Assembly: GCA_016218065.1 (NCBI GenBank)
Contig: JACRFA010000300.1
Span: 1-33,065 of the forward strand
Source of the DNA: Ignavibacteriota bacterium
GTDB lineage: Bacteria; Bacteroidota; Ignavibacteria; UBA10030; UBA6906
Direction: 5' to 3'
Length of the DNA stretch: 33,065 nucleotides
Position numbers and translations under genes: made by a program. Shown in pieces: positions 1 to 33,065 of this stretch; the first letter of the stretch is position 1; every line of letters starts with the position of its first letter. The notes beneath the pieces were generated by a model. That model saw only the letters and a program-made list of their open reading frames with translations. It did not search any database and was not told the origin of the DNA.

Positions 1-265
1 TCTCCTGGGCCTGGAAAGAGCCGGACTCGTTGGGACGCCAGAAGAGGCCGGCATATTTGGCCAGGCAGCCTGATCAGGGAAGCGGTGGATGTCCTGGATT
101 TCAGCCATAAGCCTGGCCACCAGCACCGGCCCCAAACCTGGCACTGAGATCAAGGGGTTGGGAAACTTGCGCACTTCGCGCTCTATGGCCCGGTCTAACT
201 CCTTGATGTGCCGGGACAGGGTGCGGATGTTCTCCAGGGTGGCACTCAGGATGAGGTTCAGAGGT
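1..265 (-). mobile_element. IS110-family transposase fragment, 5'-truncated and frameshifted
   Basis: The minus strand encodes the linker and the start of the C-terminal Tnp20 domain of an IS110/IS116/IS902 transposase, with the signature PGLGPVLVARLMAEIQDIHRF. Near position 80 the frame breaks. The downstream family-typical residues (LAKYAGLFWRPNESGSFQAQE-like) are readable only in another frame, so one base is missing. The N-terminal DEDD/RuvC-like catalytic domain is absent because similarity begins at about 265, inside the antitoxin-like gene. The element is therefore a dead remnant whose remaining part runs off the left edge of the window. The family call is firm from the GPVLAARLLAEI-type motif; the exact left boundary cannot be seen. 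Confidence 0.8.
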
Positions 266-480
266 TCATTCAGAGATGCATGCAATCGGGCAAGCAGATC
301 ATCAACTGATTCGCTTCTAAGTTTGCCGGCTCGAAATAGGTCTAAACCCTCCTCAACGTGCGCCGCGATTTCTAAGCGGCGCTCTTCTACATAGCGCTTT
401 CTTACAATGTCGACAAGTTTCATTCGCTGCTCCGGAGAAAGCTGCATCACTGAATCGAGTGCGCTGTCAAATGTCATCAT
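1..480 (-). pseudogene. Antitoxin-like N-terminus fused in frame to an IS110 transposase remnant
   Basis: Reading the minus strand from ATG at 480 (a second ATG follows at once; GAAGGAA lies just upstream), about 72 codons encode a small charged helical protein of the kind that serves as antitoxin next to RelE/ParE toxins. It runs from MTFDSALDSVMQL through VRKRYVEERRLE to DDLLARLHASLNEP. Without a stop, the frame continues into residues typical of an IS110-family transposase (ATLENIRTLSRHIKELDRAI, then PGLGPVLVARLMAEI). No toxin gene lies beside it. The frame is open to the window edge, but transposase similarity is lost after about position 80 because of a one-base shift. I read it as an antitoxin gene whose 3' end was replaced by insertion or deletion of an IS110 element; whether the fused product is made is unknown. 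The antitoxin call rests on general resemblance only. Confidence 0.55.
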
Positions 481-549
481 AGCATTTCCTTCATTGGCTC
501 TCTGCAAAATACAAAGGAGAGAGTTAAGAGTAAACACAAAGCGCTTGGC

Positions 550-1197
550 TCATCTTTCCATCTTTTCGCTCACTGCCTTCACGATCGTCCCATCCCGCAA
601 ATACCGATACAGATCTTTCCCGGGACACAACGTCTCGGCATAATCCTTATGCCCTCGTATCGAATCAACGGGAACGGAAAATCTCTTTGCGAGAAATGCG
701 GTAAGCCCGATGATAGCGTTCAGTTGGTCTTTGCTGATAATGTGATTCTCATAATTCCCCAACACACACATCAGCGCGTGACCAGTGGGATCGTAGCTTG
801 TGTTTGTGTCTCCGGGAAGGTTGATCGGGCGCGCTTCGTAGATGTTTCCTTTCAGATCGATGATGAAGTGATACGGAATATCGATCCAGTGTTTCTCCTC
901 GCGGCTCCATGTTTGAAACCCCGGCAAATACTTCAGCACATCTTTCTCGGCGGAGAATTCTTCTCCGCCATGATGAATGGTGATTCTGTTGATTGTATGA
1001 TCAGGCAGCGCCTGCTCGCCCGGCGTCCATCCCCAGTGCTCACGCCTCACCACAGGAAGCTCTGCCGGATAATCGAGCTGCACGATGTTGGTTGCACGCT
1101 CAATCGGTTTCTTCGCGCACGACAAGAGAGCGAACGCCGCAACGCCGCAGAGCAATAGGACAAACAACATTCTTCCCCTTGCAGAAGGCGCGATCAT
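550..1197 (-). CDS. PGRP/amidase_2-type N-acetylmuramoyl-L-alanine amidase lipoprotein
   Basis: 215 residues. The N-terminus is a lipoprotein signal with a hydrophobic core and lipobox LLSC, Cys27 being the likely lipidated residue. The rest fits the amidase_2/PGRP (T7 lysozyme-like) fold, which cuts the amide bond between N-acetylmuramic acid and L-alanine. Visible zinc-site elements are ITIHHGG (His75/His76), the catalytic-type Tyr in DIPYHF (Tyr109), and RGHKDY with TLCPG (His183, Cys191). The domain is of usual length and complete, so it should be active in the periplasm on peptidoglycan, probably anchored to a membrane. The start codon overlaps the stop of the upstream gene (ATGA), so it is the last gene of a three-gene operon. 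Whether it serves recycling, remodelling or attack on other cells cannot be told from the sequence. Confidence 0.9.
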   Translation of the reverse strand: MIAPSARGRMLFVLLLCGVAAFALLSCAKKPIERATNIVQLDYPAELPVVRREHWGWTPGEQALPDHTINRITIHHGGEEFSAEKDVLKYLPGFQTWSREEKHWIDIPYHFIIDLKGNIYEARPINLPGDTNTSYDPTGHALMCVLGNYENHIISKDQLNAIIGLTAFLAKRFSVPVDSIRGHKDYAETLCPGKDLYRYLRDGTIVKAVSEKMER

Positions 1198-2120
1198 TTG
1201 CTTCCCGCGCCGAATGTCGCGTTGGTCTTCATGAGTTTCTGCACGACTTCCTGATAGTACGGTTTCTCTTTGAGACTCGCGTACGATCCGGGGAAATATG
1301 CCAGCGTAATGTCGGCGCTTTCGGTGTCGAATGCGTTGATCACCACCGAGCAGCGCTGATCATTCGACAGCCGGGTATTGTCAATCATCGGAAAGTCGTA
1401 GAAGCCAACCCAGAACTCGGCGGAGTTCGTCTCGACGCGGGCTGAGTCCATCGGCGTACGGATTTCGAGTCGGAGCTTCATTTCTTTCGTCTTCGCATCC
1501 GCTTCGATCACAACGAGGCTGAACTCGCGCTGAATACTATCGACGGTGAGCGTCGCGCCGTCGATCGGAATGCCGCCGGGCGTGTTTCTCAATGCCTCGA
1601 AATCAACAATCCGGTCAACCTTCTGGCCCGCGCTTTCGAGCACGAGCATTTGCTTGCGCGTGATTTCCACGGCAACTTTGTGCAAACGGTCGAGGTAATC
1701 GCCGCGCTCGGAATCCTTGCTCCGACTGATTTCCTTTTCGAGATAGACAAAGAGCGGCTTCAAGTTGAGCGACTCGTGAAAATTGTACGAGAGCAGCTCG
1801 ATGTTCAAGACTTTTTCATCCAACGACGCAGACGCAGGCCGGAGGAATGATTGGATGATTGAGACGAACATGTCTTTGCGCAGCGCGCTTTCGGCTTCCT
1901 CACGCTTGCTCATCAGCTCCGTATAGATGCGCACGTTGGTCTCGGCGGCCTGCAAGCGCTCACGTGACTGCGTCTCGGCAAGCTCGCGCTCTTTCAGATA
2001 ATTCGTTCCGATCATACCGATGATCGCGACGGTAATCGCGGTAATCAATCCACTGCTCGATTGCAGCAGCACGCTCGCCTTCTCCCACCACGCTTTTTTG
2101 TCGGGAGTCTGTTCGGCCAT
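1194..2120 (-). CDS. Membrane-anchored coiled-coil protein of unknown function
   Basis: About 308 residues with no recognised domain. A short cytoplasmic lead is followed by one transmembrane helix (around residues 22-41, GLITAITVAIIGMIGTNYL) and a charged, coiled-coil-like helix rich in E, R and A (around 43-80). The rest looks soluble, mixed alpha/beta. The start was set at ATG 2120 because AGGAGG at 2129-2134 stands eight bases before it; a GTG at 2126 is only two bases from that ribosome site. Its stop overlaps the amidase start and it begins two bases after the stop of the exported Ig-like gene, so all three are surely co-transcribed. By context it is an envelope protein that may hold or regulate the amidase (inference). 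Confidence 0.75.
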   Translation of the reverse strand: MAEQTPDKKAWWEKASVLLQSSSGLITAITVAIIGMIGTNYLKERELAETQSRERLQAAETNVRIYTELMSKREEAESALRKDMFVSIIQSFLRPASASLDEKVLNIELLSYNFHESLNLKPLFVYLEKEISRSKDSERGDYLDRLHKVAVEITRKQMLVLESAGQKVDRIVDFEALRNTPGGIPIDGATLTVDSIQREFSLVVIEADAKTKEMKLRLEIRTPMDSARVETNSAEFWVGFYDFPMIDNTRLSNDQRCSVVINAFDTESADITLAYFPGSYASLKEKPYYQEVVQKLMKTNATFGAGSK

Positions 2121-2122
2121 AG

Positions 2123-2458
2123 TCACTTCCTCCTGAGCGTGTATGTTCCTTCCTTCGCTTCAAGAATCCAATCGTATCGTAACGACTTGTCATACGAAAA
2201 CAGCTCGGCGGAGGCTGTCTGTTCTTTGTAGTAGATGGTGAACGTGCATTTTCCCTTTTCCTTCACGAACACCCGATACGCGCCAAACTTGTCAGTCGTA
2301 TCTGTGTAGCTGGATTTGTTTGCTGCCGTAATCTCGATCTTGACACTCTCACCAACGGGCTTGCCATTTTCGGTAATGCTGCCGAAGATTTCGCCCGCGA
2401 ACAATCGAGCCGGGAGCGCGAGGGCAAGCAGAATGCTGAGGCGCGTTATCGTTCTCAT
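2123..2458 (-). CDS. Small exported protein with carboxypeptidase-regulatory-like (Ig-fold) domain
   Basis: 111 residues from the ATG at 2458, which has GGAGG at 2464-2468 five bases upstream. An in-frame ATG at 2470 overlaps that ribosome site and is less likely. A signal peptide (RLSILLALALPARLFAG) is followed by one domain, GEIFGSITENGKPVGESVKIEI through TDKFGAYRVFV. This is the pattern of the carboxypeptidase regulatory-like or transthyretin-like beta-sandwich found in many Bacteroidota envelope proteins, where it often binds partners or surfaces. No catalytic residues are evident. It is the first gene of the operon that ends with the amidase, so a periplasmic accessory role beside that enzyme is a reasonable guess, not shown. 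Confidence 0.75.
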   Translation of the reverse strand: MRTITRLSILLALALPARLFAGEIFGSITENGKPVGESVKIEITAANKSSYTDTTDKFGAYRVFVKEKGKCTFTIYYKEQTASAELFSYDKSLRYDWILEAKEGTYTLRRK

Positions 2459-2500
2459 TGGTTCCTCCATATTTTATTAAATTCACGCATGACGGTGAAC

Positions 2501-2532
2501 CCTGCCCGCCTTGTTTGTACCTTACGGGCAGG
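2501..2532. repeat. Dispersed GC-rich inverted repeat, copy 1
   Basis: CCTGCCCG (2501-2508) and CGGGCAGG (2525-2532) form a perfect 8-bp stem with a 16-base loop in the gap upstream of the envelope operon. The arms belong to the same CCTGCCCGCC/GGCGGGCAGG sequence family as the hairpin at 6929-6963, so this looks like a small dispersed palindromic element. No T-run follows on either strand, so a terminator role is not supported. Confidence 0.5.
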
Positions 2533-2609
2533 CGGGCGTCATGCTATGCGAAATAAGACGGATGACTCCGCCTGGATTCCTTCATGAATCCTCTGTGCCC
2601 TTCCGCTAC

Positions 2610-2637
2610 TCAAAAAATTCTTCCTCATCATCGACTC
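2610..2637 (-). repeat. Second copy of the dcd 3' end
   Basis: These 28 bases match 3374-3401, the last codons of the dCTP deaminase gene, at 27 of 28 positions and in the same orientation. The true dcd end encodes ESMMWKNFL; the copy would read ESMMRKNFL in the same frame. The copy lies beyond the HigA-like and Cys-rich genes, so those two accessory genes sit between two versions of the core gene's tail. A short tandem duplication or insertion of an accessory segment at the gene end could produce this. Confidence 0.65.
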
Positions 2638-2648
2638 CGTCGAACACA

Positions 2649-2957
2649 TCATGCCGCTTTGTAGCCAGTGTAGATTTTGACTTCCTTTCGAAGCCGCCCT
2701 TCAAGACGATCTTTTTCAATCTCCAGATCGTAACGCGTTTGAAGATTCAGCCAGAAGCGTTCCGAGAGACCCAAATACCGCGAGAGCCTCAACGCGGTGT
2801 CGGCGCTTATCGCCCGCCTGCCGCGGACAACTTCGTATAACCTGGTCGGATGAACACCGATCCCTTTTGCGAGCGTTTTCTGATTTAATCCGAGGGGTAT
2901 CAAAAACTCGTTCGCGAGAATCTCACCGGGATGTATCGGATTGAATATCTTGCGCAT
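2649..2957 (-). CDS. higA: HigA-family antitoxin (XRE helix-turn-helix), without a visible toxin
   Basis: 102 residues starting at ATG 2957, preceded by GAGAGG. The N-terminal signature NPIHPGEILANEFL, followed by LNQKTLAKGIGVHPTRLYEVVRGRRAISADTA and LGLSERFWLNLQ, is the classic HigA (VapI/XRE) antitoxin. Its helix-turn-helix binds the operator of its own operon, and the protein neutralises HigB, an mRNA-cutting RelE-like toxin. HigB is normally encoded immediately upstream, but here the upstream gene is an unrelated Cys-rich protein and no RelE-like sequence is visible. The gene is thus an orphan antitoxin, a transcriptional regulator, or half of a pair with an unusual partner. It lies between two copies of the dcd 3' end. 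Confidence 0.88.
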   Translation of the reverse strand: MRKIFNPIHPGEILANEFLIPLGLNQKTLAKGIGVHPTRLYEVVRGRRAISADTALRLSRYLGLSERFWLNLQTRYDLEIEKDRLEGRLRKEVKIYTGYKAA

Positions 2958-3029
2958 GGCAACCTCTCTTGGCGTTTTTGTGGTAGAGTCACACAGTTCA
3001 AACGAAGGCGGACAAATCCGCATGGTAAC

Positions 3030-3314
3030 TCAAAACTCTCCTGGTGTGTCAGTAAAGCTGTGCGTATTCCATCCCTCGTTGACGAATGTCGGACAGGAGA
3101 AGTGCTCGAACACAGTCTCGAGGTAGTGCCTCGACTTCTGATTGCAGCAAAGTCCATAGTCGGCATTGAACGGGGCGAAATAGGAACAACCGCCACACTG
3201 CTCGCCCTCCTTGTAGCGTTCCTTCATTCCTGGATCATCAGGCCAGCCGTTCAGGCACATTTTCTCGCTGTCGCTGTTGGACCAGGTCTCGGTGATGATT
3301 GAGTTTTTGTTCAT
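3030..3314 (-). CDS. Small cysteine-rich protein of unknown function
   Basis: 94 residues, start at ATG 3314 with only a weak ribosome site. There is no signal peptide or membrane segment. Cysteines occur at CGGCSYF (residues 39 and 42), LCCNQKS (56 and 57) and HFSCPTF (74), with one more near residue 20. The spacing suggests a small metal- or iron-sulphur-binding domain. I have a loose memory of similar short hypothetical proteins with a YGxCCN...VFEHFxCP pattern, but no name or function. It lies between dcd and higA on the same strand, where a HigB toxin would normally be expected, yet it bears no RelE-type residues. Confidence 0.65.
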   Translation of the reverse strand: MNKNSIITETWSNSDSEKMCLNGWPDDPGMKERYKEGEQCGGCSYFAPFNADYGLCCNQKSRHYLETVFEHFSCPTFVNEGWNTHSFTDTPGEF

Positions 3315-3368
3315 CGTCTTGATCCCATTAGTCCGATTCGTGCCGTTTTATGTATGAACTCGTGGGAC

Positions 3369-3908
3369 TCATTTCAAAAAATTCTTCCACATCATCGACT
3401 CGACCGGCTTGTCCGTGCGGGTATTGTACTTTGCTGACGCTTTCGTCTTGTAGCTCGTCAGCACTTCGCCATCGACTTCAAAATAAATCAACTGACCGAT
3501 CGGCATACCGTTGTAGATGCGCACGGGCTGCTTCACGGAAATCTCCAGCGTCCATGTGTTGCAGAAACCGATGTCGCCTTTGCCCGCCGTCGCGTGAATA
3601 TCGATGCCCAGCCTTCCGATGCTGCTCTTGCCTTCGAGGAACGGAACATGTGCATGCGTCTCGGTATATTCTTCCGTAACGCCAAGATACAAACGGTGCG
3701 GCAAAAGAATCAGTCCGTTGTCCGGAATCTCGAAATGATCGATCTCGTTGTGTAACTTCGCATCAAGGATATCGCTCTTGTACGTCGCGAGATATTTTCC
3801 GAGATGCACGTCGTACGAGTTCGAGCCGAGATACTTTCTATCGAAGGGAGAAACGACGATCGTGCCCTTCTCCATTTCTTCGAGAATGCGCTTGTCGGTG
3901 AGGATCAT
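3369..3908 (-). CDS. dcd: dCTP deaminase
   Basis: 179 residues, full length for the family. The enzyme converts dCTP to dUTP, the source of dUMP for thymidylate synthesis. The conserved core is FLEGKSSIGRLGIDIHATAG, then TLEIS and GMPIGQLIYF. By spacing, Ser95, Arg99 and Glu122 correspond to Ser111, Arg115 and catalytic Glu138 of the E. coli enzyme. The HATAG segment resembles the Methanocaldococcus-type sequence more than that of E. coli, so an added dUTPase activity is possible but not shown. The C-terminal KPVESMMWKNF tail is typical of Bacteroidota relatives. The start at 3908 lacks a good ribosome site. A copy of its last 28 bases occurs at 2610-2637. Confidence 0.95.
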   Translation of the reverse strand: MILTDKRILEEMEKGTIVVSPFDRKYLGSNSYDVHLGKYLATYKSDILDAKLHNEIDHFEIPDNGLILLPHRLYLGVTEEYTETHAHVPFLEGKSSIGRLGIDIHATAGKGDIGFCNTWTLEISVKQPVRIYNGMPIGQLIYFEVDGEVLTSYKTKASAKYNTRTDKPVESMMWKNFLK

Positions 3909-4037
3909 AATTATGAAATATTGGCGGAAGGCGTCATCAGCCTTATGCTAATGAACTCACGCTCAAGATAGGAAAATTGAGGCGGAAAGTCATAGATGTG
4001 CAGAGTTAGTTAATCATAGAAGGACCACGTTGTTTTT

Positions 4038-4056
4038 GGATTTGAGATTTGAGATT
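4038..4056. repeat. Heptanucleotide tandem repeat (GAGATTT)
   Basis: About two and a half to three units of a seven-base repeat (GGATTT-GAGATTT-GAGATT) sit just beyond the stop codon of the minus-strand gene 4061-4507. A second heptamer array of different sequence is embedded in the type IX cargo gene at 16806-16833. Confidence 0.5.
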
Positions 4057-4060
4057 CACG

Positions 4061-4507
4061 CTAGTTGTTTTGTCCGGGAAGTCCTTTGGGATACAAGATG
4101 ACGATATCCGGCGTCTCCGGCGTCTCTTCGATTTTTCGCTCCGTGTCCTTCATATCATGTTCAAGTGCTTCCTCGATTCTCTTTCTCAGATCGGGATAAT
4201 CAGCCAGAATCTCGTTCCGTTCTTCGAGTTTGTCCATCACCTCCCTATACACCTTGTCATAGCGAGGATAACATCTCTCCTCTAACTCAAGACCAATCTG
4301 CTCACCTAACTTCGGCCCGTCACTATCCAATTTCCAGCGTTCATCAATATCGGCGCGAAGCGTCACCAATAATGGCGACTTGAGCTTGATGATGAGCCTC
4401 CGCGATATCGGTCCGACTTCATCGAAGAGCCACGCGGCTTCGTCTTTGTTCTTTGCCGAGCATACGCTGACTGTTCCGTCAGCCCAGCGGTAGGCGTAGG
4501 TGGGCAT
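4061..4507 (-). CDS. Hypothetical protein, charged, soluble
   Basis: 148 residues from ATG 4507, chosen because AGAGGA lies just upstream and the protein then begins MPTYAYRWADGTVSV; longer in-frame extensions have no ribosome site and run into a hairpin repeat. I recognise no family. The N-terminal third looks like a small beta-rich domain. The C-terminal half is strongly charged and helical (KVYREVMDKLEERNEILAD through EEALEHDMKDTERKIEE), with coiled-coil character. There is no signal peptide or transmembrane segment. It stands alone on its strand between dcd and a divergent GNAT gene, and its role is unknown. Confidence 0.65.
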   Translation of the reverse strand: MPTYAYRWADGTVSVCSAKNKDEAAWLFDEVGPISRRLIIKLKSPLLVTLRADIDERWKLDSDGPKLGEQIGLELEERCYPRYDKVYREVMDKLEERNEILADYPDLRKRIEEALEHDMKDTERKIEETPETPDIVILYPKGLPGQNN

Positions 4508-4562
4508 TTGTGTTCCTCTTCTGATTGGATTGAGTGACTTCCGTCGCGAACGAGCTCGATGT

Positions 4563-4610
4563 GTTGGTCGGGACTCCGTCCCGACTGGTCGAGTCAGAGA
4601 CTCGACCAAC
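4563..4610. repeat. Palindromic element of two tandem hairpins
   Basis: Outer arms GTTGGTCG (4563-4570) and CGACCAAC (4603-4610) are perfect complements. Inside, GTCGGGA/TCCCGAC (4567-4573/4579-4585, loop 5) and TGGTCGAGTC/GACTCGACCA (4586-4595/4599-4608, loop 3) form two perfect stems back to back. The layout is that of a REP/BIME-like or MITE-like intergenic palindromic element. It lies in the roughly 300-base gap upstream of both 4061-4507 and the GNAT gene. The remaining part of the gap (4611-4812) shows nothing I can name. Confidence 0.75.
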
Positions 4611-4812
4611 TTATCTTTCTAATGTCAACGCTTCGCCCCACCGCGTGATTGGCATTGCGAAGGAAGGGTGACCGGGGATATCGTCATCGGCGGTCAGTCG
4701 TTGCCTGCTTCACTTCGTTCATCTACTATTGTGTCTGTGTCCTCTTGTGTCTGCTAACGCCATTGGATAGATTGATGGCGCAAGCGAAAAAGAAATCGCA
4801 CAAACCACAGCC

Positions 4813-5298
4813 ATGGCATCGCACTTCACCATACGCGCAACAACACCAGGCGACAGGGATTGGATAAAGCCGTTCATAACCGATCATTGGGGTTCAAGTG
4901 TTGTCGTCGCTCATGGAACAACGTACTTCCCGCATGACCTTCCGGGTTTTGTCGCGGCGGACAGAGAATCTTATGTCGGGTTAATCAGCTATCGAATCGC
5001 GGAGGGTAGCTGTGAGATTGTCACACTGGATAGCACCCGACCAGGTTTGGGAATCGGCACGGCTTTGATCGGAGCGGTGAAGGACAAAGCCAAGAAATTC
5101 GGTTGTGCCCGACTTTGGCTTGTGACAACAAATGATAATCTTGATGCACTTGGTTTCTATCAGAAGCGCGGGTTCGTCCTGGCAAAACTTTATCGCGACG
5201 CAGTTACCGAGGCGAGAAGGCTCAAGCCATCAATTCCCCTGTACGGCATCGAGAGCATTCCGATTCGCGATGAGATTGAGTTGGAGATGATGCTATGA
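4813..5298 (+). CDS. GNAT-family N-acetyltransferase
   Basis: 161 residues with the single Gcn5-related acetyltransferase domain. Motif A, which holds the acetyl-CoA pyrophosphate, is seen in STRPGLGIGTALIGAVKD (R/Q-x-x-G-x-G/A pattern, near residues 76-93). It is followed by the beta5-alpha4 segment RLWLVTTNDNLDALGFYQKRGFVLAK, the usual Y/F-x-x-x-G-F end of the fold. The substrate cannot be predicted. The start ATG at 4813 has no clear Shine-Dalgarno sequence. It is followed after 34 bases by the SEC-C gene, so the two may be co-transcribed. Confidence 0.88.
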   Translation: MASHFTIRATTPGDRDWIKPFITDHWGSSVVVAHGTTYFPHDLPGFVAADRESYVGLISYRIAEGSCEIVTLDSTRPGLGIGTALIGAVKDKAKKFGCARLWLVTTNDNLDALGFYQKRGFVLAKLYRDAVTEARRLKPSIPLYGIESIPIRDEIELEMML

Positions 5299-5332
5299 GG
5301 AGTACAGCACTTGATTGGTATTAGAAGTAAGA

Positions 5333-6358
5333 ATGAACACGAAAGTCGGTCGCAACGATCCCTGCCCGTGCGGCAGCGGGAAGAAGTACAAGAAATGCTG
5401 TCTGGCGCTTCAGGAGTCCGATCGTCGCAACGACTTTGAGACGAGCGGAGAGTTTTTTCATCCCGACAATCCCGAGCTTGCTTTTTTGAACGCCGACATG
5501 ACGCGGCGGTGGAGTTTCAAACAGGTCAGAACGTTTGCGACGGACGACATTATCGACAAGCTCAGGTCGTTAGGCGTTCCCTTCGACGAGGCACAGTTTC
5601 TCGACGACGTGAAGAAGTACTACTCTGCTCAAGATCTCACGGAACATTGGTTCGCAATCCATTCCATCACGGCAAAGGGATTTGACCAGGATTTCATCTG
5701 GATGGGCGCCACTGAGCTTTGGAACCGACTCGCCCCCGAAATCCCCAACACAGAAACCCTCTACGACATGATTCATGACAGCTATGCACTTTTGCCCAAA
5801 GACGTCACCCGGGCTTGCTCGGTGTGGTTGGAGGTGTGGAAACGTGTGAAGCCTCGCTTCACCGAAAACATGAAATCACTCAAGGAAGCCAGCAAAGTAC
5901 TTGGGGATGATGTGACACTTCACAATTGGTGTCAGGATTTGGAACAGGAACTTCACAATGCCGGACTTGATGATCCGGCTTTTTGGGAAAAGCGCATAGA
6001 GTATTGCCGCGACTTCTGCCGACTTCTCCCCAAGACCGATGAGCTCATCATTCACAATATGAGAAGAGCTGAGGCGGAGTCATGCTTTGCGTTAGGAAGA
6101 TTTGAGGAAGGGACGAGCGTAATGGAAAAGTTGATCGCAGACTTCCCGGATAATCCGTGGGGGTACATCGCATGGGGTGATGCGTATTTCATGTCCATCG
6201 GAAAAGCGAAAACAGACTACAACAAAGCGGAGCAATTGTACACGCGAGCATTCGACAAGGCCGTAAGCAAGTACGACCGTGAAGCCGTCGCCGAGCGCTT
6301 AAGAGATCTTGAAGAAGAGCGCAAGGGAGAACTTCCAGAGAATGAGACGACAGGTTAG
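5333..6358 (+). CDS. SEC-C zinc-motif protein with TPR-like C-terminus
   Basis: 341 residues from ATG 5333. It opens with [19 protein letters not shown], the SEC-C motif (C-x-C-x8-C-C) that binds zinc at the end of SecA and is found alone in many other proteins. The middle ([16 protein letters not shown] through [16 protein letters not shown]) matches nothing I can name. The C-terminal third ([42 protein letters not shown]) has tetratricopeptide-like helical repeats. Soluble, no signal peptide. It probably mediates protein contacts; a SecA- or ribosome-linked role is only a family-level possibility. Confidence 0.85.
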
Positions 6359-6411
6359 ATTGCTATTCTTTTTCGGATGGAGTATCTTTCTTAAAAGAAG
6401 GAACAACGACA

Positions 6412-6642
6412 ATGTCGAGCACATATCGGTTGAAGGTAACGGATCTTGATGAGCGCTTTCTCCAGAGTTTGAAAGTCCTTTACGGAGACAGAGAAGTGGA
6501 AATCTCGATAGCGGAAATAGGGGAAGATGAAACAGCATATCTCTTGCGGAGCGAAGCAAACAGGGAACACCTGCTAAAGGCATTGGAGAATGTCAAGAAG
6601 GGGGAGAACCTCATCACCGTAAATCCGGATGATCTTCGTTGA
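6412..6642 (+). CDS. Antitoxin partner of a YoeB-like toxin
   Basis: 76 residues, ATG 6412 with GAAGGAAC about ten bases upstream. The C-terminal half (ETAYLLRSEANREHLLKALENVKKG) matches the toxin-binding helix region of YefM/Phd antitoxins. The N-terminal part (STYRLKVTDLDERFLQSLKVLYGDREVEI) is not the usual YefM fold but a short beta-rich element seen in variant antitoxins. Its stop overlaps the TTG start of the next gene, a YoeB toxin homologue, so the pair is translationally coupled. The reading frame is intact although the toxin is broken by a stop codon, so it may persist as an antitoxin without a toxin or as a plain regulator. Confidence 0.82.
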   Translation: MSSTYRLKVTDLDERFLQSLKVLYGDREVEISIAEIGEDETAYLLRSEANREHLLKALENVKKGENLITVNPDDLR

Positions 6643-6902
6643 AGACTATCATCTTTGAAGAGACCGCTTTCCGAGATCTTGCTCACTGGAGTAAGGTCGA
6701 CAAGAAGATGCACCAAAGAATTCTCGACTTGGTTTTTGATATTCTTCGAGGCCCCTTTGCTGGACTTGGAAAACCGGAACCACTGAAGCATGATCTTCAA
6801 GGGTGCTGATCGCGCCGCATCACCGACGAACATCGACTCGTCTATAAGGTTACTCAAGACTCAATCATCATCGTCTCCTGCAAATACCACTACACGAAGT
6901 AG
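6639..6902 (+). pseudogene. yoeB: YoeB/Txe-family endoribonuclease toxin with an internal TGA
   Basis: The frame opens at TTG 6639-6641, overlapping the antitoxin stop, and encodes KTIIFEETAFRDLAHWSK, GPFAGLGKPEPLKHDLQGC, then TGA at 6807-6809, then SRRITDEHRLVYKV through IVSCKYHYTK and TAG at 6900-6902. YoeB relatives have a Trp at the interrupted site (xxGxWSRRI), so TGG has probably become TGA. With the stop counted as one residue the protein is 87 long, and Glu47, Arg66, His84 and Tyr85 line up with E. coli YoeB Glu46, Arg65, His83 and Tyr84. Three of these four catalytic residues lie after the stop, so the truncated product should be inactive. All other codons are intact, so the mutation appears recent or is a sequencing error. 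Confidence 0.88.
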
Positions 6903-6928
6903 GCATTAAGCCATGAGTGCTTTCCGCG

Positions 6929-6963
6929 CCTGCCTGCCTTCTTGATCCACTGAGGCGGGCAGG
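6929..6963. repeat. Dispersed GC-rich inverted repeat, copy 2
   Basis: CCTGCCTGCC (6929-6938) and GGCGGGCAGG (6954-6963) can pair over ten positions with one wobble and a 15-base loop. The arms belong to the same sequence family as the hairpin at 2501-2532. It lies 27 bases beyond the yoeB remnant. The rest of the gap to 7124 shows nothing else I can name. Confidence 0.5.
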
Positions 6964-7124
6964 AAGGGATGTTCGTAATTCTCTAACCGGTTACCGCGTT
7001 TTCACTTTTGGGAATTCCGGCCGGCTTTCTGGCTAATGTCGCCCATTTTCCGCATCTTTGATTGGCATTGAATCTGCGCCACTCTTTCCGGCGTAATCCT
7101 ATCCGAACCACGAAGGAACACATC

Positions 7125-8342
7125 ATGAGCATAAGCAAACTCGCACGAGAAATTGCCCCGTCGCCGACACTAGCCCTGAACGAAGAAGCGCGCATTCTTC
7201 GCGAGAAAGGCGAAGCGGTTGTCCACCTCGGCGCCGGCGAACCGAAGAACAAAGCGCCCATCAGCGCGATTCTCAGCTCCGCCGCCAAGCTCAACACCGG
7301 CGACATCAAGTACACGCCGACCGAGGGCACAACGTCGCTCCGCAAGGCGATCATCAAATACACCGAAGAGAATTACGACCGCGTGGTCGCACCGGAGAAT
7401 GTGCTTGTCTCCGCCGGAGCAAAGCAGTCCCTGTACAATCTTCTTGTCACGCTCGTCAATCCGCAGGACGAAGTGATTGTGCTCGCGCCCTACTGGGTGA
7501 GCTACCCCGAGATGATCAAGATGGTGTATGGCATTCCCGTCATCGTCACGCCGGAAGACGGCGGCTTCTATCCCCGCATGCAAGAAATCGAGCGGGCCGT
7601 GAGTTCATACACGAAAGCAATCATCGTCAATAGTCCGAACAATCCATCGGGCGTGATGTACCCGGAGTCGTTCATCGCGGAGATAGTGGAGTTCTGCGAG
7701 CGTAAGGGCATCTATCTTATTATGGACGACATCTACCACAAGTTGGTGTTTGATGGTAGGACGAACATTTCGGCGTACAAGTTCACGAGCAAGGATATCG
7801 AGAATACGCGCGTCATTGTCATCAACGGCATTTCGAAGCTGTATGGCATGACCGGCTTCCGCATCGGATGGGTGATCGCGCCGAAGGCGATTGTGGAAGT
7901 TCTGGCGAACGTGCAGTCGCAGACCGTGTCGTGTACGTCGCTCCTATTGCAAGCCGCTGCCGAGGGTGCGTTGACCGGACTGCAAAGTCACGTCGATACG
8001 CTACGGATGACGCTGGAGAACAATCGCAACGTGATGATGCAAGAGCTGAAGTCGTTCAACGGCGTGAAGATTACGAAGCCGGATGGAACATACTACTGCC
8101 TGCCCGACTTCCGCGCGTACAGCAACGACTCGGTTGCACTGTCGAAGTTCTTGCTGAAGAAAGCTCTCGTCGTTGCAGTGCCGGGAAAAGAGTTCGGCAT
8201 GGAAGGACATCTGCGCCTGAGCTACGCGACGACAATCAAAGATGTGATGGAAGGGGTTGCGCGCATCAAGTGGGCGCTCGACCCGACATCGCCCAATGAT
8301 ATTTACATCGGCGAACGAAAGTTGATTCGGGATTGGATGTAA
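7125..8342 (+). CDS. PLP-dependent aspartate-type aminotransferase (class I/II)
   Basis: 405 residues, start ATG 7125 preceded by GAAGGAAC. It fits the bacterial class I-beta aspartate aminotransferase group, which moves the amino group between aspartate and 2-oxoglutarate; related members act on other amino acids or prephenate. Visible elements are HLGAGEP near the N-terminus, YTPTEGTTSLR, the NSPNNPSG motif (Asn173), MDDIYHKLVF (Asp201/Tyr204), the PLP-binding lysine in GISKLYGMTGFRIGW (Lys238) and the carboxylate-binding arginine in HLRLSYA (Arg364). Length and motifs are complete. It stands just before pckA on the same strand. The exact amino acid substrate cannot be fixed from sequence alone. 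Confidence 0.92.
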   Translation: MSISKLAREIAPSPTLALNEEARILREKGEAVVHLGAGEPKNKAPISAILSSAAKLNTGDIKYTPTEGTTSLRKAIIKYTEENYDRVVAPENVLVSAGAKQSLYNLLVTLVNPQDEVIVLAPYWVSYPEMIKMVYGIPVIVTPEDGGFYPRMQEIERAVSSYTKAIIVNSPNNPSGVMYPESFIAEIVEFCERKGIYLIMDDIYHKLVFDGRTNISAYKFTSKDIENTRVIVINGISKLYGMTGFRIGWVIAPKAIVEVLANVQSQTVSCTSLLLQAAAEGALTGLQSHVDTLRMTLENNRNVMMQELKSFNGVKITKPDGTYYCLPDFRAYSNDSVALSKFLLKKALVVAVPGKEFGMEGHLRLSYATTIKDVMEGVARIKWALDPTSPNDIYIGERKLIRDWM

Positions 8343-8349
8343 TTGGTGA

Positions 8350-8450
8350 AGGAATTCACCACGGATGGCGCGAAAGAAGCACGGACATCACGAATTCCTT
8401 TCCGTGCAGATCAGTGGAATTTTCGTGTGATTCGTGGTTCCATTCGTTTC
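8350..8450. repeat. Degenerate interspersed palindromic repeat
   Basis: The gap between the aminotransferase and pckA contains CCACGGAT (8359-8366), then CACGGA...TCCGTG and GATTCGTGGTTCC, forming imperfect inverted arms. Read on the minus strand it gives an artefactual peptide (NHESHENSTDLHG) that I have seen in other genomes as the translation of such repeats. I read it as a decayed intergenic repeat, not a gene. A weaker relative may lie at about 18112-18160 (GGGTCTTTGCGGTTCAC). Confidence 0.5.
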
Positions 8451-8469
8451 TCAAAAAACTTAGGTCATT

Positions 8470-10110
8470 ATGAATAACCTCCTCAACATCGTCACCCCGG
8501 CGCAAGCCGAAGCAACAGCACTCAAAAGCGACTACGGTCTGGAGAACCACGGACTCGCTAACCTGCGCGTCGCGTACTGGAATCTTCCGACCGAAGCGCT
8601 CTATGAAGAGATCACGTTCCGCAAGGAAGCAAAGATCGCGCGGCAAGGGCCGATTGTTGCCAACACGGGCAAGCACACGGCGCGCTCGGCAAACGACAAG
8701 TTCGTCGTGCGTGAGTCAACCACCGAAGACAAAATCTGGTGGGGGCAATATAACCGCCCGATGAGCCCGGACAAGTTCAACGACCTGTACAATCGCCTGC
8801 AAGGATTCTTGCAAGGTAGAGACGTGTTCGTGCAGGATTGCTACGCAGGCGCCGACCCCAACTATCGCATGCCGATACGGATGATCACCGAGCTTGCGTG
8901 GCACAGTCATTTTGTGCGGAACATGTTCATCCTGCCGAAGACGAATGAAGAGTATCGTCGCCACGTCCCCGACTTCACGGTCATCTGCGCGCCGTCGTTC
9001 AAAGGCATTCCGCAGATTGACGGAACAGGATCGAACACATTCATTGCCCTCAACTTCGCGCAGAAGCTCTGCATCATCGGCAATACTGCCTACGCGGGGG
9101 AAATTAAGAAATCCATATTCACCATTCTCAATTATTTATTGCCTCTCGACGGCGTAATGCCGATGCATTGCTCTGCCAATATCGGCAAGGATGGCGACGC
9201 GGCAATCTTCTTCGGACTGTCGGGAACGGGAAAGACAACGCTCTCCGCTGACCCGAACCGCGGACTGATTGGCGACGATGAACATGGTTGGAGCGATGAG
9301 GGCGTGTTCAACTTTGAAGGCGGCTGCTATGCGAAAGTCATCCAGCTTTCTCCGACTGCCGAGCCGCAAATCTACGCGACGACGCGCATGTTCGGCACGA
9401 TTCTCGAAAATGTTCCGTACGATCCCGTCACGCGCAGCATCGACCTCGATGACGAATCGATCACCGAGAACACCCGTGCATCGTATCCACTGGAATTGAT
9501 TGGCAATGCCGTACCCGAAAAGCTCGGCGGACATCCGAAGAACATTATTCTGCTCACCTGCGACGCGTCCGGCGTGATGCCGCCGATTGCAAAGCTCACC
9601 CACGACCAGGCGATGTACCAATTCATTTCCGGCTACACATCAAAGATTGCCGGAACGGAAGTCGGGCTTGGCAAGGAGCCTGAGATGACATTCAGCGCAT
9701 GCTTTGGCGGACCGTTCATGGTGCATCATCCGTATTTCTACGCTGACTTGTTGAAGCGAAAAATTCTTCGCTACGGCGCGAACTGCTGGCTTGTGAACAC
9801 CGGCTGGATTGGCGGGCCGTACGGCATCGGCAAGCGCATCAGCATCAAGTACACTCGCGCACTGCTCAACGCCGCGCTCAACGGACAACTGCTGAACGTG
9901 GAGTACAAGTGCGATCCGGTGTTTGGTTTCCAGGTTCCGCAAAGCTGCGGCGAAGTTCCTGTAAGCGTTCTCAATCCGGGCGAGTCATGGAACAACAAAG
10001 ACGACTATGCGAAACGCTACAAAGAGCTTGCCGCGCGGTTCATCGAGAACTTCAAGAAGTTTGAAGAAGGCTGTCCGCCTGAAGTTGTTGCGGCGGGACC
10101 GAAGCGATAG
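8470..10110 (+). CDS. pckA: Phosphoenolpyruvate carboxykinase (ATP)
   Basis: 546 residues, full length. It interconverts oxaloacetate plus ATP with PEP plus CO2 plus ADP, the entry to gluconeogenesis (or PEP carboxylation in some anaerobes). Diagnostic segments are NTGKHTARSANDKFVV (the substrate-side PckA motif), YAGEIKKSIF (Lys213/Lys214), MHCSAN (His233, metal ligand), the P-loop GLSGTGKTTLS (residues 249-259, Lys255) and LIGDDEHGW (Asp269/Asp270, metal binding). ATG 8470 follows a weak ribosome site. The C-terminus ends FEEGCPPEVVAAGPKR. Fragments resembling this 3' end recur at 10867-10969 and, less clearly, at 14575-14633. Confidence 0.97.
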   Translation: MNNLLNIVTPAQAEATALKSDYGLENHGLANLRVAYWNLPTEALYEEITFRKEAKIARQGPIVANTGKHTARSANDKFVVRESTTEDKIWWGQYNRPMSPDKFNDLYNRLQGFLQGRDVFVQDCYAGADPNYRMPIRMITELAWHSHFVRNMFILPKTNEEYRRHVPDFTVICAPSFKGIPQIDGTGSNTFIALNFAQKLCIIGNTAYAGEIKKSIFTILNYLLPLDGVMPMHCSANIGKDGDAAIFFGLSGTGKTTLSADPNRGLIGDDEHGWSDEGVFNFEGGCYAKVIQLSPTAEPQIYATTRMFGTILENVPYDPVTRSIDLDDESITENTRASYPLELIGNAVPEKLGGHPKNIILLTCDASGVMPPIAKLTHDQAMYQFISGYTSKIAGTEVGLGKEPEMTFSACFGGPFMVHHPYFYADLLKRKILRYGANCWLVNTGWIGGPYGIGKRISIKYTRALLNAALNGQLLNVEYKCDPVFGFQVPQSCGEVPVSVLNPGESWNNKDDYAKRYKELAARFIENFKKFEEGCPPEVVAAGPKR

Positions 10111-10122
10111 AAGGTGGAGTGA

Positions 10123-10158
10123 TTGACTGTACGTACAGATTGAAGTATCTTGTACGTA
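10123..10158 (+). promoter_or_regulatory. Promoter and palindromic operator of the vapBC-type pair
   Basis: TTGACT (10123-10128), a 17-base spacer and TATCTT (10146-10151) form a good sigma-70-like promoter just after pckA. A perfect 12-bp palindrome CTGTACGTACAG (10127-10138) overlaps the -35 box, and a second TGTACGTA (10151-10158) overlaps the end of the -10 box. Two such boxes about 23 bases apart suit cooperative binding of ribbon-helix-helix antitoxin dimers, so autorepression by the downstream antitoxin is likely (inference). A caveat is that Bacteroidota promoters often differ from the E. coli consensus. Confidence 0.7.
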
Positions 10159-10174
10159 GAAATTGGAGGCTCTG

Positions 10175-10423
10175 ATGAACACCAAGCTCACGCTCAAGCT
10201 CGATGCATCGGTCATCCGTCAGGCAAAGAGGCATGCCCGGAAGAACGGCAAAACTCTTTCGGGCGCCGTGGAGGACTATTTCCGCCGGCTCACCAATCGA
10301 CCTGCAAAGGATGACCGGTCGTTGCCGCCAACTGTGAAACGACTTGCTGGCGTACTACGGCGGAGCAAAATCAAGGATCATCGCAAAGCCTACACGACAC
10401 ACCTCGACCGAAAATACAAATGA
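10175..10423 (+). CDS. Ribbon-helix-helix antitoxin (VapB-type, DUF6364-like)
   Basis: 82 residues from ATG 10175, with GGAGG eight bases upstream. The N-terminus TKLTLKLDASVIRQAKRHARKNGKTLSGAVEDYF is a ribbon-helix-helix DNA-binding unit: beta strand, then two helices. The tail (LPPTVKRLAGVLRRSKIKDHRKAYTTHLDRKY) is the toxin-wrapping part typical of antitoxins beside PIN toxins. Its stop overlaps the toxin start by four bases (ATGA), so the pair is coupled. It should repress its own promoter through the GTAC palindromes at 10127-10158. A decayed homologue of the same gene lies at 11010-11204. Confidence 0.88.
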   Translation: MNTKLTLKLDASVIRQAKRHARKNGKTLSGAVEDYFRRLTNRPAKDDRSLPPTVKRLAGVLRRSKIKDHRKAYTTHLDRKYK

Positions 10424-10845
10424 AGAGGGTGTTCATCGACTCGGATGTGATTCTGGACCTTCTGCTTGCGCGTGAGCCACACTTCATTCCTGCGGTCCGA
10501 TTGTTCACCCTGATTGAAGAGAAGAAGCTGGAGGGATGTGTTTCATCGCTCATCTTCGCCAATTTGTATTACTTGCTGCGAAAGGCAAAGATGGGGCCAA
10601 CGGCAAAGGCGATCCTTCAGGATCTCAAGTTGCTCCTCACGATTCTTCCGGTAACAGAACGAACAATTGGACAGGCGCTCGCTTCTGAGTTTCGTGACTT
10701 CGAGGACGCCATACAGTATGTCGTTGCTCGCGAAAGCGGCATCAAGCTGTTGATAACGAGAAACAAAAAGGATTATGCCCGGAGTGAGATAGAAGTCTGC
10801 ACATCGGCTGAATTCCTCTCCACGTTCGAAGAGCATGGGCGATAA
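10420..10845 (+). CDS. vapC: PIN-domain ribonuclease toxin (VapC-type)
   Basis: 141 residues with a full PIN domain, the metal-dependent RNase fold of VapC toxins, which cut tRNA or rRNA. Acidic metal ligands visible are Asp7 and Asp9 (VFIDSDVILDLLL), Glu95/Asp96 in FEDAIQY, and Asp118 near TRNKKDY. The second conserved position usually held by Glu (T-x-x-E) is here SSLIFANLYYLL with Asn; this variant is common in the subgroup whose antitoxin is a short ribbon-helix-helix protein, so it need not mean loss of activity. It overlaps the antitoxin stop by four bases. A second copy of the pckA tail begins 21 bases after its stop. Confidence 0.92.
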   Translation: MKRVFIDSDVILDLLLAREPHFIPAVRLFTLIEEKKLEGCVSSLIFANLYYLLRKAKMGPTAKAILQDLKLLLTILPVTERTIGQALASEFRDFEDAIQYVVARESGIKLLITRNKKDYARSEIEVCTSAEFLSTFEEHGR

Positions 10846-10866
10846 AGCGGATGGTGTGGCAACACA

Positions 10867-10969
10867 GAGCTTGATGCGCGGTTCATCGAAACTTTTGAGA
10901 AGTTTGAAGAAGGCTGTCCGCTCGACGAGTCGATGACCGGAAGTAATCGCGGCGGGACCGAAGAGATGA
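10867..10969 (+). repeat. Duplicated, diverged 3' end of pckA
   Basis: The segment reads ELDARFIETFEKFEEGCP, matching the true PckA tail ELAARFIENFKKFEEGCP, then a short insert (LDESMTG-like) and, after a frame change, VIAAGPKR followed by TGA at 10967-10969; PckA itself ends VVAAGPKR. It is in the same orientation as pckA and lies just after the toxin gene. No upstream part of pckA is recognisable before 10867. A tandem duplication of a block from the pckA tail into the antitoxin gene, or insertion of a block carrying its own version of the tail, would explain it. Confidence 0.85.
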
Positions 10970-11009
10970 ACAGCCCTACATTCTGAGGCTCGCTTCTTAG
11001 AGCCGACCT

Positions 11010-11204
11010 ATGGTCTCGTAGAGAAGAATCTCGATGTGCCTTAGGGTCGCACGGCGCAGGAGAATAAGGAAAAGGTTGAGGTTGAGCAACCTGGATTTGC
11101 GGCTGAGAGGCCTTTACCGCCAATCGTGACAAGGCTGGCGGGTGCGGGACAAAGTCAAGAATCTTCGGGAAGCCTGCAGGACATACCTCGGCGACCAAAG
11201 ATGG
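11010..11204 (+). pseudogene. Decayed second antitoxin gene, homologous to 10175-10423
   Basis: In the gene-poor stretch after the pckA tail copy, one frame reads AQENKEKVEVEQPGFAAERP and PPIVTRLAG; after a one-base shift it continues VRDKVKNLREACRTYLGDQR. This parallels the live antitoxin: ARKNGKTLS..., PPTVKRLAGVLRRSKIKDHRKAYTTHLDRK. An NLD-like start of the helix region is visible near 11027, with in-frame stops. No second PIN toxin follows. The order pckA tail, antitoxin, toxin, pckA tail, antitoxin remnant shows a duplicated block, the second copy being dead. Confidence 0.7.
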
Positions 11205-11262
11205 GTGTCAAATCGGAAAGCATCTCTCGCACCAAATCAATATCAAATTCCCAATCTGTTCC

Positions 11263-11291
11263 TTGACTTTAGTATTCGTGTACAGTAATTT
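11263..11291 (+). promoter_or_regulatory. Candidate promoter upstream of the DUF2085 gene
   Basis: TTGACT (11263-11268), a 17-base spacer and TAATTT (11286-11291) form a sigma-70-like promoter about 270 bases before the DUF2085 gene. The rest of 11205-11561 contains no gene I can support. Confidence 0.4.
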
Positions 11292-11561
11292 ATTGTCAGT
11301 TGTCCTATCTGTTCTTTTGCCTTCTTGCCTGAGCTTCCGCCCTCTTTGATGATGTTCCTCAATGTGACGTCGCCACTTTGGTAGATGAAGTTCGCTACAG
11401 AGGAGGCAAACGTCTATTCAGCGATTTGCATTTTATCGATGTCTCGTTCGTGGACATCTTCGTCCCGGCATTGAGGAGTGATTACACAAAGTGAACGGGC
11501 GTCTCGCGGTAATGATTGCGACGGACCCCAAAAGATTTCGAATGAATACGTACACACACGA

Positions 11562-12041
11562 ATGTACTTACCAATCCTGACTAGAGCTCTATGGGTCATC
11601 ATGCTGATGGTTTTGCTCACGGTGAATGTACTCAATATTGCTGCTGCCTTCTTTACATTGTCGCACAACGGAAGCGCTCTGCATGCGTGCGAAGATGTTT
11701 TGAATTCGCTTTGTCATCGAATGCCAAGCCGTTCGTTTTGGATACGTGAGGTTCCCTTTGGCTTGTGCAGTCGGTGTACCGGAATTTACTCCGGATCGTT
11801 CATCGTTCTTGCATCTCTCCCCCTGATCCGAAAACGGTACTTGATTCGATTCGGCCTCGCCGCTGTGCTTCTCGTGCCCATGATCGTTGATGGGCTTTCT
11901 CAACACTTCGGATTGTACACAGGAAGCAATGAACTCAGATTTCTCACCGGACTGATATTTGGATCCGGACTTTTTATACTCCTCTCGATTCTCGGAGAGG
12001 TCATCATCAATCACTCATCTCGAACCAGGAGAACACCATGA
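11562..12041 (+). CDS. DUF2085 family membrane protein
   Basis: About 159 residues if ATG 11562 is the start; an upstream GTG at 11478 would add 28 residues, but its purine-rich stretch touches the codon, so neither start has a good ribosome site. The pattern CHRMPSRSFWI, PFGLCSRCTGIYSG, MIVDGLSQ and NELRFLTGLIFGSG is that of DUF2085. This is a small membrane family with conserved Cys-His and C-x-x-C motifs between hydrophobic segments; four helices are visible. Function is unknown; the cysteines suggest metal binding or thiol chemistry at the membrane. Its stop overlaps the start of the next gene (ATGA). Confidence 0.85.
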   Translation: MYLPILTRALWVIMLMVLLTVNVLNIAAAFFTLSHNGSALHACEDVLNSLCHRMPSRSFWIREVPFGLCSRCTGIYSGSFIVLASLPLIRKRYLIRFGLAAVLLVPMIVDGLSQHFGLYTGSNELRFLTGLIFGSGLFILLSILGEVIINHSSRTRRTP

Positions 12042-12586
12042 ATACGTTTGAACGATTCCGTTCCAAATCACTCATCTCTGCAACGGGGGTCATCACCTTC
12101 TTGACACTGATCGGAGTTCCACAATTCGCGCACGCACGAGCGAACGAGAAGCTGCGACTCAGCGGCGGGAGTACCGTTGCTCTCAGCCTTGAGAGCGCCA
12201 TCACCTCGGACATGCCAATAAACACTGTCGTGAATTTTCGCGTTGTACGAGACGTGATCGCGGGGGAACAGGTAGTGATCAAGAGCGGTTCGCGTGCAAC
12301 CGGAACGATTTCAAAAGTCGAGACCAATGGCGCGATTGGCTCGCCGGGAAAAGTTATGGTGACCCTGAGATCGGTAAATGCAGTTGATGGGCAGGAGATC
12401 TTTCTTCGAGGCAGCGTTGATGGTGAAGGCGATAATAAAGTGGGACTGAGTGTTGTCCTCGGCCTTCTGTGTCTGCCCCTTCTCCTTATCAAAGGCGGAG
12501 ACGCAACTGTTCCCGCCGGGACAGAAGTCAGAGCGTACACTGAGCAAGACTACATGATTGAGCCGTCGGTACCGGCCACAAACTAA
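12038..12586 (+). CDS. Exported protein of unknown function with beta-rich domain
   Basis: 182 residues, ATG 12038 with AGGAGA upstream and a four-base overlap with the DUF2085 stop. A signal peptide ends near FAHARA (about residue 34). The mature part (STVALSLESAITSDMPINTVVNFRVVRDVIAGEQVVIKSGSRATGTI, then GKVMVTLRSVNAVDGQEIFLRG) matches a common unnamed secreted family with the pattern x-G-T-x-V-x-G-T-V and a closing hydrophobic stretch (VGLSVVLGLLCLPLLLIKGG) before an A-G-T-E-V-x-A-Y motif. It is probably periplasmic or membrane-attached. No catalytic residues are evident. A strong terminator follows. Confidence 0.75.
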   Translation: MNTFERFRSKSLISATGVITFLTLIGVPQFAHARANEKLRLSGGSTVALSLESAITSDMPINTVVNFRVVRDVIAGEQVVIKSGSRATGTISKVETNGAIGSPGKVMVTLRSVNAVDGQEIFLRGSVDGEGDNKVGLSVVLGLLCLPLLLIKGGDATVPAGTEVRAYTEQDYMIEPSVPATN

Positions 12587-12634
12587 AGGCTGGACGCAGA
12601 GATAGTACGAATAGCTGCCACATGATTCGCACCT

Positions 12635-12669
12635 GAGGCGACTTACATGGTTGCCTCTTTTGCGTTTTT
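12635..12669 (+). terminator. Rho-independent terminator after the DUF2085 pair
   Basis: GAGGCGAC (12635-12642) pairs with GTTGCCTC (12650-12657) over eight positions with one G-U pair and a seven-base loop, followed by a T-rich run (TTTTGCGTTTTT, 12658-12669). It ends the 11562-12586 transcript and separates it from the gene at 12762. Confidence 0.8.
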
Positions 12670-12761
12670 AGCCCAATTTGAAGGGTGACCAAAGAACAGC
12701 TTGTATTCGGCGCCGATTCTGCTATTTTTGATATGAACGATTTACGCATTTAAGGAAGAGA

Positions 12762-14561
12762 ATGAGCGACAAGAAGGACATGCACACGTTTCATATTCCC
12801 GTGATGGGAATAGGGTTCACCGTTGATACGCCTGCCAAGGTTGCGCACTACGGCATTTCATCCGTCATCTCGCTGGTCGATGACATGCTCATCGAAAAAA
12901 TGCGGGAGTTGTACAGCGGAAAATTCGGCGTTCAATACACAGCCATCACGGAAAAGGATCATGATCACCGGGCGAAGAGAATTACGGCCTACCTGAATCT
13001 GCTTGACAAGATCGTGCATGAAAAATTCGTCAAACTCAAACGTTCCGTCGAAGAACATCGTGAAGAACTTCACAAGTTTATCGATATGCTGCCCGATCTT
13101 TCCGCCGTCAAACAGAAATTTCATGAGCTTGTCGCGCAGAACACGCTGACAAGGGATCTGCACGCATGGCTGGATCATCATCTGCATCCGGGCAGCATCG
13201 ACGTAAACATTATGACGAAGCTGGACAAGGACAACTACCGTAACGACGAGAAGCTTGCGGTGGAGTTCAACGACGCGCACGCTGCGCTGCGCGGATTTGC
13301 TGAAAGCACACTTCGCTCATCAATCGTGTTTTCGGCTGGTATGAATCCACGGTTGTACAGCTATGCCGAAACGTTCAATGACTTTTATCCCGATGCAGAA
13401 GGCAATCTGAAAAAGAAGATCATCCTCAAAGTGAGCGATTATCGTTCCGCGATCATTCAGGGAAAATTTCTCGCGAAGAAAGGATTGTGGGTTTCCGAGT
13501 ATCGCATTGAGTCCGGCTTGAATTGCGGCGGACACGCTTTTGCGACCGAAGGATATTTGATGGGGCCGATTCTTGAAGAGTTCAAAAACAACCGGGCATC
13601 GCTGATTCACACCACGTTCGAACTTCTTGCCGCCGCGTTGAAGAACAAGAATCGTCACTGCCCTGCGCAGCCGCCTCAAATCAAAATTACTGCACAAGGC
13701 GGAGTCGGCACAGCCGAAGAGCATCAATTCTTGCTCGACCATTACCGACTCGATTCCGTTGGTTGGGGTTCGCCGTTTCTGCTGGTGCAAGAAGCAACGA
13801 ACGTTGATAATGAAACACTGAACCTTCTCTGCAAGGCAAAAGAGGATGATCTCTATCTGAGCAATATTTCTCCCCTCGGCGTTCCGTTCAACAGCCTGAA
13901 GAACAACACGAAGGATATCGAAAAGCAGACATTGATCGACATGGGTCGCCCCGGAAGTTCGTGTCCGAAAAAATATCTTTCGCTGAACACGGAGTTCACC
14001 GAGCAAGCGATCTGCGTTGCCTCGCGGCAATACCAACACCAGAAGGTGCAGCAGCTTGGAGAAATGAATCTAGCCGCCGAAGAACACGGCGCAGAGTTTC
14101 AGGCGATCACCGACAAATCGTGCATCTGCGTTGGACTGGGAACAGCGGCGCTGATTGTCAACGAACTAAGCACGAAAGTTGAAGGCCCGGGCGTTTCGGT
14201 TTGTCCCGGCCCGAATATCGCGTACTTCGACAAGGCTGCATCGTTAAAAGACATGGTAAATCATATTTATGGCAGACTCGTGCTCCTTGGGGAGGATGAT
14301 CGGCCGAATATGTTCATCAAAGAGCTGCAACTGTATGTCGATTATCTGAAGGCGAAAATTGCGGACGCGCCCAGACCATTCACCGACAAACAAATGAAGT
14401 ACTTTGCTTCCTATCAACAGAACCTGCATGAGGGAATGAAGTACTACAGCACTCTGTTTTCTGATTTTGAAGCGAAGCTCGCCGTTTTGAAGAGAGACCT
14501 GCTGCTCGATCTGGAAGAGATACAACTCAGTTTGCAGGAAGCTTGTTGCGTGGTTCAATAG
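12762..14561 (+). CDS. Large uncharacterised protein with nitronate-monooxygenase-like barrel features
   Basis: 599 residues, ATG 12762 with AAGGAAG close upstream. No signal peptide or membrane helix. The N-terminus (IPVMGIGFTVDTPAKVAHYGISSVISLVDD) and the middle (CGGHAFATEG near residue 255, then ITAQGGVGTAEEHQFLLDHYRLDSVGWGSPFLLVQEA) recall the flavin-binding TIM barrel of the 2-nitropropane dioxygenase/FabK group, where a GGH motif and a GGI/V-x-T loop bind FMN. A helical charged insert occupies about residues 65-150. The C-terminal part is unusual: cysteines occur in RPGSSCPKK, EQAICVAS, DKSCICVGLG and SVCPGPN, which could hold an iron-sulphur cluster. The last 80 residues are helical, ending in two cysteines. 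The flavin and cluster assignments are inferences; I know no function for it. Confidence 0.8.
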   Translation: MSDKKDMHTFHIPVMGIGFTVDTPAKVAHYGISSVISLVDDMLIEKMRELYSGKFGVQYTAITEKDHDHRAKRITAYLNLLDKIVHEKFVKLKRSVEEHREELHKFIDMLPDLSAVKQKFHELVAQNTLTRDLHAWLDHHLHPGSIDVNIMTKLDKDNYRNDEKLAVEFNDAHAALRGFAESTLRSSIVFSAGMNPRLYSYAETFNDFYPDAEGNLKKKIILKVSDYRSAIIQGKFLAKKGLWVSEYRIESGLNCGGHAFATEGYLMGPILEEFKNNRASLIHTTFELLAAALKNKNRHCPAQPPQIKITAQGGVGTAEEHQFLLDHYRLDSVGWGSPFLLVQEATNVDNETLNLLCKAKEDDLYLSNISPLGVPFNSLKNNTKDIEKQTLIDMGRPGSSCPKKYLSLNTEFTEQAICVASRQYQHQKVQQLGEMNLAAEEHGAEFQAITDKSCICVGLGTAALIVNELSTKVEGPGVSVCPGPNIAYFDKAASLKDMVNHIYGRLVLLGEDDRPNMFIKELQLYVDYLKAKIADAPRPFTDKQMKYFASYQQNLHEGMKYYSTLFSDFEAKLAVLKRDLLLDLEEIQLSLQEACCVVQ

Positions 14562-14574
14562 GAACTTCCGATAA

Positions 14575-14633
14575 CGCTCGACGAATCGACCAACGGTTTC
14601 GACTCGAACGTGATTGCGGCGGGGGCCGAAAAG
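14575..14633 (+). repeat. Possible third pckA-like tail fragment
   Basis: Fourteen bases after the large unknown gene, the sequence reads LDESTNGFDSNVIAAGAEK in one frame. It shares the LDES element with the second pckA tail (10919-10935) and the VIAAG(P)K end with pckA. At DNA level CGCTCGACGA-A/G-TCGA and GCGGCGGG-x-CCGAA agree, but the match is short and partly GC-rich. The rest of 14634-14895 shows nothing I can identify. Confidence 0.45.
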
Positions 14634-14895
14634 GTAACAGAAACATCACTTCCCGTACCTCCTGTTCACTCACAAGGCGCAGGGTGTGAACAAGAGTGCG
14701 AGAGTCTGACATACATTCTATCACGGCAAAAAGAAACGCTGGACACTCCTGTGAAAAAACTTCTTTGGGCCTCAACACTGTGCGCCTCTTTCCCGATGGT
14801 CGGCTGCTTTACGCTCCGCGCGTTCACCGTTGAGCTGGGCTTATCTTGTTCACATCATTCATCACCAAACATTCCATCACTCTGAGGATGAATCG

Positions 14896-17019
14896 ATGAT
14901 TAAGCGAATTCTCATCCTGATGTTCCTCATGTCGACAATTTGCCTCGCTCAAAGTATTACTTGGGAACAAGTAAACAATGGCCCCTATGGAGACTATATC
15001 AATTCGCTATTCGTCGCGACAGATGGTGCGAAATATGCATCAACACGTTTCGGAGTCTATCGGACAACGGATGATGGTATGCGCTGGAGCCGCGTGCTAA
15101 CCATTCCTGATGTGAGTTGCCTTGCCTCTGATTCTTCCGGATGCTTTTTCGCCGGCATCCGATGGTCACCCGCCCTTTATCGTTCCTGTGATAATGGAAA
15201 CCAATGGACGGATACCAACATCCCGTTTGAAGGTTACGGCCCCAATTGCATTGCGGTTTCACCTACCGGTGTAGTTTATGCGGGTAAGCGCTTTGGACTT
15301 ATCTTTCGTTCAACTGACCATGGTGAGTCATGGACTCGGCTTTCCATGGGATTCGATGTTACGATTCGTACTATGGCTGTCACTTCATCCGGCGTAGTCT
15401 TTGCTGGGACACTGGGCCTCGGCATCTACCGTTCAACAGACAACGGGCAATGGTGGCAGCCAGTAAATTCTGGATTACCAATATACACAGACGTCGTCGC
15501 TGCGCTTGCTGTTAACCACCAAACCAATTCGATTGTTGCAGGCTTCGAAAGCAGCCGGGTCTTTCTCTCAACCGACAATGGAAGTACATGGGTAGGAGCA
15601 GGTCAGCCAAGCACGCTGCTCACTAGCGTTGTCGCCGATGATGACGGAAACCTGTTTGTCGGAACGTATGGAAACGGGATCTACTGTTCATCCAACAAGG
15701 GGACATCGTGGAGACAATTCAATGATGGCTTGCAAGGTTTTGACTTGTACCTCTCCTCGATAGCCGGACATAGCGGACGCATTTACGCAGGGACCTACCA
15801 CGGAAGAGTTGTTGAGTCTAATGGAAGCGAACCATGGCATAGTGCCGAAACCGGAATCTCGTCCCCTCCTGTCCTAAATATTGAGAGTCTGCAAGGCGAT
15901 GAGATTTTTGTCGGCGCGATGGGGGATGTTTTTCGATCGACGAATATTGGTGAATCTTGGGAAACGGTTTCGCCTCGTCGGGACAGTACCTTTGTAAGCG
16001 CAATGAAATCACTTGGGGGAAGTCGGATTATCATTGGGACCGAAAACGGGGATGTGTTTCTTTCCACGGATAGAGGTTCTTCATGGACCGTGGCGGGAAA
16101 CGGACTGCCACGGCTGGCTATTTCGTGCTTTGCGTTAGAACCCGGAGGCGCTTTATACTCTTCAATTGGATCATACGGCATATTCCGATCGACTGATTTC
16201 GGCGGCACATGGCAACGACTTGGGACATCAGGCTTATATCCTTACGTCAACGCAATTGAGATTAATGCTGCGGGAAACATCTTTGCGGGATCATGGCAAG
16301 GAATTTTTCTCTCAACTGACAAAGGCTCGACATGGGTTCAGAAAGACAGAGGGATTACATATCCGAGCATATACTCGCTTGCGAGCAACCCCAACGGAAC
16401 TATGATTGCCGGAACAACATCTTCAGGAATATATCGATCAACCGATAACGCAGAGAGTTGGATCCAAACCGGCTCGACCGGTAGATCTGCATACCGTCTC
16501 AAGTATTCGAACGGGTTGTTCTTTGCAGCAACATTGGACAGTGGGGTCTATTTTTCAAGAGATGAGGGAACCACGTGGCAACGCATCAGCACGGGGCTGG
16601 ACGCAGGCGAGCTTCGCGCATTGGGTGTCGACTCCTTGGGATTCTTGTGGACATCTGTTTATCCGTATGGGGGAGTTTATCGTACTCGCACACCACTCGT
16701 AACCTCTATCGAAACCAGCACGAGTATCCAACCATCGGCATTCTCGCTGAACCAAAACTATCCCAACCCCTTCAATCCAACGACAGAAATCAAGTACCTC
16801 ATACCAGAGATCAGAAGTCAGAGGTCGGAGGTCGGGCACGTGACATTGAAAGTCTACGACCTGCTCGGCCGCGAGGTCGCGACGCTGGTGAATGAATTGC
16901 AGCAACCGGGCGCGCATAGCGTTCGCTTCGACGCTGTGAATTTGTCAAGCGGTGTGTACTTGTACCGGCTCGTGGCAGGCGGGTACATTCAAACGCGCAA
17001 GATGATTGTTGCCAAGTGA
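14896..17019 (+). CDS. Secreted Asp-box (BNR) repeat protein with type IX sorting domain
   Basis: 707 residues from ATG 14896, with a signal peptide ILILMFLMSTICLAQS. The body has about 13 Asp-box-like motifs of form S-T-D-x-G-x-x-W (for example RSTDHGESWTRL, LSTDNGSTW, LSTDRGSSW, FSRDEGTTWQRI) spaced 40-55 residues apart, which indicates one or two sialidase-like or Ycf48-like beta-propellers. No sialidase catalytic arginine triad was evident, so an enzymatic role is doubtful. The last 80 residues are a type A C-terminal sorting domain: FSLNQNYPNPFNPTTEI, VTLKVYDLLGREVATLV, SSGVYLYRL and IQTRKMIV. The protein should pass the outer membrane by the Por/type IX system and be fixed to the surface or released. 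It stands alone, with a hairpin after its stop. Confidence 0.92.
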   Translation: MIKRILILMFLMSTICLAQSITWEQVNNGPYGDYINSLFVATDGAKYASTRFGVYRTTDDGMRWSRVLTIPDVSCLASDSSGCFFAGIRWSPALYRSCDNGNQWTDTNIPFEGYGPNCIAVSPTGVVYAGKRFGLIFRSTDHGESWTRLSMGFDVTIRTMAVTSSGVVFAGTLGLGIYRSTDNGQWWQPVNSGLPIYTDVVAALAVNHQTNSIVAGFESSRVFLSTDNGSTWVGAGQPSTLLTSVVADDDGNLFVGTYGNGIYCSSNKGTSWRQFNDGLQGFDLYLSSIAGHSGRIYAGTYHGRVVESNGSEPWHSAETGISSPPVLNIESLQGDEIFVGAMGDVFRSTNIGESWETVSPRRDSTFVSAMKSLGGSRIIIGTENGDVFLSTDRGSSWTVAGNGLPRLAISCFALEPGGALYSSIGSYGIFRSTDFGGTWQRLGTSGLYPYVNAIEINAAGNIFAGSWQGIFLSTDKGSTWVQKDRGITYPSIYSLASNPNGTMIAGTTSSGIYRSTDNAESWIQTGSTGRSAYRLKYSNGLFFAATLDSGVYFSRDEGTTWQRISTGLDAGELRALGVDSLGFLWTSVYPYGGVYRTRTPLVTSIETSTSIQPSAFSLNQNYPNPFNPTTEIKYLIPEIRSQRSEVGHVTLKVYDLLGREVATLVNELQQPGAHSVRFDAVNLSSGVYLYRLVAGGYIQTRKMIVAK
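16806..16833 (+). repeat. Heptanucleotide array inside the sorting domain
   Basis: Four seven-base units (AGAGATC, AGAAGTC, AGAGGTC, GGAGGTC) lie in the coding frame between the NYPNPFNP strand and the VTLKVYD strand of the type IX domain. They encode the low-complexity loop PEIRSQRSEVGHV. Related domains have only a short turn here, so the array looks like a repeat expansion or insertion tolerated in a surface loop. Confidence 0.75.
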
Positions 17020-17023
17020 TTCG

Positions 17024-17039
17024 CCGGAGGCTCCTCCGG
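17024..17039 (+). terminator. Hairpin after the type IX cargo gene
   Basis: CCGGAGG and CCTCCGG are perfect complements four bases after the stop codon, followed by ATTTGTCTT. The very tight loop (stem of six with a four-base loop is likelier) and the weak T-run make it a possible but not strong intrinsic terminator. Confidence 0.5.
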
Positions 17040-17113
17040 ATTTGTCTTCATCCCGTTCTTTAGAATACGTCTCTGCCTCGCTGCAGAAAGCTGCTGTTAC
17101 ATGAACACGCGAA

Positions 17114-17154
17114 GTCACATGCACGCCGTCCCCCCGTTCAGCAGAGCATGTGAC
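17114..17154. repeat. 9-bp inverted repeat upstream of the lipoprotein gene
   Basis: GTCACATGC (17114-17122) and GCATGTGAC (17146-17154) are perfect complements with a 23-base spacer containing a C-run, 54 bases before the lipoprotein start. It could be an operator or a leader hairpin; nothing in the sequence decides between them. Confidence 0.4.
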
Positions 17155-17207
17155 ATAACCAAATCTCTACTTCTTACGAGTTTCATCTCATCACAAGGAG
17201 AGCTTGC

Positions 17208-18005
17208 ATGCGTTACGCGAAATTCTATGTTGTACTTTTCACCCTTGCTCAGTTCGTTTTTGTCGGGTGCCAACCATCAAGTTCGTATGTTACCAGAAAT
17301 GAAAAATATGCGAACGTCAAATTCAAAGACAAGACCGTAATCATCTCGCCGGTTCCTTTGGATGTCATCACAGTGGAGAACAAAGATGATGTGGAGGACG
17401 ACTTCGACACAGACCATCGCACACCCGAGGCCATAGTGCAGGACTCGTTGTATCGACGAATAGTGCCGTATGTGAGAGCATCTCTGTGGGGCGCTGCACT
17501 CTCTACGAAGGGTCTGGCGTTTTACATGTTTCAAACGTTACACGACTCTGCCGCATTTATTAAGGTATCGCTCAAAACGAAGAAGGATGAGAAGGACACG
17601 CTCGTGGACTTCTTTGTTCCGAGAAAACACGTGTTCGCGCCACAAGTTCCTAATGTTGTCGTGATCATTAACCGTATTACGGTTGGTCGGGACTTTAGCG
17701 GACGGTCAGTTTCCGTGCCGCATTATGTCCCAGGTCCAACAATCAGTACGCCTGGCGGAACGTTCAGCGGAGGTGGCATGTGGATGGGCGGCGGCGGTGG
17801 AGGTGCGTCTCAATATCTCGGCGGCGTAGTGCAGTTCATTATGTGGGACTACGATGCCAATGAACCGGTCACCTACGCCATAACCGATGTGTCAGAGACA
17901 TTCTCGCTCGGTATGACAACCAAGACGTGGCAGAGCTTCTTCCGTCGGGTCGGGAAGACGCTCTTTGAGAACTCACCGTTCGAATGGTTTGGTGCGCGGA
18001 ACTGA
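17208..18005 (+). CDS. Lipoprotein of unknown function with glycine-rich loop
   Basis: 265 residues, ATG 17208 with AAGGAGA upstream. The signal peptide ends in the lipobox FVGC (Cys21), so the protein is lipid-anchored in the envelope. The mature part begins with an acidic stretch (ENKDDVEDDFDTD). It continues with a helical/beta domain that I do not recognise (VPYVRASLWGAALS through INRITVGRDFSG), then a glycine-rich flexible loop with a run of six glycines around residue 200. It closes with QFIMWDYDANEPVTYAITD and SFFRRVGKTLFENSPF. This closing pattern resembles uncharacterised surface lipoproteins of Bacteroidota. It is probably monocistronic. Confidence 0.7.
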   Translation: MRYAKFYVVLFTLAQFVFVGCQPSSSYVTRNEKYANVKFKDKTVIISPVPLDVITVENKDDVEDDFDTDHRTPEAIVQDSLYRRIVPYVRASLWGAALSTKGLAFYMFQTLHDSAAFIKVSLKTKKDEKDTLVDFFVPRKHVFAPQVPNVVVIINRITVGRDFSGRSVSVPHYVPGPTISTPGGTFSGGGMWMGGGGGGASQYLGGVVQFIMWDYDANEPVTYAITDVSETFSLGMTTKTWQSFFRRVGKTLFENSPFEWFGARN

Positions 18006-18053
18006 GCAAACGTTCGCATGCTCGATTCGGCCATGCTCAGACAAAAAAGGCGT

Positions 18054-18082
18054 TTGAGTTTCTTGAAGTACCATCTTACATT
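18054..18082 (+). promoter_or_regulatory. Candidate promoter of the SpoIIM-MoxR operon
   Basis: TTGAGT (18054-18059), a 17-base spacer and TACATT (18077-18082) stand about 100 bases before the SpoIIM-like gene, in the only sizeable gap before seven closely packed genes. TACATTTC also resembles the Bacteroidota -7 element TANNTTTG. Confidence 0.4.
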
Positions 18083-18184
18083 TCTCACAAGGTTTCTCTG
18101 CGATGAACCTTGTATCTTCTCTTCCGCTTTTATCGCGTCCTTTGGGTCTTTGCGGTTCACATCCTCCGGTGCAAACGAACCGCG

Positions 18185-19243
18185 ATGACGCCAAGGTATT
18201 CATCCAACCGCTATGGCGCGATGAACGCTATAAGCGGTCATATCGTTCGTCAAGTAAAGAAAGTCATCCACGTGAATGAAGCTGTCTTTCTGAAAATCAA
18301 TGCCGACGATTGGAGGCGAATTGAATCTTCGCTCGAGACGCCACATCTGCTCAACCCGGATGACTTGAGCGCACTGTATCTTCGCCTGACGGATGATCTC
18401 GCCTGGGCAAAAACGTTTTACCCGCACAGCAAGACAACACAATATCTGAATACTCTTACGTCGCGCATTCATCAGAGAATTTACAAGAACAAAAAGGAAC
18501 GACGCGGCAGGCTGAAGGACTTCTGGCTCAGGGAGTGGCCGGCTCTGATGTACCGCCACAGGAAGCAGATGTTCTATTCCCTCCTCGTCACCATAATCTT
18601 TACGGCCGTTGGCGCTCTCTCGTCAGCCAACGACAAATCGTTCGTCCGGATGATTCTTGGCGACGCGTATGTGAATATGACGTTGGAGAATATCAAGCAT
18701 CACGACCCTATGGCCGTGTATAAGCAGATGAATGGCACCGACATGTTCTTTGGAATCACGCTCAACAACATCAGAGTTTCTTTCCTGGCATTCGCCTCGG
18801 GAATTCTTTTTTCATTCGGGACTATCGTTGTTCTTCTTCAGAATGGCATCATGCTCGGGACATTTCATTACATGTTCTACGAGCAGAACATGCTGGGCGA
18901 CGCGATGCGAACGATATGGATTCACGGCACGCTCGAGATTACGGCAATAGTCGTCGCCGGCGGCGCGGGCATGGTGATGGGCAACAGCATTCTTTTCCCC
19001 GGGACCTATAGCCGTCGCGTGTCGTTCGCGCGCGGCGCGCGCAACGGCATGAAGATCGTCGTCGGGCTGGTCCCCGTTTTTATCTGCGCCGGCTTTCTCG
19101 AAAGTTACGTCACGCGGCAAACCGATATGCCGCTGATGCTCAACATCGCGATCATCGGCGGATCAGTTCTTTTTGTCCTCGGCTATCTGATTCTTTTTCC
19201 GCTCGCGGTGAAAAATCGTACTGCTCTTACAACCGACACATAA
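18185..19243 (+). CDS. SpoIIM-family (DUF95) integral membrane protein
   Basis: About 352 residues. ATG 18185 and ATG 18221 are both possible starts; neither has a clear ribosome site. After a soluble helical lead (VNEAVFLKINADDWRRIE, the usual start of the family), about five transmembrane helices follow: MFYSLLVTIIFTAVGAL, VSFLAFASGILFSFGTIVVLL, a helix near HGTLEITAIVVAGGAGM, GLVPVFICAGFLESYV and IIGGSVLFVLGYLILF. The motif NNIRVSFLAFASGI and the HGTLEI...GAGM segment are characteristic of SpoIIM proteins. Outside spore formers these sit beside MoxR/DUF58/RDD genes, as here, with unknown function, perhaps scaffolding membrane assembly. It is the first gene of the cluster. Confidence 0.9.
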   Translation: MTPRYSSNRYGAMNAISGHIVRQVKKVIHVNEAVFLKINADDWRRIESSLETPHLLNPDDLSALYLRLTDDLAWAKTFYPHSKTTQYLNTLTSRIHQRIYKNKKERRGRLKDFWLREWPALMYRHRKQMFYSLLVTIIFTAVGALSSANDKSFVRMILGDAYVNMTLENIKHHDPMAVYKQMNGTDMFFGITLNNIRVSFLAFASGILFSFGTIVVLLQNGIMLGTFHYMFYEQNMLGDAMRTIWIHGTLEITAIVVAGGAGMVMGNSILFPGTYSRRVSFARGARNGMKIVVGLVPVFICAGFLESYVTRQTDMPLMLNIAIIGGSVLFVLGYLILFPLAVKNRTALTTDT

Positions 19244-19258
19244 GGAGAAAAACCACAC

Positions 19259-20104
19259 ATGCAACCCATGCAACCATTGACGGAAATACCGATGCGCTTT
19301 GAGTTCTATCGGGCAAGAGATTTTGGCGACACGCTCAGCGCGACATTTACGTTTCTCCGGCAGGAGTTTGTTCCTTTCGGAAAGATTCTTGTGTACATCC
19401 TTGGCCCGCTGCTTATTGTTTCGGTCATCGTGGAACTCTTCTTTCAAGCTCCTCCCGAGGAAGCGCTGACGGGTCCCTATTGGGCTGGCGTGGGTTTGCT
19501 GCTGGTTGTTACACTCATGCAGCAGGTTGTGTTGGCGTTGATCGTCAACCACTACATTCGCTTGTACATTGCCAACGATGAATCGCGCTTCGATCCAAAG
19601 GCAATGGTTGGGTATTGCGCCGAAACGTTTTGGAGAATTGTCGGCGTCGAGATTCTTCTTGGCCTGATGCTCGGTCTCGCGTTTCTCCTCCTTATTGTGC
19701 CCGGCGTGTACCTGTCCATCTCTTCGTCACTGCTTGTGACGGCTGCGATTCAGGAAGATTGTCCGTTTAGTGATGCTTTGGCCAGAAGCACGCAGTTGAT
19801 AAAACAATATTGGTGGTACACACTCGGTCTGATCATCATCGTTTCGATCATCATGTACATTTTTCAACTGGTTCTGTTTGCCCCAACGTTTGTGATGAGC
19901 TTCGTAACGGCAATGCACGGCTTTACTGAAAGTACTGATACTGTATGGGTGAAGGCGGCTCAGGCCGTGGGCCATCTTGCAACGTTCTTTTACGTCATTC
20001 CGTTGGTGGCCCTGGTGGTCCATTTTTACAGCCAGATCGAAAAGAAGGAAGCTGCCGGGTTGGAACGAAAAGTCGCAAGCCTCGATGGCCTCGCCGAGGG
20101 ATAG
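19259..20104 (+). CDS. Polytopic membrane protein, unknown function
   Basis: 281 residues, ATG 19259 (or 19268) after AAGGAG. About six hydrophobic segments are visible: ILVYILGPLLIVSVIVEL, AGVGLLLVVTLMQQVVLALIV, VEILLGLMLGLAFLLLIVPGVYL, WYTLGLIIIVSIIMYIFQLVLF, and one near FFYVIPLVALVVHFYSQI. The LLIVPGVYLSISSSLLVTAAI...DALARSTQLIKQYWW region resembles membrane domains of the glycerophosphodiester-phosphodiesterase-associated type. It ends one base before the DUF4129 gene and belongs to the SpoIIM-to-RDD operon. A role as a membrane partner of the MoxR system is inferred from place only. Confidence 0.8.
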   Translation: MQPMQPLTEIPMRFEFYRARDFGDTLSATFTFLRQEFVPFGKILVYILGPLLIVSVIVELFFQAPPEEALTGPYWAGVGLLLVVTLMQQVVLALIVNHYIRLYIANDESRFDPKAMVGYCAETFWRIVGVEILLGLMLGLAFLLLIVPGVYLSISSSLLVTAAIQEDCPFSDALARSTQLIKQYWWYTLGLIIIVSIIMYIFQLVLFAPTFVMSFVTAMHGFTESTDTVWVKAAQAVGHLATFFYVIPLVALVVHFYSQIEKKEAAGLERKVASLDGLAEG

Positions 20105-20105
20105 G

Positions 20106-20816
20106 ATGCTCGCAACGCGGACGATGATGCGGCTTGCCGCTTTCCTCTTTGTCATGATGAGTGTTGTGCCGACCGTGCATGGCGCCGAAGCGCGCGACAG
20201 CGTTCAACAACGACGCTTCGACAGCCAACGCCTGGAAAAACTTCGCACCGACCCCGACTTTGCATACGATGCGCCGCGGTTCAGCGGGAACAATGCACTC
20301 AACACGCTGATTGCGGACTTGCGTGCTCGGGTGTTTCAATATCTGTTCGAGCACACCACGGAAGGATTCTGGCACGCAACGCTGCTGTTGCTCGCGCTGG
20401 CCGCACTCGCGTATTCGCTCCGCTTCTTCTTCGGATCGAGCGTAAGCCCATTATTCTCCGCGGCAGGTAAACCGTTCGACTCCGGAAATTTCTCTGAACA
20501 CGAGATATTGGAAACCGATCTCGACGCGATGCTGCGCGAGAACTTGAAAACAGGCGCGTACCGCGACGCAGTCAGAGTTTTATACTTGATGAGTTTGCGT
20601 CTCCTATCCGACAACAACCGCATCGCGCTGCGCGACGGCAAAACAAACAACGACTATTGCCGCGAACTTGATCGCCCGCTGCAACAGCCGTTTGCCGACG
20701 TGACCCGGATCTTCGAGTATGTTTTCTATGGTCAGTTCGACGTCGACGCGGACGCTTTCCACGCAATCCACGGAGAATTCGAAAAGTTGGAGAAGCTGAT
20801 CGGAGAGCGCGCATGA
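20106..20816 (+). CDS. DUF4129 family protein
   Basis: 236 residues, ATG 20106 one base after the previous stop; longer in-frame starts overlap the upstream gene and are unlikely. The order is: signal peptide (MMRLAAFLFVMMSVVPTVHG), a short periplasmic part, one membrane helix (about residues 91-110, ATLLLLALAALAYSLRFFF), and a C-terminal cytoplasmic DUF4129 domain with AYRDAVRVLYLMSLRLLSD, the Asn-rich turn KTNNDYCREL and IFEYVFYGQFDVD. DUF4129 is widely linked with MoxR, DUF58 and transglutaminase-like genes, and may pass a signal from periplasm to the ATPase. It overlaps the next start by four bases. Confidence 0.85.
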   Translation: MLATRTMMRLAAFLFVMMSVVPTVHGAEARDSVQQRRFDSQRLEKLRTDPDFAYDAPRFSGNNALNTLIADLRARVFQYLFEHTTEGFWHATLLLLALAALAYSLRFFFGSSVSPLFSAAGKPFDSGNFSEHEILETDLDAMLRENLKTGAYRDAVRVLYLMSLRLLSDNNRIALRDGKTNNDYCRELDRPLQQPFADVTRIFEYVFYGQFDVDADAFHAIHGEFEKLEKLIGERA

Positions 20817-21979
20817 GGAGGTTTCTTCCATTGCTTCCGCTCGTAGCTGTCCTCGTTCTGATGACGCTTCTCGAAATGCTGAAGCCGAAGCCGCTCGATT
20901 GGACGCCCAGCTTTTCCTCCTTCGAGAAAATTCCCTGGGGCACGTATGCTCTGTATGAAATGCTTGACGACCTCTTCTCGCGCGATTCGATTCGGTTGAA
21001 TACGAACTCGCTGTATGAATCTCTCGACACGGAAGAGGCATCCTCCCATCAGAACATTATTATCATTGCCGAACGCTTTCACCCGGATGAACTCGACGCC
21101 ACCACCTTGTTGGAGTTTGCGGCAATAGGAAACGACGTCTTTCTCGCCGCCGAGTTTTTCTCGCCGTCGTTCCAGGATTCGCTTGGATTCTCCATCAAGC
21201 CCGACTACACGATACCCGATTCGGTCGTCTGTATGCTGGAAGGTGACTCGGCGCAGTACCCGTCGAAAGTTTCGGGATTGCCGTGCTTCTTTGCCGAGTT
21301 TGATACGGCCAATACGCAGGTGCTTGGCACGGACGGCAAGAACAAACCCATATTCCTTCGCACACACTACGGCGCCGGATTCGTGTATCTTCACTCTGTG
21401 CCCTGGGTGTTTACGAACTACAACTTCCTCAAGAACGGTAACGATCGATACGTCGGGGCAGCTTTATCGCATCTTGCTTCCGGTCCGACTATTTGGGATG
21501 AGTACTACAGAGACGTGCGCAACGAGGTACGGTCGCCTCTCGCGTTTGTTCTCAGCAAGGCGGCCCTCTCGTGGGCGTATGTCACTGCGCTTGTCGGTGT
21601 TCTGCTGTTCGTGGTCGTCGAAGGAAAGCGAAAACAACGGATCATTCCGGTGTTGCCGCCATTGCGGAATGAGACACTGAGTTTCGTGGACACGCTTGCG
21701 CGGTTGTATTTCCACAATGCCCACCACAAAGATGTTGCGGTGCGCATGCGTCTCTATTTCTTTGACTTCGTTCGAAGTCGCTACAACATTGGAACGGAGC
21801 GGCTCGACGATGCATTCATCAGCACTCTCAGCAATAAGTGCGGGATGATACAGGATGACCTGCGCCGGCTGGTCGGTGCAATGACAGCGCTCGACGCGCA
21901 CCATGATCTCGCGACAAAAGAACTCATGCGGTTGAACAAACACCTGGAACACTTCTATGAACAATGCAGAAAGATATGA
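20813..21979 (+). CDS. DUF4350 family membrane protein
   Basis: 388 residues, ATG 20813, four-base overlap with DUF4129 and a GGAG site. An N-terminal signal anchor (LPLLPLVAVLVLMTLLEML) is followed by the DUF4350 region, beginning SFSSFEKIPWGTYALYEMLDDLF. That region has a Rossmann-like periplasmic sensor look (NIIIIAERFHPDELDATTLLEFAAIGNDVFLAAEFF). A second membrane helix is near ALSWAYVTALVGVLLFVVVEG (about residues 250-275). A cytoplasmic helical tail follows (LPPLRNETLSFVDTLARLYFHNAHHKDVAVRMRLYFFDFVRSRY). This topology is normal for the family, which lies next to MoxR and DUF58 in many phyla. No enzymatic activity is known. Confidence 0.85.
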   Translation: MRRFLPLLPLVAVLVLMTLLEMLKPKPLDWTPSFSSFEKIPWGTYALYEMLDDLFSRDSIRLNTNSLYESLDTEEASSHQNIIIIAERFHPDELDATTLLEFAAIGNDVFLAAEFFSPSFQDSLGFSIKPDYTIPDSVVCMLEGDSAQYPSKVSGLPCFFAEFDTANTQVLGTDGKNKPIFLRTHYGAGFVYLHSVPWVFTNYNFLKNGNDRYVGAALSHLASGPTIWDEYYRDVRNEVRSPLAFVLSKAALSWAYVTALVGVLLFVVVEGKRKQRIIPVLPPLRNETLSFVDTLARLYFHNAHHKDVAVRMRLYFFDFVRSRYNIGTERLDDAFISTLSNKCGMIQDDLRRLVGAMTALDAHHDLATKELMRLNKHLEHFYEQCRKI

Positions 21980-21982
21980 TGA

Positions 21983-22960
21983 ATGATGCCACCGACGTTT
22001 GAATCAAGAATAGATCTTGCGCCGCTCGAACAACAAGTGCGGGCGATCCGTGAAGCGGTAAGTCGAGTTATCGTCGGACAGCAAGAAATGATCGACCTCA
22101 TGATCGCCGCCTTTCTCATGAAAGGTCACGTCCTCATCGAGGGCGTTCCGGGAATTGCGAAAACACTCGCCGCACGCGCTCTTGCTTCATGCACCGACGC
22201 GGGGTTTTCCCGGATTCAGTTCACCCCGGATCTTATGCCCTCGGACGTCATCGGAACATCGGTGTTCAATTTGAAAACGTCGGACTTCGCTTTTCACGCC
22301 GGCCCGATCTTCTCCAATGTGATCCTTATTGACGAGATCAATCGCGCTCCCGCCAAGACGCAATCTGCATTGTTTGAAGTGATGGAGGAGCGTCAAGCGA
22401 CTGTCGATGGAACGACGTACGCGATGGCGCAACCCTTCATCGTGATGGCGACGCAAAATCCCCTTGAGCATGAGGGAACGTACAAACTACCTGAAGCACA
22501 GCTCGACCGCTTTGCGTTCAAGATCATCGCGCACTATCCCGGATTCGAAGAAGAGATTGAGATTCTTCAGCGATTCACGACGCGTTCGGTGGAAGCCGAG
22601 CTAAAACGTGTGCAGCCGGTTCTTGCCAAGGCAGAGTGGCTGCGACTGCAGGAATTGGTTCAGCAGGTGCGCGTGGAACCGCAGCTCCTGAACTACATTG
22701 CGCGCATTATTCGCGACACGCGGCAACACCATGCTCTCTATCTCGGCGCCTCGCCGCGGGCAGGTCTTGCCGTCATGAACGGCGCCCGCGCGTGGGCTGC
22801 AATGCACGGGAGGGATTTCGTCACTCCCGACGATATCCGGACGATTGTGGTTCCTGCCCTTCAGCATCGCCTGCTGCTTACGGCAGAAAAAGAAATGGAA
22901 GGACTGACTGTGTCAAAAGTTCTCAGCCAGATTCTTGATCAACTCGAAGTTCCGCGCTAG
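21983..22960 (+). CDS. MoxR-family AAA+ ATPase
   Basis: 325 residues, full length. Walker A GVPGIAKT (54-61), Walker B ILIDEIN (114-120), sensor 1 ATQNP (156-160) and the LDRF arginine (Arg176) are all present, with GRP-like and Q-D-F segments as in MoxR proteins. These ATPases form hexamers that act as chaperones inserting metal or cofactors, or activate vWA-domain partners, in the cytoplasm. The ATG at 21983 (a second ATG follows directly) is just after the DUF4350 stop. Its partner vWA-like protein is encoded next. Its stop codon lies inside an inverted repeat that extends over the start of the DUF58 gene. Confidence 0.96.
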   Translation: MMPPTFESRIDLAPLEQQVRAIREAVSRVIVGQQEMIDLMIAAFLMKGHVLIEGVPGIAKTLAARALASCTDAGFSRIQFTPDLMPSDVIGTSVFNLKTSDFAFHAGPIFSNVILIDEINRAPAKTQSALFEVMEERQATVDGTTYAMAQPFIVMATQNPLEHEGTYKLPEAQLDRFAFKIIAHYPGFEEEIEILQRFTTRSVEAELKRVQPVLAKAEWLRLQELVQQVRVEPQLLNYIARIIRDTRQHHALYLGASPRAGLAVMNGARAWAAMHGRDFVTPDDIRTIVVPALQHRLLLTAEKEMEGLTVSKVLSQILDQLEVPR

Positions 22961-23061
22961 GGACGTGGACGAAAACTCTCATTGTCCCGTGTGCTCCAGC
23001 TGATTCTTGCATACAATGAAACCAGAATCTCGGAACGGCTACTTCTCGTCCACGTTCCTAG
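22957..23061. repeat. Long inverted repeat spanning the moxR stop and DUF58 start
   Basis: CTAGGGACGTGGACGA (22957-22972) and TCGTCCACGTTCCTAG (23046-23061) are complementary at 15 of 16 positions; the odd pair is G-U in RNA, so a 16-bp stem can form with a 73-base loop. The left arm includes the MoxR stop codon. The loop holds the DUF58 start at 23016, and the right arm lies within its first codons. Confidence 0.7.
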
Positions 23062-24392
23062 TGGAATTCCTTCGTAGCTTCTATTTGTCGCGACGGTTCT
23101 TCGCGGTAGTGGCCGCGCTTGTCGCGGGGTTCATCCTCGCGCAGCTTCTATCGGCGCTGCTAGCACCAATGCAAACCGCAGTGCTTTTGCTGAGCGTGTT
23201 GGCGGCACTTGATGCGCTGCTGCTGTTCCTGCCGCGCGGTTCGGTGAAGGCGACACGGTTGGTTCCGGAAAAACTGTCGATCGGCGATCCGAACTCGATC
23301 ACGATTACCATCGTCAACAATTACCGGTATGGGTTGAGCGGGATTGTCATCGATGAAGTGCCGGCGGTTTTTCAGATACGCGACTTCCGTCTGCCATTTT
23401 CCCTTGCATCGGGTAAAAGCATTGCACTGACCTACACGCTTCGTCCGTTGCAGCGCGGCGACTATGTCTTCGGTGCAGTGAATGTGTTTGGTTCGACGCC
23501 GCTCGGTTTGGTGCGAAGACGTTATCGGTTTGATCAGGAGGCGCACTGTTTGGTCTATCCGTCTATCGTGCAAATGCGTAAGTATGAGCTGTTCGCGATC
23601 TCAGACCGGCTCACGGAAGCGGGCGTCAAAAAAATTCGTAGATTAGGACACACGTTCGAGTTCGACCACATTCGGAACTACGTCCGCGGCGACGACCATC
23701 GCTCCATCAACTGGAAAGCAACTGCACGCCGACAGAAAGTGATGGTGAACCAGTTTCAGGACGAAAAGGCGCAGCAAGTGTTTTCCGTTCTGGATATGGG
23801 TCGCAGCATGAAGATGCCGTTCAATGGATTGAGCCTGCTCGACTATGCAATCAACGCGAGTCTCGTCATCAGCAATATCGCAATCCATAAACATGACAAA
23901 GCCGGACTTATTACGTTTGCGCAAGATGTTCAGAGCATGCTTCCCGCAAGCTCGCAGTATGGTCAGATGCATCGCATCTTGCACACTCTCTACATGCAGC
24001 ACACTCATTTTCTCGAATCAGATATTGAGCGGCTGTGCGCAGTGATTTCTCACCAGGTGAAGCAGCGGAGTTTACTGCTGCTGTTTACGAATGCAGAAAC
24101 TCTTGTTGGCATGCAACGACGCATGATTGCGCTGAAGCGGCTGAACAGGAGCCACACACTCGTCGTTATCATGTTCGAGAACAGCGAGCTTTCCGCGATG
24201 GTTGAGCAACACGCAAAGAATGCCGAGCAGGTGTATGCGAAAATGGTTGCGGAAAAATTGATGCACGAAAAGCGGCAGATCGTCAAAGAATTGCACCTTC
24301 ACGGCATTCAAAGCATGCTCGTCGCGCCGGACCAATTGACCATCGAAACAATCAACATGTATCTTGAATTGAAAGCGCGGGGTCTGGCTTAG
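23016..24392 (+). CDS. DUF58 (vWA-like) membrane protein
   Basis: 458 residues from ATG 23016, which has no obvious ribosome site; an in-frame TTG lies at 23007. Two hydrophobic helices (about residues 29-50 and 53-72, FAVVAALVAGFILAQLLSALL) anchor a soluble part. The DUF58 signature is complete: LGHTFEFDHIRNYVRGDDHRSINWKATAR (Asp226-Arg229 within it), followed by VLDMGRSM (Asp260 and Ser264), a MIDAS-like metal site of a von Willebrand A fold. Such proteins are the usual partner of MoxR ATPases, here one gene upstream. The 22957/23046 inverted repeat could control how much DUF58 protein is made relative to MoxR. Confidence 0.92.
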   Translation: MKPESRNGYFSSTFLVEFLRSFYLSRRFFAVVAALVAGFILAQLLSALLAPMQTAVLLLSVLAALDALLLFLPRGSVKATRLVPEKLSIGDPNSITITIVNNYRYGLSGIVIDEVPAVFQIRDFRLPFSLASGKSIALTYTLRPLQRGDYVFGAVNVFGSTPLGLVRRRYRFDQEAHCLVYPSIVQMRKYELFAISDRLTEAGVKKIRRLGHTFEFDHIRNYVRGDDHRSINWKATARRQKVMVNQFQDEKAQQVFSVLDMGRSMKMPFNGLSLLDYAINASLVISNIAIHKHDKAGLITFAQDVQSMLPASSQYGQMHRILHTLYMQHTHFLESDIERLCAVISHQVKQRSLLLLFTNAETLVGMQRRMIALKRLNRSHTLVVIMFENSELSAMVEQHAKNAEQVYAKMVAEKLMHEKRQIVKELHLHGIQSMLVAPDQLTIETINMYLELKARGLA

Positions 24393-24400
24393 GGGCAACA

Positions 24401-25132
24401 ATGAACGACATGGAAACCATCGCGATATCGACGACACAGAACATTGACCTGGAATACGAGCTTGCCGGTGTCGGCGACCGCGTTCTGGCTGCGCTGATCG
24501 ATATCACTGCCCAGGCCGCGTATTTGTTGTTGATGTTCTTTTTTGCAATGATCGCCGGCGTTGAGAGTCTGTGGGTTTCTGTCGTCATCTTCCTCCCGGT
24601 GTTTTTGTACGAGGTCCTGATGGAAAGCGTCTTCAATGGGCAAACGCTCGGCAAGATGTCGCGACGCATTCGGGTCATTCAGGTCAGCGGCGCGGCGCCA
24701 ACCGTGGGAAGTTATCTCCTTCGATGGCTGATTCGAATGCTGGAAGTATCGGCGAGCTTCGGAAGCGTCGCTCTCCTTGTGTTGCTCATTAACGGCAAGG
24801 GCCAGCGTTTGGGAGATTTGGCAGCCGGGACAACAGTCGTGCGCTTGCGTCGGGCGGTGGGCCTTGACGAAACGATCTTGACGAGCGTTGCCGAAAATTA
24901 CAGACCGCAGTTTCTGGCAGCCGATCGTCTCACGGAGCGCGATATCGAAATAGTGAAGGAGGTTCTCCGAACGAATCCTGAAGCAGAGGATACCGTTGCC
25001 ATACGCAACCGTCTTGAAGAGAAGTTGCAAGCGATCATCGAGAAGAAGCTGGACATTCAGAGCAACATGCCCGCAACACTTTTTCTTGAGACAATCGTGA
25101 AGGACTACAATTCTCTGAAAGGAAGGCTTTGA
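24401..25132 (+). CDS. RDD-family integral membrane protein
   Basis: 243 residues, ATG 24401 after TAGGGG. The RDD domain is clear: AGVGDRVLAALIDITAQAAYLLLMFFF (the Arg-Asp-Asp-like start, here Asp-Arg...Asp), FLPVFLYEVLMESVFNGQTLGKMSRRIRV, and GKGQRLGDLAAGTTVVRLR at the end of the membrane part. Three transmembrane helices are visible. An extra cytoplasmic helical tail (about 95 residues) follows, ending in EEKLQAIIEKKLDIQSN. RDD proteins are common beside SpoIIM and MoxR genes; some are implicated in ion transport but this one has no assigned substrate. Its stop overlaps the TTG start of the HipA-like gene. Confidence 0.9.
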   Translation: MNDMETIAISTTQNIDLEYELAGVGDRVLAALIDITAQAAYLLLMFFFAMIAGVESLWVSVVIFLPVFLYEVLMESVFNGQTLGKMSRRIRVIQVSGAAPTVGSYLLRWLIRMLEVSASFGSVALLVLLINGKGQRLGDLAAGTTVVRLRRAVGLDETILTSVAENYRPQFLAADRLTERDIEIVKEVLRTNPEAEDTVAIRNRLEEKLQAIIEKKLDIQSNMPATLFLETIVKDYNSLKGRL

Positions 25133-25926
25133 AACCCACACTTCGCACCGTCACTGTCACGCGCTACGTAACGCCGCTGCGCGAAGGAAGCTCTCTGCCC
25201 GCAATTGTGGAGGCGGATGATGACGGACTGTATGTGCTGAAGTTTCGCGGCGCGGGGCAGGGCACGAAGGCGTTGATTGCCGAGCTGCTCGCCGGCGAAA
25301 TTGCCCGCGCCATCGGTCTGCGTGTTCCGGAAATCGTCTTTGCCAACCTCGACTCCGAACTGAGCCGCCTCGAACCCGACCCGGAAATTCAGGAGTTGCT
25401 CAGCGCGAGCGCCGGACTGAACCTCGCGCTCGACTATCTCCCCGGCTCCGTCACGTTTACTCCCCTGGCGATGCCTGTCGATGGAACGCTGGCGTCGCGC
25501 ATTGTGTGGTTCGATTGCTTCGTCACCAACGTCGATAGAACGCCGCGCAACGTGAACATGCTGGTCTGGCACAAGAACATCTGGCTGATCGATCATGGGG
25601 CCGCGCTCTACTTCCATCATGCGTGGAGGGGTTGGGAAGAACAGGCGCGCAGTCAGTTTTCGCGAGTGAGCGATCACATTCTGCTGCCGCACGCATCGGA
25701 GCTTCAGGCGATCGACGCTGAGCTGCGACATTATCTCACCGCGGATAAGCTCGACCGGATTGTCGCGCTGATTCCCGATGACTGGCTGCACGGAAATGCG
25801 TTCGGCCAGCATGATCTCTCCGCTCACGACAAGCGCGATGTGTACAAGATGTTTCTGCGAGAGAGACTTGCAACATCCACCATCTTCGTTCAGGAGGCTT
25901 TGCGTGCCCGAGAAACACGTGTTTGA
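25129..25926 (+). CDS. HipA-like (HipA_2) kinase-fold protein
   Basis: 265 residues from a TTG at 25129 that overlaps the RDD stop (TTGA), with GAAAGGAAGG just before it. The fold is the compact HipA-like kinase: a nucleotide-binding lysine in LYVLKFRGAGQGTKALIAE (Lys38), then WFDCFVTNVDRTPRNVNML with Asp136 and Asn141 as catalytic-loop residues, then IWLIDHGAAL with Asp155 as the metal-binding DFG-type aspartate. HipA kinases phosphorylate a protein (GltX for E. coli HipA), but the short HipA_2 type has no known target. No HipB-like antitoxin is present; instead a DUF3037 gene overlaps its 3' end by 23 bases. All key kinase residues look intact. Confidence 0.88.
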   Translation: MKPTLRTVTVTRYVTPLREGSSLPAIVEADDDGLYVLKFRGAGQGTKALIAELLAGEIARAIGLRVPEIVFANLDSELSRLEPDPEIQELLSASAGLNLALDYLPGSVTFTPLAMPVDGTLASRIVWFDCFVTNVDRTPRNVNMLVWHKNIWLIDHGAALYFHHAWRGWEEQARSQFSRVSDHILLPHASELQAIDAELRHYLTADKLDRIVALIPDDWLHGNAFGQHDLSAHDKRDVYKMFLRERLATSTIFVQEALRARETRV

Positions 25927-26287
25927 ATACGCCATCGTGCGCATTGTGCCGCGTGTCGAGAGGGAAGAGTTTCTGAATGCCGGCATTGTGCTGTGTTGCG
26001 CTGAGCTGGAGTTCCTGCGCTCGTCGTTCGCGCTGGATGAGTCGCGGCTTCGTGCGTTGAACGCGGACATAAGCATTGCGGAGATTCACAGTCAGCTCGA
26101 AGCTTTCGAGCGCATCTGCGCAGGAGGAAAAGATGCGGGCGCGCTGGGTGTGTTGCCGAGGGGCGAACGGTTCCGATGGCTCACGGCTCCGCGCAGCACA
26201 ATCATACAAACATCGCCCGTGCATACCGGCTTCTGCAGCGATCCGCGTGAACGATTGACGCATCTGGTTGAAACGCTTGTGAAGTAG
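25904..26287 (+). CDS. DUF3037 protein, partner of the HipA-like kinase
   Basis: 127 residues from GTG 25904, with AGGAGG seven bases upstream; the start lies inside the 3' end of the kinase gene in another frame. The protein opens FEYAIVRIVPRVEREEFLNAGIVLCCAELEFL and continues with DESRLRAL and a C-terminal FRWLTAPRSTIIQTSPVHTGFCSDP. This is the DUF3037 pattern, a small alpha/beta protein that I know mainly as a neighbour of short HipA-like kinases. Its stable adjacency implies joint function, perhaps as substrate, inhibitor or adaptor of the kinase, which is not established. The 290 bases that follow contain no gene I can support. Confidence 0.85.
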   Translation: MPEKHVFEYAIVRIVPRVEREEFLNAGIVLCCAELEFLRSSFALDESRLRALNADISIAEIHSQLEAFERICAGGKDAGALGVLPRGERFRWLTAPRSTIIQTSPVHTGFCSDPRERLTHLVETLVK

Positions 26288-26371
26288 TTGCTGCTGGCTG
26301 GTAGAATTGCGCCTTTCTGATTTAAGGGCGACCGCCTTTGCGCCGAAGTACACTGTTACGCTTCGCGCCAT

Positions 26372-26383
26372 GCAGTGCACTGC
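26372..26383. promoter_or_regulatory. Perfect 12-bp palindrome upstream of the efflux genes
   Basis: GCAGTGCACTGC is a perfect palindrome, about 195 bases before the efflux adaptor. A related half-site (AGTACACTG) lies 26 bases upstream, near 26347. A repressor site is plausible, but no regulator gene is adjacent. The remaining part of 26288-26577 shows nothing else. Confidence 0.35.
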
Positions 26384-26577
26384 TGACGAGGAACACCCGC
26401 CAATGGCCCAGAAGAAAATGATGATGAAGACGCGTCTCTTGCAATTCGCCTGACATATTTCGTTCTTGAAAGAGAATCGAGTGAGCTTAGTGTGCGGGAC
26501 ATCCATGGAGTTATGACCTCACGACGGAACCTCAATCGTCGCTCCTTCGTTGCTTAGCATATCAACCAATACCTCTC

Positions 26578-27681
26578 ATGACAAAGAAGACTAAGATCAC
26601 CTTCATCGTTGCCGGGGTTGTTTTGGTGGGATTAGCGATTCCGAAACTCATCCTACCCGGAAAGACTAACCAGGCGAATGGCGCCGGCGCGGGTCAGCGA
26701 GATGGACGGCTCTCGGTGCGAACTGTTGTTGTTCAACCCGAACGTCTGCGCGATCGCGTGGAAACAGTCGGCACGATTCTCTCGAATGAAGAAGTGGAGG
26801 TGCGACCGGAAATCTCCGGACGAATCGTGCGTCTTTCGTTCAAGGAGGGTGGACGCGTAGCCAAAGGTCAACTGCTGATCAAGATCAACGACGCCGACCT
26901 GAAGGCGCAACTGATGCGCGCCGAGGCGAGTCTGAAGCTCGAACGCGAGCGCGAAGCGCGCATGAAAGCGCTCTACGAAAAAGATCTTGCCAGCAAGGCT
27001 GAGTACGACAACGTTGCGACCAATCTGAATCTTGCGGACGCCGAGGTGCGCTTGATACGAGCGCAGATTGCCAAAACAGAAATTCGCGCACCGTTCGATG
27101 GGAACATCGGTCTGCGCTTCGTGAGTGAAGGAAGCTACGTTACCCCGACGACCGCGATCACGACGCTGCAGAATCTCGGCGTTGTGAAAATCGACTTCGC
27201 AATTCCCGAACGGTATGCGGGCAGCTTCGCGATCGGCGACAAAATTTCGTTCAGCATTCAGAATTCTCCGCGTACGTTCAGCGGCGCCGTCTATGCCATC
27301 CAACCGAAAATCGATCCGACAACGAGAACGCTTCGCTTGCGCGCGCTGAGTCCGAACAAAGAGGGCGCGTTGCTGCCCGGCTCGCTCGCGTCGGTTGAAG
27401 TGTCGATGCGAGAAAAGAGCGTGCTGATGATTCCAGCGTACGCAATCATACCGGAGTTGAAGGGGCACAAGGTGTTTCTCTTCAAAAACGGCAAGGCCGA
27501 GCAGCGCAACGTGGACACAGGCACCCGCACCGAAGACAAGATTGAAATCACCGGCGGACTTTCTGCAGGCGATACAGTGATTACGTCGGCGATTCTACAG
27601 ATTCGTCCCGGCATGTCGGTGCAGCTCGCGCGGCCTGCGTCGCAGCAATCCATGAAGGCCAACGGAGACTCGGCGCTATGA
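26578..27681 (+). CDS. RND efflux periplasmic adaptor (membrane fusion protein)
   Basis: 367 residues, ATG 26578 without a good ribosome site. A single N-terminal membrane helix (ITFIVAGVVLVGLAIPKLIL) with no lipobox cysteine anchors it. The order of domains is the normal one: lipoyl-like half VGTILSNEEVEVRPEISGRIVRLSFKEGGRVAKGQLLIKIND, alpha-hairpin (about residues 105-165, LKAQLMRAEASLKLEREREARMKAL), second lipoyl half EIRAPFDGNIGLRFVSEGSYV, beta-barrel and membrane-proximal domains (TRTLRLRALSPNKEGALLPGSLASVEV). It bridges the RND pump to an outer-membrane channel. It overlaps the pump start by four bases. No TolC-like gene is in the window, so the channel must be shared. Confidence 0.94.
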   Translation: MTKKTKITFIVAGVVLVGLAIPKLILPGKTNQANGAGAGQRDGRLSVRTVVVQPERLRDRVETVGTILSNEEVEVRPEISGRIVRLSFKEGGRVAKGQLLIKINDADLKAQLMRAEASLKLEREREARMKALYEKDLASKAEYDNVATNLNLADAEVRLIRAQIAKTEIRAPFDGNIGLRFVSEGSYVTPTTAITTLQNLGVVKIDFAIPERYAGSFAIGDKISFSIQNSPRTFSGAVYAIQPKIDPTTRTLRLRALSPNKEGALLPGSLASVEVSMREKSVLMIPAYAIIPELKGHKVFLFKNGKAEQRNVDTGTRTEDKIEITGGLSAGDTVITSAILQIRPGMSVQLARPASQQSMKANGDSAL

Positions 27682-30600
27682 GTCTCTCGGCAACCTGCAT
27701 CCGGCGGCCCGTACTCACGATCGTGTTGTCGAGTATCGTTGTGCTCTTCGGGATCATCGGATTCACGTACCTCGGGGTGCGTGAGTTTCCGAATGTCGAT
27801 CCTGCCGTCATTTCCGTCAACACAACATACGCAGGCGCTAACGCCGACGTTATCGAATCGCAAATCACCCAGCGTCTCGAAGAAGCCGTCACCAGCGTGC
27901 CGGGCATCAGAACACTTTCCTCGGTCAGCCGCGAAGGCCGAAGCACGATTACGATCGAGTTCGAGCTTGAAGTTGATCTGGAGACCGCGGCGAACGATGT
28001 GCGCGACAAAGTTGCCGGCGCTGTTGGCAATCTGCCGCCCGATGCCGATCCGCCAGTTGTGTCCAAAGCAGACGCCGACGCGAGTCCGATTATCGTGATG
28101 AACGTGAGCAGCAACTCGCGCAACCTGCTTGAGCTGAGCAGCATTGCGGACAAGGTGTTCAAGGAACGGCTGCAAACAATTCCGGGCGTGAGTGAAGTGC
28201 GCATCTTCGGCGAGAAGCGCTACTCGATGCGACTCTGGATGGATCAGCAGAAGCTCGCGGCCTATCAGCTTTCGCCGCTCGATGTGCGCGCGGCGTTGAA
28301 TGCCGACAACATCGAGCTTCCGGCCGGACGCATCGAAGGAAACGATGTTGAGCTGACCGTGAGAACGCTGAGCCGGCTTGAGAAGCCGGACGAGTTCAAC
28401 AATCTGATCGTCCGGCAACAGGACGGGCAGATTATCCGCTTCAGCGATGTTGGCCGCGCCGAACTCGGGCCCGAAAACGAGCGACAGGTTTCCAAAGGTC
28501 TTGCAGGCCCGCGCGTTGCCGTCGCGATTGTGCCGCAACCCGGTTCGAATCACATTGCCATCGCCGACGAGTTCAACAAGCGCATCGAACACATCAAGAA
28601 GGATCTCTCCGACGATATCGAGTTGAGCATCGGGTTCGACACGACGAAGTACATTCGCACATCAATTGAAGAAGTGCGGGAGACGATTGTCACGGCGTTT
28701 GTTCTTGTCGTGCTCATCATTTTCCTGTTCCTGCGCGATTGGCGGACGACGCTGATTCCCGTGTTTGCAATCCCCATCTCGCTAATCGGAACATTCTTCA
28801 TCATGTATCTCGCTGAGTTTTCTATCAACGTGCTAACGTTGCTGGGCATCGTGCTCGCGATCGGTATGGTGGTTGATGATGCAATCGTCGTCCTCGAGAA
28901 CATCTACGCGAAGATTGAAGGCGGGATGAATCCGATCGAGGCAGGACTCAAAGGATCGAAGGAAGTCTTCTTTGCCGTCATCTCGACAACGATTGCGTTG
29001 ATCGCCGTCTTCATGCCGATTGTGTTTTTGCAGGGATTGACGGGACGGTTGTTCAAAGAGTTTGGCGTTGTGATCGGAGGGTCGGTGGCAATCTCGGCGT
29101 TTATTGCGTTGACCCTGACGCCGATGCTGAGTGCGCGCATGATCAAGTCGCATCAGAAGCACAGCAAGTTTTATGTTGCGACGGAGCCATTCTTTGCGCG
29201 CCTGGCATCGACCTACGAGCGTGCGCTGGGGGCGTTTCTTGAGAGACGCTGGTTGGGATTTGTGGCAATCGTCGGTTCGGCAGCGTTGGTCTGGCTGTTC
29301 ATGACGCTGCTGCCGCAGGAGTTGGCTCCGCTGGAGGATCGGAGTCGCTTCCGTATGACATCGACGGCCCCGGAAGGAACATCGTTTGAGCGAATGGATG
29401 CGTATATGGATCGGCTGGTTGACGTTGTGCGCGAGCGTGTTCCTGAAGCCGATGCGGTGATCGCGAATACATCCGGCTTTGCCGGCGGGGCAAACTCCGG
29501 CGTCACAACCGTGACGCTTGTATCCCCCGGGCAGCGGGAACGTACGCAGCAAGAAATCACTGAGGATCTCTCGCGATCGGTCCGCAACCTGAACGACGCG
29601 CGCACATTTGTCTCGCAGGAACAAACCATCAGCGTTGGCGGCGGCATGGCGCGCTTTGGGTTGCCGGTGCAGCACGTGATTCAGGCGCAGAATTTCGAGA
29701 AACTGCGCGACGCGTTGCCGAAGTTTCTTGAAGCAGCCGACAACAATCCGGTGTTTAGCGCGGTGGACGTGAACCTGAAGTTCAACAAGCCGGAGCTGGT
29801 GATCAACATCGACCGCGACCGCGCTCGCACGCTCGGCGTTTCCGTCAGCGACATCGCGCAGACGCTGCAGCTCACCTTGAGCGGCCAGCGTTATGGGTAC
29901 TTCATCAAAGACGGGAAGCAATATCAGGTGATCGGCCAGTTAACGCGGGCCAATCGCGATGAGCCGTTGGATCTGAAAACGATTTTTGTGCGAAACGCCT
30001 CCGGTCAGGTGATTCAGATCGATAATCTCGTCACCGTGTCAGAGCAGGCGAATCCGCCGCAGCTCTATCGCTTCAACCGCTACATCTCCGCGACGGTTTC
30101 TGCCGGACTTGCGCCGGGCTACACGCTGGGAGACGGAATCGAAGCAATGGATGAAATTTCCTCGAAGGTCTTGGACGAATCGTTCACGACCTCGCTGTCG
30201 GGTGCGGCCCGGGATTTCGCAGAGAGTTCTTCGAGCTTGCTGTTTGTGTTTGTGCTCGCGCTGCTGCTCACGTACTTGATTCTCGCCGCGCAGTTTGAGA
30301 GCTTCCGCGATCCGTTCATCATCATGTTCACTGTACCGCTCGCGGTGGGCGGAGCGCTTCTCTCGCTCTGGTACTTCAATCAGACATTCAACATCTTCAG
30401 CCAGATCGGGATGATTATGTTGATTGGTTTGGTGACGAAGAATGGCATTCTCATCGTCGAGTTCGCGAATCAGCGCAAGGCAACTGGACTTTCGGTGACG
30501 GAAGCCGTGAAGAGCGCCGCGGCTGCGCGCTTCCGTCCGATTCTCATGACGAGTCTCTCGACCATCCTCGGCATTCTCCCGATTGCGCTCGGCCTCGGCG

Positions 30601-30803
30601 CAGGATCCGAAAGCCGCGTGTCGATGGGTATTGCCGTCGTTGGCGGCATGATTTTCTCGGGCGGACTCACGCTGTTTGTCATTCCGGCCATCTACTCATA
30701 CTTCTCGAAGGAGCGAACGGCGGAGCAAACGGAGATTGAGCACATGCAGCCGAGCGGAGTCGAAAAAGAGAAGCTGCTTCTGGGTGAAGCGGGGAAGGGA
30801 TAG
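27678..30803 (+). CDS. RND-family inner-membrane efflux transporter (AcrB/MexB type)
   Basis: 1041 residues, ATG 27678, a full-length proton-driven pump of the hydrophobe/amphiphile efflux group. The N-terminal helix region is followed by VREFPNVDPAVISVNTTYAGANADVIESQ, the typical porter start. The proton relay is intact: GIVLAIGMVVDDAIVVLENI (Asp400/Asp401, matching Asp407/Asp408 of AcrB) and GLVTKNGILIVEFAN (Lys921, matching Lys940). The two-fold repeat of porter loops and twelve helices is evident. Substrates cannot be told from sequence. It forms an operon with the adaptor. No local repressor gene is visible. Confidence 0.96.
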   Translation: MSLSATCIRRPVLTIVLSSIVVLFGIIGFTYLGVREFPNVDPAVISVNTTYAGANADVIESQITQRLEEAVTSVPGIRTLSSVSREGRSTITIEFELEVDLETAANDVRDKVAGAVGNLPPDADPPVVSKADADASPIIVMNVSSNSRNLLELSSIADKVFKERLQTIPGVSEVRIFGEKRYSMRLWMDQQKLAAYQLSPLDVRAALNADNIELPAGRIEGNDVELTVRTLSRLEKPDEFNNLIVRQQDGQIIRFSDVGRAELGPENERQVSKGLAGPRVAVAIVPQPGSNHIAIADEFNKRIEHIKKDLSDDIELSIGFDTTKYIRTSIEEVRETIVTAFVLVVLIIFLFLRDWRTTLIPVFAIPISLIGTFFIMYLAEFSINVLTLLGIVLAIGMVVDDAIVVLENIYAKIEGGMNPIEAGLKGSKEVFFAVISTTIALIAVFMPIVFLQGLTGRLFKEFGVVIGGSVAISAFIALTLTPMLSARMIKSHQKHSKFYVATEPFFARLASTYERALGAFLERRWLGFVAIVGSAALVWLFMTLLPQELAPLEDRSRFRMTSTAPEGTSFERMDAYMDRLVDVVRERVPEADAVIANTSGFAGGANSGVTTVTLVSPGQRERTQQEITEDLSRSVRNLNDARTFVSQEQTISVGGGMARFGLPVQHVIQAQNFEKLRDALPKFLEAADNNPVFSAVDVNLKFNKPELVINIDRDRARTLGVSVSDIAQTLQLTLSGQRYGYFIKDGKQYQVIGQLTRANRDEPLDLKTIFVRNASGQVIQIDNLVTVSEQANPPQLYRFNRYISATVSAGLAPGYTLGDGIEAMDEISSKVLDESFTTSLSGAARDFAESSSSLLFVFVLALLLTYLILAAQFESFRDPFIIMFTVPLAVGGALLSLWYFNQTFNIFSQIGMIMLIGLVTKNGILIVEFANQRKATGLSVTEAVKSAAAARFRPILMTSLSTILGILPIALGLGAGSESRVSMGIAVVGGMIFSGGLTLFVIPAIYSYFSKERTAEQTEIEHMQPSGVEKEKLLLGEAGKG

Positions 30804-30927
30804 ATTGTCAGTGTCTTATCGGAGAGACCCACTGATCTGGCTTACACTTGTGTGGTTGCGGGTATCCTTCTTTTTACAGATGAGGTTTTACGAGGGCCCT
30901 CATCCCGCACTTTCCATCTCACTTGTC

Positions 30928-32253
30928 TTATGGCACCAGTTTCTTCTCTATGAGGTAATGCGCCAGCGCCTTCGCAACAAATGCATTACCGCGTTCATTC
31001 AAGTGAGGATCGGTGTCGAAGACTAACGGGAATTCGTCCGTTGCCTGAAATGCTGGAAGAAGGTTGAACACAGGATAGGGAAGTGAATCCTTCTTTGCAT
31101 CGAAGAACTTCAGATACTCAAACTGAAAGGGCTCTTCTACGTTGTACATGGAACCTTCCCAGTTGTGCAGACATTCCCTCGTGCTCCAATGTTGAAACCG
31201 CGGCAGCAAAATCAAAACGAAGCGAGAGCTATCGCGTCGAACGTATTCGGCGATTGTGTTGATGTTGTGAAGCGTTGATTCAAAATACGACAGGGTGGAT
31301 TTGAGAGGGTGTCGATAGATGAAGAACCGATTCGTCTCGTGAACGCCATCGATATCAAGCCCAAACTGGTAGTACTTCGTTTTAGGAGAGGTGAATTCAC
31401 TGTCGGGGAAGAAATGAGATTTGATCAGATCCAATGGGTACGTAAGGAGGGGCAAAGCGAGGCGCAGCACAGAACTCGGTAGAGGTCGATGAGGGAGTTC
31501 GTCGGCAGTGACAAAGCATGAGTCACCCAATGTTGCCGCTTCGCGCGAATAGGTTATGTCGTCGCCAAAGTCTGTAGCATCAAGGCACAACACAACAACG
31601 TTTGGACGATATGCTCTGACCTTCCCTTCGTAGACCTGTATCTCAGTGCGCGGAGAATGGCTGGTCAAACCCGCATTCAGGACAGCGACGTCATCAGATC
31701 GAAGTGAATCCCTCAGAATGTTCTCAAGTTTGTGAGGAAGCGAGTTCTCCTCAGCTACGCGAAAACCGAACGTGAAGGAATCACCCAGAATGGTTATGCG
31801 TCGGGAGTAGCGCAGGTAATCAGAACGAGAATACTGACTTCGCAATCCATCTTCGTTTGTGGAAACGATGATTGGCTCTCCTGAAACATACCCGGCGAAC
31901 ATTTTTTCGTTTGAAAGCGCAACGTGATGGTACTTCCGCGATCTCAGCCATTGCTCCTTTGGCAAGGTTCGTTCGGGCAAGAGAGTGAATACCCGGAGAA
32001 GGACTTCTAGACAGACCACTGCCAACAATGTCCCGACAGCCAATGCGACAGCAGCACCTTGGCTCCTGCGAGCAGTGACAAACGCGATGCCGAGGCAAAA
32101 CAGCCCATAGTGAATGATCACCGCACCGACAGCATCATCACCAGTGTTGCCGTCCAATGCCAAAAAGTTGAGCGCTCCCGATTTCAACGCGACTACAGCT
32201 AAAATCGCCACAGCCGAACCAACAGCCAAAAGCTTCCTCATTCCAGAATTCAT
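30928..32253 (-). CDS. Membrane-anchored SGNH/GDSL hydrolase
   Basis: 441 residues, ATG 32253 (a downstream in-frame ATG at 32241 is also possible). Three N-terminal membrane helices (about residues 7-25, 43-60 and 67-85) precede a soluble domain outside the membrane. The SGNH blocks are visible: GDSFTFG with the nucleophile Ser159, the oxyanion-type stretch NAGLTSHSP (193-201), and DPHLNERGN with Asp415 and His417. The family includes esterases and acyltransferases acting on lipids and surface polysaccharides; the membrane region suggests O-acetyl handling of a cell-surface glycan, which is an inference. It is convergent with the RND operon and stands alone. The 30804-30927 gap has only a 10-bp palindrome (30892-30901). 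Confidence 0.85.
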   Translation of the reverse strand: MNSGMRKLLAVGSAVAILAVVALKSGALNFLALDGNTGDDAVGAVIIHYGLFCLGIAFVTARRSQGAAVALAVGTLLAVVCLEVLLRVFTLLPERTLPKEQWLRSRKYHHVALSNEKMFAGYVSGEPIIVSTNEDGLRSQYSRSDYLRYSRRITILGDSFTFGFRVAEENSLPHKLENILRDSLRSDDVAVLNAGLTSHSPRTEIQVYEGKVRAYRPNVVVLCLDATDFGDDITYSREAATLGDSCFVTADELPHRPLPSSVLRLALPLLTYPLDLIKSHFFPDSEFTSPKTKYYQFGLDIDGVHETNRFFIYRHPLKSTLSYFESTLHNINTIAEYVRRDSSRFVLILLPRFQHWSTRECLHNWEGSMYNVEEPFQFEYLKFFDAKKDSLPYPVFNLLPAFQATDEFPLVFDTDPHLNERGNAFVAKALAHYLIEKKLVP

Positions 32254-32331
32254 CACACTCCCCTCGGAGTAGAATGTTTGATTGCAAGCTGATGTCTGAT
32301 CTTTCAAAACCAGTTCAGCAATCGGGGATGA

Positions 32332-32822
32332 CTAACGTATGACCGAATGTAGCGCATCATAAATCTTTTTGTTGATCCGACCAGCATCGAGCAGCCTTTT
32401 CAAGAGGAATTGAGCCTCGCTTGTCCCAATTATTCTCTCCTTGTAGGCTTTCACGACCTGACCGGCGATGCCGGACACACTTATTCCTAATGCCGTTGCC
32501 ACACGCCGGCCAACTGTTTCCTCAATCAGAAGTGGCAGGTTCAACTCGCGAGCCAAGAGAATCGCCTGTTGTTCACCGTCGTCTAATCTTTCAATGTCGG
32601 GAAAGGTCGTCGAAACGGATGCTGTCTGCACATCAATCAGGTCTTCAATGCGATACTGCTTTAGATAATCGGAGGGGAGATGCTCAGGTCGGCTACCAAT
32701 TCCTCCACGACCGCCTCAGGCAGTATAATCTTCTCATATAGCTTTCTAATGAATTTGAATCCGGCTGGAAGATGCTCGAGCGAGATGATTGGTCCGGTGT
32801 TGCTGACGATGTTCTGTGCCAT
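32332..32822 (-). pseudogene. DUF3368 PIN-like toxin gene broken by a frameshift
   Basis: From ATG 32822 the minus strand reads NIVSNTGPIISLEHLPAGFKF and KIILPEAVVEELVA, the usual DUF3368 start with its Asn/Ser and Glu positions, but this frame soon stops. After about 32696 the family sequence continues in another frame (EHLPSDYLKQYRIEDLIDV, then LDDGEQQAILLARELNLPLLIEETVGRRVATALGISVSGIAG) to the stop at 32332. DUF3368 proteins are PIN-type nucleases that act as toxins with UPF0175 or similar antitoxins. One indel accounts for the break, so the toxin is probably dead unless the base call is wrong. No recognisable antitoxin gene precedes it; transposase sequence occupies that side. Confidence 0.82.
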
Positions 32823-32920
32823 GAATTATTTTGCGTCTAACTCCAGCGCTATGCTTCCCGTGGTATCAGAGAGTATCGAGAAGCCAAAGTTGGGGAGGAA
32901 CAACTCAAATGCACGGCGCG

Positions 32921-33065
32921 TCATGGGGAGAGGCCTCGATGTTGTCGATAGCGTTGCTTCAATCGCGCAAAATATCCTTCGAGAGGATTCGTCGAGCGTT
33001 GAATGTTTGGATCGTCGAGGTAGTGAAACATATTGGGCAGTGCAGCGAGCAACATGCTGCGAGCA
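32921..33065 (-). mobile_element. C-terminal fragment of a transposase, open at the window edge
   Basis: The minus strand from the right edge reads LPNMFHYLDDPNIQRSTNP, LEGYFARLKQRYRQHRGLSP, then TGA at 32921-32923. The TN-x-LEG-x-F-x-x-LK...R-x-HRGLS pattern is the end of a DDE-type transposase; the Glu in LEG is the likely third catalytic residue. The rest of the gene lies outside the window. After its stop another frame (MTRRAFELFLPNFGFSILSD) continues to a stop close to the DUF3368 start and may be the shifted continuation of the transposase. I cannot name the IS family with confidence. Confidence 0.7.

Follow-up and report, generated by a model that had tools for sequence, protein, structure and literature searches.

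Described systems that combine a HipA-like kinase with DUF3037

Among the closest described relatives of the locus analysed here is HipAD/DS-6 (PDC-M66), in which a HipA-like kinase is encoded together with a DUF3037-DUF1829 protein. Defence was lost when a predicted catalytic residue of its kinase was mutated, and a complex of its A and B proteins has been predicted with AlphaFold3 (Science 2026, PMC13092281). The HipAD publications cover only this long form, whose partner of ~280 amino acids consists of DUF3037 and a C-terminal domain. A second example is the HipA/DUF3037 pair of Retron-Sda1, in which protection against phage Bas51 depends on the kinase, deletion of the kinase abolishes defence, and removal of DUF3037 is toxic (PLoS Biology 2025, PMC12548924). 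The HipBA and HipBST modules likewise join a HipA-like kinase to a small partner, and the survey of hip kinases by Gerdes et al. (2021) mentions no DUF partner (PMC8262856).

An earlier note on our locus had proposed a candidate for an undescribed regulatory or toxin-antitoxin-like unit. The toxin-antitoxin-like reading fits, and the co-occurrence of the two genes could hardly be stronger, but the unit is not undescribed: it already figures in PADLOC as the candidate defence system PDC-M66A/B, which the pair matches, and its long relatives have been published as HipAD/DS-6 and in Retron-Sda1.

The gene pair

The window is a stretch of 33,065 nucleotides from an Ignavibacteriota bacterium (contig JACRFA010000300.1). 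Its features of interest are the following.

24401..25132, + strand: RDD membrane protein gene (PF06271), which closes the MoxR/DUF58 operon lying upstream; a neighbour, outside the kinase/DUF3037 unit
25129..25926, + strand: HipA_2 family protein kinase gene, 265 aa, TTG start (PF20613)
25892..25897, + strand: AGGAGG ribosome-binding site for the DUF3037 gene, within the kinase gene (sequence reading)
25904..25926, + strand: kinase/DUF3037 gene overlap, 23 nt (sequence reading; recurs in 94 of 111 loci)
25904..26287, + strand: DUF3037 protein gene, 127 aa, GTG start (PF11236)

The kinase start codon (TTG, 25129-25131) lies within the RDD stop codon (TGA, 25130-25132), forming a stop/start overlap, and the DUF3037 gene begins with GTG at 25904-25906, upstream of the kinase stop at 25924-25926. 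A perfect AGGAGG inside the kinase gene precedes this GTG with a spacing of 6 nt, and most of the homologues listed carry a purine-rich sequence at the same position. Both start codons, their placement and the AGGAGG had been read correctly in the earlier note.

The kinase belongs to the HipA_2 family (Pfam PF20613, E = 5e-21), with an intact lysine, catalytic Asp and Asn and a metal-binding Asp, and it also matches PADLOC PDC-M66A (E = 1.5e-26). The residues Lys38, Asp136, Asn141 and Asp155, previously reported as intact, occupy the catalytic positions and do not vary across 77 homologues. Its AlphaFold2 model (pLDDT 94.9) is closest to the solved folds of CtkA, PI4K II-alpha and the Fam20 kinases; HipA is not among the best Foldseek matches. 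Like HipT, the kinase is short and lacks the added N-terminal subdomain. It also matches phrog_3162, a PHROG family of unknown function, which points to relatives in phages or prophages.

Over its full length, the partner is a DUF3037 protein (Pfam PF11236, E = 7e-44). Its residues 6-75 align with positions 3-72 of the 281 positions of the PADLOC model PDC-M66B, the rest of the model being unmatched. At 127 amino acids, it thus lacks the C-terminal half that is present in HipAD/DS-6, as well as the C-terminal region that in the Retron-Sda1 protein resembles a type III retron DNA-binding protein. The DUF3037 model (AlphaFold2, pLDDT 95.2) resembles no solved structure (best E = 1.4), and a likeness of its fold to HipS, HipB or any other solved protein was rejected on this comparison. 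Against viral models it gave only weak matches (best TM 0.63). R20, E22, N25, S98, Q102 and H107 are conserved positions of the DUF3037 protein. At the sequence level, phrog_5137, another PHROG family of unknown function, matches the DUF3037 protein and likewise points to relatives in phages or prophages. The entry IPR022542 is presumably that of the differently numbered DUF3730. A paper on plants (PMC6711988) places DUF3037 in Focadhesin/RST1 under IPR022542, and this was set aside as a likely misprint.

No HipB-like gene adjoins the pair, in line with the earlier note. In contrast to HipBA, whose antitoxin HipB has a helix-turn-helix domain, and to HipBST, the locus has neither HipB nor HipS; its partner is encoded after the kinase, and no solved structure is related to it. 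It shares with HipAD/DS-6 the gene order, with the HipA_2 kinase immediately upstream of DUF3037, as well as overlapping or abutting genes and the same Pfam families. With the Retron-Sda1 pair it shares the organization as a stand-alone two-gene kinase and DUF3037 unit, although that pair accompanies a retron and the pair in the window does not.

Conservation of the pairing

In a sample of 392 genomes drawn from the phylum Bacteroidota, one of which matches a contig of Runella aurantiaca without a difference across 12,378 bases, a HipA_2 kinase adjoins 68 of the 68 short DUF3037 genes and 18 of the 22 others. The GTDB collection yielded 80 loci, spread over Bacteroidota, Myxococcota, Chloroflexota and a single Comamonas record, and in every one of them the kinase lies upstream of DUF3037. 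Across 111 loci from several phyla, the overlap of the two genes is exactly 23 nt long in 94 and 11 nt long in a further 11, a count that includes some related or identical genomes. Because of this complete adjacency and exact overlap, the pairing is more than chance, and the kinase and DUF3037 form a real, widespread two-gene unit. The neighbourhood survey that had been suggested as a check thus bears out the co-occurrence of the two genes.

The MoxR/DUF58 operon is an incidental neighbour

Upstream of the pair, Pfam identifies RDD, DUF58, MoxR (AAA_3), DUF4350 and DUF4129 proteins; the operon as a whole (18110-25132) comprises SpoIIM-like, DUF975-like, DUF4129, DUF4350, MoxR, DUF58 and RDD genes. 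An HlyD-like and AcrB-like efflux pair lies immediately downstream (26578-30803). The stop/start overlap with the RDD gene could suggest that the pair works with this envelope operon and that the kinase regulates it, and the join described in the earlier note is indeed real in the window. It is not conserved, however. A MoxR gene is found near the pair in only one of 80 other loci, no neighbour family besides the pair itself occurs in more than nine of the 80, and the neighbours vary freely. Since the upstream gene lies on the opposite strand in 33 of 76 loci, transcription of the pair must often start from a promoter of its own.

The two congeneric genomes agree with this picture. In one of them (G002), the pair sits among unrelated genes; in the other (G001), the third member of the genus, it is absent. 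Neither has a close copy of the MoxR of the window (best identity 44%), and its RDD protein has no match in either. From the placement of the pair in the first genome and its absence from the second, the join to MoxR/DUF58 is particular to the genome of the window and incidental. On this neighbourhood survey a functional link was rejected, and regulation of the operon by the kinase appears scarcely credible.

The same comparison bears on whether the copy in the window is left over from a defence system that is decaying. Its rarer start codons (TTG and GTG) and the patchy distribution of the pair within its own family would agree with decay. Both frames are intact, however, with all conserved residues present, and the copy in the sister genome G002 is intact as well, at 69% (kinase) and 65% (partner) identity. 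We therefore regard decay as very unlikely.

A chromosomal short-partner clade

The lengths of the DUF3037 partners split cleanly. Twenty long-form genes encode 274-372 amino acids, while nearly all short-form genes, delimited with a simple gene caller and allowing for start choice, encode 124-139. The short-form kinases fall into a single branch (support 93/95, 96% of bootstrap trees), separate from those of the long form, and the kinase of the window, which belongs to this separate clade, is only 29% identical to a canonical long-form kinase. In the Bacteroidota sample, short-form kinases compared pairwise have a median identity of 60%, as against 26% for long-form kinases.

Among the Bacteroidota sampled, short pairs outnumber long ones; they are near-core in some groups and occupy few chromosomal sites. 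Counted by DUF3037 match and open-frame length, the short pair occurs in 54 of 81 genomes of genus g109 and the long pair in 3; for the Runella family the figures are 80 and 10 of 101. In both groups the short form is mostly single copy. Among 22 short loci of g109, 11 have one common upstream neighbour and 5 another, a pattern suggesting that the pair is for the most part inherited vertically and has moved now and then.

The surroundings of the two forms differ as well. Type I restriction genes recur among the proteins flanking 20 long pairs, whereas no listed PADLOC family was seen twice among those flanking 20 short pairs. Unlike HipAD/DS-6, the short form lies on the chromosome, outside defence islands and almost entirely off mobile elements. 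It is present on only five to six of 72,556 plasmid records, at least one of which, from Parabacteroides, looks like a piece of chromosome, with pyrE, argH and other housekeeping genes on it. The short form was found in no phage records, nor were relatives found in viral contigs. The unit is real, conserved and known in outline; what is new, against the papers searched, is a distinct short-partner clade with one well-conserved kinase branch and a chromosomal lifestyle.

These properties lend weight to the explanation that the short form is a housekeeping signalling pair and not a toxin-antitoxin or defence system. DUF3037 would then serve the kinase as adaptor, substrate or regulator, and together they would tune a process in large-genome members of the Bacteroidota, Myxococcota and related groups. 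In its favour are the near-core, mostly single-copy distribution, the few chromosomal sites, the higher kinase identity, and the lack of recurrent defence neighbours together with the near-absence from plasmids and phages. The branches nearest the short clade, moreover, are HipA_2 kinases that stand alone, with no DUF3037 partner but with their active-site motifs intact, so that toxicity cannot be taken for granted in this branch of kinases. Such lone kinases were located at L181:2127-2942, L182:1583-2437, L189:1737-2570, L191:1958-2794 and L188:1865-2743.

Several observations speak against it. The kinase is toxic without DUF3037 in a long-form relative (PMC12548924), the pairing is strict, and absence from some close relatives, such as G001, shows that the pair is dispensable. 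On a Leptolyngbya boryana plasmid (L177:3257-3929), an 88-aa C-terminal remnant of the kinase lies behind transposase-like frames. DUF3037 is intact there and the 23-nt overlap is kept despite the decay of the kinase, a direction that fits a toxic kinase. On balance, we consider a housekeeping role a serious possibility, though not the probable one.

Proposed mechanism

We favour the reading, with a probability of roughly 60%, that the two genes encode a self-contained kinase-inhibitor module, a short-partner version of the HipAD/PDC-M66 kind. It is supported by the strict pairing, the 23-nt overlap, the invariant residues and the PDC-M66A/B matches, and further by the experiments on long relatives (PMC12548924, PMC13092281), the Leptolyngbya decay and the variable neighbours. 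Counting against this module are that those experiments all concern long-form relatives, the kinase of the window sharing only 29% identity with a canonical long-form kinase, and that a near-core distribution outside defence islands is unlike a typical mobile defence system.

In such a module, the kinase and DUF3037 would be co-produced from their overlapping genes, probably by translational coupling. By analogy with the long relatives, DUF3037 would bind the HipA_2 kinase and hold it off; as the core is common to the short and long forms, we infer that inhibition is the likeliest mechanism. Phage infection or another stress may lift the inhibition, upon which the freed kinase would phosphorylate a cellular target and growth would stop. 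The analogy with HipA makes a translation factor a candidate target. The MoxR/DUF58/RDD operon would be a chance neighbour with no part in this mechanism. The short form makes up a separate chromosomal clade, passed on mostly by vertical descent, so what triggers it and what it serves may not be the same as for the long form in defence islands.

Implications

Two different lifestyles seem to share one kinase–partner core, since the short form is the commoner one in the sampled Bacteroidota and is inherited like a near-core gene. Tentatively, and with the odds against it, the short clade could have been domesticated from a family of phage-defence kinases and inherited vertically, or else be the chromosomal form ancestral to the defence form; it would then act as a two-protein phosphorylation switch with a physiological role in Bacteroidota, Myxococcota and other phyla. 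This raises the question of whether a standing regulator of the cell arose from a toxin used in defence or gave rise to one.
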